A stretch of DNA of 64,000 nucleotides from Pseudodesulfovibrio profundus (GTDB lineage: Bacteria; Desulfobacterota; Desulfovibrionia; Desulfovibrionales; Desulfovibrionaceae): NCBI RefSeq assembly GCF_900217235.1, contig NZ_LT907975.1, positions 1,773,001 to 1,837,000 on the forward strand, in the 5' to 3' direction. A program made the translations under genes and the position numbers. The notes beneath the pieces were generated by a model that searched no databases, had not been told where the DNA came from, and worked only from the letters and a program-made list of their open reading frames with translations. Below, piece after piece: positions 1-64,000 of this stretch (positions are counted from its first letter, which is position 1; each line of letters starts with the position of its first letter).

Positions 1-1127
1 TGCTCGGCAACTGGGACCGTCCCGGTGGCCTGCTGGCCGCCCGAGCAGTGGGACTCAAGGGCGTTCCCTATGATGCCCCCTGGTATGACGACAACCATTT
101 CGAGCGCGTGGACGGCAACAAGGTACCCATGATGTTCGAGCATGAAGGCTCGTTCCTCATCACCCGTGACGCCATTCTCGCCGACGATCCGTACGAAATC
201 CGCGGCTGGCTGGTCTACAAGACCAACCCCATGGGTACGGCCCCCAACCGGCAGAAAACCATCGAGATGATGAACAAAATGGACTTCATCACGGTCATCG
301 ATATCGCCATGTCCGACACGGCATGGTTTGCCGATCTCGTGCTGCCGTCCCAGTCCTATCTGGAGCGCTACGATCCCTGTTCGGGATTGCAGGGCTCAAG
401 CGCCTGCGCCTGCGTGGTCAAACGCGACCCCGTTGTCGATCCGCTGTACGAATCGCGGCCCTGTTTTGATATCATGAAAGACCTGGCCAACCGGATGGAG
501 CTTGGCGAATACTTCGACTTCACCATCCCCGAGTACCGTGAGAAGCAATTGGAAGAACTGCCGCACGCCGAGGAAATTCTCGACCGCGACGGCGTCTACT
601 ACAACCCGTCCAAGGTCTACGGCATCTATGAGGGCAAGGTGTACAAGACCCTGTCCAAGAAGATCGAGCTGTACAACCAGCGATACGAGAAGATGGGCAT
701 CGACCCGCTGCCGAGCTACACACCGCCGGTCAAGGTCCCGAAAAACCAGTTCCGGCTGATCATCGGCCGCGACGCCATGACGACGCAGTCGTCCACGGCC
801 AACAATTCACTGCTCAACGAGTTCAACCCCACCAACACGCTGTGGATCAACACGGCCAAGGCCCAGCAACTGGGCATCGCCAATGGCGAAACCGTGGTTG
901 TTTCCAGCCCGGTGGGAACGCAGGAGCTGCAGGCCGAGGTCACGGACCGTATCCGCGAGGATGCCGTCTACATGCTCACCGGCTACAACACCCTGTCCAC
1001 CATGCAACATCTCGCTCACGGCAACGGGGCGTCCATCAACGAGCTTCTGGTCGATGACTATGACACCGTGACGGGCAACGCCTCCATGCACACCACGTTT
1101 GTCACCGTAACAAGGAAGGTGGCGTAA
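1..1127 (+). CDS. Molybdopterin oxidoreductase catalytic subunit, PsrA/PhsA type (5' end missing)
   Basis: The reading frame is open from base 3, so the gene begins before the window; 374 residues of the C-terminal part are visible. The motif LGNWDRPGG near the left edge and the C-terminal molydopterin-dinucleotide-binding domain (from about IIGRDAMTT to the end) are typical of the DMSO-reductase family. The best fit is the polysulfide/thiosulfate reductase branch, because an iron-sulfur subunit, a cytochrome b subunit and rhodanese genes follow directly. The family works outside the cytoplasmic membrane, reducing or oxidising sulfur compounds with electrons exchanged through the B and C subunits. 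The stop codon overlaps the next start by one base (TAATG), which indicates translational coupling. The N-terminal cluster and Mo ligand (Cys, Sec or Ser) lie outside the window, so the substrate cannot be fixed. Confidence 0.9.
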   Translation, partial: LGNWDRPGGLLAARAVGLKGVPYDAPWYDDNHFERVDGNKVPMMFEHEGSFLITRDAILADDPYEIRGWLVYKTNPMGTAPNRQKTIEMMNKMDFITVIDIAMSDTAWFADLVLPSQSYLERYDPCSGLQGSSACACVVKRDPVVDPLYESRPCFDIMKDLANRMELGEYFDFTIPEYREKQLEELPHAEEILDRDGVYYNPSKVYGIYEGKVYKTLSKKIELYNQRYEKMGIDPLPSYTPPVKVPKNQFRLIIGRDAMTTQSSTANNSLLNEFNPTNTLWINTAKAQQLGIANGETVVVSSPVGTQELQAEVTDRIREDAVYMLTGYNTLSTMQHLAHGNGASINELLVDDYDTVTGNASMHTTFVTVTRKVA

Positions 1128-1876
1128 TGGCACATCAACTGGCAATGGTCATCGATGCGACCAAATGCATCGACTGCAAGGGATGCGTCGCCGCCTGCAA
1201 GGTGGCAAACGACGTACCCGAAGGGCAGTGGCGCAACTGGATCAAGGTGGACGAAACCATACCGGCTCCAGGCCTCCTTCCCAAGCGCAAGGCACGCTTC
1301 CAGCCCGGAGCCTGCATGCATTGCGATATTCCGTCCTGCGTTGACGCCTGTCCGACCGGCGCAACCTACAAGAATATCGACACCGGCGAAGTCATCATCA
1401 ACGAGGACCTGTGCATCGGCTGCGGCAACTGCATTCCGGCCTGCCCATACGGGGCGCGCTTCCGCAATGAGCAGAAGCGCAAAGCCGACAAGTGCAACTA
1501 CTGCCCGGAACGCCGCGCACAGGGCATCCCTCCGGCATGCGTAGACACCTGCCCGACCAAGGCACGGGTATTCGGCGACATCAACGACCCGGAGAGCGAA
1601 GCCGGACGTCTGTATCAAAAAAACAAGGACAGCCTGAAGCGTATCATCGCCAAAACCGAGACCATGCCCAACATGTACTACCTCGGTGATCCCGGCGTGA
1701 CGGACTGGGCTGGCGAAGCGGTCATGCCCGCTTCCATGCTCGCCATGAAGGAGAGCGCGCCGTTCATCAAGGGTATCGTCGGCCTTTCGGGCCTTGGTGT
1801 TCTGGCCATGCTGGCCCGCCAACTGTTCGTCGATTCGCCTGAAGAAACGAGCGGCAAGGAGGACTCCGATGCCTAA
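1127..1876 (+). CDS. 4Fe-4S ferredoxin subunit of the molybdoenzyme (PsrB/PhsB/DmsB-like)
   Basis: This 249-residue protein carries sixteen cysteines in four clusters: C14/17/20/24, C63/66/71/75, C96/99/102/106 and C123/126/138/142. This is the four-[4Fe-4S] pattern of electron-transfer subunits in the DMSO-reductase family. It passes electrons between the catalytic subunit and the membrane cytochrome. A hydrophobic stretch at about residues 210-232 looks like a C-terminal membrane anchor, as in HybA or FdnH, and would hold the subunit at the membrane. There is no signal peptide, so export would depend on the catalytic partner. It overlaps both neighbours (1 base upstream, 8 bases downstream), so the three genes form a tight operon. 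Confidence 0.93.
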   Translation: MAHQLAMVIDATKCIDCKGCVAACKVANDVPEGQWRNWIKVDETIPAPGLLPKRKARFQPGACMHCDIPSCVDACPTGATYKNIDTGEVIINEDLCIGCGNCIPACPYGARFRNEQKRKADKCNYCPERRAQGIPPACVDTCPTKARVFGDINDPESEAGRLYQKNKDSLKRIIAKTETMPNMYYLGDPGVTDWAGEAVMPASMLAMKESAPFIKGIVGLSGLGVLAMLARQLFVDSPEETSGKEDSDA

Positions 1877-2588
1877 AATCATGCACAAACGACACGACAA
1901 GTCAGATATCTTCATCCACTGGTACAACGCGGTTTGCTGGATTCTCCTGCTGGTCACCGGCGTGGGGCTTATCCAGCACCAGGCCATCGACCCGTTCGGG
2001 TCCGGCTATCCCGAGGCATTGCGCAACATGGTCGGCGGCGGGGGCAACCTGCTACGCATCCATGAGGGCATCGGCCTGGCCTGGATCGCCGGGTTCATCA
2101 TCTATCTGATCATCAACTTCAAGGGCGCCATGTTCTTTCTTTCCGAGGTCTTTCCTGTCTCCATCGGACGGGACATGACCTGGATGTTCAAGAAGATGGT
2201 CCTGATGACACTGGGGCCCAACGTCCTCAAGAAGATGGGCGTGGACCCGGAACTGCCGGATCAGGGATTTTACAACATGGGACAGAAAGCCTTTGCCCAG
2301 GCCAGTGTGGTCGGTGGTGTGGTTATCGCTGTTACCGGCGTGATCATGTACCTGTCCGACCGCTCTTTCGGGACGGAAGCCACCGGTCTGGTCAGTTGGT
2401 CCATATTCATCCACTTCATCGCAGTGGGGCTGGTCTTTGCCGGTCTGCTGGTACACGTCTACATGGCTGCCATATCCAAGGAGGAACGCCCTGGATTCAA
2501 GTCCATGTTCACCGGTGTCGTGCCGGACGATTATGCCAAGCATCACCACCGCCTGTGGTGGAACAAGGTCAAAGCCGGGGGCAAGTAG
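1869..2588 (+). CDS. Membrane cytochrome b subunit (formate dehydrogenase gamma / PsrC-like role)
   Basis: The ATG at 1869 lies inside the last codons of the ferredoxin gene and gives a 239-residue protein. It has about four membrane segments (first near residues 16-35, last containing FIHFIAVGLVFAGLL). Histidines sit in the early HDKSDIFIHWYN motif and in the later segments, as in di-heme cytochrome b of the formate dehydrogenase gamma/Ni-Fe hydrogenase type. It should link the periplasmic molybdoenzyme to the quinone pool. An upstream in-frame start exists but would add residues encoded by the neighbour's coding region, so it was not used. It is a heme-type anchor, not the heme-free NrfD type found in classical PsrC. 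Confidence 0.9.
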   Translation: MPKIMHKRHDKSDIFIHWYNAVCWILLLVTGVGLIQHQAIDPFGSGYPEALRNMVGGGGNLLRIHEGIGLAWIAGFIIYLIINFKGAMFFLSEVFPVSIGRDMTWMFKKMVLMTLGPNVLKKMGVDPELPDQGFYNMGQKAFAQASVVGGVVIAVTGVIMYLSDRSFGTEATGLVSWSIFIHFIAVGLVFAGLLVHVYMAAISKEERPGFKSMFTGVVPDDYAKHHHRLWWNKVKAGGK

Positions 2589-2683
2589 CCCACCGGAGAA
2601 ATATGGTTCTATTGAATGGGTTTTGAGCGGCGGCGAGGGGCTGGCCGTGAAAAACAGCAACAATCTTAGGAAGGGAGTGTGTT

Positions 2684-3784
2684 ATGCACAAGCGATTACT
2701 TGCCGTCTTCATGATGATGGCACTGACAATGACAGTCATGGCCGGGGCGGCCGCGGCTGAAGAAGGCAAACAGCCGACGTTCAAGGAATTCCATTCCATC
2801 GTTGACTACAAATACGTGGCGAAATACGCCAAGATGCCAAAGCCCAACGGGGTCATGATCGTTGACTCGCGCCCCTACAAACCGAAATTCGTTGCCGGTT
2901 ACATCCCGACTGCCGTGTCCATTCCGACCAGCCAGTTTGACAAGATGACCGACCTGCTGCCCGCAAACAAGGATGACCTGCTCATCTTCTATTGCGGCGG
3001 TTTCAAGTGCGCTCTCTCCCACAAGGCGGCATGGAAAGCAGAGAAGCTCGGCTACACCAACGTCAAGGTTTACGCCGCCGGTTTCCCGGATTTCAAGAAG
3101 CATCATCCGTACTACTCCATCGGTCTGGAGACCCTTAACGACATGATCGCCAACGGTGATCAGTACGCACTGGTCGACGCTCGTCCGTACAAAAAGTATC
3201 TGTCCGGTGCCATCCCGTCCGCCATCGGTATTCCCGAGCGCGAATTTGCCGACAAGCGCGGCATGCTGCCCGTGGACAAGGCCGGAACCGCACTGGTCTA
3301 CTACTGCGGCGGTTACAAGTGCGCTCTGTCCCACAAGTCCGCCATCAAGGCCCGCTACCTTGGCTACAAGAAGGTCATGGTCGCCGAAGCCGGCTACCCC
3401 GGCTGGAAGGAAATGTTCGGCGGTGCTGACGCCGTGCAGGTCAAGGCTGGCGCAATGGAAGGAGCCGTGGATACCGAGTGGTTCCTGGCAACCATCAAGA
3501 GCAACCCGGACGCCATCACATTGATCGACGTTCGCGACCCGGAAGAATACGCAGCCGGTCACTTCCCGTCCGCCATCAACATGCCTGTCGACATGGTGGA
3601 AAAGAAGGCCAAGGAAATCCCCACGGACAAGCCCATCGTCTTCTCCTGCGCCACCGGTGCACGAGCTGGCGAAGCCTACTACCTGTTCATGGATCTGGTG
3701 CCTGATGCCAAGAACGTCTACTACCTTGAAGCCACCAACGACTTCAACGAAGACAATACCTATGAAGTACATCCCAACAAGTAG
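2684..3784 (+). CDS. Exported triple-rhodanese-domain sulfurtransferase
   Basis: The 366-residue protein starts with a signal peptide (residues 1 to about 25, ending in an Ala-rich stretch). Three rhodanese-like domains follow. The first two have near-identical active loops CGGFKCALS (C104, C109) and CGGYKCALS (C208, C213); the third has a different loop, CATGARAG (C322). Rhodaneses move sulfane sulfur as a cysteine persulfide, so this protein could deliver or collect sulfur for the molybdoenzyme in the periplasm. The first two domains are clearly an internal duplication. A good ribosome site (GGAAGGGAG region) precedes the ATG. It is separated from the cytochrome gene by 95 bases with no evident terminator, so cotranscription is possible. 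Confidence 0.92.
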   Translation: MHKRLLAVFMMMALTMTVMAGAAAAEEGKQPTFKEFHSIVDYKYVAKYAKMPKPNGVMIVDSRPYKPKFVAGYIPTAVSIPTSQFDKMTDLLPANKDDLLIFYCGGFKCALSHKAAWKAEKLGYTNVKVYAAGFPDFKKHHPYYSIGLETLNDMIANGDQYALVDARPYKKYLSGAIPSAIGIPEREFADKRGMLPVDKAGTALVYYCGGYKCALSHKSAIKARYLGYKKVMVAEAGYPGWKEMFGGADAVQVKAGAMEGAVDTEWFLATIKSNPDAITLIDVRDPEEYAAGHFPSAINMPVDMVEKKAKEIPTDKPIVFSCATGARAGEAYYLFMDLVPDAKNVYYLEATNDFNEDNTYEVHPNK

Positions 3785-3882
3785 GGATTGACCATTAACC
3801 GCGGGATTGGAGGTCGGACTCCGGTTCATCTCCCACCCTCCGATCCCGCATCCTGTTGCACAAGACAGGGCAAGGAGCACGC

Positions 3883-4893
3883 ATGATGAAAACTACTTCC
3901 TCCATTGTAGTTGTGCTTCTTGTCCTGTGTCTTTTTCTTCCGAATGCAGCCCGATGTGCGGACGAAGAGATATGGTGGGAATCGGCGCGGGAGGAAGCCG
4001 ATAAAGAAGGGTACAAGCTCATCAACACCAAGGAACTGGCCGAAATTCTCGATTCAGACTCCACCGCCATCATTGTTGATGTACGTGCGGATTATGAATT
4101 CATGGCCGGCCACATCCCCGATGCCGAGAATATGGAGTTCGACCTCGGTGACCGGATGGGACTTTCCGACGAGAAGCGAACCGCTTTCACGGAGTTGATA
4201 GGTGGCGACAAACAGCGTCGGGTGATCATCTACTGCCGGAGCTTCAGGTGACTGCGCTCCAGCATTGCGGCGCACTGGGCAGTGCGTCTCGGATACACCG
4301 AAGTCTATCGGTATCCCGGCGGGTTTCACCGCTGGCAGGAAACGCATCCCGAACAGGTGGTAGGTGATGATTCAGCCAAGAAGGTTCTGGCAGTGGGCGA
4401 TCTGTTCCCCGACTGTCGAGTGGCGGTGCTCAACGGCGAGGATGACCGAGAATATCTCGGCCTGCCGCCGGGAACACGCTGGCTGTCTCTCTCGGACCTC
4501 AAGGCAAAGTTTGTTCTTATCCAACTCTACAACACCCTGTGCAGCGACTGTGTGGCCGAAACAAAAATGCTCACCCGCTTCTTCCGCAAGGTGCAGGCTG
4601 ACGCGTTTCTGGCTGACAATCTCAAAATCATCGGCCTCGGCGTGTACGACACCAACCGGGATGTGGTGCGCTTCAAGAAACACTATAACGTACTGTATCC
4701 GCTCTTTTCGGACAGTCACGGACAGATATTCGAATGCCTCGGACAGGCAGAACTGCCCCTGGCCTATCTGGTGCGATCCCAGGGCGATGGCACATGGATC
4801 ATTGAATTGGTGAAACGAGGATACTTCGAACCGGACGACACGTTCCTTGATACGCTGCGGGGCGCCATTGAAACGCCGATAACCGCCGATTAA
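3883..4893 (+). CDS. Probable selenoprotein: exported rhodanese-like domain fused to a thioredoxin-like domain (in-frame TGA read as Sec123)
   Basis: Translation from ATG 3883 (AAGGAG at 3872-3877) reaches TGA at 4249-4251, and the same frame stays open to 4893. Read-through gives 336 residues. Residues 1 to about 25 are a signal peptide and about 45-150 a rhodanese-like domain with the loop YCRSFRU. The rest is a thioredoxin/AhpC-like domain with a CSDC redox motif at 220-223. In the adjacent triple-rhodanese protein the matching position is the second Cys of CGGFKC, with the same five-residue spacing. An 8-bp hairpin with a GGGC loop lies 25 bases after the TGA, as bacterial SECIS elements require. 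I infer selenocysteine rather than a nonsense mutation, because the frame, domain and spacing are all intact. The substrate is unknown; persulfide or disulfide chemistry in sulfur respiration is likely. Confidence 0.85.
4249..4288 (+). promoter_or_regulatory. Candidate bacterial SECIS element for the rhodanese selenoprotein
   Basis: The element starts with the UGA at 4249-4251. The stem pairs 4269-4276 with 4281-4288 (six Watson-Crick pairs CGCACT/AGTGCG, then one G-U and one G-C pair). The apical loop GGGC is at 4277-4280. The spacer of 25 bases between UGA and loop, the small loop and the G at its first position fit the known bacterial SECIS rules (about 16-37 bases). The hairpin lies within the coding sequence. 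Confidence 0.75.
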
Positions 4894-5522
4894 GTCCTGA
4901 CGGTCTCAAGGACGGCGACCATGCACCGCGTGGCAGCCGCAAAGACCGCATGGGGATGACCGTCGGCAAGTCTGGCATCGAAACGGCGCACCCAGGCTAG
5001 CATATCGCCTGCGAAGACTCGGCCCTGCGCTTCCAGATCGGAACGGTCTTCCGCCCAACCATGGGCGAGGAGATGGTAGAGATATTCCAGCTCAAGGGAG
5101 AGGTGATCCGGCGGTTCGTTGGACGGAAGGTCCACTTCGAGTCCGGCCTCGCTTAGACGATGCTGCATGGCAAGGGCTGCGTCGCCCATGACGGCCGGAG
5201 TATCGCCTTCGTAACAGGATTCATAAAGCGGTGCGACAACGCCGCCCCGGCCTGCGACGAAAAGGCGAACGTACTCGGACTGAACATCCTCAATGATTTC
5301 AGGCGAATCAGACATGGGCAAAATAGCGGCTTGCAGTTTTTCAATATGAGCCGTAAGGTGCCCGGTGGTTTTCGGAGGCCGTGCGGCCAGTTCGGGAACC
5401 GCCTTTTCGGACAGCATTGTCCATCCGCTGGAATCAGGACCACGGAATATGGCGGCCAACAGTTCGATGACATTGAGTATATAGAGCCGCTTGTCGCGAT
5501 CGACGAGTTGATTGACGGGCAT
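4890..5522 (-). CDS. TorD/DmsD-family molybdoenzyme chaperone
   Basis: The 210-residue protein matches the all-helical TorD family, with the segments YVRLFVAGRGGVVAPLYES and PDHLSLELEYLYHLL near the usual conserved positions. Such proteins bind the leader and apoprotein of DMSO-reductase-type enzymes and hold them for cofactor insertion before Tat export. The client is most likely the molybdoenzyme at the left edge of the window. AAGGAGG six bases before the ATG supports the start. The gene is convergent with the selenoprotein gene, their stop codons overlapping, and divergent from the CstR-like regulator. Confidence 0.88.
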   Translation of the reverse strand: MPVNQLVDRDKRLYILNVIELLAAIFRGPDSSGWTMLSEKAVPELAARPPKTTGHLTAHIEKLQAAILPMSDSPEIIEDVQSEYVRLFVAGRGGVVAPLYESCYEGDTPAVMGDAALAMQHRLSEAGLEVDLPSNEPPDHLSLELEYLYHLLAHGWAEDRSDLEAQGRVFAGDMLAWVRRFDARLADGHPHAVFAAATRCMVAVLETVRT

Positions 5523-5551
5523 GGGATGCCTCCTTTGTCCTCTGATATTAA

Positions 5552-5566
5552 TACCCTGCGAGGGTA
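5552..5566. promoter_or_regulatory. CsoR/CstR-type operator in the torD-regulator divergent region
   Basis: TACCC-TGCGA-GGGTA is an inverted repeat of 15 bases (the full TACCCT/AGGGTA arms are palindromic around GCG). CsoR-family repressors bind GC-tract operators of this TACCC-n-GGGTA form. It lies 30 bases upstream of the chaperone start and about 65 bases upstream of the regulator start, so it could control both. Confidence 0.7.
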
Positions 5567-5632
5567 CGGTAAAGCCATGTTTTCGGCAACACTATACCGC
5601 CCGCAACATGCCATAGCTGTGAGGAGATGGCG

Positions 5633-5929
5633 ATGAACACTGCAGCGAGTAAAATGGAACAGGAAGCGATAAAGAAAAACGTGCTCTCGCGCATGAAGCG
5701 CATTGAAGGGCAGGTTCGTGGCATCCAGGGCATGATCGAAAGCGGCAAGGAATGCGAAGATATCCTTGTTCAGGTTCGGGCTGTTCGCTCGGCCCTGCAA
5801 TCGGCCAACAAACTCATCCTGAAGCGCTATCTTCTGAAGTGCCACGCCGATTCGCTGGAAAACGGCGAATCCCACGATGAGTCCCTCGAAAAATTCATCA
5901 AGGTCCTGACCGGATTCCTTGACGGATAG
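5633..5929 (+). CDS. CsoR-family repressor, CstR-like persulfide sensor
   Basis: The 98-residue all-helical protein belongs to the DUF156/CsoR family. C41 and C70 are 29 residues apart, the same spacing as the two reactive Cys of CstR and CsoR. The position four before C70, a copper-binding His in CsoR, is Tyr66 here. This pattern (two Cys, no His) points to a sulfane-sulfur sensor that forms di- or polysulfide links, not to a copper sensor. GAGGAG at 5621-5626 abuts an earlier ATG at 5627, so the ATG at 5633 is the better start. The surrounding rhodaneses and the matching operator upstream support regulation of sulfur metabolism. Nickel or formaldehyde sensors (RcnR/FrmR) are excluded by the residues seen. 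Confidence 0.85.
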   Translation: MNTAASKMEQEAIKKNVLSRMKRIEGQVRGIQGMIESGKECEDILVQVRAVRSALQSANKLILKRYLLKCHADSLENGESHDESLEKFIKVLTGFLDG

Positions 5930-5962
5930 GAAACTATCAGCAGACCACAACGGATATAGAAT

Positions 5963-6223
5963 ATGAAACACCTACTGATGACCATCTGCCTGATGGCAGC
6001 CTTGGCCATGCCTGCAATGGCGGACACCAACTACGACGTTTGCTTCAGCTCCCTTGATATCGACGGGAACGGCTCCATTTCAAAAAGCGAATTTCTCATA
6101 GCCTTCTCTGATGGCGACATGGGGCTCTTCGACGAAGCCGACGGTAACGAAGATGGTGACGTCACCCATGAGGAATGGGAAGAATTCAAGGCCGGTAAGG
6201 GTTTTGAGGAAGGCGACGCATAA
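5963..6223 (+). CDS. Small exported EF-hand calcium-binding protein
   Basis: The 86-residue protein has a signal peptide (about residues 1-20, AMA-DT cleavage) and two EF-hand loops: DIDGNGSISKSE and DGNEDGDVTHEE. Both show the D-x-[DN]-x-[DN]-G pattern with a final Glu, so calcium binding in the periplasm is likely. It follows the CstR-like gene by 33 bases on the same strand and may be in its transcript. A strong terminator comes right after. No enzymatic domain is visible and the partner is unknown. Confidence 0.85.
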   Translation: MKHLLMTICLMAALAMPAMADTNYDVCFSSLDIDGNGSISKSEFLIAFSDGDMGLFDEADGNEDGDVTHEEWEEFKAGKGFEEGDA

Positions 6224-6248
6224 AGCGAGCCTTTCAGCGGTCCACAGA

Positions 6249-6283
6249 AAAAGCGGTGCCTTGAACCAAGGCACCGCTTTTTT
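6249..6283. terminator. Bidirectional rho-independent terminator
   Basis: A 13-bp perfect stem pairs 6251-6263 with 6267-6279 (loop AAC), followed by T residues on the plus strand and preceded by A residues. It can end both the EF-hand transcript and era from the other side. Confidence 0.9.
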
Positions 6284-6307
6284 GCGTCTATAAACAATAA
6301 TTACAGC

Positions 6308-7216
6308 TTACTCGCCAAGGCCCATGGCCCGCAGGAATCCCGGGTCCTCGGTCCAGCCGGAGCGGACCTTCACCCATAATTCCAGGTGCACCTTGGAATC
6401 CAGCAGTTCCGAGATTTCCTTGCGCGCCTCGGAACCGACCTTCTTCAGGTTGGCGCCCTGCTTGCCGATGATCATGCCCTTGTGGTTTTTCTGAGCCGTG
6501 TAGATGACCGCATTGACCAGAATCATGTCCGGTCGGGACTCCTCATCCCACACTTCGATCTCAACAGCGGTGGTATAGGGCAGTTCCTGACGAAGGGAGT
6601 AGAACAGTTTCTCGCGAATGATCTCGGAAGCCATGAACCGTACGGGCGCGGTTGAGATCTGGTCCTCGGGGAACATGGGCGGTCCCTCGGGGATGATGTC
6701 CAGAATCTTGGCCTTGAGTTCATCGGTTCCCTGTCCGCGCAGGGCGGAAATGGGGATGAACTCGGCCTCGGGCCACAGCTCGCCCAGCTTGGCCATGACG
6801 GGCAGCATGGTCGGCTTGTCCTTGACCCGATCGACCTTGTTCACGGCCACCAGCACGGGACGGCCCGTTTCTTTTACCGGCTTAACCAGCGGCTTGATTT
6901 CCTTGTCCAGGAGGTGCGGCTTGGCTGCGTAGAGGGCAGCATCAATCAGCACGACCACGGCATCGGCCGAGGCCAGGGCATTCCATGCGGACTCCAGCAG
7001 AAAGCGGTTCATCTTGCCGCGCAACTGGTGAATGCCCGGGGTATCAAGAAAAACGATCTGCGATTCATCATCGGTGTAGATACCACTGATGCGATTTCGC
7101 GTTGTCTGCGGACGAGGGGAGACAATGGCCACCTTCTGTCCGATATATTGATTCATGAGCGTGCTCTTGCCCGCATTGGGCGGGCCGATGAGCGCGACGG
7201 TTCCGAATTTGTGCAT
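6308..7216 (-). CDS. era: GTPase Era
   Basis: The 302-residue protein has the G1 loop GPPNAGKS (11-18), switch residues TTRN, DTPG (58-61), an NKVD motif near residue 120, and a C-terminal KH domain with the GKQGANLKK core. Era binds 16S rRNA near its 3' end and helps 30S assembly. Length is normal for the family (about 300). An upstream in-frame start exists, but ATG 7216 gives the conserved N-terminus and has a GCGAGG-type ribosome site. Confidence 0.97.
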   Translation of the reverse strand: MHKFGTVALIGPPNAGKSTLMNQYIGQKVAIVSPRPQTTRNRISGIYTDDESQIVFLDTPGIHQLRGKMNRFLLESAWNALASADAVVVLIDAALYAAKPHLLDKEIKPLVKPVKETGRPVLVAVNKVDRVKDKPTMLPVMAKLGELWPEAEFIPISALRGQGTDELKAKILDIIPEGPPMFPEDQISTAPVRFMASEIIREKLFYSLRQELPYTTAVEIEVWDEESRPDMILVNAVIYTAQKNHKGMIIGKQGANLKKVGSEARKEISELLDSKVHLELWVKVRSGWTEDPGFLRAMGLGE

Positions 7217-7342
7217 ATTATGCCTCGCTTGTGGGGCGTACCCCGATAATTGGACGGTCCTGCGGGACCGCGACGCAACGCCTAGCCCCCTTTGCGACAA
7301 AAGGCAACACCACTGCTGCCTCTAGCCCGTATTTACCAACGA

Positions 7343-7762
7343 TCATCTGACCGTTTCATCCTTGCTTTCACTCTGTCCGAATCGCTCTTCAGCCAGCCGG
7401 ACCTTCTCGACAATCAGCCGGTAATACTCATCCGTGGGATCAAGATTCACCGGTCTTTTCCGCCGTTCATTCATCTTCAGTATCATGACGTCGAGCTTGC
7501 GCATCTGCTGATACCGTTCCTTCTCGGACTCCATGTGTTCCAGCAGATCAATAGCTCGGACGATTTCCCGCTCTTCGGCAATCTCCGCCGGGATATAGCC
7601 GGAATTCTTGAGGATGCGATAGGCCATGCGCAATTCAGCCGGGAGATTTTCTGTACCGTCTGGCTTGAGCGGCTCGCCCTTGCCTTCATAGTCGTCGAGT
7701 TTTCCCTCTTTGATGGCCCTTCGGATGTGGTCCTCGGCAACAATCTGAGAATAGTTGAACAT
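7343..7762 (-). CDS. DUF1992 (DnaJ-C28-like) protein
   Basis: The 139-residue protein begins MFNYSQIVAEDHIRRAI and has the DYEGKGEPL and PAELRMAYRILKNSGYIP signatures of DUF1992, the domain conserved in DnaJ homologue subfamily C member 28. It contains no J domain. The rest is helical and highly charged. GGAAG about nine bases before ATG 7762 fixes the start; a GTG five codons upstream is less likely. Its cellular role is not known. It sits alone between era and the sigma-54 regulator, all on the minus strand. Confidence 0.85.
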   Translation of the reverse strand: MFNYSQIVAEDHIRRAIKEGKLDDYEGKGEPLKPDGTENLPAELRMAYRILKNSGYIPAEIAEEREIVRAIDLLEHMESEKERYQQMRKLDVMILKMNERRKRPVNLDPTDEYYRLIVEKVRLAEERFGQSESKDETVR

Positions 7763-7871
7763 GGCACCATCTTCCACACACGTGGTTCATTTGTCAAAGG
7801 CGGGTACGGATAATAACGACGATACGCGGGAGAAAGGACTAAAGATCAGCCATTCGGCAGACAGGGCAGAC

Positions 7872-9311
7872 CTAAACCTCAACGCCCTGCTTCTTGTACT
7901 CATTGAGCTTGTTGCGCAGGGTGCGAACCGAAATACCGAGGAGTTCGGCGGCGCGAGTACGGTTGCCTGTGGTCTCCTGCAGGCTCTTGAGGATAAGCCG
8001 CTTCTCCATTTCATGGATGGGCATGACCGACATGGCTTCGGCCGGAGTGGAGGGCGGCGGTGCAGCACTGGCAGCCTGCTGATCCGCATCAACCGAGGCC
8101 AGATCGTCAGGCGTCCACTGCTCATCGCCCATGAGAAAGTGCCTGGGCTGGATGGGGCCGGCTCCGGCAAGGAGGACAGCGCGCTCCATGAGGTTCTGCA
8201 ATTCGCGCACGTTTCCGGGCCACTCGTAGGACATGAGCCATTTTTTGGCTTCAGCAGTGAAAGCGAGCTGTCCGAGCCCATAGGTCGCCGAAAACTTGGC
8301 AACAAAAAAATCGGCCAGCAGCACCACATCTTCACCACGTTCCTTGAGAGCAGGCAGCTTCAGCGGGATGACGTTAAGGCGGTAGAACAGATCCTGACGG
8401 AACTTGCCTTCGTTGACCGTGCCTTCAATGTCGCGGTTGGTGGTGGCGAGCACGCGCACATCCACATTGACGGTCTCCACTCCGCCCACGCGGTCGAATT
8501 CTGACTCCTGCAACACGCGCAAGAGCTTGGCCTGGAGGCCGAGATCCATCTCGGTTATTTCATCGAGCAGGATGGTGCCGCCATCGGCCAGCTCGAATTT
8601 GCCGAGCTTGCGATTGATGGCACCGGTGAACGCCCCTTTTTCATGGCCGAACAGTTCCGATTCCAGCAGATGCTCAGGCAGAGCGGCGCAGTTGATGGCG
8701 ACAAACGCCTTGTCTGCACGATCCGAATTGTGGTGCAGGTACCGGGCAAACATTTCCTTACCCGTACCGGACTCTCCGGAGATAAGTACCGTGGCCTTGG
8801 ATTTGGCCACCTGTTTGGCAAGGGCGAGCACCCGAAGTACGGCGGGGTGCCGACCAATTATCTGAAATTTAGAGGCAGCGCCCGGCGTTGTCATGGAGGA
8901 AGGAACAGCCTGGGCAACAGGCTTGGCTGCCGGCTCGGGTTCCGGTGCCGGTTCCGGCTGCGGCTCAGGCAAAATGAGCTTGATTTTATCCCAGACCAGC
9001 GGTTCGAGCCAGAAATCGCGAGCGCCCAACTCCAGAAACTGCGTGGCTTCTTCTGCGCTTCCTGTGGCGGAAAAGACAACTATCGGGGGAAATCCTTCAA
9101 TGGTCTGGGCCTGCTCCAGTAACGCCCGGGCATCAAAACCCTGTAACTTTGGTCGGCAAAAGACAATGCAAGGGTTTGATTTCTTGATAAAACCAAGGGC
9201 ACCGGTCAGATTGTCGGCCAAGCCCGCCTGCAACCCTGCCTCCTTGAGAGTAGGGAAGATGGCGGTGACGGATTGTGGTTCCGCGATGAAGAGTACTGTT
9301 TGAGCCGACAT
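7872..9311 (-). CDS. Sigma-54-dependent activator with degenerate receiver domain (FlrC/FleR-like)
   Basis: The 479-residue protein has an N-terminal receiver-like domain (about 1-115), a Pro/Glu/Ala linker, an AAA+ domain (about 150-380) with Walker A GESGTGKE, the sigma-54 contact loop GAFTGA and the R-finger region, and a Fis-type helix-turn-helix (about 440-475, RAAELLGISVRTLRNKL). It should activate promoters with sigma-54 RNA polymerase. The receiver lacks the usual acidic pair (AEP instead of VDDD), the phospho-acceptor Asp (IVFCRPK) and the conserved Lys, so it probably does not respond to phosphorylation. The HTH resembles flagellar activators FlrC/FleR, but no flagellar genes lie beside it, so the target is uncertain. 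Confidence 0.88.
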   Translation of the reverse strand: MSAQTVLFIAEPQSVTAIFPTLKEAGLQAGLADNLTGALGFIKKSNPCIVFCRPKLQGFDARALLEQAQTIEGFPPIVVFSATGSAEEATQFLELGARDFWLEPLVWDKIKLILPEPQPEPAPEPEPAAKPVAQAVPSSMTTPGAASKFQIIGRHPAVLRVLALAKQVAKSKATVLISGESGTGKEMFARYLHHNSDRADKAFVAINCAALPEHLLESELFGHEKGAFTGAINRKLGKFELADGGTILLDEITEMDLGLQAKLLRVLQESEFDRVGGVETVNVDVRVLATTNRDIEGTVNEGKFRQDLFYRLNVIPLKLPALKERGEDVVLLADFFVAKFSATYGLGQLAFTAEAKKWLMSYEWPGNVRELQNLMERAVLLAGAGPIQPRHFLMGDEQWTPDDLASVDADQQAASAAPPPSTPAEAMSVMPIHEMEKRLILKSLQETTGNRTRAAELLGISVRTLRNKLNEYKKQGVEV

Positions 9312-9576
9312 GATTCATCCCTATTACCGGTAAGTTGAGATGTTTACAAGGGGTTCGCTCTTTTGTGTCGTTTACGCTCTCCTGACCGTGGATTTACCGG
9401 GTCTGGAGCCGTACACAGTCGATATCGACACAGTTCCGCGTCATACTTTGGAATAGATAACAGCAAATAACCTCCCAATATATATACTGTTTCAAATCGT
9501 TTCTTTAATCGTTGCTTTTCTTGCCCTACCCTGAGCCGTCTGCTATTTCTCAAAGGCTGAGGTCAACAACACTATC

Positions 9577-11664
9577 ATGATACGCAACGCAATTCCCGTT
9601 TTCTGCTACCACAACGTCAGCGAGGTGGACAGCCACTCGCCCGATCTGTTCCGTGAGCATCTCGACGCCATTCAGGACGCCGGATACCGCACCATATCAT
9701 CCCGCGAACTGCTCTCGGTGGTTCGTGGCGAAATGAAAGCCCCCCGCAAGGCCGTGGTTCTCACCTTTGACGACTGCCATATCTCCAACTGGCTCACGGT
9801 CGTACCTGAACTGGAAAAACGGGATATGACCGGCACCTTTTTCGCGCTCACCGACTTCACGGTACCCGGGGCCATCCGTACATGGGATGACGCACCGGGA
9901 ATGCGCATCATGCCGGATGTATTCCGTGCCGCCCACGATGGGGACTATAGTCAATTCATCAATGAATCGGAACTGAGGGCCATGCTCGACAAGGGCATGG
10001 AAATATTCTCCCACGGGGGCCGTCATCAGGGGACCTTTGTCGATCTTTCGCCCCACTGGGCTCACTGGGTCTCACACACCGTCTACCCTGATCAAAGCAA
10101 GCCCTGGCCCACGTTCAAAGCGGGCAGCGCCTATGTTCATGACGGATTCTGGCCCCGTATTTCCGAAGACGGCGCTCTCAATTTCGTCACCCGCTCGCCC
10201 GAAGAGCGAATCCGCTTCTGCCGGGAGGATTTCCGCAAGAGCTTCGAGTGGATACGTGACCTCAACGGCTATGACGAGCAACTCTTTTGCTGGCCCTGGG
10301 GACAATTCGACAATGATGCCGAAGGAGAACTCAAGAAGGCCGGATTTGCCGGGGCATTCACGCTGGAGCGCTGGGTGAACACCAAGGGAACCGATCCCTA
10401 CCGACTCAACCGCGTTGGTGTTGCCAGAAGCAAAAGTGGTAAGTGGGTGCAATCGCGTCTGCGCATGTACGGCTACGATCCCACTGCCCGCGTTTTCTTT
10501 AAATTTTACCGGAAAAAACCGGAAGTGAAGCACGTTCTGCTCGCCACGGATTCCAAAAAAGGCTCAGGCGGCAGTCGCCAGCTCATCAACAACGCCCACG
10601 CCTTGACGGATATGGGCATCCGCTGCTCGGCCATTCTCCACCCCGAGTCGCCTCTGGTGGCAGAACTGGAAGCTCTGGGTGTCACCGTACATACCTTTGA
10701 CCGGTTCAAAAAATATATGGCCGCCGGACGATTCCTCAAGAAGATCGCCCGGGAGACCCATGTGGACGTGGTCCATACTTTCCACAATCGTGCCTACAAG
10801 ATGGGCGTCATCGCCCGACTCATGGGCGGCGGGTTCAAACTGTTCATCAACCGCGGCGTCATCTCCCGGCCCAACGATATTTTCTTCCTGTGGACCGCCC
10901 TGTCCAACGGGGTGATCTGCAACTCCATGCAGTGCGCCGATGTGCTTCGCAAGCACCGGGTCAGCGAAAAACGGCTGAACGTGGTCTACAACGCCTACAA
11001 CGGCCCGGATTTCGGCGACCCGAAACCGCGCAAGAAACGGGGCGTCCGGTTCATTTATGTCGGCAATGCCGCCCAGATCAAAGGGTTCGATGTTTTCCTC
11101 AAGGCGGCAGCCCGTTTCTGTGAATCCGGCTCTGCACAGGATGTGGAGTTTGTGGGTGTGGGCGTTGAAAAACGCTACATGAATCGCTTCAAGGACGTGC
11201 TGACTCCTGAAGTGGAGCAGCGACTGCACCTGACCGACGTCATCCCCCATGCCGATGTGCTGGAGGAGATGCGGTTCAGCGATGTCATTTGCGTGACCTC
11301 GCGGCTGGAAAGCTTCCCCAACACCCTGACCGAAGGGTTCAATCTCGGTCTGCCGGGACTGTGCACCGATGTAGGCGGCATCCCCGAAGTGTTGCACGAT
11401 GGGCTGAACGGCTACCTGTGTGCCAGCGAGGACGCCGACTGCCTGGCCGAAAAAATGCGTCTGCTGGCCGACGATCCCGAAAAACGGTACACCATGGGTC
11501 TGGTGGGCCGCGCCGTGGTCCGCAATCTGCTCACTCCAGCGCTCAAGGGACGCAACCTGATGCGCGTTTACATGGGAGAGCAACTCAACGAACCGCTGCC
11601 CGTGGCACAACTGACCGACACACTGGACCTGCCGGAGAACCCCTATGAAGGATCGCCCGACTGA
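9577..11664 (+). CDS. Polysaccharide deacetylase - family 4 glycosyltransferase fusion
   Basis: The first 310 residues are a NodB-type deacetylase domain: the start VFCYHNVSEVD, TFDDCH (D65, D66) and a later SHGGRHQG metal site. From about residue 325 a GT-B glycosyltransferase follows with GSGGSRQLINNA, FNLGLPGLCTDVGGIPEVL and the RLESFPNTLTEG donor site. The enzyme may remove N- or O-acetyl groups from a sugar and also transfer a sugar in cell-surface polysaccharide or protein glycosylation. Length (695) is the sum of two full domains. The next gene, a family 2 glycosyltransferase, overlaps its 3' end by 20 bases. TFDDCH instead of the common TFDDG is a small variation. No clear ribosome site was seen at ATG 9577. 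Confidence 0.88.
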   Translation: MIRNAIPVFCYHNVSEVDSHSPDLFREHLDAIQDAGYRTISSRELLSVVRGEMKAPRKAVVLTFDDCHISNWLTVVPELEKRDMTGTFFALTDFTVPGAIRTWDDAPGMRIMPDVFRAAHDGDYSQFINESELRAMLDKGMEIFSHGGRHQGTFVDLSPHWAHWVSHTVYPDQSKPWPTFKAGSAYVHDGFWPRISEDGALNFVTRSPEERIRFCREDFRKSFEWIRDLNGYDEQLFCWPWGQFDNDAEGELKKAGFAGAFTLERWVNTKGTDPYRLNRVGVARSKSGKWVQSRLRMYGYDPTARVFFKFYRKKPEVKHVLLATDSKKGSGGSRQLINNAHALTDMGIRCSAILHPESPLVAELEALGVTVHTFDRFKKYMAAGRFLKKIARETHVDVVHTFHNRAYKMGVIARLMGGGFKLFINRGVISRPNDIFFLWTALSNGVICNSMQCADVLRKHRVSEKRLNVVYNAYNGPDFGDPKPRKKRGVRFIYVGNAAQIKGFDVFLKAAARFCESGSAQDVEFVGVGVEKRYMNRFKDVLTPEVEQRLHLTDVIPHADVLEEMRFSDVICVTSRLESFPNTLTEGFNLGLPGLCTDVGGIPEVLHDGLNGYLCASEDADCLAEKMRLLADDPEKRYTMGLVGRAVVRNLLTPALKGRNLMRVYMGEQLNEPLPVAQLTDTLDLPENPYEGSPD

Positions 11665-13312
11665 TACGCTGACCGCCCTGTGGACACAGCTTCCCAAAGA
11701 ACTTCGTGAGCGCCTGCTGCTTGGCTTTACCGGCAAGCGGCACCTGCTTGATATAGCTGGGTGGTGTCTGGGGTCCGGCAACAATGGTCTGGTGCCCATC
11801 GCTACGGACGCACTCCTGACAGCCTTTGCTGAGAACCCCCTCGATGGCGAGATGCTCAGGGAACTGTTGAGCCACGACGTCATTCGAGGCATCCTGCCTG
11901 CCCCTACTGTCACCCTTATGCATGCGGTTGCCTCCTCATGGACCCAACCGGCGAATACCGGCTATCTGGAACGGTTGCTGGCCCAGCGCGACATGGATAA
12001 GCTCAAACGGTACCTGACCGGCTCCGCTGAAAAAGAACCCGATAATCTATTCTGGGCGCAACAGGCGGTCACCTACGGACTTATCGACAACGACCCCGCA
12101 TGGGTTGCGTCCGTTCTTTCGATCCAATCGGATGCGCTACCGGACGAGGCAAACACGATAATTCAGGGCCGCATAGCCGTAATGGCTGGCGACCACGATA
12201 CCGCTGTTCGTCATTTCCAGTCACTCGGCCCCGGCTTTGGTCCGGTCTTTCCCGCCATGCAGTCCGGCCTTTCCCTGATCCGTCAGGGAGACCACGCCGC
12301 AGGCAATCTGCTTCTGATCGACTGTCTTGGGCAGTCGCCCTGGAACGCCAACCTGTTGCTTGGCCTGCACGACTCTCTCACGGGGCGCAACCGGGAAGCC
12401 CGGCCGCTGGACGGTTCCGTGGCAATACTGCTCTATACCTGGAACAAGGATATAGAGATTGACGCCACCCTTCGCTCCCTCTTCGATTCCAATCTAACCG
12501 GCGCTTCCATCGTTGTTCTTGATAACGGCTCAACAGACTCCACCGCCTCAGTGCTGGAGTCGTGGCAGACGCGATTTGAGAATCGACTGGGACACAATCG
12601 CTTCACCGTCATCACCCTGCCCGTCAATATCGGTGCTCCGGCTGCCCGCAACTGGCTCATGCACGACGAGCGGGTGTCGGCCCATGATTTCATCTGTTAT
12701 CTGGACGATGACGTGATCATGCCTGCTGACTGGCTGCATCGACTGGGCGCAGCCGTGCACCGCTATCCCGAAGCCGGTGTGTGGGGATGCAAGGTCGTTG
12801 ATCACCACAACCCCATTCTGATCCAAAGCGGGGACAATCACCTCATGGTTCCGGATGAGCCGCTTTCACCGGACCTCTCGAGCCCGACGCCCAATCCGTT
12901 CAAGCTTTCCGACCTCCACATCCAGACAACGGATCAGGGCCAATTCGACTTTGTGCGCCCCTGCGCATCGGTTACCGGGTGTTGTCACCTTTTCCGAACC
13001 AACACGCTTCTCGACTCAGGCGATTTCGCCATCCATCTCTCGCCCACCCAATATGATGACATGGAGCACGATCTGCGTTTGTGTCTGAGTGATCGCTTTC
13101 CGGTCTATCAGGGGCATCTGACCATCCGGCACAGGAAACGCACCGGCACGGCGTCGCATACTTCAAGTCAGGAAGAGGGCAATGCGCTGGGCAACAAGTA
13201 CAAGATGCAGACTATGCACACACGGGAAGAACTGCGAGTTGCCATGCACAATGAACTGGCGCTGTTGGAGAAGGATATCCTTGAAAAAATGGCGCTCATC
13301 GAGCAGATGTGA
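11645..13312 (+). CDS. Glycosyltransferase family 2 with a large N-terminal helical region
   Basis: The 555-residue protein has a 255-residue N-terminal part that looks like helical, TPR-type repeats, then a GT-A domain beginning GSVAILLYTWNKD. DNGSTDST and CYLDDDVI (about 350-358) are the nucleotide-sugar and metal-binding motifs. It should transfer a sugar from an activated donor, possibly to the same glycan as the upstream fusion enzyme. The 20-base overlap with that gene shows they are cotranscribed. The acceptor cannot be told from sequence. Confidence 0.85.
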   Translation: MKDRPTDTLTALWTQLPKELRERLLLGFTGKRHLLDIAGWCLGSGNNGLVPIATDALLTAFAENPLDGEMLRELLSHDVIRGILPAPTVTLMHAVASSWTQPANTGYLERLLAQRDMDKLKRYLTGSAEKEPDNLFWAQQAVTYGLIDNDPAWVASVLSIQSDALPDEANTIIQGRIAVMAGDHDTAVRHFQSLGPGFGPVFPAMQSGLSLIRQGDHAAGNLLLIDCLGQSPWNANLLLGLHDSLTGRNREARPLDGSVAILLYTWNKDIEIDATLRSLFDSNLTGASIVVLDNGSTDSTASVLESWQTRFENRLGHNRFTVITLPVNIGAPAARNWLMHDERVSAHDFICYLDDDVIMPADWLHRLGAAVHRYPEAGVWGCKVVDHHNPILIQSGDNHLMVPDEPLSPDLSSPTPNPFKLSDLHIQTTDQGQFDFVRPCASVTGCCHLFRTNTLLDSGDFAIHLSPTQYDDMEHDLRLCLSDRFPVYQGHLTIRHRKRTGTASHTSSQEEGNALGNKYKMQTMHTREELRVAMHNELALLEKDILEKMALIEQM

Positions 13313-13441
13313 ACAGGACACTTCACCGCCTCTTGCCAAACGGTCGCAACCTCCTGTACTTTAGATTAACTCTAGACTTTGCAGTCCCATGCGTGGTACC
13401 TCCACTGCCACCCATGAAATGATCGCAAGGGGGATATTTCA

Positions 13442-14122
13442 ATGACAAAACGGTTTTCTATTTCCACGCTGCTGGCGTTGCTCCTGCTGATGAGCACGCT
13501 CGTAACAGCCGGCTGTTTTCGCAAACACATCGTTTCGACGCCACCTTCCAAGGCTCCGACACGCACGACCACCACGACCGCGGCTCCCGAGCCCAAGCCC
13601 GAGGTGAAGCAGATCGAGGAAGAGCCGATGGTCATTGAAGAGACATACGAAATCAATGCGCCCAAGAAGGAAGCTATCACCAATGAGGTGGGCGAGACTG
13701 ACCTGGGCGAAGAACCGCTTCCCGAACCGGAAGCAGTGGATACGGCAGCAACCCCGGCCCCCGAGCCTGCTGCACCGGAAGTGGCCACAACAGCCCCGGC
13801 TGCGGAACCTGTAGTCGAAGCACCTGCCGAAAAGCTTTCCGAACCGATGGAGACCGTGGACCCTGCCAATAATACTCCCGCACCGATAGGTGATGTCTAC
13901 TACGTGCAGGTGGGCGCTTTTTCCGAGCAATCCAACGCCGAGAATGTGCTGGCTGACCTTGTCGCCCGTGGTTACGACGAATCCCGCATCGTGGAATCCG
14001 CTGGAGGATTATTCAAGGTACAGGCCGGAACGTTCTCCGGCACACCAGAGGCTGAAACCGCTGTGGAAGCCATGCAGGACATGTTCCCCAAGGCATTCAT
14101 TCTGAAAGCACCGGCACAATAA
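13442..14122 (+). CDS. SPOR-domain envelope protein, probable lipoprotein
   Basis: The 226-residue protein has a hydrophobic N-terminus ending STLVTAGC, a lipobox-like site (Thr at -3 is unusual). A long Pro/Glu/Ala/Thr linker (about 35-150) follows, then a SPOR domain (about 152-224, starting VYYVQVGAFS and containing LFKVQAGTFSG). SPOR domains bind denuded peptidoglycan at division sites. The layout suggests an outer-membrane or periplasmic protein reaching the septal wall. It stands alone and is followed by a strong terminator. Confidence 0.87.
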   Translation: MTKRFSISTLLALLLLMSTLVTAGCFRKHIVSTPPSKAPTRTTTTTAAPEPKPEVKQIEEEPMVIEETYEINAPKKEAITNEVGETDLGEEPLPEPEAVDTAATPAPEPAAPEVATTAPAAEPVVEAPAEKLSEPMETVDPANNTPAPIGDVYYVQVGAFSEQSNAENVLADLVARGYDESRIVESAGGLFKVQAGTFSGTPEAETAVEAMQDMFPKAFILKAPAQ

Positions 14123-14143
14123 ACGACGAATATGAACCTATCC

Positions 14144-14178
14144 AAAAGGGCCTTCCGATAATCGGAAGGCCCTTTTTT
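14144..14178 (+). terminator. Rho-independent terminator after the SPOR gene
   Basis: AAAAGGGCCTTCCGAT (14144-14159) pairs with ATCGGAAGGCCCTTTT (14161-14176), followed by further T residues. The stem also offers a short T run on the minus strand, so it may serve the opposing FmdE operon. Confidence 0.9.
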
Positions 14179-14307
14179 ATCTGCCAAAAGCGTGATTATG
14201 GTGCAAGCAGGGCACACGGCACCCCTTGGCAACATGCCATTGACCATCGACAATGAAACTCGTCATCCCTTCGAGCTTCGCCATCGGGCACGGCTCAACA
14301 GCCGTCA

Positions 14308-14850
14308 TCAGATTTTTTGCTCAACATCTCCGAAGCAGGGGATGCAATATGTCTTGCCTGCAAACCGACGGGTGCGCGATTCCATTACGTATTCGCCGCA
14401 CTGCTCGCAGGTCAGGCTTTCGAGAATTTTGGCCGGCCTGGGCGGGTCGCACTCCAGCCTGGTAATGGAAAACATATCGTCGAGATCAAGGGTCATGAAC
14501 AGCTCAAGCATCATTTCTCGTTGCCCTTGATCGACTCCGGAGAAAACGTCCTGGCTGAGCACGGCACGAAATCCCTTGCCTGTTTTCCTGTCAAAAAAGG
14601 AAAAGGCCTTCTTACCGTAGTCACGATGTAGAAAATTGCCCTTGCCGTAGGTGCAGTCCGTCAGGAACTGAATGGCGTCGACACCGCACATATCGGTTTC
14701 GGAAATGGCCACCATGTCAACTTCCGCAGGACTGCCCAGCTCACGCATGGCGAGTTCGGCGGCTCGAATGCCAATGGCCAGCCCCGGGCAACTGTGGCCG
14801 TGAAAAGCTATGGTCTGGTCGATCAATTCTTTAGGGATATTGCAGGACAT
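14308..14850 (-). CDS. FmdE-family protein with C-terminal zinc-ribbon-like motif
   Basis: The 180-residue protein has the FmdE core FHGHSCPGLAIGIRA near the N-terminus and a CGVDAIQ motif. Four Cys arranged CEQCGE...YCIPCF near the C-terminus suggest a zinc or iron site. FmdE was named from molybdenum formylmethanofuran dehydrogenase operons, but in bacteria its biochemical role is unclear; a part in metal or cofactor handling is often assumed. AAGGAG eight bases upstream of ATG 14850 fixes the start. It is last in the operon with the ABC transporter genes (22 bases after the ATPase), so it probably deals with the imported ligand. Confidence 0.82.
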   Translation of the reverse strand: MSCNIPKELIDQTIAFHGHSCPGLAIGIRAAELAMRELGSPAEVDMVAISETDMCGVDAIQFLTDCTYGKGNFLHRDYGKKAFSFFDRKTGKGFRAVLSQDVFSGVDQGQREMMLELFMTLDLDDMFSITRLECDPPRPAKILESLTCEQCGEYVMESRTRRFAGKTYCIPCFGDVEQKI

Positions 14851-14872
14851 AGAGTATTCTCCTTTATTGATT

Positions 14873-15628
14873 TCAAGCCATGGGGACAACTATGGGATGT
14901 CCCTGTACGGTATGGATATGCACGGGCAATCCATAGACCTCCTCGACCATCGTGGGCGTCACGCTACAGGCTGGGCCTGCAGAATGAATCCGTCCATTTT
15001 TGAGAAAAAGTACCTTATCCGCGTAACGTAACGCGGTGTTCAGATCATGCATGGTCATGACAGCGCTGATTCTGTGCTCGTCCACCACGCGCCTGAGCAT
15101 GGTAAGGATGTCGATCTGGTTTTTGAGATCAAGGGAACTGGTTGGTTCATCAAGCAGCATCAGTTTGGGCTCCTGAACCATGGCACGGGCAATGGCGACC
15201 TTTTGCAGCTCTCCACCACTGAGCTGGTCGATATACCGCAATGAGAGCGAATCCAGATGCAGTCGCCTGATGGCTGACTCCACTATCTTGAGGTCGTGTT
15301 CACCAACGCGCCATCTGATGTGGGGCTTGCGCCCCATGAGCACGGCATCAAAGACAGTGAGTCGCGCCGCTTCGCACTTCTGGGCAACGTACCCGATCCC
15401 CAGTGCGATCTCGTCGGGCGTCATTGCGAGCACATCCCGATCCTCGACCATGACCTTGCCTGATGATGGCGAATGAATGGCATTGATACACTTGAGAAGG
15501 GTTGTCTTTCCGACACCGTTGGGGCCGAGAATTGCTAGAAGCTCTCCGCCCCGGAGGTTGAACTCCACATCGGAAAGCACGGAATGACCGCCGTAGGTAA
15601 AATCGAGATCAGAGACTGATAGAATCAT
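14873..15628 (-). CDS. ABC transporter ATP-binding protein, FecE/BtuD type
   Basis: The 251-residue ATPase has Walker A GPNGVGKTT, a Q-loop, signature LSGGELQKVAIARA, Walker B LMLLDEPTSSLD and the switch His. It belongs to the iron-siderophore/cobalamin/heme importer group and powers the FecCD-type permease encoded upstream, which it overlaps by four bases (ATGA). The substrate is not evident from the ATPase. Confidence 0.93.
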   Translation of the reverse strand: MILSVSDLDFTYGGHSVLSDVEFNLRGGELLAILGPNGVGKTTLLKCINAIHSPSSGKVMVEDRDVLAMTPDEIALGIGYVAQKCEAARLTVFDAVLMGRKPHIRWRVGEHDLKIVESAIRRLHLDSLSLRYIDQLSGGELQKVAIARAMVQEPKLMLLDEPTSSLDLKNQIDILTMLRRVVDEHRISAVMTMHDLNTALRYADKVLFLKNGRIHSAGPACSVTPTMVEEVYGLPVHIHTVQGHPIVVPMA

Positions 15629-16695
15629 CGGCGTTGCCCCCTGATAATGAGATAAATGAACACCGGCGCTCCCATGAAGGCGGTGAGGACCGAGACCGGC
15701 AGGACATGCGGCGCCAGAATCAGCCGAGCCGCCGTATCCGAGACCAGCAACAGCAACCCGCCGGAAAGAATCGATGCGGGAAGCAGGAAACGATGGTCCG
15801 AACCGATGACCCGACGGGCCATGTGTGGCACCACCAGCCCGACAAATCCGATGATGCCAAGAAAAGCGATGATCACCGCTGTCAGCATGGAGGCGAGCAG
15901 CATCCCGATCATGCGGACCCGCTCCACACGAACGCCCAGCCCTTTGGCGGTCTCGTCACCCGCATCGATGGCATTGTAATTCCAGCCATTGGCAAAAAAG
16001 TAAGCCGAGCATATCACGGTAACAACCGACACCACGCCAAGCTCCGACCATGATGCCCGGGCCGTATCGCCAAAGGTCCAGAAGACCATGGCAGCCAGTT
16101 GTACATCGTCGGCAAAGAATTGGAGAAACATGGTCCCGGCCGTGAAGAGTGCGCCAAGGGCAACACCGGTGAGGACCATGATCTCGGGCGTACTCCCCCG
16201 CAGGCGCGATACGGCAACAATCACTCCGGCAGCGGCCAGACTGAAGACAAAAGCGATCCCGGTGGTCACATACGGACTTGTGATGTTCACGGTATCTGCC
16301 TGGCTGGAAGTCATGATCCCGCCATCCAGCACCATGACAGAGAGCGCTGCACCAAAGGCGGCCGCGTGGGAGATGCCCAGCGTGAAGGGGGAACCCAGCG
16401 GATTGCGCAAAATGGATTGCATGGCTGTTCCGGCCACGGCCAGACCGGCACCTGCCACGATGGCAGTGAGTGCCTGGGGAAGCCTGATATTCCAGACAAT
16501 AATCTCGAAACGCTTGGAGACCGCCCCGCCTATCAGGCTGCTAACGACATCCGTGAAAGGAATGCGTGCCGCGCCCATGGAAATGGCAACCACAAGAGTC
16601 AGGACCAAGGCTGCAGCTACAACGCAGATCAGCGTCACCTTCCAACCGATGTATCGCCTGTACTCGTCAGGCACCTGTCCGTCGGAGAAGTGCAT
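15625..16695 (-). CDS. FecCD-family ABC transporter permease
   Basis: The 356-residue protein has about nine to ten membrane segments and the family motifs NPLGSPFTLGISHAAAFG and GFVGLVVPHMARRVIG. It forms the inner-membrane channel for import of an iron complex, vitamin B12, heme or a similar metal ligand. ATG 16695 lies one base after the stop of the binding-protein gene, so translation is coupled. An upstream in-frame start would overlap that gene and was rejected. Confidence 0.93.
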   Translation of the reverse strand: MHFSDGQVPDEYRRYIGWKVTLICVVAAALVLTLVVAISMGAARIPFTDVVSSLIGGAVSKRFEIIVWNIRLPQALTAIVAGAGLAVAGTAMQSILRNPLGSPFTLGISHAAAFGAALSVMVLDGGIMTSSQADTVNITSPYVTTGIAFVFSLAAAGVIVAVSRLRGSTPEIMVLTGVALGALFTAGTMFLQFFADDVQLAAMVFWTFGDTARASWSELGVVSVVTVICSAYFFANGWNYNAIDAGDETAKGLGVRVERVRMIGMLLASMLTAVIIAFLGIIGFVGLVVPHMARRVIGSDHRFLLPASILSGGLLLLVSDTAARLILAPHVLPVSVLTAFMGAPVFIYLIIRGQRR

Positions 16696-16696
16696 G

Positions 16697-17806
16697 CTAA
16701 TTGACCGAAACAGGCTGGTAGGCAAGACCGTCAAATATGGCATTCATATCCTTGAACACCGGCTTGCCCACGAGAAAACGGTAGATTTCATCAGCCTTGG
16801 CTGCCGGATCAACATCGGCAAACCGCTCAGGATATAGGACCTTGCCTATGAAATAGGCATTGGCAAGGATGGAACCATAGTTCTTGGTGTACCAATTGTA
16901 TGGCAGCAAACCATACACCCTGCCCTCTTTCACCGCGGTCAGCGTCCGGTAGGCAGGGTCACTGCGCAACTCGAAAAGGCCGCCAGCCTTGTCTCCCAGT
17001 TGCAGGGAAGACAGATCAAGGAACAGGTAATCAGGGTTCCACTCCACGATTTTTTCCTTGGACACGTTGGAGTGACGGAGTTCCTTGCCGGAAAGAGCGG
17101 TATCGTACGCCAGATTGTTGGCATTGACGAAAGAAAAAGGCGGATAGGTCGGCTCAGTCGATTGATACCCGTGCGGCCCTTTGAACGCTACGCCACCGAC
17201 AAAAACCGAAGGGCGGTCCTGTGCTGGAATATCGGCCGTGCGTTGCTTGAGGTCATTGATTTGTGCTTCGATGAAGGTGATGACATCCTCAGCCCGCTGC
17301 TGCTTGCCCACGACCTCGCCCATGATGCGCAGTGACTTGTAGAGTTCCGGTTTCAACCTGGCGAGATCACCATAATTGAGCACCACCACCGGGATGCCGG
17401 TTTTCTCCTGCAATTCGACAGGGTCATATCCCATGCTTGATGAGTATGTCTTCAGGATGACCTGCGGCTGCGGTTCAAGGGTCAGTATCAGCTCCGGGTT
17501 GTCATGGCCCCGAAATTCGCCAAAAATCGGCATGCACTTGAACTGAGGATTGGCAATTGCGTACGGCCTCGCATCAAACTTCCGCCTGCGCGATTCAATG
17601 TCGTCAACGGCCACAGCCATGGGGTGTGCCTGAAGGTACGTTAAAAGTCGCAGGCAGCCCGACCCGGAACAAATAACCTGCTCGACACTCTCAGGCACAT
17701 CAACGGAACGCTGTGATGAATCCACTACTTCCCGAGCCTCTGCGCCTATGGGAGCGGACAGGACAAGAAACAGCAACAACACGCAAGACCAGATCAAAGA
17801 ATACAT
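16697..17806 (-). CDS. Periplasmic metal-ligand binding protein of the FecCD-type transporter
   Basis: The 369-residue protein has a signal peptide (1 to about 24, ending GAEA) and a two-lobed Peripla_BP_2 fold. GAGGGTG five bases before ATG 17806 supports this start over an upstream TTG. Early in the mature part there is an unusual CSGSGCLRLL motif, where many relatives have a Cys-free glycine loop; it could bind metal. It is the first gene of the operon binding protein - permease - ATPase - FmdE. The substrate may be an iron complex, but the FmdE partner makes a Mo/W or other cofactor ligand equally possible. An inverted repeat 48-70 bases upstream could be the operator. Confidence 0.88.
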   Translation of the reverse strand: MYSLIWSCVLLLFLVLSAPIGAEAREVVDSSQRSVDVPESVEQVICSGSGCLRLLTYLQAHPMAVAVDDIESRRRKFDARPYAIANPQFKCMPIFGEFRGHDNPELILTLEPQPQVILKTYSSSMGYDPVELQEKTGIPVVVLNYGDLARLKPELYKSLRIMGEVVGKQQRAEDVITFIEAQINDLKQRTADIPAQDRPSVFVGGVAFKGPHGYQSTEPTYPPFSFVNANNLAYDTALSGKELRHSNVSKEKIVEWNPDYLFLDLSSLQLGDKAGGLFELRSDPAYRTLTAVKEGRVYGLLPYNWYTKNYGSILANAYFIGKVLYPERFADVDPAAKADEIYRFLVGKPVFKDMNAIFDGLAYQPVSVN

Positions 17807-17853
17807 TCGCACACCCTCAATAGATACTAGTTCGAGATTATGATGCAATAGTT

Positions 17854-17876
17854 GTTACTTAATCACAATAAGTAAC
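17854..17876. promoter_or_regulatory. Inverted repeat upstream of the metal-uptake operon
   Basis: GTTACTTA (17854-17861) and TAAGTAAC (17869-17876) form a perfect 8-7-8 inverted repeat in an AT-rich stretch, 48-70 bases before the binding-protein ATG. It is a likely repressor site. It is not a clear Fur box, and the regulator is unknown. Confidence 0.5.
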
Positions 17877-17918
17877 ACTATGCAACCGTAAGAAAATATA
17901 ATCCGGAAACTACGGCAC

Positions 17919-17945
17919 AAAAAAAGGGTCGAGGTATTTCGACCC
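17919..17945 (-). terminator. Rho-independent terminator downstream of the HU/IHF gene
   Basis: On the minus strand GGGTCGA (17945-17939) and TCGACCC (17932-17926) form a perfect 7-bp stem with a six-base loop, followed by seven T (17925-17919). It ends transcription coming from the HU/IHF gene, or from a separate RNA encoded just before it. Confidence 0.88.
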
Positions 17946-17946
17946 A

Positions 17947-18066
17947 TGTGAATGTGTGGATGCAAGTAGACACGACACAATCCCACACTCGCCGCACGCG
18001 TGGTGCGTGCGGCGATGAGGATTGTCTCGTTCACACCCCATCGTCATTCACACTGCAAAGGCAGTG
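17947..18066 (-). ncRNA. Highly structured region between the HU/IHF gene and its terminator; candidate small RNA or structured 3' UTR
   Basis: Bases 17947-18052 can fold into one long hairpin. The outer stem TGTGAATG pairs 17947-17954 with 18045-18052. A middle stem pairs 17977-17983 with 18019-18025. A perfect 10-bp GC-rich tip pairs 17990-17999 with 18005-18014 around a 5-base loop. A second small hairpin (CACTGC/GCAGTG) occupies 18051-18066, sharing two bases with the outer stem, and the terminator follows at 17945. No open reading frame of note is present. The size and bubble-rich rod shape recall regulatory RNAs such as 6S, but I do not recognise the sequence. The strand is inferred from the terminator. 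Confidence 0.4.
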
Positions 18067-18100
18067 CAAAAGCAATGGGAAGGGAGGAGGCTCTTCCTTC

Positions 18101-18388
18101 CTAGGAAGGATTCAGTTCAGCGCGGAACTTGCGAGACAGGCGGAAGACGACCACCTTGCGCGGGGGCAGGGTAATGGTCTGGCTTGTCTGGGGATTGCGG
18201 CCTTTGCGGGCGCGCTTGTCGTACGCTTCGAACTTACCGAAACCACTGATCAGAAGGGCATGATCCTTTTTGACGGCGGTTTTCATGATATCAAGAATGC
18301 TTTCTACCAGATCCTTGATTTCAGCGCGGTTTTTGTCAGTGCGCTCGTAGATGTAATCCACAATACCAGCTTTGGTGAGGGTGCTCAT
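18101..18388 (-). CDS. HU/IHF-family DNA-binding protein
   Basis: The 95-residue protein has the family layout: two N-terminal helices, ISGFGKFEAYDKRARKGRNP leading into the beta arm, and a final basic helix. The GRNPQTSQ stretch is the DNA-intercalating arm region. It bends and compacts DNA, and by similarity is closer to IHF alpha than to HU; IHF also assists sigma-54 activators, several of which are encoded here. The gene follows the HIT gene by 60 bases on the same strand. A perfect palindrome CCTTCCTAGGAAGG spans its stop codon. Confidence 0.93.
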   Translation of the reverse strand: MSTLTKAGIVDYIYERTDKNRAEIKDLVESILDIMKTAVKKDHALLISGFGKFEAYDKRARKGRNPQTSQTITLPPRKVVVFRLSRKFRAELNPS

Positions 18389-18448
18389 TGATCGCCTCCA
18401 CTTTGGGTTACCGAATCAGGTGTTCAAAACCTGGGGAAATACTTGTCG

Positions 18449-18874
18449 TTATTTCAACAGACCGGCGATGGTACTCGCCAGTTCGCTCATCTCTTCAGGG
18501 TTGTCGTAGCCCGACTGGGGCCACAACTTCAGTCCGTCGTCCGAATGCCTCGGAATCAAGTGAAAATGCACATGGTGAACCAACTGTCCGGCTGCCTCAT
18601 AGTTGTTCTGCATGAGGTTGAGACCATCAGCACCAGTTGCTTCCATCACCGCCTTGCCAACCTTGGACAGGGCTTCCATCAACTCCACTCCCAGCTCCGA
18701 AGGGATATCCATCATCGTTGGATAGTGACCTTTCGGAAGGACCAGGGCGTGACCCTGATTCACCGGGGCAATGTCGAGAAAGGCCAGGACTGAATCTGAT
18801 TCATAGACCTTGGCAGAGGGGATTTCCCCATCCACGATCTTGCAGAAGATACAATCCGGATCCTTGGGTTTCAT
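18449..18874 (-). CDS. HIT-family nucleotide-binding hydrolase
   Basis: The 141-residue protein has the N-terminal zinc-type motif CIFCKIVDGEIP and the histidine triad HHVHFHLIPR. HIT proteins of this branch (HinT-like) hydrolyse nucleoside phosphoramidates or related nucleotides. GAGGAG nine bases before ATG 18874 supports this start. Length is usual. It lies upstream of the HU/IHF gene and may share its transcript. Confidence 0.93.
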   Translation of the reverse strand: MKPKDPDCIFCKIVDGEIPSAKVYESDSVLAFLDIAPVNQGHALVLPKGHYPTMMDIPSELGVELMEALSKVGKAVMEATGADGLNLMQNNYEAAGQLVHHVHFHLIPRHSDDGLKLWPQSGYDNPEEMSELASTIAGLLK

Positions 18875-19283
18875 CACAGAAAACTCCTCATACTTATTGA
18901 CTGAATACAAAGTGGTTTTACCCACTTGCATTCAGGCCGAACAAGCAACAGCTTTTCGACCATTACCGACATAGATAACCGGGAAATCCAGTTAAATCAA
19001 GTCAGTTGGACAATTTTTATTGATTATTCACATTTGCCGCCAAAAGAAAAACTCTAGAAAGATTCTTGAAAATCGGGGAGTTGGTCACCCTACTCCCGAA
19101 TGAGAAATTTTCACTTTTTCAAAAATCACATTATTTCGTCGGCTTATAGGGACTATACACGGACATGTCCAGCCCCGGTCACTCAGACGCCATGCGACAC
19201 CGGTTCCCTTGCGCGGGAGGCGGATACGCGGTACCTTCCGAGCGCGTTTTAAACAACGCCACTCTCATATCAAGGAGCACACA
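18875..19283. other. Long intergenic region between the HIT gene and fabD
   Basis: I see no coding sequence here. The part nearest fabD contains a TATACA (19154-19159) preceded 17 bases earlier by TTATTT, a possible weak promoter. A perfect palindrome GGACATGTCC at 19161-19170 follows immediately. Further left, GGGAGT/ACTCCC around 19077-19098 can form an imperfect hairpin in an AT-rich setting. These are suggestive, not firm, signals. Confidence 0.4.
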
Positions 19284-20210
19284 ATGACAAAACTCGCGAT
19301 TCTCTTCCCGGGGCAAGGGTCCCAGGAAAAAGGCATGGGCAGGGACGTGGCCGAGGCCATGCCCGAGGCACTTGCCCTCTGGAAACTGGCTGAACACGAA
19401 GCCGGACTCCCTTTGCGCGAAATATACTGGGACGGCGAAGCCGAAGACATGGCCGACACTCGCGCCCTTCAGCCCGCCCTGACCGTGACCAATCTTTCCC
19501 TGTGGCTGGCCGTTAAGGACAAAGTCCAACCGGCCGCAACCGCCGGACACAGCCTGGGTGAGTTCGCCTCTCTGGCCGCAGCCGGTGCCTTGAGCATCGA
19601 AGACACCATCAAGGCCGTGACCCTTCGCGGCAAACTGATGGCCGAAGCCGGCCAGGAAGGCCACGGCATGGCCGCCATCGTAAAAATGGCCCAGGACAAG
19701 GTGGAATCCATCGTGGAAGATGCCGCCCAGTCCGCAGCCAAGGAACTCAAGATCGCCAACTACAACACTCCGGCTCAGTTCGTGATCAGCGGAGAAAAAG
19801 ACGCCCTCGATATCGCATCCGAAGCGGTCAAGGCCGCCAAGGGCCGCGCCATTCCTCTGGCCGTATCCGGCGCGTTTCACAGCCCTCTCATCCAGGAGGC
19901 TGCCAACGAGTTTGCCACTTTCCTTGGCGCACTGAAGTGGAATGCGCCGGCCTTCCCCATTTTCCACAATGCCACGGCCCTGCCCGAGCCGGATGCAGCA
20001 AGCACCATGCAGATCATGCAGCGCCAGATGACCTCTTCGGTTCTCTGGATTCAGACCATGCAGGCCATGTACGGAACTGGTATCCGTTCATTCACCGAAG
20101 TCGGTCCCAAGGGCGTGCTGTTCAAAATGCTCAAGCCCAATCTCAAGTCTTCTGGCGATGATTGGAGCGGGAGTGCCGTGGGCAATTACGAACAGGCGCA
20201 GAGCGCATAA
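19284..20210 (+). CDS. fabD: Malonyl-CoA:ACP transacylase
   Basis: The 308-residue enzyme has LFPGQGSQ at the N-terminus, nucleophile Ser90 in GHSLGE, and His199 in SGAFHSP. It loads malonyl groups from CoA onto acyl carrier protein for fatty-acid synthesis. AAGGAG precedes ATG 19284; the frame is open upstream but the conserved start is here. It stands apart from other fab genes and is followed three bases later by aroE. Confidence 0.95.
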   Translation: MTKLAILFPGQGSQEKGMGRDVAEAMPEALALWKLAEHEAGLPLREIYWDGEAEDMADTRALQPALTVTNLSLWLAVKDKVQPAATAGHSLGEFASLAAAGALSIEDTIKAVTLRGKLMAEAGQEGHGMAAIVKMAQDKVESIVEDAAQSAAKELKIANYNTPAQFVISGEKDALDIASEAVKAAKGRAIPLAVSGAFHSPLIQEAANEFATFLGALKWNAPAFPIFHNATALPEPDAASTMQIMQRQMTSSVLWIQTMQAMYGTGIRSFTEVGPKGVLFKMLKPNLKSSGDDWSGSAVGNYEQAQSA

Positions 20211-20213
20211 ACT

Positions 20214-21020
20214 ATGGATAGCTACGGCATCATAGGCTGGCCGCTGGGCCACACCATGAGTCCGACCCTGCACAATTGGGGATTCAACCAGTTGGGTATC
20301 GACGGCAAATATCAGCCGTATCCGGTTGAACCGACAGGTCTAGCGTCATTCATGGAGACCGTCCGTTCAACTCCCATTCAGGGATTGTCGGTCACCATCC
20401 CGCACAAGCAGACTGTCATGGCATACCTCGATCACATCACCGATCGGGCGCAGGCCGTGGGAGCGGTCAACACCCTGTACTGGGACGGCGACATGCTGTG
20501 CGGTGAGAATACCGACGTCATCGGTATTATCGCCCCGCTCAACGACCTTGCCGATCTGCCGCAATCCGCCATGGTACTGGGTGCTGGCGGTGCGGCTCGT
20601 GCTGCGCTGGCCGGATTCAAGGAACTGGGGATACCCCGTATTTGCATTTCCAACCGAACGGAAGCCAAGGCCGCAGCACTGGCCGACGAGTTCTCGGTCA
20701 AGGTCATTCCCTGGGAAAAGCGCATGGACGAATCGCCCCAGTTGATTTGCAACACCACGCCACTTGGCATGTCCGGTGATTTTCAATCACATACGCCTTG
20801 GGATGCCAGCCGTTTCCCAGAAGAGTGCGTGGCGTACGACATCGTATACAACCCGCTCCGAACGCGCTTTCTTTCCGAAGCCGAAGAAGCCGGATGCTCG
20901 ACCATTTCCGGTCTTGAGATGTTCCTCCATCAGGGACTGGCACAGTTCAAGCTCTGGACCGGGCAGGATATGAACCCAACCGCAGCACGCCAGCTTCTGC
21001 TGGACGCCCTGCGCAATTAA
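20214..21020 (+). CDS. aroE: Shikimate dehydrogenase
   Basis: The 268-residue enzyme has the substrate motif GHTMSPTLHN near the N-terminus, the catalytic Lys in TIPHKQTV, the NADP loop GAGGAARAAL and the late NTTPLGM motif. It reduces 3-dehydroshikimate to shikimate with NADPH in aromatic amino-acid synthesis. The start is three bases after fabD, so the two are coupled. Confidence 0.95.
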   Translation: MDSYGIIGWPLGHTMSPTLHNWGFNQLGIDGKYQPYPVEPTGLASFMETVRSTPIQGLSVTIPHKQTVMAYLDHITDRAQAVGAVNTLYWDGDMLCGENTDVIGIIAPLNDLADLPQSAMVLGAGGAARAALAGFKELGIPRICISNRTEAKAAALADEFSVKVIPWEKRMDESPQLICNTTPLGMSGDFQSHTPWDASRFPEECVAYDIVYNPLRTRFLSEAEEAGCSTISGLEMFLHQGLAQFKLWTGQDMNPTAARQLLLDALRN

Positions 21021-21047
21021 CCACCGTCAATCGTGAGAATAAAGATC

Positions 21048-21674
21048 ATGAAACAAATCATAAGCCGCTCTCTTTGTCTCCTGATACTGGGCTGCCTGCT
21101 GACCGTGGGTGGACTGAATGCGACGACAGCTTCGGCTGCTCCGACCAACCCCGTCGTGATCATGGAAACCACCAAAGGCACCATTTTCGTGATGCTGGAC
21201 GCCAAGGCCGCACCGATTTCCGTGACCAACTTCCTGACCTATGTGAAGGCCGGGTTTTACGACAATACCATCTTCCATCGGGTCATCCGCTCCAAGCAGG
21301 GAATGAACATTGTCCAGGGAGGCGGCTTTGCCCCACCCATGCAGAACAAGCGCGCACTGGCTCCGCCCATCAAGATCGAAGACACCAACGGACTCAGCAA
21401 TGTTGAGGGGACCATCGCCATGGCCCGAACCGGCAATCCCAACTCGGCCACGAGCCAGTTCTTCTTCAACGTCAAGGACAACCTGGCGCTGGATGCTGTG
21501 AAAGCGGGCTACGGAAACAAGATTCAACGCCACGGCTACGCGGTGTTCGGCAAGGTCATTCGCGGCATGCAGGTCGTGGAGGAGATCAACAAGGTCCCCA
21601 CCTCACGCAGGGGAATGTTTGAAGATGTTCCCAAACAGACCGTGATCCTCAAGCGCGCCTATCTCGCCAACTAG
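21048..21674 (+). CDS. Exported cyclophilin-type peptidyl-prolyl isomerase
   Basis: The 208-residue protein has a signal peptide (about 1-31, ending ASA-AP) and a cyclophilin domain with FHRVIRSKQGMNIVQGGGF and NPNSATSQFFFNV, which include the catalytic Arg and substrate-pocket residues. It should catalyse proline isomerisation in the periplasm. A GTG five codons earlier is an alternative start, but ATG 21048 gives a clean signal peptide. It follows aroE by 27 bases and ends at a strong terminator, so fabD-aroE-ppi is probably one operon. Confidence 0.92.
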   Translation: MKQIISRSLCLLILGCLLTVGGLNATTASAAPTNPVVIMETTKGTIFVMLDAKAAPISVTNFLTYVKAGFYDNTIFHRVIRSKQGMNIVQGGGFAPPMQNKRALAPPIKIEDTNGLSNVEGTIAMARTGNPNSATSQFFFNVKDNLALDAVKAGYGNKIQRHGYAVFGKVIRGMQVVEEINKVPTSRRGMFEDVPKQTVILKRAYLAN

Positions 21675-21694
21675 ATTATTGGCAACAAATCAAC

Positions 21695-21734
21695 AAAAAA
21701 ACCGCCGGCAGCACACTGTGTTACCGGCGGTTTA
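21695..21734. terminator. Bidirectional rho-independent terminator
   Basis: AACCGCCGG (21701-21709) pairs with CCGGCGGTT (21725-21733), with an A run before and T residues after. It separates the cyclophilin gene from the convergent HDOD gene. Confidence 0.85.
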
Positions 21735-21749
21735 CTGTTTTCATAGGAA

Positions 21750-22604
21750 CTACAGGACACATTCCATATAGATGTCCCGGACACTTTGCAGTTCAAAAAC
21801 CACGTTGGCAGAAGTCAAATCAAGGTGTTCCGGCCCCAGGCCGAGGCGTTCCGCCACCTTTTGCGAGGGAATGTAGTTCAATCCATCGACGCCAAGTCCC
21901 ACACCGACCATCTTGGCCATGACATTGCCGAAGTGGACCAGATCAAGAGCAACGTCCCGGCCCTCGAATTCATCCGGGCGCAGATGGTGACGGACCACAT
22001 CCACCAAAGGCTTGGGCAAGCCCCATGAATCAAGGAGTATCCCGGCGACCTCGGCATGATTGATGCCGAGCACTTCGTCTTCGGCCTGATCGAAACTCAA
22101 CCCCTTGCGGCTTGCCAGATCAAGCATTGGCTGGACATTGACGGCCACATAATGACCGAGAACGATTTTGCCGATGCCGGCAAGCAGTCCGGCCGTAAAG
22201 GTATAGTCGGGGTAATCAATGCCCAGCACATTGCCCAGCTCCTGCGAGAGCAGCGCCACGGTGACCGAATGCTGCAAGTGGTCGAGAGGAGATAGATCGT
22301 ACCCTTCCACTTTCTGGACAAAGGTGGGAGCAACACCTGTGGAAATGACGAATTGCAGCATCTGCGTATCGCCCAGCTTGCCAATGGCCTCGGTGGCCGT
22401 GAGTATGGGCCGTTTCGAGCTGAAAAATGACGCATTGACCACCTTGAGCAAGTTGGCTGTCAGCCCCGGATCGAATTCGATCAACCGGGCCAACTCATCA
22501 AAATCGGCATCAGGATCGTCCAGCATGGCCGCTGCCTTGTGAGCACAAGACGGGATGGCCACAACGTGTGACAGTTTATCCAGTATATCATTACGGATGG
22601 TCAT
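21750..22604 (-). CDS. HDOD-domain signalling protein
   Basis: The 284-residue protein is almost entirely an HDOD domain (about residues 15-215), with the signature region around LARLIEFDPGLTANLLKVVN and GLLAGIGKIVLG. HDOD proteins resemble HD phosphohydrolases but usually lack the full metal site, and act as regulatory scaffolds in motility and c-di-GMP circuits. Its start overlaps the cheD stop by four bases (ATGA), tying it to chemotaxis signalling. Confidence 0.9.
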   Translation of the reverse strand: MTIRNDILDKLSHVVAIPSCAHKAAAMLDDPDADFDELARLIEFDPGLTANLLKVVNASFFSSKRPILTATEAIGKLGDTQMLQFVISTGVAPTFVQKVEGYDLSPLDHLQHSVTVALLSQELGNVLGIDYPDYTFTAGLLAGIGKIVLGHYVAVNVQPMLDLASRKGLSFDQAEDEVLGINHAEVAGILLDSWGLPKPLVDVVRHHLRPDEFEGRDVALDLVHFGNVMAKMVGVGLGVDGLNYIPSQKVAERLGLGPEHLDLTSANVVFELQSVRDIYMECVL

Positions 22605-23077
22605 AATTCCGTCTCCTCCCCAAAAGAGCGGACCACCACACGCCCTGTATCCATATAAAGAAACAGGGTTCGCGGGATGGTTCCCCCAACTTCGTACGAT
22701 GTGAGTTGTACGTTGTTTTTGTCCAGCAGCGTCTGCAACGCTTCAAAGTTACGTTTACCTGTGCTGAAAAGAGTGTCGTTTCGCATGTTGGCGCAGCCTG
22801 CGGCCTTGAATATCAACCGCTTTCTTTCTGCTCCCGCCTCAATAAGACAGCGGACCATGGAAGCCACGCCGGTACTGACGAACATGTACGGGTTCATCTT
22901 GGCCTTTTCCCTGGCAGCAGCAGCCGATGGCAACAGGCAGTGGACCATGCCGCCGACCCCTGCTTTCGGATCATATGCCGTCACTCCCAGGCAGGAACCA
23001 AGCGAGTACGTCACTATGACGTCTTCGGGCTTGGTGGACATCTTCATATCCGATATATTGACAACTATTTGATGCAT
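22601..23077 (-). CDS. cheD: Chemoreceptor glutamine deamidase CheD
   Basis: The 158-residue protein has the active-site set of CheD: Cys in SLGSCLGVTAYDP, His in GGMVHCLLP, and a Thr/Ser site downstream. It converts specific Gln residues of chemoreceptors to Glu and can interact with CheC. ATG 23077 has GTGGAG just upstream; a longer frame exists but lacks support. It forms an operon with the HDOD gene. No other che genes are adjacent. Confidence 0.93.
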   Translation of the reverse strand: MHQIVVNISDMKMSTKPEDVIVTYSLGSCLGVTAYDPKAGVGGMVHCLLPSAAAAREKAKMNPYMFVSTGVASMVRCLIEAGAERKRLIFKAAGCANMRNDTLFSTGKRNFEALQTLLDKNNVQLTSYEVGGTIPRTLFLYMDTGRVVVRSFGEETEL

Positions 23078-23252
23078 TCGCGCTCCACCTGCAGGCGACT
23101 CGAAAAAGGAATTCAGGCCACTTGTATCACTACATGACGCTCTACCTCCTTGCCAACCCATTTATAAATGACACAGCAAAACCTGACAGGAGTTGCGCCA
23201 CCTGTCGCAGGTCGTGCTTGCCAAATAGCTCTGTTTGTAAAATACTCGGCAA

Positions 23253-24005
23253 ATGATGAAAAGAATAGACGCTCCAACAGCCATACTGACCGACATCCAC
23301 GGCAACACCCTTGCGCTCGAAGCCGTGCTCAAGGACGCCTCGGATCGCGGTATTCAGCAATGCCTGAACCTTGGCGATATCTTTTACGGCCCCCTTGACC
23401 CCAAGGGGACATGGGACATCCTGCGCTCGCACCCCATGCCGACCATTCTCGGCAATCAGGATCGCATTCTGCTGGAAGCCGGTCCGGATGCCAGCAGTCA
23501 TATTCTTGCCGTCCGTGATGCCATCGGAGAAGAAGGCCTCCACTGGCTTGGTTCTCTTCCGACCACCCTGGCACTGGGCAACGCCTTCCTTTGCCACGGC
23601 ACCCCGCACGACGACACAGCCTATCTGTTGGAAGATGTATCCTCCGGTTCACCACAACGCCGCCCATGCACGGACATCGACCAGGACCTGCAGGACGTTC
23701 CGACGGAATGTTCCCTCATTCTCACCGGCCACAGCCACTTTCCGGGACAGGCTCGATGCAGCGACAGGACCATCGTCAATCCAGGCAGTGTTGGTCTGCC
23801 GGCCTATGCGGACGACACACCACCCCACGCCATGGCAGCCGGTTCGCCCCACGCACGATATTGCATTGTCTCGCCCGCTGAAAGGGAGTGGCATATTGAA
23901 TGGATTGATGTGGCTTATGACTGGGAGGCGGCAGCGGCGCAGGCTCGACAAAACGGGCGTGAAGACTGGGCCGAGTGGCTCAAGACAGGTACCGCTCAAT
24001 CGTGA
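23253..24005 (+). CDS. Metallophosphoesterase (YfcE/MJ0936-like)
   Basis: The 250-residue protein carries calcineurin-like phosphoesterase motifs: DIHGNTLAL, LGDIFYGP, LGNQD, GHSHFPG and the NPGSVGLP signature. It should hydrolyse a phosphodiester with two metal ions; the substrate is unknown. It stands between the divergent cheD gene and the sensor kinase. Confidence 0.9.
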   Translation: MMKRIDAPTAILTDIHGNTLALEAVLKDASDRGIQQCLNLGDIFYGPLDPKGTWDILRSHPMPTILGNQDRILLEAGPDASSHILAVRDAIGEEGLHWLGSLPTTLALGNAFLCHGTPHDDTAYLLEDVSSGSPQRRPCTDIDQDLQDVPTECSLILTGHSHFPGQARCSDRTIVNPGSVGLPAYADDTPPHAMAAGSPHARYCIVSPAEREWHIEWIDVAYDWEAAAAQARQNGREDWAEWLKTGTAQS

Positions 24006-24084
24006 GCGACACCATTGTGGGAGCGGACAATCTGAGCTAATGTATCGCTGACCCATTACCACCATATAACAAGCATGGTGCAGC

Positions 24085-25866
24085 ATGCCTGAACATTCCG
24101 ACTCCACAGAATCACTTCGCGCCGAGATACGGGATCTGCAAAAAACCATGGACTCCCTCCGGAGCGCCAAAGACAGTCTTCAGCACGAGCTGTCGGAACT
24201 GAAGAATCTGGGCGAGTACTCGCTGGCGCTCTATTCTGTGAAGGATTTCGGTGTGTATCGATTGCAGGTGGCACCCGACCAGTTGCACAATGCCCGTGTT
24301 GTCATGGCCAGCGATTCCATATGCGATCTGGTGGGCATTGAAGACAAGATGGACTTTGACAGTTACTTCAAGAACGTACACCCCGACGATCTGGAAGAGC
24401 TGGTTCAGAACAGCAATACCCAATGCTACGCCGAAGAGATCAACTTCGGTGCCACCTTCCGCCTGCTGCATCCCATCAAGGGGCTGCGCTGGCTGCATGT
24501 TCGAGCCTGGGGGGCAATCTGCCAGCAGGCGGGACACTGCGCCTACTCAAACGGCATCGTTTTCGACATCACCGAACAGAAACAGGCGGAACACGAACTG
24601 GCCCAGATCAACAGGGAACTGGAAAACCATGTGGAAGAACGAACGGCAGCCCTGGCCAAGGCGTGTATCGAAGCAGAAGACGCAAACGTGGCAAAATCCG
24701 AATTTCTGACCAACATGAGCCACGAAATCCGCACGCCGATCAATGTCATGCTCGGCATCGGTCAGGTCCTGCAGGAAACCAACCTGACGAGCATACAGCA
24801 GCAGTGCGTCAACCTGCTGGAGACTTCGGGCCTGCGCCTGCTTGATCTCATAAGCGACATTATCGATATCTCCAAAATAGAAACAGGCATCATCAAGCTT
24901 GAGTATAAACCGTATGATCTCCACCAGACCGTAATGGATGTCGGCCGCATGATGCGTGTGGAAGCAGAGCAAAAAAGCCTGAACTTCAACATCAACCTGC
25001 CACCGGACATGCCAGGACAGGTTTTCGGCGACGCCAGGCGGTTGCGGCAGATACTCATCAACCTGCTGGCCAACGCCATCAAATACACGCCTGAAGGCGA
25101 GGTCTCCTTGCGGATTGCCAAACGGTACGAACACGACAATACCGTGCACATGGATTTCATCATTCAGGATACGGGAGTCGGAATCGACAAAGAGGATCAG
25201 CAGAACATTTTCGAGCGATTCGTGCAGGCGGACGCTTCTACTTCCCGCGTCGGACAGGGGAGCGGTCTTGGACTGACCATAGCCAACAGTCTGGCCCGGC
25301 TGATGGGCGGCAGCATTGAGCTTGAAAGTGACCTGGGCAAAGGGTCGACCTTCATGCTGCGGCTCCCCATGACCGTCCACAGTGGACATGACATCAAACC
25401 ATCTCAGGCAGAGCCGTCCATTAATCCGACATACGAAGCGTATGTTCCGGCTACAGAGCCAGTCATCGAGCCTGACAAGCTTCCGCCACTCGACGTCCTT
25501 ATCGTTGAAGACGACGAAAGCAACCGCATGCTGATGCAGTTGTTCCTCGAAGACACGCCCCTGTCGCTCACTTTTGCCAACAATGGGCGCGAAGCCTTGG
25601 CCGCTGTTGAGGAACAGCGATACGATGCAATCATCATGGACATGCAGATGCCGCTGATGGACGGATATGAGACCACACCCCGTATCCGCGACCTGGAGCG
25701 CACCAACGAATGGCCCCCCATGAAGATCATCTCGCTGACCGCCAATTCCATGATTGGAGAAAAGGCCCGATGCCTTGCCAGCGGCTGTGACGAGTACATG
25801 ACCAAACCGGTCCGCAGAAGTGACCTCTATACCATGCTGTCCACAGTCGTCAGCAATCAGTCCTGA
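24085..25866 (+). CDS. Hybrid sensor histidine kinase with PAS-like input and C-terminal receiver
   Basis: The 593-residue protein has an N-terminal coiled coil (about 5-45), a PAS-like region (about 50-170), HisKA with H213 in NMSHEIRTPIN, an HATPase domain with NLLANAIKYTPEG, DTGVGID and GSGLGLTI, and a receiver with the acidic pair EDDE and phospho-acceptor D519 in IIMDMQMP. There is no membrane segment, so it is probably cytoplasmic. Its output would be by phosphotransfer to another protein, since no DNA-binding domain is present. The partner is not encoded next to it. Confidence 0.92.
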   Translation: MPEHSDSTESLRAEIRDLQKTMDSLRSAKDSLQHELSELKNLGEYSLALYSVKDFGVYRLQVAPDQLHNARVVMASDSICDLVGIEDKMDFDSYFKNVHPDDLEELVQNSNTQCYAEEINFGATFRLLHPIKGLRWLHVRAWGAICQQAGHCAYSNGIVFDITEQKQAEHELAQINRELENHVEERTAALAKACIEAEDANVAKSEFLTNMSHEIRTPINVMLGIGQVLQETNLTSIQQQCVNLLETSGLRLLDLISDIIDISKIETGIIKLEYKPYDLHQTVMDVGRMMRVEAEQKSLNFNINLPPDMPGQVFGDARRLRQILINLLANAIKYTPEGEVSLRIAKRYEHDNTVHMDFIIQDTGVGIDKEDQQNIFERFVQADASTSRVGQGSGLGLTIANSLARLMGGSIELESDLGKGSTFMLRLPMTVHSGHDIKPSQAEPSINPTYEAYVPATEPVIEPDKLPPLDVLIVEDDESNRMLMQLFLEDTPLSLTFANNGREALAAVEEQRYDAIIMDMQMPLMDGYETTPRIRDLERTNEWPPMKIISLTANSMIGEKARCLASGCDEYMTKPVRRSDLYTMLSTVVSNQS

Positions 25867-26042
25867 ACCCGCAGGATCAAGGGGGGCAAGCCAATGTCCC
25901 GTTGTTTCTTGCACTCTTCTCTGGACTTTTTTTAGATTTTTTCCGATGATGGCCCAAATCATTCGAAACGACACCAGTGCCATAACCACCGTTCGACGCG
26001 ACAACGACTTGCGGACAAAGGGAGCACCATAGCTATATAGCC

Positions 26043-27833
26043 ATGAAATCATTGCCTATCATTGCACGCTGCAATACAACTATCCTGGTATTACTCACGC
26101 TGGTCTTCTTTCTGGGCTGGACGGGCGAAAGTATGGCCCAGAACGCCAAATCCTATTTTATTATAGGGCATTCCGAGTTCCATTCCCTCCTCAAAGACAA
26201 GAAAAAACGTAAATACCGCTCCAATTGGGAAAAAATCGAAAAACGATTTGTTCGCAGTCTGAAACAGGACCCGAACGGACCCTACGCTCCCAAAGCTCTC
26301 TACTACATTGCCCGCGTCAATGAAGAACTGGGCAACCAGAGCGGACTCAAATCCGACTTTCGCCGCGCTGTGGATTACTACGGGCGCGTCATCAGTCGTT
26401 ACCCTCGTCACGGCTGGACCGACGATTGCCTGTTTCACAGGGCAAACATCTATTCCAAACGACTCCGTGAATACAACAACGCCCGCCGGGATCTTGCCAA
26501 GATCATTGTCGACTACCCTCGGGCGGACATGCGATCCAAGGCCAAGTCCCGGTTGAAGGCACTGGGGAAATACAATCAGTTCATCGCGGAAGCCAAACAG
26601 AAGAGCACTGGGGGCGACACACGCAAAGCCATTGCTCGTCAGGTGGAAAAGAAGCAACCGCCCAAGGTGAAACGCACCTCGGCCAAAGACCCATCCGGCC
26701 TTGCCCACCTGGACATGGTCCGCTACCGCTCCAGCGACAACTACACCCGTGTGGTGCTGGAACTTGATAGCCGTGTAAAGTACCGGTATCAGGTTCTGGA
26801 CCCCAACCCCAAAGTCAATCGCCCCCATCGCTTGTATATCGACCTGAACGGTGCGCGCCTCGGTCACGACGTGACCCCCGCCACCACGGTTTCAGACGGT
26901 ATCCTCCGGTCCATCCGAACCGGACAATACGACAAGGACACCACCCGCGTGGTCCTCGATTTTCTGGCAATGCAGGAGTACAAGGTTTTCCCCCTGGAAA
27001 ACCCCTACCGCATCGTCATCGATGTCTATTCTCCTGATCCGGCCACGGTGACCGCAGCCAAAGCGGCTGCCGCAAGCACACCGGCAAACAGCAAGTACCG
27101 CCCGCCCAAAGCGAGCAAATCCCACGCAGGAGAACTGCTTGAGCAGCTCGGACTGACCGTACGAACGGTCATGATCGATCCCGGCCATGGAGGCAAAGAC
27201 CCCGGCGCTGTGGCCAACGGCCTGCGAGAAAAGGATATCAACCTGCGGTTTGCCAAGATGCTCGGCCAGAAACTCAAAGCCAAAGGATTCAACGTCCATT
27301 ACACCCGAACCACAGACGTTTTCATCCCGCTTGAGCAACGAACGGCCATGGCCAATGTCAAAAAAGCCGACCTTTTCATCTCCGTTCACTGCAACGCAAA
27401 CCGGAGCAGCCGTGTACACGGACTGGAAACCTACAGCCTGAACCTGGCGAAATCCAAGGATGCCGTTCGCATCGCGGCTCGGGAAAACGCCGTTGACCCG
27501 CGCTCTATTTCCGACCTGCAATTCATCCTGACCGACCTGATGGTCAACTCCAAGATCAAGGAAAGCAGGGACCTGGCAAATGATGTCCAGTCCAGCACGA
27601 TCTCGCGCGTCAGCAAGCGTTGGCAACTCAAAAGCATGGGAACCCGCGAAGCACCGTTTTACGTGCTGATGGGAGCCAAGATGCCTTCCGTTCTCGTCGA
27701 GCTTGGCTACATCACCAACAAGACCGAAGCCGGCCGACTGAAGAGCGACAAATACCTGGATTACCTTGCCCTCGGTCTGACTGAAGGCATCATGGCCTAC
27801 AAGAGCAAAATCGAACGCTACGCAATGAAGTAG
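26043..27833 (+). CDS. N-acetylmuramoyl-L-alanine amidase with AMIN domain and N-terminal repeat region
   Basis: The 596-residue protein has a signal peptide (about 1-33), a TPR-like N-terminal region (about 40-180), an AMIN domain (about 220-320) and an Amidase_3 domain starting VMIDPGHGGKDPGA, with the later Zn-ligand region SVHCNANR and catalytic Glu in LVELGYITN. It cleaves the amide bond between MurNAc and the peptide stem, as in daughter-cell separation (AmiC-like). The extra N-terminal repeats make it longer than E. coli AmiC (about 417 residues). A terminator follows. Confidence 0.92.
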   Translation: MKSLPIIARCNTTILVLLTLVFFLGWTGESMAQNAKSYFIIGHSEFHSLLKDKKKRKYRSNWEKIEKRFVRSLKQDPNGPYAPKALYYIARVNEELGNQSGLKSDFRRAVDYYGRVISRYPRHGWTDDCLFHRANIYSKRLREYNNARRDLAKIIVDYPRADMRSKAKSRLKALGKYNQFIAEAKQKSTGGDTRKAIARQVEKKQPPKVKRTSAKDPSGLAHLDMVRYRSSDNYTRVVLELDSRVKYRYQVLDPNPKVNRPHRLYIDLNGARLGHDVTPATTVSDGILRSIRTGQYDKDTTRVVLDFLAMQEYKVFPLENPYRIVIDVYSPDPATVTAAKAAAASTPANSKYRPPKASKSHAGELLEQLGLTVRTVMIDPGHGGKDPGAVANGLREKDINLRFAKMLGQKLKAKGFNVHYTRTTDVFIPLEQRTAMANVKKADLFISVHCNANRSSRVHGLETYSLNLAKSKDAVRIAARENAVDPRSISDLQFILTDLMVNSKIKESRDLANDVQSSTISRVSKRWQLKSMGTREAPFYVLMGAKMPSVLVELGYITNKTEAGRLKSDKYLDYLALGLTEGIMAYKSKIERYAMK

Positions 27834-27858
27834 CGAAAGAGCACTATTCATCAGCAAA

Positions 27859-27897
27859 GGGCCAGCCGACGTTGTCGGTTGGCCCTTTCTTCTTTTC
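27859..27897 (+). terminator. Rho-independent terminator after the amidase gene
   Basis: GGGCCAGCCGAC (27859-27870) pairs with GTCGGTTGGCCC (27874-27885, one G-U pair) around a short loop, followed by a pyrimidine-rich T tract. Confidence 0.8.
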
Positions 27898-28037
27898 CGG
27901 CCTGATCAAGTCATATGGAGAAAGTTGATACTTCTAAAAAGCAAAGCCCCGATCTCAGGGGGCGTGAGATCGGGGCTGCTAGGGCTTGGAGGTTGGAAGG
28001 TATGATGTGTTATGGCTCTGTTGTCTTGCAAAAAATT

Positions 28038-28208
28038 TTATGCCGGTTCGTAATAGCACCGCTTGGGGGAGATGACTTTACCCTCTTCCCTCAGTGCCTT
28101 GATCGCTTTGGACACGTCCTTGCTCTCTACGCCAAGTGCTTTGGCTACATCACCGGGGCGGACAGGTTTACCTGCTTCTTTCATCGTTTTAAGAACACTA
28201 TCTTTCAT
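28038..28208 (-). CDS. Small winged-helix DNA-binding protein
   Basis: The 56-residue protein consists of one winged-helix unit: helices around DSVLKTMKEA, RPGDVAKALG and SKDVSKAIKALREEG, then a short basic wing. GAGGAAG directly before ATG 28208 favours this start over one seven codons upstream. It is likely a small transcription regulator of MarR/ArsR-like fold, but no family beyond winged helix is recognised. A perfect palindrome at 28246-28260 upstream of the start suggests autoregulation. Confidence 0.75.
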   Translation of the reverse strand: MKDSVLKTMKEAGKPVRPGDVAKALGVESKDVSKAIKALREEGKVISPKRCYYEPA

Positions 28209-28245
28209 TTCTTCCTCGTGTATGTACATTGTGCTTGATTGATAA

Positions 28246-28260
28246 TAGTATTCAATACTA
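28246..28260. promoter_or_regulatory. Palindromic operator candidate upstream of the small winged-helix gene
   Basis: TAGTATT-C-AATACTA is a perfect 7-1-7 palindrome lying 38-52 bases before ATG 28208 in AT-rich sequence. This is a typical position for a repressor site over the promoter. Confidence 0.55.
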
Positions 28261-28432
28261 AATCAAGAATATGGTCAACAAAAAAATGCATAAAAATGAT
28301 TTCCATTCAATTGTATTTTTCGCTCACGGCATTATATGATGGAGGAAAATAGATTTGCAGCAGTAAATCAATCCGCTCAACCCGTCCTTTTCGTGGCACA
28401 CGCCTAAGGACAAGGACCATACAGAGAAAGGC

Positions 28433-30091
28433 ATGCCCACAAACGAACAGCCGTCATATGAAGCCCTTCTGGCCGAAATCGCTCGACTACGAAGAGACAG
28501 GGACAAGCAGGCGCAGGATCTTCACGATTTCAAGCAACAGGCCCGGCAAGGTGCCGCTGAATGCCTGAATGAAGTGGAACAATTGCGTCAGGCTCGCGAG
28601 ACCATGGGGCTTGCCAATCTCATCGTGGAGAATTCACCCGCCATACTGTTTCGCCGGGAAGCGACCGAAGAAGCCAAGCTCGTGTATGTTTCTGACAACA
28701 TTCGGCAATGGGGCTATACGCCTGAACAGTTCATCAGTCAGGAGCTTTCGTTTGCCGATATCGTTGAAAAGGACGACCAGGAACGACTTTCTCAGGAGAT
28801 AGACGACTACCGCGACAAGGACGCCGGGGGATACGCTCAGGAGTACCGCATCCGAACCGCTGACGGCGATGTCCGCTGGATATCGGATGAAACATCGGTG
28901 TTGCGCGATGAAGAGGGCAACCGCCTGTACAATCAGGGTGTTCTCATGGATATCACCGACAGGAAGAAGGCGGATCAAGCCCTGGCTGCCAGTGAGTTCA
29001 AGTTCCGTCGCATCATTGAAACCGCAGGTGAAGGCTATTTTCTGCTTAATGACGAAATGCGGATCGTGGAAGTCAACGAAGCATATTGCCGCATGACCGG
29101 CTATACAGCGGAGGAATTGCTCGGCAAGAATCCCATGGACCTGGCAACGCCAGCCTACCGACGTTTCCTTCTTTCCAACATGGATAGCCTGCTCAAGAAG
29201 GATTATCGCCGATTCGAAGGGTCCATCCATCACAAGGATGGGCATGTCATCCCCATTCTGGTCAATGCCAACACTCTGCGGGATCGTGACGGAAACGTCC
29301 TCGGCAACGTGGCTTTCATTGCCGATATTACCGAGCAGAAGAAGGCGGTGATGCTGGCCGGAGAGGTCCAGAAGAGCCTCCTACCCGACACGCCCCCCCG
29401 AATCCCGGGGCTGGACATGGCAGGCGCTTCCCTGGCGAGTGAAATCGCCGGCGGTGATTATTTCGATTACCTTGAAGGATTCGATAGGGAGCAGCCCTCT
29501 GTTGCCGTGGCCGTAGGCGACATTTCCGGACACGGCGTGGACGCGGCCCTGCTCATGACCACGGCCAGAGCATTTTTGCGGATGCGTGCGGCGCAACCCG
29601 GAACGCCCGCACAAATTGTCACCGAGATGAACCGCCACCTCTCCGATGATCTGGATGGGTCCGGGCGATTCATGACCCTTTTCTACCTCAAGCTCGACCC
29701 GAGCGAGAATTTGGCGCACTGGGTTCGGGCAGGCCATGACCCGGCCATGATTTATTGTCCGGTGCACGATGCATTCACGGAACTGGGCGGCGAAGAGACC
29801 GGTCTTCCTCTCGGGGTAACTCGGGAGTCCCAGTACTCTGAGGAAATGAACGAACTGCACCCGGGACAGATCATTGCCATCGGCACGGACGGCATTTGGG
29901 AAACACGCAACCCCGATGGCGAGATGTTCGGCAAGAACCGGTTCAAGGCCATTGTCAGAAAGCATGCGCACGGCACAGCCCAGGAGATCCTTGATGCGGT
30001 TTTCGAGGCCGTCCAACTCTATTCCGGGTTCGCACGACCTGACGACGACATCACGCTGGTTGTCATCAAGTACGGCTTCGAATCATTGTGA
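28433..30091 (+). CDS. PAS-PAS-PP2C (RsbU/SpoIIE-type) serine phosphatase
   Basis: The 552-residue protein has a coiled coil (about 10-55), two PAS domains (about 60-180 and 185-305) and a SpoIIE-type PP2C domain (about 315-550) with GGDYFDY, GDISGHGVDAALLM and TDGIWE, which carry the Asp metal ligands. Such proteins dephosphorylate anti-sigma-factor antagonists in partner-switching pathways. No transmembrane segment is seen, so the signal is probably intracellular. No anti-sigma or STAS gene lies beside it. Confidence 0.92.
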   Translation: MPTNEQPSYEALLAEIARLRRDRDKQAQDLHDFKQQARQGAAECLNEVEQLRQARETMGLANLIVENSPAILFRREATEEAKLVYVSDNIRQWGYTPEQFISQELSFADIVEKDDQERLSQEIDDYRDKDAGGYAQEYRIRTADGDVRWISDETSVLRDEEGNRLYNQGVLMDITDRKKADQALAASEFKFRRIIETAGEGYFLLNDEMRIVEVNEAYCRMTGYTAEELLGKNPMDLATPAYRRFLLSNMDSLLKKDYRRFEGSIHHKDGHVIPILVNANTLRDRDGNVLGNVAFIADITEQKKAVMLAGEVQKSLLPDTPPRIPGLDMAGASLASEIAGGDYFDYLEGFDREQPSVAVAVGDISGHGVDAALLMTTARAFLRMRAAQPGTPAQIVTEMNRHLSDDLDGSGRFMTLFYLKLDPSENLAHWVRAGHDPAMIYCPVHDAFTELGGEETGLPLGVTRESQYSEEMNELHPGQIIAIGTDGIWETRNPDGEMFGKNRFKAIVRKHAHGTAQEILDAVFEAVQLYSGFARPDDDITLVVIKYGFESL

Positions 30092-30152
30092 TTTCGAGAG
30101 GTTGTGTTTTCACAATAGTTTGCGTTATCATAATGAAAACTTCGGAGGTAGA

Positions 30153-31556
30153 ATGCCCCTTGCTCGTGCGGTTCTGATTCTTTTGGTGCTACTGTTGTCC
30201 TCGATGCCTGCCATGGCGCAACCCAACAGCCTGGAACGCCTTTCAAATCCATGGAAAGGGGACCTCGACGAGTTGATAAAAAAGGGTCGCCCCATCCGCG
30301 TTCTGGTCAGCTACAACCGCACCAATTTCTTTCTTGTGGACGGTGCCCGTCGCGGTCTCGAATATGAACTGATGGAAGCCTACGGCAAACATCTCCGCCA
30401 GGAAAATCCGGGCAAACGCATCCTGATTGCTTACGTAGCCGTCCCCTTTGAAGAGCTGATCCCCAGCCTGCTTGCAGGCAAGGGCGACATCATTGCCGCC
30501 GGACTGACCGTTACCAAGAAGCGCAAAGAACAAATCGACTTTTCTGCTCCGTACAGAAAAGGGGTGACAGAAATTATCGTCGGTTCCCAGATGGCGCCAC
30601 CCATTCGCAGCATTGCCGACCTTGCCGGAAAGACCGTTCATGTCATGGCGGGCTCAAGCTACGCTCCCCACTTGAAGCGCATCAGCGACAATCTGCGCAG
30701 CCGGGACATGAAGCCCATCCGCATCATGGATGCCGATCCGTACCTTGTCACGGAAGAACTACTGGAAATGGCGGAGCGTGGATATATCTCCTATACGGCG
30801 GCTGAGGATCATCTTGCCGACATTTGGAAAACCGCCCTGCCCAATATCAAGCTCTACAAGGCCGCTCCCATCCACACACGAGGCAACCTTGCGTGGGGTG
30901 TTCGTCCCGGCAATACCGAGTTCAATCGCAGCCTGAGCCGCTTTGCCGCCACGGTTCGCCAAGGCACCTTGCTGGGCAATATGGTTTTCAACCGTTATTA
31001 CAAGAATTCCGACTGGGTGAAGCATCCCAACAATCAGCAGGACATGGAGCGCCTGCTCGAGCTGCGCGAACTCTTCATGAAATACGGGAAGAAATACAAC
31101 ATTGACTGGCTCAAGCTGGCAGCCCTTGCCTATCAGGAGTCGAGACTGGACATGAACCAGCGCAGCCATGCCGGTGCCGTGGGCATCATGCAGGTCCGCC
31201 CCTCCACGGCCCTCGGCAAGAACGTCAATGTCAAAGATTATGAAACCCTTGAGGGCAATATCCATGCAGGCACCAAGTACCTGCGTCACCTCATGGACAC
31301 CTATTTTCAGGATGTACCCGAGGAAAACCGTATCGACTTTGCCCTGGCCGCCTACAATGCCGGACCCAACCGGGTAAAGCGCCTTCGCGACAAGGCCAAA
31401 CGGATGCAGCTTGATCCGAACCAGTGGTTCGACAATGTTGAATGGGCTGCGTACCGGGATATCGGTGCAGAGACACCCACGTACGTCGCCAACGTGCAGA
31501 TGTACTACGCCACCTACAAGTCGATCTATCGGGTATACAAAAGAAAGAACATCTAG
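30153..31556 (+). CDS. MltF-like lytic transglycosylase with periplasmic solute-binding domain
   Basis: The 467-residue protein has a signal peptide (about 1-22, AMA-QP), a family 3 solute-binding domain (about 45-285) and an SLT domain (about 310-460) with the catalytic Glu in AYQESRLDMNQRS and the GAVGIMQV and AAYNAGPNRV motifs. It cleaves the glycan strand of peptidoglycan; the binding domain may regulate this in response to peptides. GGAGG before ATG 30153 fixes the start, although the frame is open for 93 codons upstream. Confidence 0.93.
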   Translation: MPLARAVLILLVLLLSSMPAMAQPNSLERLSNPWKGDLDELIKKGRPIRVLVSYNRTNFFLVDGARRGLEYELMEAYGKHLRQENPGKRILIAYVAVPFEELIPSLLAGKGDIIAAGLTVTKKRKEQIDFSAPYRKGVTEIIVGSQMAPPIRSIADLAGKTVHVMAGSSYAPHLKRISDNLRSRDMKPIRIMDADPYLVTEELLEMAERGYISYTAAEDHLADIWKTALPNIKLYKAAPIHTRGNLAWGVRPGNTEFNRSLSRFAATVRQGTLLGNMVFNRYYKNSDWVKHPNNQQDMERLLELRELFMKYGKKYNIDWLKLAALAYQESRLDMNQRSHAGAVGIMQVRPSTALGKNVNVKDYETLEGNIHAGTKYLRHLMDTYFQDVPEENRIDFALAAYNAGPNRVKRLRDKAKRMQLDPNQWFDNVEWAAYRDIGAETPTYVANVQMYYATYKSIYRVYKRKNI

Positions 31557-32719
31557 CCCGAGGGCTGCGGCAGAAAATCCCACTCTTTGCGACGAAGGAG
31601 CGAGTAAGACCGCATGCCATGGACCATCTCGGCAAGAGGCGAGGCCCCGGTCCTGACAAAGCACCCGAGGGCAGCGGTTCCGGTATAGCGCATGGAAAGA
31701 AACAAGGCCCAGCGCAGGCGATCCGACGCCTTGAGTTCGGGGACGATCTCCCTGTGCAGGCGGCGGGAATACAAAGGACCAGGCGATATACGCTTGGCTT
31801 CGGCCTCAAGAATACTCTCTCCGGCGAACAGTCCGGTGCACAGGGCGAAAAATATGCCCTCACCAAACAGGGGCTCCACAAACCCGCCTGCATCACCGGC
31901 CAGCATCAGTCGTTTGTGGACAGGGTCACTTATGTAGTTGCCATACGGCAGTGGATGCCCATGCAACGTTCCTACAAGCGATCGATCTACGCCAAGTTTG
32001 GCTAAGTAGTCCTCGAAGAGGACTGAAAAATTTTCCTTGTTGCGACGCAACCCGCAAATTCCGACAATCACACGGTCCTTGTTGGGGAAGACCCAACCGT
32101 ATCCGGCATCGAGAAATCCCACATACAACTCGGGGAACGAGACCTCGCGAGGGAAGGCGTCCTTTGGCAGAGCAACCTCAATGGCCGGGGCCATCCCCTC
32201 TCTGAAGCGCTTTCTATCATGCCGTGGATGCGATGCCCGCAAAGTGGAATTGGCGCCATCAGCGCCGATTACATGCTTGCCACGCAGGGTGTCCCCATTG
32301 CTCAGAACAACCTCCCCCGCCTCGGGATCACAAGCAGTAACAGCAGTACCGAGAATGGATTTGGCTCCAGCCTGTTCGGCCAGTTTCAGCAGATGGGCGT
32401 CAAAGGCCGAGCGATCCACAAAATGGAACGGATACGGCAATTCGCCTTCGGCAAGGACGGTATCAAATGATTTGATTGCGTATAGGTCGGACGCGTAATT
32501 GATGATACCCTGTTCGGTCAGACTCGTAGCGCTCTCCTGAAACGCGACCTCCAGCAGCTTGACTGCTTTCCAGGTCAACAGTCCGCCACAGAGCTTCTTG
32601 CGCGGAAAACAGGCACGATCAACCATGACAACGTCCAGCCCGCGACGAGCCAGAGTGACAGCAGCGGCTGTTCCGGCCGGGCCACAACCTACAATAATGA
32701 CATCATGTTCACTTAACAT
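31553..32719 (-). CDS. FAD-dependent geranylgeranyl-reductase-family oxidoreductase
   Basis: The 388-residue flavoprotein has the FAD-binding start VIIVGCGPAGTAAAV, a CFPRKKLCGGLL substrate-side motif and the second FAD motif GDAGGFVEPLFGEGI. These mark the geranylgeranyl reductase branch of the PHBH fold. Relatives reduce isoprenoid double bonds or oxidise lipid and polyketide substrates; the true substrate here is unknown. GGAGAG precedes the ATG. The 3' end overlaps the convergent transglycosylase gene by four bases. Confidence 0.88.
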   Translation of the reverse strand: MLSEHDVIIVGCGPAGTAAAVTLARRGLDVVMVDRACFPRKKLCGGLLTWKAVKLLEVAFQESATSLTEQGIINYASDLYAIKSFDTVLAEGELPYPFHFVDRSAFDAHLLKLAEQAGAKSILGTAVTACDPEAGEVVLSNGDTLRGKHVIGADGANSTLRASHPRHDRKRFREGMAPAIEVALPKDAFPREVSFPELYVGFLDAGYGWVFPNKDRVIVGICGLRRNKENFSVLFEDYLAKLGVDRSLVGTLHGHPLPYGNYISDPVHKRLMLAGDAGGFVEPLFGEGIFFALCTGLFAGESILEAEAKRISPGPLYSRRLHREIVPELKASDRLRWALFLSMRYTGTAALGCFVRTGASPLAEMVHGMRSYSLLRRKEWDFLPQPSG

Positions 32720-32814
32720 AGCATCTCTCCAATGGAACGAATCTCGTACACCGGAGCAACTGTCATGGGCAAGAAAAATACAGCACGCCTTTTGACGTAA
32801 CGTGCGGATATCCC

Positions 32815-33291
32815 CTAGGAGTTTATCAGCGAGTTGAAATCTTTGCCTTCCTTCTTGAGTCGCCGATACACTTTGATATCCTTGTTCATCTTGTAGAGAA
32901 CCGCATCAACCAAACGATCCCGCGTCACCCGCTTGCCGGGCGTCGAGATCGTTCCGTTGTTCTTCACCGTCATCAACACCTCAAAGACCACCTGCGTACT
33001 CCCGATGACCTTGCGGTATTCATCATCAACAGAAGTGATAATGACAACTTTCTCCAACAAATCGTTGTGTTTTCTGATCGTGTCAATGAGTCGGTCGACT
33101 TCTTTCTCTTCAAACTCGGTACTCTTGAGCGCCCCTTCAAAATAGACTTTGTTCTGGGCCTTTTGGCTGAAAACCGACTCACCTTTCTGGATGAAATCGA
33201 GATTGAAAAAAATAACAACCACGACCACGGCCATGAGGATGATGACAATGTTCTTCACCACTTCCTGCTGCCGTCTGTTCTTTGCTTTCAT
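32815..33291 (-). CDS. Membrane-anchored hypothetical protein
   Basis: The 158-residue protein has one N-terminal membrane segment (about 13-31, rich in Val and Ile) after a basic start. A mostly helical and charged domain follows, with a central beta-rich part around EKVVIITSVDDEYRKVIG and a basic C-terminus. I do not recognise the family. The topology suggests a single-pass protein with its domain outside the cytoplasm. It starts 32 bases downstream of nadE on the same strand, so the two may be cotranscribed. Confidence 0.7.
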   Translation of the reverse strand: MKAKNRRQQEVVKNIVIILMAVVVVVIFFNLDFIQKGESVFSQKAQNKVYFEGALKSTEFEEKEVDRLIDTIRKHNDLLEKVVIITSVDDEYRKVIGSTQVVFEVLMTVKNNGTISTPGKRVTRDRLVDAVLYKMNKDIKVYRRLKKEGKDFNSLINS

Positions 33292-33323
33292 TCTTCTCTT
33301 CTTGTTTGTCTGATGACCGGCGA

Positions 33324-34973
33324 CTACAGGTCTCGTTTGCAGGCAAGGGGCATGCGCCAGCCAGTGCCGAAGGAACGGGGGGTCAGTTTGATGCCCGGTG
33401 CGGCCTGACGGCGCTTGAATTCGGCAAACCGGACCAGTCCCAGCACATACTCCACTGTGGATGCGTCATATCCGGCAGCCACGATCTCGCGCTGGGACAT
33501 GTGCCGCTCGATATGCAGGGCAAGGATGCCATCCAGCACCTCGTACGGCGGCAGGGAATCCTCGTCCTTCTGATCCGGACGCAATTCAGCAGATGGCGGC
33601 TTGGTGATGATCGCCTCGGGAATATTCGGCCCGACATGCTCGTTGTACCAGCGGGACAGGGCAAAAACGCCGGTCTTGTCAACATCGGAAATCACGGCAA
33701 AACCACCGGACATGTCACCATAAATGGTGCAATACCCCACGGCCAGTTCACTCTTGTTCCCTGTTGTCAGCAGCAGGGCCCGGGTCTTGTTGGAAAGCGC
33801 CATGAGCAGATTGCCCCGAATACGGGACTGGATGTTTTCCTCGGTGGTGTCCGGGGCCAGACCGGCAAACGGCTCGGCCAAGGTCTCGAAAAATTGCTCC
33901 ATGATCGGCCCGATGGGCAGGGTGATCGCTTCAATGCCAAGGTTTTCCGTCAGTTGCAGGGAATCATCGATGGACCCCTGACTTGAATACGGAGAAGGCA
34001 TGAGCACGCAGGTCACATTGTCGGCCCCCAGCGCTTCCACTGCGACAACAGCGGTGAGTGCCGAGTCGATGCCGCCGGACAAGCCGATGACAGCTTTCTC
34101 AAAGCCCGACTTGTGGACATAATCACGGGTACCGACCACCAATGCCCGCCATGTTTCCGCTTCGCGGGAAAAATCATCGTCAGCCACGGAATTGCGACTT
34201 TCACAATCGACCACCACAACCGCCTCGTCAAATCCCGGGGCGCGGGCCGTCAGTTGACCACGAGAATCGAAAGCGCAGGAGCGCCCATCAAAGACGAGGT
34301 CATCGTTACCGCCCATCTGGTTGACGTACACCAGCGGGGTCGAATATTTTCTGGCTACAGCACCGAGCATGTCCTCGCGCAACCCCTGTTTTCCCAGAAA
34401 AAGAGGTGAAGCCGACAAATTGACGATATAATCCGGTTTGTGTGCCGCAATGGCTTCAAGGGGATCGTGCGTATACGCCCGTGTATCCCAATAGTCCTTG
34501 TCGTTCCAGGCGTCCTCGCAGATGGTTACTCCGATTTTCCTGTCACCCACCTTGATGAGGTTGGTGTCAGCAGCACCCGCAGGAGCCGGTTCAAAGTATC
34601 GCGCTTCGTCAAAGACATCGTAAGTCGGCAGCAGGCTTTTTCGTATGATCTGATCCACTGCACCTTTGCGACAGAGAAAGGCGCAGTTGAAAACCGGCTT
34701 ACCGTGGCCAGTCTCATTTTTTACCACACCGCCCAGCAGCAGCGGGACATCACCGACGGATGCGGCCAGTTCCTTTGCTGTCTCGGCAGCCTTTTCCACG
34801 AATCCCGCATAGAGCAGAAGGTCTCTGGGCGGATACCCTGTCAGGGCCAGTTCCGAGGTGACGCATAGCTCGGCACCACCATCCACGGCCTCTTCATAGG
34901 CAGCCCGGATGCGTGCCGCATTGCCTGTGAGATCTCCCACTGTGGGGTTGAGTTGCAAAACACCGATTTTCAT
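33324..34973 (-). CDS. nadE: Glutamine-dependent NAD+ synthetase
   Basis: The 549-residue enzyme has an N-terminal nitrilase-type glutaminase domain (E41 in SELALTGYPP, Cys in VTICEDAWND) and a C-terminal NAD synthase domain with the PP-loop GLSGGIDSALTA near residue 300 and TTGNKSELAVGYCT. It amidates nicotinic acid adenine dinucleotide to NAD+ using glutamine ammonia. Length fits the two-domain bacterial form. Confidence 0.95.
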   Translation of the reverse strand: MKIGVLQLNPTVGDLTGNAARIRAAYEEAVDGGAELCVTSELALTGYPPRDLLLYAGFVEKAAETAKELAASVGDVPLLLGGVVKNETGHGKPVFNCAFLCRKGAVDQIIRKSLLPTYDVFDEARYFEPAPAGAADTNLIKVGDRKIGVTICEDAWNDKDYWDTRAYTHDPLEAIAAHKPDYIVNLSASPLFLGKQGLREDMLGAVARKYSTPLVYVNQMGGNDDLVFDGRSCAFDSRGQLTARAPGFDEAVVVVDCESRNSVADDDFSREAETWRALVVGTRDYVHKSGFEKAVIGLSGGIDSALTAVVAVEALGADNVTCVLMPSPYSSQGSIDDSLQLTENLGIEAITLPIGPIMEQFFETLAEPFAGLAPDTTEENIQSRIRGNLLMALSNKTRALLLTTGNKSELAVGYCTIYGDMSGGFAVISDVDKTGVFALSRWYNEHVGPNIPEAIITKPPSAELRPDQKDEDSLPPYEVLDGILALHIERHMSQREIVAAGYDASTVEYVLGLVRFAEFKRRQAAPGIKLTPRSFGTGWRMPLACKRDL

Positions 34974-35124
34974 GGCGTCTCAATACGACAATACCGCCCC
35001 CCCGGCAACCTCCAAACAACGGGATTTACCCAGCCCACCTTGACAATCGTGTTGTTGAAGGCCATTTTCACGAACAGTCCTCCGAACCCGGGCGTCAATC
35101 GAGCAACCAACACCACACAACCAC

Positions 35125-36918
35125 ATGGATAACAGCAAACTCTCCACCCTGGTCGAACTCGGACTCCTGTGCCGGGGTGACTCCATCCCCGCATCAACGG
35201 ACGGCGCCACCACTACGGACTCCCATGACTACCGGACCCATCACCAACTTCTCCGGTACCAGAATCACAACTTCCAGTACCCATTTGCCGACCGCACCCT
35301 GCCCGCATACGAGTTGCTGCCTGAATCCATGACCATGGAAGAAGCCATGGGCCGCACCCGATGCATCTGTCTGCTCGGCGCTTCAGATACACCGCAACTT
35401 CGACGCAGCCTTGAAAATCCAGAAACGATCACACTGATCTTCGAACCTGACGAGGTCGTGCTGGCAAAATTTCTGGAGACCGTACCACCAGCTCTTCTGG
35501 CTGCACACAGTGGGTTCATTTTTTCCGGTGATCCATTCACTCTCTCCCCCTCCCTTCAGGACAGCCTCCCTGCGAACATGTTCAAGCAGGGACCACCCGC
35601 TGTTTTCCAGACCAAACGCATTGCCACGCACTACGATCAGTGGGCCACATCACTAACAGAATACCTCGAAATTCTTCACTTTCGGCATGCAGTCCACCCC
35701 ATCTGCGGCCAAAAGTACCTCTTCTCGCGCCCCTTACGGACCATCAAGCGGGGGCTGACGTACGACCAGCAGTTGCACCTTTACGAAAATATCCCAGATT
35801 ATCTCACCAGTCCTGACATTTCGGCACTGGAAAACGTCTTTGACGGACAAACGGCCATCCTTGTCGCAGCCGGACCAGAGCTTCCCGACGCATTCGACTA
35901 TATCCGCGCCAACCGGAGTCGGGCGGTGGTCATCTGTGTGAACAACGCCCTCAAGCCACTGGCTGAAGCGGGTATTCGCCCGCACTTCACGGTCATCAAT
36001 GATACGTCACTCGATTCTGGGAACGTTTTCCAGCATGTCCCGCCCCTTCCAGGTACCATCCTCGTGGGACACTGCCTGTCCGACCTCGGGCGCGGACTCT
36101 TTGGCAAGAAGTTTATCATGGACGACCACAAGCCCGACACTTTTGGCGAACGTCCCACTCTGGACAACCATGGCTCCGTGATCTCCACGGCTTTTTCACT
36201 GGCCCGACACATGGGGTGTACGTGTTGTGTCATCGTGGGAGCCCAGCTCGCCTCCCGTGACCCATGGAGACTAGCTTACGCCAAGGGAACCACTAACCAC
36301 ACGGATTCCATCTGCAACCGCCCTCTTATCCATAAAAGCCCGCAACTGTATCCTGTCTCCACTCCTCACGGACACACGCTCTATACCACCCTGAATTTCC
36401 GCGATGCAGCGCTGTGGCTAACCGAAGAGATACGCCTGTCGGGAATCGAATGCATCAACACTTCCAAGAAAAGCATCCTTTACGGCAGAGGCATAACCTA
36501 CGACCCGAAACCAGCCATCAACGGCGAACCGGTCAATCAGGTCATCGCCTCGCTGTTCCAATCGGAACCACCCCGTATCGATCGAACCACAGTGGATGAT
36601 TATGTGAAAAAGGGAATCGCCCACTGGGCTGGACTCAACCATTTCGCAAAGGAATTGTTGCAGGATGAAACCGTGGGGCTGGCCCTCAAAGGGGCCGCAA
36701 TCCGAGAAAAACTGGATGCCAACAACACCACCTTCCTGTTGGAGCGATCCAGAATATTTCGTAATGACCACTTCCACGCCATGGCATTCTCCGACGATCC
36801 GCTCCAACAGGCTGCGGGATATCGATACTACTTTGAGCAACTTCAAAGGATGTGCACGAACTTTCTGGAAGCACTAGCACGTTCGGAGCAGACGATACGT
36901 CACATGGAGCGAACATAA
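35125..36918 (+). CDS. DUF115/Maf-type motility-associated factor, putative glycosyltransferase
   Basis: The 597-residue protein has a DUF115 (MAF_flag10) domain from about residue 240: FDGQTAILVAAGPELPDAF, CVNNALKPLAEAGIRP and DHHKPD-like loops. Maf proteins of this group transfer pseudaminic or legionaminic acid to flagellin or are linked to such glycosylation. No flagellin gene is adjacent, so the target is unclear. The gene stands alone. Confidence 0.82.
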   Translation: MDNSKLSTLVELGLLCRGDSIPASTDGATTTDSHDYRTHHQLLRYQNHNFQYPFADRTLPAYELLPESMTMEEAMGRTRCICLLGASDTPQLRRSLENPETITLIFEPDEVVLAKFLETVPPALLAAHSGFIFSGDPFTLSPSLQDSLPANMFKQGPPAVFQTKRIATHYDQWATSLTEYLEILHFRHAVHPICGQKYLFSRPLRTIKRGLTYDQQLHLYENIPDYLTSPDISALENVFDGQTAILVAAGPELPDAFDYIRANRSRAVVICVNNALKPLAEAGIRPHFTVINDTSLDSGNVFQHVPPLPGTILVGHCLSDLGRGLFGKKFIMDDHKPDTFGERPTLDNHGSVISTAFSLARHMGCTCCVIVGAQLASRDPWRLAYAKGTTNHTDSICNRPLIHKSPQLYPVSTPHGHTLYTTLNFRDAALWLTEEIRLSGIECINTSKKSILYGRGITYDPKPAINGEPVNQVIASLFQSEPPRIDRTTVDDYVKKGIAHWAGLNHFAKELLQDETVGLALKGAAIREKLDANNTTFLLERSRIFRNDHFHAMAFSDDPLQQAAGYRYYFEQLQRMCTNFLEALARSEQTIRHMERT

Positions 36919-37075
36919 TACCGGCTCACGCTTTGGACTAATTTAACCAACTCGTTTCTCCACTCGTTATTCACGTAAAGCAGAATCCAGTTGAGGATTG
37001 GCACCGACAACAAACGGAACTTGGCGACAATGCGACCTTGGGGTAAATGTACTCCATCAAGCGCCCGAGGAGCCC

Positions 37076-38113
37076 ATGCACGATACTGTTACTTTCCATC
37101 ACCCGGAGCCAAAACCCGCGACCACTCGCATCTGGCCGGTTTTCCTGCCGTTTGCCGGATGTCCGTATCGTTGTGTTTTTTGTGCGCAGGACAAGCAGAC
37201 CGGACAGATGGAAACAGAGCTTGGCGCGATGCTGGAGTCCATGAACCGCGAACTGGCCGAGGCCGCGGAACAAGGGAAGGGACCATATGAACTCGCCTTC
37301 TACGGTGGCACATTCACAGCCCTGCCTGCTCCGTGGGCCATGCGTTTTCTTGAGGCGGCCACACATTTCCGCAACATCGGCCTGATCACCCGTGTTCGCT
37401 GCTCCACGCGGCCTGACTGCATCGACGAAAAGACCATCCACACGTTACGAAAAGCCGGTCTCGACATGATCGAACTGGGCGTCCAGTCATTTGACGATGC
37501 TGTACTGCAGGCTTCCGGCCGGGGATATTCGGGCGAAACGGCCCGCAAAGGATGTGAACTGGTCAAGGCCGGTAACATGGCCCTCGGCATTCAGCTTCTG
37601 CCCGGACTGCCGGGCGATCGTGAAGGGGTGTTTCAAGAGGATGCGCACATCGCTGCGACCCTCAAACCCGAAATAGCCCGTGTCTACCCTTGTCAGGTCA
37701 TCGACGGCACCCCGCTGGCAACCATGTGGCGACGAGGTGATTTCACGCCATGGGAACTGGAGAGAACCAAGGAGGAGCTTGCCGAGGCGCTTCTCACTTT
37801 CTGGGGGCACCATGTTCGGGTCATCCGATTGGGACTTCCACCGGAGCCTGCCCTGTCCGAACATGTTCTGGCCGGTCCTCAGCACCCGGCCCTCGGCCAA
37901 TCCGCGCGCGCATTGGCGCTCCAGTCAATCATCCGCAGCCAGTTGGATTGTTTAGGGGGCGCACCTGGATACATGGAAGTACCCCGCAGGTATCAGGGTG
38001 AATTATTTGGTAATGCAGGTGAACTGAAGGCGTCCTACGCGGCAATGGGCATCACCAGACAAAGCATTCGTTATGTGGAAACAGAACGATTTTTACTCCG
38101 TAAAGAGCATTGA
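37076..38113 (+). CDS. Radical SAM protein, Elp3/HemN-like
   Basis: The 345-residue protein has the radical SAM cluster motif CPYRCVFC near residue 30, the GGTFTALP motif, and Elp3-like segments IELGVQSFDD and LLPGLPGD. It should generate a 5'-deoxyadenosyl radical. The substrate is unknown; the Elp3-like core without an acetyltransferase domain suggests tRNA or cofactor modification. GAGGAG overlaps the spacer before ATG 37076; an in-frame start 26 codons upstream is less convincing. Confidence 0.88.
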   Translation: MHDTVTFHHPEPKPATTRIWPVFLPFAGCPYRCVFCAQDKQTGQMETELGAMLESMNRELAEAAEQGKGPYELAFYGGTFTALPAPWAMRFLEAATHFRNIGLITRVRCSTRPDCIDEKTIHTLRKAGLDMIELGVQSFDDAVLQASGRGYSGETARKGCELVKAGNMALGIQLLPGLPGDREGVFQEDAHIAATLKPEIARVYPCQVIDGTPLATMWRRGDFTPWELERTKEELAEALLTFWGHHVRVIRLGLPPEPALSEHVLAGPQHPALGQSARALALQSIIRSQLDCLGGAPGYMEVPRRYQGELFGNAGELKASYAAMGITRQSIRYVETERFLLRKEH

Positions 38114-38361
38114 TCCGACATCGGATCACCCTGTCCACCCAAGCCATCCACGTCCTCAGCGGCATGGCTCCGACTCAAAACGGTGGCACCCCATATCCCA
38201 TTTGTCCAGCCGCAAACCAGAGTCAACCCTCTTACGTTTTCTGCCTGGAACTCAATACGCTTACAGAATCTGATTATTATAATATAGGTAACAGTTCAAT
38301 GGAGCTATATTTCCTTCCACTATAAGCAATCTGTATTTCAACTTTGCTGGGAGGATTTTCC

Positions 38362-40293
38362 ATGCGATTGGCAGACATTCCAATTGGAGTCAAAATAGTC
38401 AGCGGATTCGCCTTGATCATTATCATTTTTCTGGCTGCCGGTTTCTTTGTGGACCTGTCTCTAAGAAAGATGTCGGGGAGTTCTTCCGTCGTTGAAGCGG
38501 CATTGGACATGGGCATGTCCGTGCGAAAAGACATGCAGTATGTGACCGAACTTTCCGAAGCTGAAGACAAAGATCAGCTAGATCAGGGCTGGGCTAAACA
38601 TGCTCGTTCCGTGAAAGAATTCGATATGCTGGCCGACGCCATCATGAACGGATTCAGCGATGATAAAAAAACTATCGTGGCAACGGAAGACCCGGCAATC
38701 CGAAAAGACATTCCCGAAATAAACAAGTTCTACGGAACGGATTTCGAAGCATTGGTTCGTCGAGTCCACGAACTCAAGCTGGAATCATTTGAGTCTGAAA
38801 AGAACCGTGAATCAGCTATGCAAACGATGGAAGAGGCCTTCAGGACGGTCATCAACCTGACGGAAGAATTCAACGAAGCCACCAACCAACGCATGGATAC
38901 GCGCCTCAACAACGGCGAGGATGCATTCGATATTCTTTCTGTCGAAGTTTCCTGGATCGACATGGTCAACAATATCCGGTTCAACATCAACCGGGCACGC
39001 ATTGCCCTCGAAGAGTTCGTCCAGGCAGAATCGATGGATACCGCTGATGCAGTGGAGGAACGCTATCTCGCTACCGTCAAGGAGTTCGATGAAATCATAA
39101 CAACTCTGGACAAGGGCGGCATGTTTCAAAGCGAAGTCGTACAGCCGCTCAATGTCCCTGAACTGCGGGAGTTGATGACACGACTCGACGACACCCACGA
39201 CGAGATATTCCAGACCGGTGCTTCCGGGGTGATGAAGGCCCACCGCAACTATATAGATGTCATGAACCGAGTCGAAGTGAACGACAACGAGACCAAGGAA
39301 GGCGGCAGAGAGCTGGGAGATCGGATCACGACTGTGGAAATGGCAGCCAGAGAAAACATGAACACCATGAAGGAGCAGTCACGAATTGCTTTATATGCAA
39401 GCATTGGTATTGCCCTTGTTCTGGCTCTGGTCATCGGCGTTTTCCTTTCCAAGATCATAACCAAGCCCCTCAACGTTGCCGTACAGGCTTCCCGCAAGCT
39501 GGCTGACGGCGATCTCAGCTCAGACATCGACAGCCCGGGCAGCGATGAGACAGGCAGGATGCTCGGTGCCATGAGCGAGATGATCCTGCGCTTGCGCGAG
39601 GTCGTGTTCAATATCAACGGGGTCATCGACAATGTTGCCTCGGGCAGTGAACAGCTTTCCGGATCGGCAGAATCCCTTTCGCAAGGGGCCACCGAGCAGG
39701 CTGCATCCATTGAGGAGCTTTCAGCTTCCATCGTGCAGGTGACCTCTTCCATTGCCCGCAACGCCGACAGTTCGCAGGAAACCGCCAATATCGCCAATGG
39801 TGTGGCCGGCAAGGCCAGTGACAGTGGCAAGGCGGTCACCGAAGCCGTGGGTGCCATGAAGGAAATTGCCGACAGGATCACGATCATCGAAGAAATCGCA
39901 CGGCAGACCAACCTGCTGGCACTGAACGCAGCCATCGAAGCCGCTCGTGCCGGAGAACATGGTAAGGGATTTGCCGTTGTCGCCGCCGAAGTTCGCAAGC
40001 TGGCGGAACGAAGCGGAACAGCCGCAGCAGAGATCAGCGAGCTTTCCACCTCCACCGTCACCGTGGCCGACCGGGCAGTGACCATGCTCGACGAGCTGGT
40101 ACCTGAAATGAGACCTCTGCGCATCCCCTTTTCGCGTCCGTGCCTTGCGCTCCGCACCCAATTTGATGTTCTGACCGCACCCCAGCTTGGGCTCATTCCC
40201 GGCCTTTTCCTGCCATTTCTGGCCGAAATGCCGGATTTTGGACGCACCTCTCCCTTCAGGCTCGCGCCAGTCGAACAGCTTTTTTCAAATTGA
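38362..40293 (+). pseudogene. Methyl-accepting chemotaxis protein, 3' end displaced by an IS5-like element
   Basis: GGGAGG before ATG 38362 starts a chemoreceptor with TM1 (about 11-31), a large periplasmic helical domain, TM2 (about 345-368), HAMP and most of the signalling domain, including the hairpin tip [20 protein letters not shown]. Native sequence stops at 40109 in LDELVPE, where the IS begins. The frame then runs 61 codons into the element and ends at 40293. Removing the IS and one GAAAT copy gives an intact 672-residue receptor continuing in the fragment at 41383-41653. The truncated protein lacks the returning C-terminal helix, so bundle packing and the methylation site there are lost. 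It is probably inactive, though it may be expressed. Confidence 0.92.
40105..40109 (+). repeat. Left copy of the 5-bp target-site duplication (GAAAT)
   Basis: GAAAT directly precedes the left inverted repeat and is repeated at 41378-41382 after the right end. Confidence 0.85.
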
Positions 40294-41377
40294 ACGCCAT
40301 GGCGAGGATGTGGAACTCTCCCTCCACCTTCTCACGACCCACGTATCGGGACCGAAAGAATGCGTAGCCACGTTTGAGTGTGCCGAAGGCCCGCTCGACT
40401 ATTTGCCGAATGCTGCTGATGTCACGGTTGCGGGTCTTTTCGAAGTCTGTCAGCCTGCCGCCACGAGGCGTCTTGTCCATGGTTCCGTCCTCCAAATCGC
40501 GATCAAACAGAATGTCCCGGTTCTTCCCGCTGCAATAGCCCTTGTCCGCATAAACCCGTGCGCCGGGATCAAGGCCGACGCCATTCACGAGCCGCTCGAA
40601 TTCGCCCGTGTCCGAATGGTTCGCGGGAGTGATGTGACCACAGAGCAGAAACCCGTCTCGACTGTCCGTCGCGGCATGGAGCTTGTAGCCGTAATAGGCC
40701 CGATTTCTCTTGCGGAGCCAGGCCGCCTCCTCGTCATCCGAATAGCTGACCCGGCAGTCCACCGGCCCATCCTGTTCTTCGGCGTCCTCGGAACGGTCCT
40801 CAGGCATCACGTCGATAACCTTGCGCGGCCGCCGCTGCGACTCGACTACCGAGGCGTCCACCACGGCTCCCTCACGGACAAGAAGCCCTTGTCCTTCAAG
40901 CTGGCGGTTAAGCATGTCGAGCAAGGAGTCCAGCACCTTCAGGCGGATCAAACCGTTACGGAAACGGCATATGGTGGTCTCGTCCGGCACGTCGTCCTCG
41001 ATGGAAAAACCGGTAAATCTGACAAAGGAGAGCCGGTCGAGCAGCGCCTGCTCCACGCCCGGATCACTCAGGTTGTACCAACGCTGCAAGAGCAGAATCT
41101 TGAACATCGCCAGAGGCGGATAGGCGGGATTGCCCACGGCGTTGGCCTTGCGCCTGATCTTCTTGCACAGAAAGGCGTTGATGGGCTGCCAGTCGATGAG
41201 TTCGTTGATCTCATCCAGAAATGTGGTCTTGGTTCTGCGGTGCCCCAGGAAGTAATCACCCAACCGAGGTCCTTTCTGCCGAATAGCCATGCCTTCCTCC
41301 TTTGGATGGAGAAATAATAGCATAATAAATCAAATAGTTAAAGAGTAAAAGTGTGGGATTTGCCGTGCAGAGGTCTC
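40110..41377 (-). mobile_element. IS5-family insertion sequence (1268 bp) inside a chemoreceptor gene
   Basis: The ends carry a perfect 11-bp inverted repeat, GAGACCTCTGC at 40110-40120 and its complement at 41367-41377. The flanking GAAAT direct repeats are at 40105-40109 and 41378-41382. One transposase gene occupies the minus strand. Deleting the element and one direct repeat rebuilds the codons for LVPEIEKTS across the junction, which fixes the ends to the base. The intact repeats and transposase suggest a recent insertion. Confidence 0.93.
40256..41290 (-). CDS. IS5-family DDE transposase
   Basis: The 344-residue protein has the N-terminal DUF772 region ([30 protein letters not shown]), a catalytic Asp in GAVVDASVV, the second Asp in [11 protein letters not shown], and the final Glu in [13 protein letters not shown]. 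It cuts and joins the element ends. AAGGAGGAAG before ATG 41290 fixes the start; an upstream in-frame start is not needed. The gene is full length with no frameshift. Confidence 0.95.
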
Positions 41378-41382
41378 GAAAT
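41378..41382 (+). repeat. Right copy of the 5-bp target-site duplication (GAAAT)
   Basis: GAAAT follows the right inverted repeat and matches 40105-40109. Host coding sequence resumes at 41383. Confidence 0.85.
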
Positions 41383-41653
41383 AGAAAAGACCTCGGAACT
41401 GATCGATTCCATCAACGCCACGTGCGAAGAACAGGATATTGCCATCAAACAGATCGGCAGTGCCGTTTCCCAGGTGGAAACCGCAACGCAGACCACGGCG
41501 TCGGCCTCAGAGGAAGTCGCATCCACATCAGAAGAATTGGCAGCCCAAGCCGAATCGCTGAATCAGATGATGGCGTTCTTCAATTGCGGTGACTCACTCA
41601 ACTCCATGGATTGTGCAGCTCCCAAAGCCCTCCCGGCAGGAAGCGACTATTAA
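41383..41653 (+). pseudogene. 3' fragment of the IS-disrupted chemoreceptor gene
   Basis: The fragment encodes the last 89 residues of the receptor: IEKTSELIDSINATCEEQ, then the helix with ASASEEVASTSEELAAQAES that returns along the bundle and holds a methylation region, and a short tail. It has no start codon or ribosome site of its own, so it is not expected to be translated. Confidence 0.9.
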
Positions 41654-41843
41654 TTGAAAACAACACTCCTCCCCAACCATGTGGAAGCGATCATCATTTC
41701 GAGCAATGGTGGTCGCTTCCCCTCTTTCTGCCCCGGAAAAGGGCTGGACCGTGACCCGAAAAACCGCTATTTACCACTCTCAGTCCGTGCGCGGACACGT
41801 TACCTCTAAATATGTCTCCTACGAGAGAAGCAGAGAACAGCGA

Positions 41844-42974
41844 ATGCCTGAATTGTTTCGTGCGGCCAAAGCCGCGACCATGACCCCCGATGCGCCCGTT
41901 ATCGAAGACGCAGCCATCATCGCCCATCAGGGCATTATCCGGGAGGTCGGCACCTACCGCGACCTCGCCCCCTCTTTTTCCGGCACCATCACCGACCTTG
42001 GCGATATCACCCTCACTCCGGGGTTGATCAACGCCCACTCCCACCTCGAACTGGCTCACCTACGCGGCAAATGCCCCCAAGGGGCAGGCTTTGTCACCTG
42101 GGTGGAGAATTTGCTCCAGCAACCCATCTTTGATCTCGACGAGGATGAGTTGGACAAGGCAGTCGATGAGCTGAAACGAAGCGGGACCGTAATGGTTGGC
42201 GATATAGCCACCCGATTCGCCAAACAGATGGCCGGAGTGCTTGAAGCTTCCGGCCTTTTTTTCGCGGTCTTTGTGGAGGCCATCGGCGAAACCATCCCGA
42301 AAAAGACATTCATCCCCAAAGGTGAATATGAAAACGGCCTGCTCTCAGTTGCAGGGCATTCACTGTATACGACCCACCGCGATGTACTGCGCGCTGCAAA
42401 GGCCGAGGCGACCCAGCGCTCCATCCCCTTCTCCATCCACCTTGCCGAACATGACGAAGAAGTCGCGATCATGGCCGACAGGGAAAGCGAGTTTCTCGAC
42501 CTCCTACAGGCCCGCGGCAGACTGCTGGACTTTGTCGCCCCACAAAAACGGCCGGTGGAGCAGGCAGCCGAACTCGGGCTGCTCGACGAAACAACCCTTG
42601 CCGTCCACTGCGTGAAGGTCACGGATGAAGACATTCAAACCGTGCGCGACTCCGGTGCCACGGTCTGCCTCTGTCCGCGCTCCAACGAATACATCGGCGT
42701 AGGACGGGCGCCCTGGGAAAAGTGGCTTGCCTCCGGCACTCCCCTGTGTCTGGGCACCGACTCACTGGCATCCAACTACGACCTCGACCTGTGGAACGAG
42801 GCGGTGTATCTTAAAAAGAATTTTGATGGCGAGCTTTCATTTGAGCAACTGCTCGCCATGGTGACCCGAAACCCGGCCAACATTCTGGGCGCAGGGCAAT
42901 ATCTAGGCACACTGGAACCGGGGAAGCGAGCTGTTTTCGCCACGGTTCCTGATACAATATCCCAGCTTTTCTAG
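41844..42974 (+). CDS. Amidohydrolase-family deaminase or hydrolase
   Basis: The 376-residue protein has the metal motif NAHSHLELAHLRG, a second His site SIHLAEHDEE, AVHCVKV and the final Asp in LGTDSLASN. This pattern fits the TRZ/ATZ-MtaD-type deaminases (for example of adenosyl compounds or aminofutalosine) more than dihydroorotase, although a HxH variant is present. It is upstream of pyrB by 21 bases. ATG 41844 gives the conserved N-terminus; no strong ribosome site is visible. The substrate is unknown. Confidence 0.85.
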   Translation: MPELFRAAKAATMTPDAPVIEDAAIIAHQGIIREVGTYRDLAPSFSGTITDLGDITLTPGLINAHSHLELAHLRGKCPQGAGFVTWVENLLQQPIFDLDEDELDKAVDELKRSGTVMVGDIATRFAKQMAGVLEASGLFFAVFVEAIGETIPKKTFIPKGEYENGLLSVAGHSLYTTHRDVLRAAKAEATQRSIPFSIHLAEHDEEVAIMADRESEFLDLLQARGRLLDFVAPQKRPVEQAAELGLLDETTLAVHCVKVTDEDIQTVRDSGATVCLCPRSNEYIGVGRAPWEKWLASGTPLCLGTDSLASNYDLDLWNEAVYLKKNFDGELSFEQLLAMVTRNPANILGAGQYLGTLEPGKRAVFATVPDTISQLF

Positions 42975-42995
42975 TTTGTTGGAGGAAGCATCAAC

Positions 42996-43925
42996 ATGAA
43001 ATGGCTACACAAAGATTTGCTGGACGTTTCCCAGCTCTCCCAGTCCGAGGTTATGGCAATCTTCGAGACTGCCGGACGGTTTCAGGAGTTGCAGGAACGC
43101 CCCGTCAAAAAAGTACCAACCCTCAAGGGACGCAGCGTCATCCTCTTTTTCGCCGAGCCGAGCACGCGCACGAAAACGAGTTTCGACGTTGCAGGAAAAC
43201 GGCTTTCGGCCGACACCTTTTCACTGGCGAAAAGCTCCTCCAGCCTGACCAAAGGGGAAACGCTCAAGGACACGGCCCTGACTCTCCAGGCCATGGCCCC
43301 GGATGCCATCGTCATCCGCCATTGGTGTTCCGGTGCAGCCCGCTTCCTTGCCGATCGACTGGACTGTTCCATCATCAACGCCGGTGACGGCCGCCACGCT
43401 CACCCCACGCAGGCCCTTCTCGATTCCTTCACCCTGCATCAGGAATGGGGCGATCTGGCCGGAAAGACCATCCTCATTCTCGGCGACGTGGCCCACTCCC
43501 GCGTGGCCCGCTCCAACGTCATCCTGCTGAACAAACTCGGGGCCAAGGTCCGCCTGTGCGCACCGCGTACCCTGCTGCCCCACGGTGTCAAAACCTGGCC
43601 GGTCGAAGTCTACTCCGACCTGAACGAAGCCTCAAAAGGGGTTGACGCCATCATGTGTCTGCGCCTGCAGCTTGAGCGGCAAAAAGACGGCCTGCTGCCG
43701 GATCTTCGCGAATACGCACGGACTTACGGACTTGGCCCGCGCCATATCGACCTTGCCAATCCCGACGTTAAGATCATGCACCCCGGTCCCATGAACCGCG
43801 GCGTGGAAATCTCGTCCGATCTGGCCGACTGCGCCGATTCGCTGGTGCTCGATCAGGTAGCCAGCGGCGTTGTCGTCCGTATGGCATTGCTCTTCCTGTA
43901 CATGACGCGGAAGGGCGACGAATAA
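42996..43925 (+). CDS. pyrB: Aspartate carbamoyltransferase catalytic subunit
   Basis: The 309-residue enzyme has the carbamoyl-phosphate loop STRTKTSFD (56-64), the HPTQALLD motif and the late MHPGPMNRG motif. It makes carbamoyl-aspartate in pyrimidine synthesis. GGAGGAAG precedes the ATG. No pyrI regulatory subunit is nearby. It is followed by pyrC after 138 bases. Confidence 0.96.
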
Positions 43926-44063
43926 CTTCGTTGACGATCGAAAAATCATAAAGACGCAAGCGCATCCGGGTTACACTACTCATTGACAATCACGCCCGCC
44001 CGTAACCGGCACCATGCACAAGCAAAGGCGTAATATGGCCCAAGGCCACACATGGAGGAAACC

Positions 44064-45347
44064 ATGGCGAAGATGGATTTGATAGTTCGCAGAGCACAGT
44101 TGGACGGCAAGGAAGTGGATATCTTCGTTGCTGATGGAAAAATCGCAGAAGTAAAACCCGCCGCCAAGGAACTGGACGCAGGAGATGCCACCGTTGAAGA
44201 AGCTTTCGGGCTGACCGTGATGGCCTCCATGACCGATGTTCACGTTCATCTGCGCGAACCGGGATTCGAGTACAAGGAAGATGTGGAATCCGGTCTGCGG
44301 GCTGCCGCCTGGGGCGGATTTTCCAATATCCTGTGCATGGCCAACACCAAGCCGGTCAATGACGACACGGCCGTGACCCGACTGATGCTCGAACAGGCCG
44401 AGAAGTTCTGGCCCGACGGCCCCCGTCTTTTCCCCATCGGCGCCCTGACCAAGGGATTGAAAGGCGAAGAACTGGCCCCCATGGCCGAGCTGGCCGAAGC
44501 CGGATGCGCCGCCTTTTCCAACGACGGTGTGCCGGTCAAATCAACCGAGCTGTTCCGCCGCGCCATGGAGTACGCCTCCGACTGGGATCGCGTTGTCATC
44601 GACCACTGCGAAGACCCCTACATGGGAGTGGCTGCCGGAGTGAACGAGGGCGCTGTTTCCAGCCGACTGGGACTTCCTGCCCAGCCCGACATGGCCGAAG
44701 CACTGCAGGTGGCACGCGATGTCCTTCTGGCCGAATATCTCGACATCCCCATCCATCTGGCCCACATTTCATGCAGAAAGTCCGTGGACTTCATCCGCGC
44801 CGCCAAGGAGCGTGGCGTCAAGGTTACGGCTGAAACCGCGCCACACTATCTGATTCTGACCGAAGACTACCTCGAAAACGAGGCCACCGAGTACGATACC
44901 AACGCCAAGGTCAATCCGCCCCTGCGAACCCCTGACGATCAGCAGGCGCTGCTGGACGCCCTCAATGACGGGACCATGGATTGCTTTGCCACCGACCACG
45001 CCCCGCACGCCGCATTCGAGAAGGAAACAGAGTTCGATGTGGCTCCCTGCGGCATTTCCGGGCTGGACACCGCCCTTTCCGTCACATGGCAGTTGGTTCG
45101 CGACGGCAAGCTGAAAAAGGAAGCCTTCACCCGCGCCTGGACCACAGCGCCGTGCTCGATTTTCAATCTGCCGGTGAACACATTCCAGCCGGGCGATCCC
45201 GCCGACTTCTTCCTGTTTGACGAGTCCGAGGAGTGGACCGTATGCTCGGAGTCCATGCACTCCAAGGGAAAAAACACCCCGCTCAAGGGTTCCAACCTGA
45301 AAGGACGGGTAAAAACCCATTTCATTCAGGGGAAAAAGATTGTATAA
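44064..45347 (+). CDS. pyrC: Dihydroorotase (class I)
   Basis: The 427-residue enzyme has the metal-binding motif DVHVHLREPG (H60, H62), the catalytic loop Asp in ATDHAPHAAFEKE and the Asn-containing CMANTKPVND. It closes carbamoyl-aspartate to dihydroorotate. The residues before the HxH motif (ASMTD) differ from the usual PGFVD, a small oddity. GGAGG before ATG 44064 supports the start over one four codons upstream. Confidence 0.95.
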   Translation: MAKMDLIVRRAQLDGKEVDIFVADGKIAEVKPAAKELDAGDATVEEAFGLTVMASMTDVHVHLREPGFEYKEDVESGLRAAAWGGFSNILCMANTKPVNDDTAVTRLMLEQAEKFWPDGPRLFPIGALTKGLKGEELAPMAELAEAGCAAFSNDGVPVKSTELFRRAMEYASDWDRVVIDHCEDPYMGVAAGVNEGAVSSRLGLPAQPDMAEALQVARDVLLAEYLDIPIHLAHISCRKSVDFIRAAKERGVKVTAETAPHYLILTEDYLENEATEYDTNAKVNPPLRTPDDQQALLDALNDGTMDCFATDHAPHAAFEKETEFDVAPCGISGLDTALSVTWQLVRDGKLKKEAFTRAWTTAPCSIFNLPVNTFQPGDPADFFLFDESEEWTVCSESMHSKGKNTPLKGSNLKGRVKTHFIQGKKIV

Positions 45348-45429
45348 GAGCGGGCATTGCAGTGCCGGGGGAGCCTCGGCATGTGAATAAAAACAATCGC
45401 GCTAGTATTACATAGAGTTAAGGAGAGAT

Positions 45430-46761
45430 ATGAGCCAGCCCTTTAAAGACGCTGTCGGTTTTTGTAAAACCATCATGCGAAACGGCTTTGACGCCTACGT
45501 GGTCAATGTCCGGCTTCAGGCTTTGACGTTGGACGAATCCGGTGATGAAAAGGAACTTGATATCTGCACGGACGCCGGTCTTACCGAGTTGCAGAAGTAC
45601 TTCCCCAACCTTGAACCATCCAACGACAAGGGTACCATCGGCACACTGGTCGAAAGCGGCACCACCTTCTACTTCTATGCGGCCGATGTGGACGATGCCT
45701 CCTACATTTCGGAAGCCGTATCCACCATGACGCCCCGCCTGCTCAAACGCCTTGAGCTGCGCGGCGACATCCCGCTGTCGTCGGTCTGCCCGTTCATCCC
45801 CAAGGCAAAAGAAACCTACGCTGATTTCTCGGATTTCGCCGAAGGCAAGATCCGCTTCAAGGGCGACCCGGACCAGGCCCTCAAGAAAGACTACTCCCTC
45901 GCCTACCGCGCCATGCGCTTTTCCGCCAACTTCGACAAGGAAATCGACGCCAACTCCTGGGCCGCCATTGTTCGCAATGCCGGTCACATTCTGGAATTCG
46001 TTCCCATGGCCGAATTTCTCGACGAGTGGCACAAGGTCGAGGCCGAAGCAATGTACCGCTTCTTTGAACTGCTGTTCGACTCCATGCTGCTGCACGGCCT
46101 CATCCCCGAGGTTGCCGCGCTGTCACGGGTCAAGCAGATCAAGAATCCCGAGACCAACGAAGAGGAGACCGTGTTCCAGCACACCCTCGACGTCATGAAG
46201 GCCTACCCTGAAGAGCTACCCTACGACTGGAAAGGCACCGTCGCCTGTCTGCTCCACGATGTCGGCAAGCTCCTCACCGCCGAATATTACGATGGCAAGT
46301 GGAACTTCCTGCAGCACCACCGTGTTGGCGCCAAAGCCACACGCCGCATCCTCAAGCGTCTGCGCTTCGAGGAGCAGGATATCGACCTGATCTGCGAACT
46401 GGTCCAGAACCACATGCGCCCGCACTTCATGCTCACCGACAAGGGCATCCGCCGGTTGCGCTCCCTGGACGAGTACCCGCGCATCATGGAAATGGTCAAA
46501 GCGGATATCAAGGCCCGCGACGGCTCCTGGCGTGAGTTCAATCACAACCTCAAGATGGCTGAACGCGCCAACATCCCGGACAACGAAATCGAACCACTGC
46601 TCGACGGCAACCAGATCATGGAGCTGACCCAGCTCAAGCCGGGTCCGGTTATCGGCATGATCCGCGACGAGTTGCTCAAGGCGCAGATTGCCGGTTCGGT
46701 CAACGACCTCGACGAAGCCGAGACTTTCGTCAAGGATTACGTGACCAAGAACAAGATCTAA
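45430..46761 (+). CDS. HD-domain protein with a degenerate CCA-adding/poly(A)-polymerase-like N-terminus
   Basis: The 443-residue protein has an HD phosphohydrolase domain (about 225-370) with H276-D277 in LLHDVGKLL. The preceding part (about 130-200) matches the linker of tRNA nucleotidyltransferases (KGDPDQALKKDYSLAYRAMR). The N-terminal head keeps the family shape (YVV...ELDICTD...GTIGTLVESG), but the catalytic GGxxRD and DxD residues are gone. It cannot be a normal CCA enzyme. The HD domain may hydrolyse nucleotides or cyclic phosphates; the head may bind RNA or nucleotide. A terminator follows. Confidence 0.8.
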   Translation: MSQPFKDAVGFCKTIMRNGFDAYVVNVRLQALTLDESGDEKELDICTDAGLTELQKYFPNLEPSNDKGTIGTLVESGTTFYFYAADVDDASYISEAVSTMTPRLLKRLELRGDIPLSSVCPFIPKAKETYADFSDFAEGKIRFKGDPDQALKKDYSLAYRAMRFSANFDKEIDANSWAAIVRNAGHILEFVPMAEFLDEWHKVEAEAMYRFFELLFDSMLLHGLIPEVAALSRVKQIKNPETNEEETVFQHTLDVMKAYPEELPYDWKGTVACLLHDVGKLLTAEYYDGKWNFLQHHRVGAKATRRILKRLRFEEQDIDLICELVQNHMRPHFMLTDKGIRRLRSLDEYPRIMEMVKADIKARDGSWREFNHNLKMAERANIPDNEIEPLLDGNQIMELTQLKPGPVIGMIRDELLKAQIAGSVNDLDEAETFVKDYVTKNKI

Positions 46762-46784
46762 GCCACCACAAACGATCACAAAAG

Positions 46785-46818
46785 AACGGCCCGTGCAGCA
46801 ATTGCACGGGCCGTTTTT
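46785..46818. terminator. Bidirectional rho-independent terminator
   Basis: AACGGCCCGTGCA (46785-46797) pairs with TGCACGGGCCGTT (46803-46815), followed by T residues and preceded by an A-rich tract. It lies between the convergent HD and TAXI genes. Confidence 0.9.
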
Positions 46819-46842
46819 CTGTTCTGGTCAGTAGGGGAAAAC

Positions 46843-48216
46843 TTAGGACGCGCTGCTCTTCGTTTCGGAAACCGAATCACCGACAGCACGCTCCAATGGG
46901 AGCTGCGCCTTGATCACTTCATCCAGCCGATCCTGAATCATCCTGATGTGGATTTTCAGCGAGTAGATGTAATCGAGATAGGAGAGGGGAACGGATGTAT
47001 CCATGACCGCCCGGCCCAATTCATCAAGCTCCTCGCGCATGGCCAGCGCTTCCTCGGCTGTCTCGATGTCATAGGCTTTCAGGTCAAACTCCTTAAGGTC
47101 CTTGTACCACTTGAAGATGCGGCGGCGAATCTGCCAGCGATACGCCGGGGGCGTGATTTTGAAGAGCGGGAACAGCAGGGTCAGCAGCGGGATAAGCATG
47201 ATCTTGAGGCGCTCAAAATTCACGGCCCAGGTGTACGGCATGTAGCGCATGAGCAGCGGCGGCCCGGACTTGTAATAGTTCTCGGCCTCTTCCGTCAGCG
47301 GGAAGATGGTGCTTTTATTGTTCGGCTGAGTGCCGGGCATGGCAAAGATATCACCATCATTATGGATTTCCTTCGCAGCCAACAAGAACAGGTAGCTGAT
47401 GGCGGGATGGAGGTCCTTGTTCACCACGAGGTTGGCCGAAGGCGCGAGCATGTTCACGTCACGATCCGGCAGATTGGTGGCGATATCCAATGCTCCTTCA
47501 GGGAGTACCAGATGCTGCAAGTAGCGGTGGGACCGAACATACGCTGGGCTTCGCTCCACCGAGAACAGCCGAATCACCCCGCCGGAGTCACGCAGGGAAT
47601 CGATAACCCCGGACCCCACCCCGGAGAAAAAGAAGACCACATCCACCTGATCGTTGAGCATGTCGGATACCGCGCTGCCAGCCCCTTTTTCGATGAGTGT
47701 CGCGTTGTCTTCAGTGATACCGTTCTGGGCCAGCAGCTTCTTGACCACATGGTTGGTGCCGCTTCCCTCTGCGCCGATGGCGACCCGCATTCCTTTGAGG
47801 TCATTGAGCATTGTAAAGGAAACATTGCTCCGATGGAAAATCCACAGCGGCTCATAATAGAGCGAGCCGAGACTGCGCAGGTCAGGATACTGTTCCGGCG
47901 TGCTGACACCACCCTGAACGAACGCCGCATCCACCGGATTGTCCGGGTCGGCCAATAGATCAAGGTTGTCTATGGACCCTTTGCTCTCGACCACCTCAAG
48001 CTCGATGCCGTGCTTGGCAAAAAAAGCGGCGTATTCTCGAGCATATCCATAATACGCGCCAGTTGGTCCACCTGATGCGATGGTCACCTTGCTCGGCGGC
48101 GCTGGCTCCACGTATTGGTAAGCAAGCCAGAGCGCCGCAGCCAGCAGACAGGCCGCGCCGCCATAGATGAAAAACGACATGGTATGGTGGGATTTGAAGA
48201 ACTTGAGTATACGCAT
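46843..48216 (-). CDS. Membrane-anchored TAXI-family solute-binding protein
   Basis: The 457-residue protein has an N-terminal membrane segment (about 14-35), a TAXI binding domain (about 45-330: ASGGPTGAYYGYA, GAEGSGTNHVV) and a second membrane segment near residue 355 (MLIPLLTLLFPLF), followed by a helical cytoplasmic tail. TAXI proteins serve TRAP transporters, but this two-anchor form with no TRAP permease beside it may be a sensor or orphan binding protein. The start is uncertain: ATG 48216 gives a usual anchor, while an ATG at 48279 would add 21 residues; neither has a clear ribosome site. Confidence 0.82.
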   Translation of the reverse strand: MRILKFFKSHHTMSFFIYGGAACLLAAALWLAYQYVEPAPPSKVTIASGGPTGAYYGYAREYAAFFAKHGIELEVVESKGSIDNLDLLADPDNPVDAAFVQGGVSTPEQYPDLRSLGSLYYEPLWIFHRSNVSFTMLNDLKGMRVAIGAEGSGTNHVVKKLLAQNGITEDNATLIEKGAGSAVSDMLNDQVDVVFFFSGVGSGVIDSLRDSGGVIRLFSVERSPAYVRSHRYLQHLVLPEGALDIATNLPDRDVNMLAPSANLVVNKDLHPAISYLFLLAAKEIHNDGDIFAMPGTQPNNKSTIFPLTEEAENYYKSGPPLLMRYMPYTWAVNFERLKIMLIPLLTLLFPLFKITPPAYRWQIRRRIFKWYKDLKEFDLKAYDIETAEEALAMREELDELGRAVMDTSVPLSYLDYIYSLKIHIRMIQDRLDEVIKAQLPLERAVGDSVSETKSSAS

Positions 48217-48300
48217 ACCGGACAGGATATCGGAAGGGGTATACCTGCGCAAGCAGACATACGCCTTATTTTGCCTCATCCGGTAAACAATAGAGGGTGA

Positions 48301-49704
48301 CTACGCACTGGGGCGTTGCTGATACTCCTCGGGGACTACGATCTCGCCGCCGGTCCGCTCAAACCACTTCAGGAATGCATCCACGCAGGTCGGGCACAAC
48401 TGGCGGCCGCGCTCCTCGGTGATGATGTCGACGGCCACGCCTCTGGGTACGGAGTCCCGATAGGGGCGCTCGGAGGTAACGGCTTCATAGACGTCGGCAA
48501 CAGCGACAATCCGGGCCTTGAGTGGGATGTCCTCGCCCTTGAGTCCCTTCGGATACCCTTTGCCGTCCCACCGCTCGTGGTGGAACAAGATCACTTCCAG
48601 AACATCATGCAGGCTCTTGATTGGGCGCAGGATATCAGCCACCACATTGGAATGCAGCTTCACGTGTGCGTATTCCACATCGTCGAGCGACCCTTTTTTG
48701 AGCAGCACATCATCACGCACGCCGATCTTTCCGAGATCATGCAGTCGGCCGACAAGTAGCAATCTTTCCAGTTCACTCGGCTCGAAGCCCATTTCCTCGC
48801 CAATGCCGACAGCGACCTGCGCCACACGCTCGGAGTGTCCGCGAGTAACCGGATCACGAGCTTCCAATGCCTGCACCAGACTGGCGATTGCAGCCAGCGT
48901 CAACTGGTGCTCCATGCGCAACCGTTCCTGCTCTTCCATGAGCAGGCGGAAATTAGAGGAAAATATTTCCTCAATAACTATGGAAAGCTGCGTCACCGTA
49001 AACGGCTTGATCAGAAAAGTGGCTGCACCTTCACGTATCAACCGCCGCATGATTGGCTTGTCGCCCAGTGATGACATGATGATGATCGGGATCTTCTTGT
49101 GCTGATCATCCTTCTTGAGCCGACGGCAGAGCTCGGCTCCGTCCATGTTCGGCATCATCAGATCGGAGATGATCAGGTGGGGCTCGAACTCCTCGACCAT
49201 CGCAAGGGCTTCCTGTCCATCATTGGCCGTACGGACCACGAACCCTTCCTCGGTCAGCCCTGATGAAAGGAACAGGCGTACACTGGAGGAATCGTCCACC
49301 ACAAGAACCCGGCTTCCGGTGAGGAAGGAGCGCGCATTGAGGATGTCCTTGATGCGCTCAATATTGCCCTTTATGTCCCCGCCTTTGGCCAGATAGGCAT
49401 CAGCCCCGACGCGAAAACCCTGCTCAACGCTTTCATCCGAATCCCTGGAAGAGAGAATGATGATGGGGACACCCGCTGTTTTATACTCCTTCTTGAGTCG
49501 GGAGCACAGCTCGAAGCCGTCCATCTTCGGCATATCAATGTCTGTGATGACCAGATCAAAGTCGTCATCAATGGCACGGGACATGCCGTCTTCACCATCA
49601 ACGGCCAAAGTCACGTCGAAACCGGCCTCGGTCAGATGGGTCTGCAATGCGAACCGAACGGATTTGGAGTCATCTACGACAAGTATATGCGGTCTTTTTT
49701 CCAT
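48301..49704 (-). CDS. Double-receiver HD-GYP response regulator
   Basis: The 467-residue protein has two receiver domains (phospho-acceptor D55 in ITDIDMP, and SDLMMPNMDG in the second), a short helical linker and an HD-GYP domain with HDLGKIG and HHERWDGKGYPKGL. HD-GYP domains hydrolyse cyclic di-GMP, so it likely lowers this messenger when phosphorylated. ATG 49704 is preferred over a TTG four codons upstream. The gene diverges from the helicase gene. Confidence 0.92.
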   Translation of the reverse strand: MEKRPHILVVDDSKSVRFALQTHLTEAGFDVTLAVDGEDGMSRAIDDDFDLVITDIDMPKMDGFELCSRLKKEYKTAGVPIIILSSRDSDESVEQGFRVGADAYLAKGGDIKGNIERIKDILNARSFLTGSRVLVVDDSSSVRLFLSSGLTEEGFVVRTANDGQEALAMVEEFEPHLIISDLMMPNMDGAELCRRLKKDDQHKKIPIIIMSSLGDKPIMRRLIREGAATFLIKPFTVTQLSIVIEEIFSSNFRLLMEEQERLRMEHQLTLAAIASLVQALEARDPVTRGHSERVAQVAVGIGEEMGFEPSELERLLLVGRLHDLGKIGVRDDVLLKKGSLDDVEYAHVKLHSNVVADILRPIKSLHDVLEVILFHHERWDGKGYPKGLKGEDIPLKARIVAVADVYEAVTSERPYRDSVPRGVAVDIITEERGRQLCPTCVDAFLKWFERTGGEIVVPEEYQQRPSA

Positions 49705-49828
49705 TTTTCTCTGCAATGCGGAGATTGCCTGTTTGGTTATGTCTCTCCCTGCCCCTTACATAGCGGGTGGATTTCATACAAGACAATTATATTGCCTACC
49801 GGAAGCCGCCGTACTACCATGCCTCGCT

Positions 49829-52711
49829 GTGGACAATCCCGTTGATCAATACGTAAACGCCCTGCTCGAAAGCGAAACCATGGGCCGTCAGGTGGCCCAT
49901 CATCGTCTTATTGAGGGTGCCGACTCCCGGTTCGGCGAACCCCGTCGCCCATGGCCTGCCGCCCTTTCGGGCGCCCTGTCGCTCATGGGTGTCGAAACGC
50001 TCTACGCCCATCAGGCCGAAGCAGCCGATTATATCCGTGCAGGTCGACATGTGGTGGTGGCAACCCCCACGGCCAGCGGCAAGACGTACACGTACAACCT
50101 GCCGGTCATGGAACACTGCCTGGCCGACCCCGAGGCCAAGGCGCTCTATCTGTTCCCGCTCAAAGCGCTGGCCCAGGATCAGCTTAAAGGGTTCAAGGAG
50201 CTTGCCGCCCTGCTGCCGGAGGAGCGACGTCCCACCGCTGCCATCTATGACGGCGACACCACCCCCCATTTCCGCAAGAAAATCCGCAATTCACCGCCCA
50301 ATGTGATCATGTCCAACCCGGAGATGGTGCACCTTTCCATGCTGCCCCACCATGCCTCGTGGGCTGAATTTCTGTCCGGGCTGACACACATCGTTGTGGA
50401 TGAAGTACACACATACCGCGGTGTCATGGGATCGCACATGGCCATGGTTTTCCGACGTCTGCTCCGGCTGTGCGAATATTACGGTGCACGCCCCACGTTC
50501 ATCTTCTGCTCGGCCACCATCGGCAACCCCGTGGAGCTGTGCCACATGCTCACCGGGCTTGAGGTCCACCCCATATTGGAATCCGGGGCAGCCCGTGGCG
50601 GGCGGCACATGGTCTTTCTTAATCCCGAGGGATCACCGGCTCAGGCAGCCATACAGTTGCTACAGGCAGCGCTGGCCCGAAACCTGCGAACCATCGTCTA
50701 TTGCCAGTCCCGTAAGCTGACCGAACTCATTGCCATGTGGGCCACCGAGCGCAGCGGCCAGTTCAAGTCGAAAATCTCCGCATACCGTGCCGGATTTCTG
50801 CCGGAGGAACGGCGGGAAATCGAAATGAAGATGGCGGACGGCGAGTTGCTCGCGGTCATCTCCACCTCCGCACTGGAGCTGGGTATCGATATCGGCGGCC
50901 TCGATGTCTGCATCATGGTCGGCTACCCCGGCTCGGTCATGGCCACGCAGCAACGGGGCGGTCGCGTGGGGCGCAGCCAGCAGGAATCGGTGGTCGCGCT
51001 CATTGCCCAGGAAGATGCGCTGGACCAATATTTCATGCGCAATCCCGACGATTTTTTTTCCCGTCCGCCCGAATCGGCCATGCTCAATCCGCATAACCCT
51101 GTGATCATGGATCGCCATCTTATTTGTGCGGCAGCCGAGTTGACCCTTCGACGCAACGAGACATTTCTTCAGGAGGAAGCGGTATCCCACCGGGTGGAAG
51201 AGCTGGTCGGGTTGGGCCATCTCTTTGAGGTCGTCAACGAACTGCCCGGCCATCCCACGGAGATCGTTTCCCACCGCAAGCGGCCACACCGCGACGTGGA
51301 CCTGCGCGGCGCCGGTCAATCCATGCACATCGAAGACAACACCAATGGCGCTGACAAGGCACCGGTCATCGGCACCATCGATGAACACCGCGCCTTTCGC
51401 GAAGCGCATCCCGGAGCCGTTTATCTGCACCGGGGCCAGACGTACGTGGTCACCGATCTTGATCTTGGCAGCAAGACGGTTCGGAGCCAGAAGCAGCGGG
51501 TGGGCTATTACACCAAACCCCGCGCCAACAAGAACACCGACATCCTCGAAGTTCTCGGGCAAAAGACGTGCTTCGGCACGCGGGTCTATTTCGGCCGGCT
51601 CAAGGTCACCGAACAGATCACCGGCTATGAAAAACGCTCGGTGCGCGGCGGCAAACTGCTGGGCATCACGCCGCTGGACCTCCCCCCGCTGGTCTTTGAG
51701 ACCGAGGGCGTCTGGTTTGAAATCGGGCATGATGTACGGCGGCGCTGCGAAGATGAATTCATGCACTTCATGGGCGGTATCCACGCCTTCGAACATGCGG
51801 CCATCGGCATGCTGCCGCTGCTGGTCATGACCGACCGCAACGATCTGGGCGGCATATCCACTCCCATGCATCCGCAGGTGGATGGACCCGCTGTTTTCAT
51901 TTACGATGGCATGCCCGGCGGCGCAGGGTTGACCCGCCAGGCTTTTGACAAGGCCGATGAGCTGGTCAAGACCACACTGCGAACTATTGAAGTGTGCGAG
52001 TGCGAATTCGGATGCCCGTCATGCGTCCATTCGCCCAAGTGCGGGTCCGGCAACCGCCCCATTGACAAGCGGGCCGCCCAATTCGTGTTGGAAGCCATTG
52101 TCAGCGGCGACCCCAAATCCATCGAACCAAAGGATATTGACGTGAATCTTCCCGGTATAGACATGCGCAGGCCCGCCCCGAAGCGTTACGGGGTGCTGGA
52201 CATCGAAACCCGCTACTCCGCAGATGAAGTCGGCGGTTGGAATCGGGCCGACAGAATGGGCGTTTCCATTGCCTGCCTGTATGATTCCGAAGACGGGACC
52301 ATGCACGATTACGAACAGGATCAGATGGATGATCTGGTCGCGCATCTGCAACGGTTCGATCTGGTCATCGGATTCAATCATGTCAAATTCGACTATGCCG
52401 TACTGGGCGGTCTGCACCCTTTCAATTTCCGGGGACTGCCCAATCTGGATCTGCTGGTTGAAGTAAACAACCGCTTGGGGTACCGTCTTAAGCTGGATAA
52501 TATAGCTCAGGCTACACTCGATGTGGGAAAATCCGCAGATGGGTTGCAGGCGCTGAAGTGGTGGAAGGAAGGACGACTCGATCTCATCACCGAGTATTGT
52601 CGTCAGGATGTGGAGGTCACGCGTGATGTCTACCTGTATGGCCGGGAACACGGCCACGTCTTCTTCACCAACAAAGCAGGACAGAAGGTCAAGCTGCCCA
52701 TAGAGTGGTAA
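49829..52711 (+). CDS. MrfA/YprA-like DEAD-box helicase with DUF1998 fused to a MrfB/YprB-like DEDD exonuclease
   Basis: The 960-residue protein has a superfamily 2 helicase core (Walker A ATPTASGKT near 80, DEVH at 191-194, QRGGRVGRS), a DUF1998 region with a four-Cys site beginning CECEFGCPSC at C723, and a C-terminal exonuclease-like domain (about 785-955) with LDIET (D791), GFNHVKFD and YCRQDVEVT. In Bacillus, YprA/MrfA and YprB/MrfB are separate proteins for repair of mitomycin-type damage. Here both activities are in one chain, so a lesion-repair role is inferred. The frame is open far upstream: GTG 49829 begins the family-like VDQYVNALLES and leaves room for a divergent promoter, while ATG 49739 is the alternative. 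Confidence 0.88.
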   Translation: MDNPVDQYVNALLESETMGRQVAHHRLIEGADSRFGEPRRPWPAALSGALSLMGVETLYAHQAEAADYIRAGRHVVVATPTASGKTYTYNLPVMEHCLADPEAKALYLFPLKALAQDQLKGFKELAALLPEERRPTAAIYDGDTTPHFRKKIRNSPPNVIMSNPEMVHLSMLPHHASWAEFLSGLTHIVVDEVHTYRGVMGSHMAMVFRRLLRLCEYYGARPTFIFCSATIGNPVELCHMLTGLEVHPILESGAARGGRHMVFLNPEGSPAQAAIQLLQAALARNLRTIVYCQSRKLTELIAMWATERSGQFKSKISAYRAGFLPEERREIEMKMADGELLAVISTSALELGIDIGGLDVCIMVGYPGSVMATQQRGGRVGRSQQESVVALIAQEDALDQYFMRNPDDFFSRPPESAMLNPHNPVIMDRHLICAAAELTLRRNETFLQEEAVSHRVEELVGLGHLFEVVNELPGHPTEIVSHRKRPHRDVDLRGAGQSMHIEDNTNGADKAPVIGTIDEHRAFREAHPGAVYLHRGQTYVVTDLDLGSKTVRSQKQRVGYYTKPRANKNTDILEVLGQKTCFGTRVYFGRLKVTEQITGYEKRSVRGGKLLGITPLDLPPLVFETEGVWFEIGHDVRRRCEDEFMHFMGGIHAFEHAAIGMLPLLVMTDRNDLGGISTPMHPQVDGPAVFIYDGMPGGAGLTRQAFDKADELVKTTLRTIEVCECEFGCPSCVHSPKCGSGNRPIDKRAAQFVLEAIVSGDPKSIEPKDIDVNLPGIDMRRPAPKRYGVLDIETRYSADEVGGWNRADRMGVSIACLYDSEDGTMHDYEQDQMDDLVAHLQRFDLVIGFNHVKFDYAVLGGLHPFNFRGLPNLDLLVEVNNRLGYRLKLDNIAQATLDVGKSADGLQALKWWKEGRLDLITEYCRQDVEVTRDVYLYGREHGHVFFTNKAGQKVKLPIEW

Positions 52712-52743
52712 CAGGATAAACCAGCTCGGAGGAGACGTTACGC

Positions 52744-52839
52744 ATGACTATTGCCCGTTCATTTTTCGCCGTTGTTTTCCCTCTTTCCATCATGATCCTT
52801 TCCATCGGTCTCGCCCTGCCTGCCGTTGGCATGCACTAA
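52744..52839 (+). CDS. 31-residue peptide resembling the signal peptide of the next gene
   Basis: GGAGGAG nine bases upstream of ATG 52744 opens a 31-codon frame ending TAA 52837-52839. The product is a hydrophobic leader-like peptide (MTIARSFFAVVFPL... ending LPAVGMH). It aligns along its length with the first 29 residues of the Sel1 protein that starts 18 bases later (MSISRSFAAVVFLL...LPELG). It could be a remnant of duplication, a coupling leader, or a real small protein. I see no other domain. Confidence 0.5.
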   Translation: MTIARSFFAVVFPLSIMILSIGLALPAVGMH

Positions 52840-52857
52840 CCACCGGAGGCACAACCG

Positions 52858-53640
52858 ATGTCCATCTCCCGATCCTTCGCCGCTGTTGTCTTTCTCCTGA
52901 CTGTTCCGGTTCTTTGCGTCGCCTTTGCCCTGCCCGAGCTGGGCGCGGCACTCCGACACGATGCCCACGCCGGTGATGCGGATGCCCAGTACGAGCTGGC
53001 CCGCATGTATTTTGAAGGTGATGGAGTCGAACAGAGCACGGATCAGGGTATCCACTGGATGATGGAATCGGCCAATAGCGGCAACCCATACGCCCAACTA
53101 ACCTATGGCCTCATGCTCATGGGCGGGCAGGAGGTGCCGCAGGATATGGACAAAGGCCTTGCCATGGTCCGTTCTGCCGCAGAGCAGGAACTGGCCGAAG
53201 CCCAGGGTGTGATGTCCATGGCTTACGGCAAGGGCATCGGCGTCCAGCCCGACACACAACTCTTCCTCTACTGGATGCGCCGCGCTGCCAGCAACGGGGA
53301 TGCCATGAGTCAGTTCAATCTGGCCGTAGCCAACCTGACCGGCAAATTCATGCCGCAAAATGCCGGTGAAGGGATGTACTGGTTGAAGCTCGCTGCCAAC
53401 GGCGGGTTTCTCGACGCACAGGTGACGCTGGGCGAGATTCTCCTGAACGGCCTCGGGCGCGAGCCGGATATCGTGGAAGCGTGCAAGTGGTTCGCCATTG
53501 CCGGGAGCCAGGGGCACCCCAAGGGCAACTACCTGTTAGGGCAGGTCTCGCCGCTCATGACGCAGGATCAACGGGATGAAGCCGCTGACCGGGCCAAGGA
53601 ATGGCTGCGCAGACAGCAGGCGCACATGCAGGCCGGTTGA
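52858..53640 (+). CDS. Exported Sel1-repeat protein
   Basis: The 260-residue protein has a signal peptide (about 1-24, AFA-LP) and Sel1/TPR-like repeats from about residue 38 (DADAQYELARMYFEGDGVEQ, NPYAQLTYGLMLMGG, DAMSQFNLAVANLTG, DAQVTLGEILLNGLG). Sel1 repeats mediate protein-protein contacts in the envelope. GGAGG precedes the ATG. It is 18 bases after the short leader-like frame. The partner is unknown. Confidence 0.88.
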   Translation: MSISRSFAAVVFLLTVPVLCVAFALPELGAALRHDAHAGDADAQYELARMYFEGDGVEQSTDQGIHWMMESANSGNPYAQLTYGLMLMGGQEVPQDMDKGLAMVRSAAEQELAEAQGVMSMAYGKGIGVQPDTQLFLYWMRRAASNGDAMSQFNLAVANLTGKFMPQNAGEGMYWLKLAANGGFLDAQVTLGEILLNGLGREPDIVEACKWFAIAGSQGHPKGNYLLGQVSPLMTQDQRDEAADRAKEWLRRQQAHMQAG

Positions 53641-53710
53641 TCCGGACCCAAGCCCCGACAGCCCATTTGGCACAACGGTCTGACGCCGGTTCTCCGCTTG
53701 AGGACTGCGA

Positions 53711-54874
53711 CTATTTCGTGGTCAGGAAGCGTGCGAAGTCCGTGGTCAGTGTCTGCTTCAATTCCTGCAGCGAATCCTGATCCATCCGGGCAAAGGCAAA
53801 ACCGAACACCGGATACTCAGAATAATCAATCTTACGCAATTCCAACACGTTGGAAAACATCGATTGGAATCCATCGTAATCAACCGAGGCAATGGACGAC
53901 TTGTCCATACCCGGAGGAACGTCACCGATAACCATGACGGTCACTTCCCCCTTGTGCTCGGCCAGCAGAGTGGACCAGTCCGGGCGTTTGTTCTCAAAGA
54001 AATATTCATACGGATTGAAGCCCCAGGCGTGGATGGTGATATCGGCCACGCACCAACCGGCAAAGCGCAGCGGATTGGCTTCGATGGGCTGGATATGCCC
54101 CTGCTCGTCTACGCGCACTTCAAGGTGCATGGGGAAGTTGCGGAATCCGCAGACCTTGACCAGTTGCGCCGTATATTCGGTGAACGGCTCCAGCCAGTTA
54201 CGGATGATGCGTGTGGACGTATAGTACAGGCGGTCCGAGATATCATCGTCACTCACAAAGTGGTGGAAGAGGATATTGGTGATCACCGGCTCGCCGTTCT
54301 CATCGTAGTAGACATCAATGGCGTACTCGTCGCCCTCAATCCCTTCTTCGATCAGGAACTCGCCCGCATTGACCACGGCCTCGGGGTACTCGGCGTTCAT
54401 CTTTTCCCGCTCGTCACGAATGGTCTGCACGACCTCCGGCCACTGGGCATGGTCGTTGACCACATGCACCCCGAGGCTGAAAAAGCCACGCGCCGGTTTG
54501 ACCACGAAAGGCACCGGCATGTCGCTGATATCAATGGTATCCATATCTTCGGGGCGAACACGCTTGAAAGCATACTCGGGGTGGAGGTCGGTAACGGTCT
54601 CGCGGAACAACGCCTTGTCCTTGCAGATGTCGATCTGCTTCACCAGCTCGTCGTAACAGCCACAATCAAAGATATGGGCCAGGGCGTTTTCCGAATTGGA
54701 AAGCACCCGCTGCCCCACGGCCAGACGGGCGGCAAACTCGATATTATCGACAAGTTCGATATCCCTTCCCTCGGTGAATTTACGGGCGCCGGGGATATCC
54801 AGAACAGGCTGCTTGAGCCGTTCAACGGTCTTGAGCATCAGATCGGAAACATAGGGTGCGTCGAGCAGAAACAT
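53711..54874 (-). CDS. ATP-grasp domain protein
   Basis: The 387-residue protein has an ATP-grasp fold (about 85-310): PVPFVVKPARGFFSLGVHVV, EFLIEEGIEGDEYAIDVYY and the metal-binding IQPIEANPLRFAG. It should ligate a carboxylate to an amine or similar nucleophile using ATP. The substrate is unknown. The ATG overlaps the stop of the sigma-54 regulator by one base, so the two form an operon and the regulator may control the same pathway. It ends 70 bases from the convergent Sel1 gene. Confidence 0.85.
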   Translation of the reverse strand: MFLLDAPYVSDLMLKTVERLKQPVLDIPGARKFTEGRDIELVDNIEFAARLAVGQRVLSNSENALAHIFDCGCYDELVKQIDICKDKALFRETVTDLHPEYAFKRVRPEDMDTIDISDMPVPFVVKPARGFFSLGVHVVNDHAQWPEVVQTIRDEREKMNAEYPEAVVNAGEFLIEEGIEGDEYAIDVYYDENGEPVITNILFHHFVSDDDISDRLYYTSTRIIRNWLEPFTEYTAQLVKVCGFRNFPMHLEVRVDEQGHIQPIEANPLRFAGWCVADITIHAWGFNPYEYFFENKRPDWSTLLAEHKGEVTVMVIGDVPPGMDKSSIASVDYDGFQSMFSNVLELRKIDYSEYPVFGFAFARMDQDSLQELKQTLTTDFARFLTTK

Positions 54875-56253
54875 TACTTTGCCTTCCCTGCCAGTTCATA
54901 TTTTTTCAATTTATACTGAAGGTTGGACTTGGAAAGTCCCAGCATTTCAGCCGCCTTGACCTGCACGAACTCGGACTGGACCAAAGCCCGCTTGACCAGC
55001 GCCCCTTCGATCTTGTCCATGGTCTCGGCAAGATTGAGCTTGGATGGGAGCAGGTCGACGGCAGACTTGAACTGTGCTTCCTCGTCCTTGATCTCGGGAG
55101 GCAGGTCATCGGCCTTGATGATATCACCCCGAGTCAAAACGGTACACCGCTCCACGACATTTTCGAGCTGACGGACATTACCCGGCCACTCATAGGCGGT
55201 GAGGTAGTCCATGGCTGAAGAGGAAAAGCCGGATATTTCCACCTGGTTCTCTCGCGAATACTTATCGAGAAAGTGGGCGGCCAGCAGCGGGATGTCCTCG
55301 CGCCGTTCCCGCAGTGGCGGCATGAAGATGGAGACAACATTGAGGCGGTAGAACAGGTCTTCGCGGAACTCGCCCTTGCTCACGGCCTCCTGAAGATTCT
55401 TGTTGGTGGCGGCCACGATACGGATATCCACATCAAAGGTCTCGGCTCCACCCACGCGCTCGATCTGGTGCTCCTGCAACACGCGCAGCAGCTTGACCTG
55501 CAATTCCGGGGTCAGCTCGCCGATCTCGTCGAGAAAGAGCGTGCCTTTGTTGGCCTGTTCAAAGCGTCCCTTGCGCATGGCCGTGGCACCGGTGAACGAG
55601 CCTTTTTCATGACCGAACAGTTCGGATTCGAGCACACCGGGATTCAGCGCCATGCAGTTGACCGTCACGAACGGCTCGTCGCGTCGGGGCGAGGCATTAT
55701 GGATCGCCCGGGCAATAAGCTCCTTACCTGTTCCGGATTCACCGAGAACGAGCACCGTGGATTTGGACGGAGCGGCACGGTCCACCATATCCATGACCTG
55801 CTGCATGCCCTTGCCCCGGGCAATGATGTTGCCCTTGGAGTAGCGGTCGCGGATTTCCTGTTTCAGGCGAATATTTTCCTGCTGGGTGGCGGCGTACTGC
55901 TTTGCCTTGGAAATGGAAAGAAGCAGCTCTTCGTTGGCAAAGGGCTTGGTAATGTAGTCAAACGCCCCGATACGCATGGCCTCGACCGCCGCTTCAATGG
56001 AGCCGAACGCGGTCATGATCAACACAGGGATATGCGGATAGTTCTTCTTGCAGTGCGCCAACACATCCTGCCCGGTGAGCTTGGGCATCTTCATGTCGGT
56101 CAGGACGATATCCACCTCGGAATCTTCGAGATAGGCCAGTCCCATTTCCGGGTCGGAAAGGGTCGTCACGTTGTACCCTTCGTCCTCCAGAATGGATTCC
56201 AGAATGAGCAGGTAGTTTTTCTCGTCGTCGAGAATCAATATATTCGCGGGCAT
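54874..56253 (-). CDS. Sigma-54-dependent response regulator (NtrC family)
   Basis: The 459-residue protein has a complete receiver (D9/D10 pair, phospho-acceptor D53 in LTDMKMP, Lys in YITKPF), an AAA+ domain with GESGTGKE and a Fis-type HTH ([19 protein letters not shown]). The sigma-54 loop reads GSFTGA instead of GAFTGA, a known functional variant. ATG 56253 gives the receiver start; the frame is open upstream. Its kinase is not next to it. The ATP-grasp gene is directly downstream. Confidence 0.93.
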
Positions 56254-56461
56254 ATGTTCCAGCCTTGGTTTGTATGGTATGCAAGGCGCGTGGGGCGCCT
56301 GACCGTCCGGGAGGATACAACAAGACGGGCTGAAACCCAAGCAGTGATGTTGCCCGCAGTCGCGACTACCCATATGGACTGAGGATCAGGGGACCATGGT
56401 CACCGGATTATTTATCGAGCCGGAACTGGATTGCCACCGGCTGACGTGCTATTGAGAGAGC

Positions 56462-57040
56462 ATGGAAACTGATAAGCAAATATTACGAGAAGAAATGCTG
56501 GCAAAACGGCAGGCGCTGCCCAAGGAAGAGATTCTGGAGGCGAGCGAGTGCGCTCTTGAGATGATCCGCACGTTGGCCGAATGGAAAAACGCGCAGGAAG
56601 TCCTCATATATTGGCCCATCCGCGGCGAACTGGATGTGCGACCGCTTGTGACCGAACTGTGGCAGCGCGGCTGCACGGTACTGATGCCACGATGCCGTCC
56701 TGATGCCTACGGCGAAATGGACATCGCCTGTGCAACCTGTGAGGACGAACTGGTACCCGGCCCGTTTTCCATCATGGAACCCGACGCCGACAAGTGCCCG
56801 CCCGTGACCGACTGCCGACCCGATATTGCCTTCATCCCCGGCGTCTGTTTCGACAGACTGGGATACCGCCTCGGATTTGGCGGCGGCTATTACGATCGCC
56901 TGTTGGCCACAAACAGCATGGCCAAGACTCTCAAGATCGGTATGAGTTATACGTTCCAATTGGTGCCGGAGCTTCCCCAGCAACCGTGGGACATGCCCGT
57001 GGATATCATCTGCACTGAAGAGGAACTATGGCGTCCATAG
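56462..57040 (+). CDS. 5-formyltetrahydrofolate cyclo-ligase
   Basis: The 192-residue enzyme has the N-terminal REEMLAKRQAL helix, YWPIRGELD, and the family signature LGFGGGYYDRLL near residue 140. It converts 5-formyl-THF to 5,10-methenyl-THF with ATP. Its end overlaps the pgeF start by 13 bases, so they are cotranscribed. Confidence 0.93.
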   Translation: METDKQILREEMLAKRQALPKEEILEASECALEMIRTLAEWKNAQEVLIYWPIRGELDVRPLVTELWQRGCTVLMPRCRPDAYGEMDIACATCEDELVPGPFSIMEPDADKCPPVTDCRPDIAFIPGVCFDRLGYRLGFGGGYYDRLLATNSMAKTLKIGMSYTFQLVPELPQQPWDMPVDIICTEEELWRP

Positions 57041-57792
57041 CGTTTTTCCCATTTGAATTCGTCGGCATCCACAACGTAGGCATCGCTTTTACCTCCCGGC
57101 GGGGCGGTGTTTCCGAACCGCCCCACGATTCGGCCAACCTTTCATTCGATGTGAACGACGATCCCGCCAAGGTGGCCGAGAACCGCCGGTACATCAACGA
57201 CCGCTTCGGACTCACAGGCTGGTGCGAATGCAAGCAGGTGCACGGCGACATCCTCCACGTGGACCCGTCCCCCATTTCCACAAGTGAACCGGCCACGCTA
57301 GAAGGCGACGGCATGGCAACAGCCACCCCGGGACACGGCTTGATCGTCAAGACCGCCGACTGCCAGCCGATCATGCTGGCCCACCGGTCCGGCCGCTATG
57401 TGGCAGGGCTTCACGCCGGATGGCGCGGCAACAAGATCAATTTCCCCGGCTCCGGCGTGCGCGCCTTTTGCGACGCCTACGACCTGAAGCCCGAAGATGT
57501 CTTTGCGGTCCGTGGACCATCACTGAGCCCTGCGGCTGCCGAATTCGTCAATTTTGAAAGCGACTTCGGCCCGGGGTTTGAAGCCTATTTCAACGCCGAA
57601 GCCAACCGCGCCGACCTGTGGCAGATGACCCGCGACCAGTTGATGGACGCAGGTGTCCCCGAAAAGCAGATATTCGGCATCGATCTCTGCACCATGGGTA
57701 TGGACGAGACCTTTTTCTCCTACCGCAAGGCGTGCGCCTCGCCGGTGAGAGACACCGGCCGTCAGGCAGGGATCATCTGGATCAAGCCGTAA
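57028..57792 (+). CDS. pgeF: Peptidoglycan editing factor PgeF (YfiH/LACC1 family)
   Basis: The 254-residue protein has the DUF152 metal motifs KQVHGD, KTADCQPIML and LHAGWRG with the paired Cys and His ligands. In E. coli the homologue YfiH removes mis-incorporated L-Ser from the peptidoglycan peptide; related proteins act as purine nucleoside enzymes. The start at 57028 overlaps the cyclo-ligase gene. Confidence 0.9.
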   Translation: MASIAFFPFEFVGIHNVGIAFTSRRGGVSEPPHDSANLSFDVNDDPAKVAENRRYINDRFGLTGWCECKQVHGDILHVDPSPISTSEPATLEGDGMATATPGHGLIVKTADCQPIMLAHRSGRYVAGLHAGWRGNKINFPGSGVRAFCDAYDLKPEDVFAVRGPSLSPAAAEFVNFESDFGPGFEAYFNAEANRADLWQMTRDQLMDAGVPEKQIFGIDLCTMGMDETFFSYRKACASPVRDTGRQAGIIWIKP

Positions 57793-57861
57793 CAGGCCTG
57801 AACATCCGTCCGATGTGCCGCAAAGCAAGACATTCACGAACAAATCCGATACACGTTCTCC

Positions 57862-58038
57862 ATGGGCATGCTACTCAAACTGATCATCGTACTGGGACTG
57901 ATCTTCCTCATCATCAGCCAGTTCACCAAATCCAAGGCCAAGCGACAGGCCAATCGCGATCGATGGACCAACATACTGCTGGGCATTCTCATCGTGATGC
58001 TCGCCCTGTCCATACTGTCCAACTTCATCACCCGATAG
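57862..58038 (+). CDS. Small two-helix membrane protein
   Basis: ATG 57862 opens a 58-codon frame to TAG 58036-58038. It has two hydrophobic segments (about 4-20 and 38-55) joined by a basic loop, SKAKRQANRDRW, which should be cytoplasmic by the positive-inside rule. No family is recognised. It lies seven bases before the radical SAM gene on the same strand, and 69 bases after pgeF, so it probably is a real gene in this operon. Confidence 0.6.
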   Translation: MGMLLKLIIVLGLIFLIISQFTKSKAKRQANRDRWTNILLGILIVMLALSILSNFITR

Positions 58039-58045
58039 AGTTCCC

Positions 58046-59401
58046 ATGACGCGCCCGGTGTTTCCGAATATACAGTGGTCCGGCGAAGGTCCGCGAATAC
58101 TGGGTATCAACCCGTGGATTTTCGACTTTGCGGCCTTCAATGTCTGGTCGCGCCCCGTGGGGCTGCTCGCCTGCCTCGATATGCTGCGGGCAGCCGGTGC
58201 GTCCGTTGCGCTCATGGATTGCCTTGACCGCACCTGGAGTGACGTCCCGTGGCCCAAGGCCGGGAAATACGGCACCGGACACTACCCCAAGGAAGAACTG
58301 CCGCTGCCGGACGAGCTTTTCTTCATGGACAGGCGCTACTCCCGCTACGGACTGCCTCGCGAACAGGTCAAGGAAGCGCTGGGCGCCCTAAACCCGGCCC
58401 CGGAACTGATCATGGTCTCGTCCATCATGACCTACTGGTATCCCGGCGCACTGGACGCACTCGAACTGGCAGCGGAAGTGTGGCCGGACGTTCCCCGAAT
58501 GCTCGGCGGCAACTATGCCACCCTGTGTACCGACCATGCCCGCGAACATGCCCGGGCCGATGCCATCATGCAGGGAACCATGGAGACCGAAGCCAACTGG
58601 GCCAGCGTGTGGAACGTCCTCGGTCAACCGGTTCCACCCTTGCCGGAAAACGCCGGACTCGGATTGGCCCTCGACCTCTACTCCGAGCCACGATACGCGC
58701 CCATACTCGGCTCACGCGGCTGTCCATTCACCTGCGACTACTGCGCCAGCCACGCCCTGTATCCCAATTTTACCCAAGGCTCGCCCGATGCGGTGTACGC
58801 CTCCATCAGGCAGGAGTACGACCGCGGCGTGCGCGACTTCGCCTTTTACGATGACGCACTGCTGGTCACCCCCGATCGCTGGCTCTGGCCCGTGCTCGAC
58901 CGCATCGTGCACGACGGTCTTGACCTCAGACTGCACACGCCCAACGCCATGCATGTGCGTCGGCTGAACAAGGAAGTCTGCGGACGGCTCCGGGAGGCCG
59001 GGTTGCATACGGTCCGACTGGGACTGGAGACCACAGATTTCGACAACCGGCATGATGTTAAACTCACGCGCCGGGAGTGGGAAGATGGCGCACGCAATCT
59101 GCTTGAGGCGGGATTCGATCTGGACGACATCGGCGTCTACATACTGTTCGGGCTGCCCAACCAGAACCTCGACAACGTGGAGCAAGCCATCGACCATGTC
59201 CGGGCCTTTGGATTCCGTCCGCACCTCGCCCACTACACGCCGATCCCCGGCAGTCCCATGTTTCACAAGGCCGTTGCCGCCAGCCCGCACCCCATCGCCG
59301 ACGAACCGCTCTTCCAGAACAATTCCATCTGGCCGTGCGTCCCCGGGGGATTCAACTGGGAGGATGCGCAGCGCTGGAAACAGTTGATGCAGGGAAGATA
59401 A
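58046..59401 (+). CDS. B12-binding-type radical SAM protein
   Basis: The 451-residue protein has an N-terminal B12-binding-like Rossmann region (about 15-190, GINPWIFDF and MLGGNYATL) and a radical SAM domain with CPFTCDYC near residue 225. The tail has the HYTPIPGSPM motif. Class B radical SAM enzymes of this form methylate or otherwise modify unactivated carbons; many are hopanoid, lipid or natural-product enzymes. The target is unknown. The N-terminal domain lacks the clear DxHxxG motif of classical cobalamin binding. Confidence 0.87.
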   Translation: MTRPVFPNIQWSGEGPRILGINPWIFDFAAFNVWSRPVGLLACLDMLRAAGASVALMDCLDRTWSDVPWPKAGKYGTGHYPKEELPLPDELFFMDRRYSRYGLPREQVKEALGALNPAPELIMVSSIMTYWYPGALDALELAAEVWPDVPRMLGGNYATLCTDHAREHARADAIMQGTMETEANWASVWNVLGQPVPPLPENAGLGLALDLYSEPRYAPILGSRGCPFTCDYCASHALYPNFTQGSPDAVYASIRQEYDRGVRDFAFYDDALLVTPDRWLWPVLDRIVHDGLDLRLHTPNAMHVRRLNKEVCGRLREAGLHTVRLGLETTDFDNRHDVKLTRREWEDGARNLLEAGFDLDDIGVYILFGLPNQNLDNVEQAIDHVRAFGFRPHLAHYTPIPGSPMFHKAVAASPHPIADEPLFQNNSIWPCVPGGFNWEDAQRWKQLMQGR

Positions 59402-59469
59402 CGACCAATGATGCAGCAACTGTTTGCACACTCTGTACAAAAAACCGTTGTCCGGTTACACCTGATCCC

Positions 59470-60171
59470 ATGATGGTGAAAGTCGACCACCTTTCGTATA
59501 ATTTCGGTTCCTACTGGGCGCTCAAGGATATCTCCTTCTCTCTGGATAAAGGGGAGTTTCTCTTTTTGACCGGTCATTCCGGCGCGGGAAAGACCACCCT
59601 GCTCCGGCTGCTGTATGGTGCACTGCCCGTCAAGCGCGGCCGTGTTCAGGTGGCCGGGATGCAGCTCAACAGGCTCAAGAAACGCCATGTCCCCATGCTG
59701 CGACGCAAGGTCGGCGTGGTTTTTCAGGATTTCAAGATTCTGCCCAAGCGCACGGTCTTCGACAATGTGGCCATGGCTCTCGAAGTCCGGGGAATGCCCC
59801 GTACGCATCTTGAGCGGCGAGTTCGCGCCATTGTCCGTGCCATGGGTCTGGAGAGTAAAAGCTACTCCCAGTGCGAGCGTCTTTCCGGCGGCGAGCAGCA
59901 ACGGGTCGCCATTGCGCGATCCATGGTCGCCAACCCCGAGTTGATTCTGGCCGACGAACCCACAGGTAACCTCGATTTCGACCTGACCATGCATCTCATG
60001 GATATCTTCAAGCAGTTTAACACCTATGGGACCACCGTCATCATGGCGACCCACAGCCGTGAAGTGCTGGATTGCGTTCCCGAAGCGCGCATCCTCCACC
60101 TTGAGGACGGACGCATCGTCACCGAGGGCGCAGACGACGAGGACATCCCATACGGGGAGGAGTTCGCATGA
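59470..60171 (+). CDS. ftsE: Cell-division ATPase FtsE
   Basis: The 233-residue ABC ATPase has Walker [10 protein letters not shown], signature [14 protein letters not shown] and Walker [13 protein letters not shown], with the FtsE-like sequence [21 protein letters not shown]. With FtsX it controls peptidoglycan hydrolysis at the division site. Two ATG codons are adjacent (59470, 59473); no clear ribosome site distinguishes them. It overlaps ftsX by four bases. Confidence 0.94.
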
Positions 60172-61043
60172 TAGGACAACTCGCCCGACTGACCTGGCGC
60201 GGCATTGCCGACTTCGCCCTGCATCCCGTAGCGCAACTGCTGACGCTGGTGGCCGTGACCATGGTGACGCTCCTCACCGGATTGATCCTCATGGGGCTGC
60301 ACAACGTCAATCAGGAAATACTCAAGTCGCGTGGCGATGTGGAGTACCAGATTTACTGGAAGGTCGATCTGCAAACCGAAGCCGTGCTCAAGGACTGGAA
60401 AACCATCAAGGGCATGCAACACCTTGATCAATTCAAGACCTATACTCCCAGCGACGCCTTGCAGGAACTGGGCACCTCTCTTGGCGAATCCGGCGACTTC
60501 TCCTGGCTGGCCGACAGCAACCCGCTGCCTTACTCGGGACTGGCCGCCTTCAAGGTGCCGCCCGAAGCGCAGGAAGAAGGGTGGACAGCCAAGCTCCTTG
60601 CCCGCCTCCAGTCCCTTCCGGGTGTGGATTCCGTCAGCTACACGCCCTTTCAGGCCGACCTCGCGCAGGGGTGGATGACCATCACCCACGCTGTCATCTG
60701 GCCGGTGCTGGGCTTCCTTGCCCTGATCGTTTCGCTGGTGGTCCACAACACCATCAAACTCTCACTCATGACCCGCATGGATGAAGTGGAAATCCTGTCA
60801 CTGGTCGGCGCACGCCCCAGCTATATCCGCTGGCCGCTGCTCACCGGCGGCTTCCTGCAGGGAATCATCGGCTCCCTGTCCGGCATCGGATTTCTCGCCC
60901 TGGTCCATCACTTTACCGCAGACGTTCTCAATTTCGCGCCATTCATGCTCCAGATACAATTCCCGCCGTTCCAGCAACTGGCGGCACTCGTCGGCGCAGT
61001 GACCTTTGTCTGCATGATCAGCAGTTGGGTTGCCGTAAAATAG
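60168..61043 (+). CDS. ftsX: Cell-division membrane protein FtsX
   Basis: The 291-residue protein has four membrane segments (about 25-45, 170-190, 220-240, 265-288) and a periplasmic domain between the first two, the FtsX topology. It transmits the FtsE ATPase signal to envelope amidases or their activators. It starts in the ftsE stop (ATGA). Confidence 0.93.
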   Translation: MIGQLARLTWRGIADFALHPVAQLLTLVAVTMVTLLTGLILMGLHNVNQEILKSRGDVEYQIYWKVDLQTEAVLKDWKTIKGMQHLDQFKTYTPSDALQELGTSLGESGDFSWLADSNPLPYSGLAAFKVPPEAQEEGWTAKLLARLQSLPGVDSVSYTPFQADLAQGWMTITHAVIWPVLGFLALIVSLVVHNTIKLSLMTRMDEVEILSLVGARPSYIRWPLLTGGFLQGIIGSLSGIGFLALVHHFTADVLNFAPFMLQIQFPPFQQLAALVGAVTFVCMISSWVAVK

Positions 61044-61105
61044 CCCGGAATCTCTTTTTTTCAACTCACCTCGTTTCATACTTGAAGAGAAAGGGGCTGC
61101 CACTT

Positions 61106-61145
61106 TAAAAAAATCCCCCTGTCATATTGCAATTATGGCAGGGGG
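61106..61145 (-). terminator. Rho-independent terminator of the peroxiredoxin/quinone reductase operon
   Basis: A stem of about 12 bp with a CCCCCTG/CAGGGGG base spans 61115-61145, and on the minus strand it is followed by T residues (61113-61107). It ends the leftward transcript. Confidence 0.85.
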
Positions 61146-61207
61146 AAACTTCTCAGCACATTCTGATGCTCTTTTAATCATCACATGGCATCAGCTTTCG
61201 TCTTTAC

Positions 61208-61792
61208 CTAAAACACTTCCGCCAGATGCTTTTCAAACCGCTTGAAGTCGGACTCCACCTCCGGGTTCTTGAGCACATCGAAACACGCAAACGACTTGAG
61301 CGGTTCCATGCCGAAGAAGCGGAAGTTGAGATGCATGGGCCAGAACAGATCATCGATGGACCGGCCTTCAAAAAACGTCTGGGCAGGGTCTCCGAAGGCA
61401 ACACCTGGCGCATTGAACGTCAGCGAAAGCATGTACTTTTTACCGCATAATGTACCACCAGTGCCGTACTGCTTTGACGGGTCGGAGCGGGTTCGGCCAT
61501 CACCGTCGCAAAGGCGACCATCCATGCCGTTGGTGTAGACCATGTCCATGTACTTCTTGCAGGACCAGGCAACGCCCATCCAGTTGACCGGAGTCTGGAG
61601 GATGATCGCATCCGCCCATCGGTGTTTTTCAACTTCGGCGTCCACATCCCATTCATCCTGCATGGTGGTGATCTGAACTTCACACCCCTTGGCCTTGAGA
61701 TGCTCTTCAGCCATTGCAACGAGCGCTCTGTTCAGATTGCCCTCTGAAAAAGAGTACGGTTCATGTCCGTTAATAATGAAAATGTTCTTCAT
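61208..61792 (-). CDS. MdaB-like NAD(P)H quinone reductase (flavodoxin fold)
   Basis: The 194-residue protein has the N-terminal [18 protein letters not shown] segment, a [16 protein letters not shown] motif and the flavin-contact [10 protein letters not shown] region of the MdaB/KefF family. It should reduce quinones by two electrons with NAD(P)H and FAD or FMN. It starts 12 bases after the peroxiredoxin gene on the same strand, so both belong to one stress operon opposite the HxlR regulator. Confidence 0.9.
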
Positions 61793-61804
61793 GGCGGAAA
61801 CCTC

Positions 61805-62455
61805 TTACAATTCCTTCAATGCGTTAACCACTTCGTCAGGCTCGAGGCGCTTGGTATAATCGGCATCGGCGAAATGATACGCCACGGTTCCATCCTGTTT
61901 GATGACATACGTAGCTGTCACGGGCAGGGACCATGTGCCGTCGCCATTGGACGCTTCAAGGTCAATGCCGAACTGTTTATATATACCCTTGAGGGAGTCA
62001 CTTACTGTGAACACCAGCCCGTAGGACTCGGCCACCTTGTTTCCTGCATCATAAAGGACTTCGAATGTGAGTTCATTCTTTTCTTTGGTAGACAACGAGT
62101 TGTCAGGGGTTTCAGGACTGATGCAGACAAGGGTTGCACCCATGGACTCGATTTCAGAAAGACGACGTTGCAGAGCTGCCAGCTCCAGATTGCAGTAAGG
62201 TCACCAGCCGCCCCGGTAAAAACTGACGACAACCGGTCCCTCCGAAAGCATGGCACCGAGATTCATCTCCTTGCCCAGGTGGTTGGGAAGGGTGAAATCC
62301 GGGGCCGTTTCGCCGCTTTGAACCGCTTTGCCTTCAATGCCCGACGCCTTGAGTGCTTCGGTCTCACTTGCCATTGTAGCCATCTTGTCGGCAGGGATGT
62401 TTTCCTTGGCGCTTTGCGACATCGCTTCCAATTGTTTTTGTAAGTCGCTCATCAT
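61805..62455 (-). CDS. Probable selenoprotein: AhpC/TSA-family peroxiredoxin (in-frame TGA read as Sec85)
   Basis: The frame from ATG 62455 reaches TGA at 62203-62201 and continues open to 61805. Read-through gives 216 residues. The TGA falls in FYRGGWUPYCNLEL, where family members have Cys as the first residue of the CPYC motif; this is the peroxidatic position, so the protein would be a UxxC peroxiredoxin. Residues about 45-215 form the AhpC/TSA fold. A 7-bp hairpin with loop GGC lies 20 bases after the TGA, fitting bacterial SECIS rules. The enzyme should reduce peroxides. It is first in an operon with the MdaB-like gene and is divergent from the HxlR regulator. An inactivating mutation is unlikely given the exact position, hairpin and intact 3' frame. 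Confidence 0.9.
62171..62203 (-). promoter_or_regulatory. Candidate bacterial SECIS element for the peroxiredoxin
   Basis: The UGA is at 62203-62201 on the minus strand. The stem pairs 62187-62181 with 62177-62171 (five Watson-Crick and two G-U pairs), loop GGC at 62180-62178. The 20-base spacer from UGA to the loop and the G in the loop match known bacterial SECIS elements. Confidence 0.8.
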
Positions 62456-62573
62456 ATATTCCTCATATTGTTAGGGATTGACCGCACTGCTCACGCGGTT
62501 CATTCATTCCTGAGCTATTGAGTAAGAATAGCCTATTTGCCGACCATGACAAGTACCGACAAAAAAGTCGGGT

Positions 62574-62591
62574 ACTTACTTGGAGGTAAGT
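62574..62591. promoter_or_regulatory. HxlR operator candidate 1
   Basis: ACTTAC-TTGGAG-GTAAGT is a perfect 6-6-6 inverted repeat in the divergent promoter region; winged-helix HxlR dimers bind repeats of this kind. Confidence 0.5.
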
Positions 62592-62698
62592 TGCACTTTA
62601 GTTCAGGATGTTAAGTGAGTTACTTTTTTTGACCAGTAGCCGGGTTCATTGGCCGCTTCCGCTTTACCAGTATTTTGAAACGCCCTATACTTTGGGCA

Positions 62699-62722
62699 GG
62701 TACCTACTTCACTGTGAGTACC
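62699..62722. promoter_or_regulatory. HxlR operator candidate 2
   Basis: GGTAC (62699-62703) and GTACC (62718-62722) flank an inner TACT/AGTA repeat, giving an inverted repeat just 40 bases before the HxlR start. It would suit autoregulation. Confidence 0.45.
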
Positions 62723-62762
62723 TTCTAAAAAGCAAGCATCAAGCCCTATGCTGGAGGATAGC

Positions 62763-63197
62763 ATGAAAGTAGGTATATCCTGTGATCTCAAGCGAGCCGG
62801 TGACCGTGATTTCCGGTGCTTTTTCGAGCTCTCACAGCAGGTGATCGGCGGGAAGTGGAAATTCAAGATCCTATTCTATCTCAGCCAGAATTCGGTCATG
62901 CGTTTCGGCGAGTTGCGTGACGCAATCTACGGGATATCCGAAAAGGTACTCATCCAACAGCTCAAGGAGCTTGCCGCTGACCAGATAGTCCATCGGGAAG
63001 TGTACAAGCAAGTACCGCCCAAGGTGGAGTATTCGCTCACCCCATTGGGGCAGACGCTGATTCCGACTCTCGAAAACCTGTTCGACTGGGGACAGAAGTA
63101 TGCTTCACATCTGGTCGCGCAGAAGTGCAACATGCCCATTGAGCCAGGTGAGATTCTTGATGATATCGAGCTGCGGGTAAAAGAAGTGACTGACTAG
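62763..63197 (+). CDS. HxlR-family transcription regulator, probable redox sensor
   Basis: The 144-residue protein has the HxlR winged helix (about 22-115, GGKWKFKILFYLSQN and RFGELRDAI). Cys7 lies at the position of the sensing Cys of YodB-type regulators, and Cys19 is also present. Such proteins control quinone and peroxide defence by thiol modification. GGAGG before ATG 62763 selects this start over one five codons earlier. Its location opposite the peroxiredoxin/quinone reductase operon fits. Confidence 0.88.
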   Translation: MKVGISCDLKRAGDRDFRCFFELSQQVIGGKWKFKILFYLSQNSVMRFGELRDAIYGISEKVLIQQLKELAADQIVHREVYKQVPPKVEYSLTPLGQTLIPTLENLFDWGQKYASHLVAQKCNMPIEPGEILDDIELRVKEVTD

Positions 63198-63477
63198 ACC
63201 TTTCTGATCCAGAGAGTATTTGTGATAGGAAGCCGCCTTTGGCGGGATTTGTCGGGTGATTTCGCCTCCGGCGGGCAAGGACTGCCGCCCTTGCATCCCC
63301 AGTCTGGCTCCTGTGGAGCCATGGGGTGCATATAGGTAATCGCTGATTTTACTTAAGCCCCACCCTCGCCGAAGGCGCAATAGGATTCCAAAGGGGCCCG
63401 CCCTTTGGCCGCCGGAGGCAAAGTCTTTCCGACATATCGCCGCTACGCGGCGCTCCCCTTCTGATCTTTCTTCAGTC
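63198..63477. repeat. GC-rich intergenic stretch with inverted Gly/Cys-type (CCGCCGGAGG-like) repeats
   Basis: The stretch has no ORF. It contains the repeat CGCCTCCGGCGGG (about 63263) and its inverse GCCGCCGGAGGC (63408-63419), a perfect hairpin CCAAAGGG/CCCTTTGG (63388-63395 with 63401-63408), and further small hairpins such as GCCGCTACGCGGC. Elements of this style recur between genes in Desulfovibrio-like genomes. It may act as a transcript end or a repeat family. Confidence 0.45.
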
Positions 63478-64000
63478 TCAACAACCGAGAACGAGACTGG
63501 TCACCGGCTCGCACGGCCCTTCGTCCGGGGCGAACGCGTACTCACCTATGCCGACGATGGGACGCATGCCGATGAGCGAGTTGAGCAGATAGGCGTGACG
63601 GAACTCACCTAACTCATCGCGGTTGATGGGGCGGGTGGTGATGTCGTGAATGGTCTTGGCCTGCGCCAGCGTCGTGGATGGCAACTTGAAGTCCGACTGT
63701 GGCTCATACAGTGAACCATTCTTTTTGAACAGAATGGCACCGGTGGTCGCTTCGAGCAGATTGTTGTCGAAATCGAACAGCGCGGAATCATCAAATCCGG
63801 CAGCATTGGCCTGCTTGTGGGCCAGATGAAAAAACATATAGCTGTTGGTCTTGTGCGCATTGAGGTGCGAAACGTGCCGCTCTTCGCACAGACACAGCCG
63901 ATAGGCTTTGTAGGGCCTTGGCTCGAACGGCGCGACCAGCACTACAGGATGACTGCGGGGCGTGCCGGCGGAATAGACGATATTGACCCGTGCCGTGCTT
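63478..64000 (-). CDS. Class IV aminotransferase, 4-amino-4-deoxychorismate lyase-like (5' end outside window)
   Basis: The frame is open to the right edge, so only the C-terminal 173 or so residues are seen. The KTNSYMFFHLAHKQANAAG segment, DNNLLEATTGAILF and LPSTTLAQAKTI are typical of the PLP-binding half of branched-chain aminotransferase-fold proteins. PabC-type lyase is the most likely because of the compact motif spacing, but a D-amino-acid or branched-chain aminotransferase is possible. Confidence 0.75.
   Translation of the reverse strand, partial: STARVNIVYSAGTPRSHPVVLVAPFEPRPYKAYRLCLCEERHVSHLNAHKTNSYMFFHLAHKQANAAGFDDSALFDFDNNLLEATTGAILFKKNGSLYEPQSDFKLPSTTLAQAKTIHDITTRPINRDELGEFRHAYLLNSLIGMRPIVGIGEYAFAPDEGPCEPVTSLVLGC

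Follow-up and report, generated by a model that had tools for sequence, protein, structure and literature searches.

A rhodanese-thioredoxin fusion gene with an in-frame TGA almost certainly read as selenocysteine, located in a PhsA-like molybdoenzyme operon

The locus and the rhoU-Trx product

The window, by which we mean the whole stretch of 64,000 nucleotides that was analyzed (G000:C1:1773001-1837000, from a 4.2-Mb genome), opens inside an operon that encodes, in this order, a molybdoenzyme, a 4Fe-4S subunit, a cytochrome b561, a triple-rhodanese protein and the product of a gene named here rhoU-Trx, and that is followed by genes for a TorD-type chaperone and a CsoR-family repressor (Table 1). 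The complete frame of the molybdoenzyme has 729 aa and starts about 1,060 bases ahead of the window (L091:8939-11128); PhsA (NF012032) is the family that it matches best, yet the score lies below the cut-off of that model. Between the triple-rhodanese gene and rhoU-Trx there is a 13-nt inverted repeat (3801-3813 and 3837-3849, 92% complementary, with a 23-nt spacer), which may be an attenuator or a processing site. A small, exported-looking EF-hand protein (window positions 5963-6223) adjoins the repressor, as it also does in several relatives.

Table 1. Coordinates of the genes and features at the locus, in window positions
Feature	Position	Strand	Details
PhsA-like molybdoenzyme gene, 3' part	48..1127	+	PhsA NF012032 539.7 bits, cut-off 694
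4Fe-4S electron-transfer subunit (B)	1127..1876	+	PF13247 89.7 bits
Cytochrome b561-type membrane subunit (C)	1869..2588	+	PF01292 70.4 bits
Triple-rhodanese paralogue	2684..3784	+	366 aa; PF00581, 3 stretches, 145.4 bits
rhoU-Trx, rhodanese-thioredoxin selenoprotein gene	3883..4893	+	336 aa with TGA as Sec
Apparent signal peptide, residues 1 to ~25	3883..3957	+	By eye: hydrophobic stretch, then AAR-C-A
Rhodanese domain, residues 49-153	4027..4341	+	PF00581 65.6 bits, cut-off 22.2
Cys118, active-site loop cysteine of the rhodanese domain	4234..4236	+	Invariant in 33-row alignment A3
In-frame TGA, Sec123, sixth loop residue (C-x4-U)	4249..4251	+	67 TGA and 12 Cys among 79 distinct rows
Candidate bacterial SECIS hairpin, 8 bp, loop GGGC	4269..4288	+	4269-4276 pairs with 4281-4288
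ResA/TlpA-like thioredoxin domain, residues 167-330	4381..4872	+	PF00578 33.5 bits, cut-off 26; Foldseek ResA
C220-S-D-C223, CxxC of the thioredoxin domain	4540..4551	+	CxxC in 37/39 full-length fusions
TorD/DmsD-type molybdoenzyme chaperone	4890..5522	-	PF02613 85 bits; convergent with rhoU-Trx
CsoR-family repressor	5627..5929	+	Cys43 and Cys72; PF02583 93.5 bits

The frame of rhoU-Trx begins with the ATG at 3883, passes through the TGA at codon 123 and ends with the TAA at 4891-4893, and no other stop lies between. Computation shows that its product joins a rhodanese domain to a ResA-like thioredoxin domain. The first belongs to PF00581 both by its score and by the presence of the loop cysteine, and the second belongs to the AhpC/TSA-redoxin fold (PF00578) by a score above the cut-off and by its CxxC motif, here CSDC. 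Sequence-profile matches included the rhodanese 6mxv (E 1.7e-15), ResA 3c73 (E 1.2e-12) and 1qxn, deposited as a sulfide dehydrogenase (E 9.5e-5), and Foldseek, run against a PDB library only, returned mainly thioredoxin folds, with ResA 1su9_B as the best match (E 8.8e-9). The AlphaFold2 model has a mean pLDDT of 86.4 and a pTM of 0.63, a value at which the relative placement of the two domains is unsure, though both folds are clear. The product is apparently exported, as judged by eye from its signal peptide, and a similar hydrophobic N-terminus is found in aligned relatives.

The rhodanese loop reads Y-C118-RSFR-U123-L, with four residues separating Cys118 from the TGA. Domains 1 and 2 of the triple-rhodanese paralogue carry the loops YCGGFKC and YCGGYKC (C-x4-C), and its domain 3 has the loop SCATGAR, with a single cysteine and no second one. 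The initial annotation of this DNA had placed the TGA, in a frame open on both sides, at the position of the second cysteine of the CGGFKC motif with its spacing kept, and had described a signal peptide, a thioredoxin-like domain with CSDC and a rhodanese-thioredoxin layout within a molybdoenzyme locus. The frame, the spacing (C-x4-U against C-x4-C), the domain and the layout were all borne out, the signal peptide stands as an apparent one, and layout and neighbourhood recur in relatives. To these observations we add the wide occurrence of Sec/Cys alternation, the existence of Sec-bearing paralogues, the conservation of the operon and the link to the TsoB family.

Decoding of the in-frame TGA

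Some match to rhoU-Trx was found in 117 of 197 genomes by the first search, and many of these matches were other rhodaneses or thioredoxin domains alone. We therefore speak below of 58 loci, which come from the 57 best-matching genomes, down to E 7.5e-29 and with the genome of the window included, and from G174 (E 7.9e-21), added because of its TGA; G194 was left out, its match covering the thioredoxin domain only. Codon 123 is TGA in 51 of these loci and a cysteine codon, TGC or TGT, in the other seven. A second collection of genome records gave 40 loci, of which 29 have TGA, nine have Cys and two are ordinary rhodaneses. After the removal of 17 duplicate loci and of the two ordinary rhodaneses (L156 and L157, with GGA and GGC at the site), 79 distinct rows were left for a tree: 67 with TGA, 12 with Cys and none with any other residue. 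This tree demands at least six changes between Sec and Cys, five of them forced by well-supported branches, so that the site has repeatedly been swapped between these two residues and never, in what was seen, to anything else. When 395 genomes sampled from the phylum were searched, 58 of them gave a match with an E-value of 1e-30 or lower, and six full-length fusions were present, that of the window included, three with TGA and three with Cys; consequently, the feature is restricted and not phylum-wide. The five full-length relatives from this sample (two TGA, three Cys) stand outside the tree and may overlap with its rows.

The sequence that follows the TGA evolves as coding sequence. In ten of ten closely related pairs, dN/dS after the TGA was between 0.026 and 0.183, which denotes purifying selection, and over the 85 codons before it the same pairs gave 0.051 to 0.400. 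Furthermore, 19 of the 58 loci are stand-alone homologues that lack the thioredoxin domain, in which the 31 to 52 codons counted from the site complete the rhodanese fold; a tail that does nothing but close this fold would be useless by itself and is too short for a separate gene.

The genome also encodes the machinery for selenocysteine: selB (383.8 bits, cut-off 242), tRNA-Sec (78.4 bits, cut-off 47, and called tRNA-SeC with anticodon tca by ARAGORN), and selA and selD (615.7 and 327.7 bits), both above their curated cut-offs. Among 64 genomes examined, selA was found in 63, the miss being G170, which is 77% complete; since the gene is also present in genomes with Cys at codon 123, a cysteine there is no sign that the Sec machinery has been lost. 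The selD gene (L088, C1:1718920-1719849) has itself one in-frame TGA, and a Sec codon within SelD is known from other organisms. A second rhodanese selenoprotein is encoded elsewhere in the same genome (L083:582-998, C1 about 2819581-2819997), and it is of the CxU form NF041203 (159.1 bits, cut-off 115).

If the TGA were a true stop, the locus would encode a truncated rhodanese of 122 residues and a separate downstream protein, and mechanical lists of open reading frames do give two frames here, one of 131 aa (3856-4251) and one of 203 aa (4282-4893). We regard this as highly improbable in view of the alternation of TGA and Cys at a single codon in all 79 rows, with no other stop codon there, of the purifying selection directly past the TGA, of the complete Sec machinery, and of the stand-alone forms in which just the end of the rhodanese fold comes after the site. 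A pseudogene or a sequencing error was also considered and is out, since the pattern recurs in 66 other distinct rows. The gene has the features of a bacterial selenoprotein, namely coding sequence before and after the TGA, exchange of Sec and Cys, and SelA, SelB, SelD and tRNA-Sec in the genome, and the TGA at 4249-4251 is almost certainly decoded as Sec. This certainty comes from the codon pattern and not from the hairpin discussed below. The selenoprotein reading of the initial annotation, for which it had proposed looking at the sel genes and at the residue found in homologues, is consequently supported by the codon pattern, the machinery and the selection after the TGA, the homologues carrying TGA or Cys and not random residues. 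Gene finders stop at TGA, and rhoU-Trx is for this reason likely to be misannotated as a short rhodanese and a loose fragment; among sulfate reducers, such misannotation would touch a component that recurs in a sulfur-respiration operon.

The hairpin of 8 bp around a GGGC loop, which the initial annotation had also pointed out, is present, its loop starting 25 nt past the TGA, and the evidence on it as a SECIS element is mixed: a synonymous-site bias backs it, but global folding tests and RNAalifold do not. The synonymous-site test covered 24 Sec loci, all of them relatives within one genus-level group, and in codons 7, 8, 10 and 11 past the TGA the third base was the pairing one in 20, 21, 21 and 23 of them, against 6.6, 6.1, 2.1 and 8.0 expected from the rest of the gene. 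Third positions are mixed at codon 14, just beyond the hairpin; a bias is also seen at codons 1-6 and 12-13, which lie outside it, so that common descent may account for part of the bias. At the paired columns 26 and 35, two rows have replaced G-C by A-U, a switch that involved two amino-acid substitutions, and a register shifted by 2 has three pairs with double changes, against two in the register of the hairpin. Folded alone, the hairpin reaches -10.9 kcal/mol (z -2.87), better than 198 of 200 shuffles, and the 52 nt from the TGA onward show no special folding (z +0.14, with 101 of 200 shuffles folding as well). When 36-nt folds were compared with synonymous resampling, they were better (p<0.05) in no more than 5 of the 51 Sec loci, with a mean z of -0.56, against -0.29 in the seven Cys loci, and RNAalifold preferred another structure. 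By eye, other families show other hairpin registers.

Conservation of the operon and possible function

The association with the molybdoenzyme is kept across relatives. In 20 neighbourhoods, a non-random choice picked to span groups, the A-B-C subunits are all present in 19, the remaining one being at a contig end, TorD is present in 16 and the CsoR-family repressor in 15. In the second collection at least one of the A-B-C subunits lies within the fetched DNA for 35 of 38 homologues; L128 and L155 have none of them in the 6 kb upstream, and L130 starts at a contig edge. In L128, rhoU-Trx is accompanied by the rhodanese and TorD in a changed gene order. No in-frame stops were seen in the matches to the A, B and C subunits, obtained in 50, 53 and 53 of the 58 loci.

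In the repressor, a Tyr replaces the copper-ligand His of CsoR when aligned to 4m1p and 7mq1, and Cys-Tyr-Cys is kept in all of the 25 loci, out of 30, that yielded a repressor match, several of these loci being duplicates. CstR proteins share the fold of CsoR, have two Cys and lack the His that binds copper in CsoR. The repressor shows this same pattern, and its residues are as expected of a persulfide-sensing CstR. According to one study, CstR homologues are frequent repressors of rhodaneses (PMC10318464).

The triple-rhodanese paralogue has TGA at the equivalent second cysteine in six other genomes, five of family f2 (G118, G166, G170, G147 and G143) and G019, where it falls in domain 1. 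The G019 locus (L012) belongs to a draft assembly of 370 contigs, in which a sequencing error is possible; the other five are mutually consistent. These codons indicate that Sec arose at the matching site in two paralogues of one operon. At L072 (G166, minus strand) both paralogue positions are TGA, giving Y-U-QNLA-U, a U-x4-U loop of the TsoB type outside TsoB.

We lean, if only slightly, towards the view that the exported 336-residue selenoprotein is a reductive outlet or a sulfur-supply partner of the PhsA-like complex, acting through a Cys-Sec and thioredoxin relay. In the chemistry that we infer for this relay (C-x4-U plus CxxC), Cys118 would form a persulfide by accepting sulfane sulfur, the source of which may be polysulfide, thiosulfate or the rhodanese encoded next to rhoU-Trx, and Sec123 would attack this persulfide, so that sulfide is freed and a Cys-Sec (S-Se) bridge remains. 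The CxxC of the fused thioredoxin (C220/C223) would then reduce the bridge, and the thioredoxin domain would be recharged by a DsbD-type membrane thiol relay, for which the genome offers one candidate, a protein with a DsbD transmembrane domain. By these steps rhoU-Trx could serve the molybdoenzyme complex of its own operon, either as reductive outlet or as sulfur supply. The proteins of the TsoB family, compared below, would follow the same principle, the membrane relay being part of the protein itself, and it is mainly this parallel that suggests a reductive role for rhoU-Trx.

The main rival to the reductive relay is a Sud-like carrier, in which the Sec protein would supply the molybdoenzyme with polysulfide or persulfide sulfur that it does not itself reduce. 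Sec would accelerate the uptake and transfer of this sulfur, and the thioredoxin domain would guard the site against over-oxidation. The A-B-C subunits and two rhodaneses of the operon would suit such a carrier, as would the frequency of stand-alone forms without thioredoxin (19 of 58 loci) and the presence among the profile matches (E 9.5e-5) of 1qxn, which we take to be Sud, the Wolinella polysulfide-sulfur transferase. One cysteine would suffice for a carrier, yet a second chalcogen, Sec or Cys, is kept in all 79 rows and the CxxC in 37 of 39 full-length fusions; this points to a redox step, and we consider the carrier unlikely. Two fusions, L062 (G106) and L063 (G041), keep the Sec rhodanese and have lost the thioredoxin CxxC, and these, together with the 19 homologues without thioredoxin, indicate that this domain is not always required in cis.

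Far less credible to us is a role in repair or protection, that is, de-persulfidation of periplasmic proteins or clearance of reactive sulfur under CstR-like control, with the molybdoenzyme as a mere neighbour. It would explain why a CstR-like repressor is close by in 15 of the 20 neighbourhoods, and persulfide-reducing thioredoxin-like proteins are reported from Staphylococcus (PMC6196236), but the link to the A-B-C subunits persists even in loci that lack the repressor or the thioredoxin domain (L097, L098, L103, L105 and L108).

Returning to the relay, a selenium supply tied to periplasmic sulfur metabolism would follow if this reading is right. It would also provide a testable system, with natural Sec and Cys versions, a Cys paralogue adjoining (Sec elsewhere) and a reductant that is either built in or separate. 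As a tentative extension, which we consider less likely than not, the whole operon might be a selenium-dependent periplasmic sulfane-sulfur reductase, in which a PhsA/PsrA-like complex and two rhodaneses with loops of the C-x4-C, C-x4-U or U-x4-U type would pass on sulfur and electrons, Sec having been gained at the matching loop position in both paralogues and in TsoB. If true, this would be a new thiosulfate or polysulfide route in sulfate reducers of several orders.

Comparison with known rhodaneses and selenoproteins

The C-x4-C rhodaneses, which comprise the operon paralogue and stand-alone proteins with YCGFxKC or YCGGxxC, have the same two-chalcogen loop as rhoU-Trx and differ from it in having Cys instead of Sec and in lacking the thioredoxin domain; ten such loci were found in the phylum sample (L164, L165, L167, L169-L174 and L176). 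The periplasmic thioredoxins ResA, TlpA and CcmG match the C-terminal domain, but rhoU-Trx has a rhodanese fused to it and scores 37.1 bits against a ResA cut-off of 170. Sud is a periplasmic rhodanese that works with a membrane-bound molybdoenzyme of Psr/Phs type, a setting like the one proposed for rhoU-Trx; unlike rhoU-Trx, it has one Cys per chain and is not known to have Sec or a thioredoxin domain.

In an excerpt of a 2026 review, five forms of rhodanese selenoproteins are listed, UxxS, UxxG, CxU, UxxG and UxxxxU, with no CxxxxU in that list (PMC13188914), and an excerpt of a 2022 review has similar entries (PMC9312934). Forms 1, 2 and 4 (UxxS, UxxG and UxxG), as given in the former excerpt, share with rhoU-Trx a PF00581 domain with Sec, but their motif begins with U and has no Cys five residues ahead (PMC13188914). 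Form 3 (CxU, NF041203) is, like rhoU-Trx, an exported single rhodanese with Sec close to the loop Cys; its Sec lies two residues past this Cys, against five in rhoU-Trx, which scores 31.4 bits against the cut-off of 115 and is no member of NF041203. More generally, no NCBIfam model has a cut-off that rhoU-Trx reaches.

The closest parallel is TsoB, a family reportedly named by Haft and Tolstoy in 2025. Both are found in Desulfobacterota, and in both an N-terminal anchored rhodanese carries Sec at the equal loop position and is fused to a thiol-redox module. TsoB differs in having U-x4-U, a DsbD transmembrane part and a thioredoxin, where rhoU-Trx has C-x4-U and a soluble ResA-like domain; in six of six TsoB-like loci (L112-L117) we found U-x4-U followed by the DsbD part and a CAPC, CTPC or CSPC thioredoxin motif, and L114 scores 978 bits with the TsoB model (NF045694). 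With the same model rhoU-Trx scores 110.5 bits (E 5.7e-32, residues 6-154, the rhodanese part only) against a cut-off of 805, so that membership in TsoB is out both by score and by layout. Thus, rhoU-Trx resembles TsoB but stands outside it, and the C-x4-U form is absent from the five named forms as excerpted (PMC13188914). The initial annotation had considered the layout little described, and we found no description of a C-x4-U rhodanese-thioredoxin fusion in the literature searched, a partial coverage in which a mention accompanying the naming of TsoB may have been missed; on the other hand, a very similar Sec rhodanese site has already been named in TsoB, so that the type of chemistry proposed for rhoU-Trx has a precedent. 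Conversely, if our reading of rhoU-Trx is right, it gives a hint at the role of the unexplained TsoB family.
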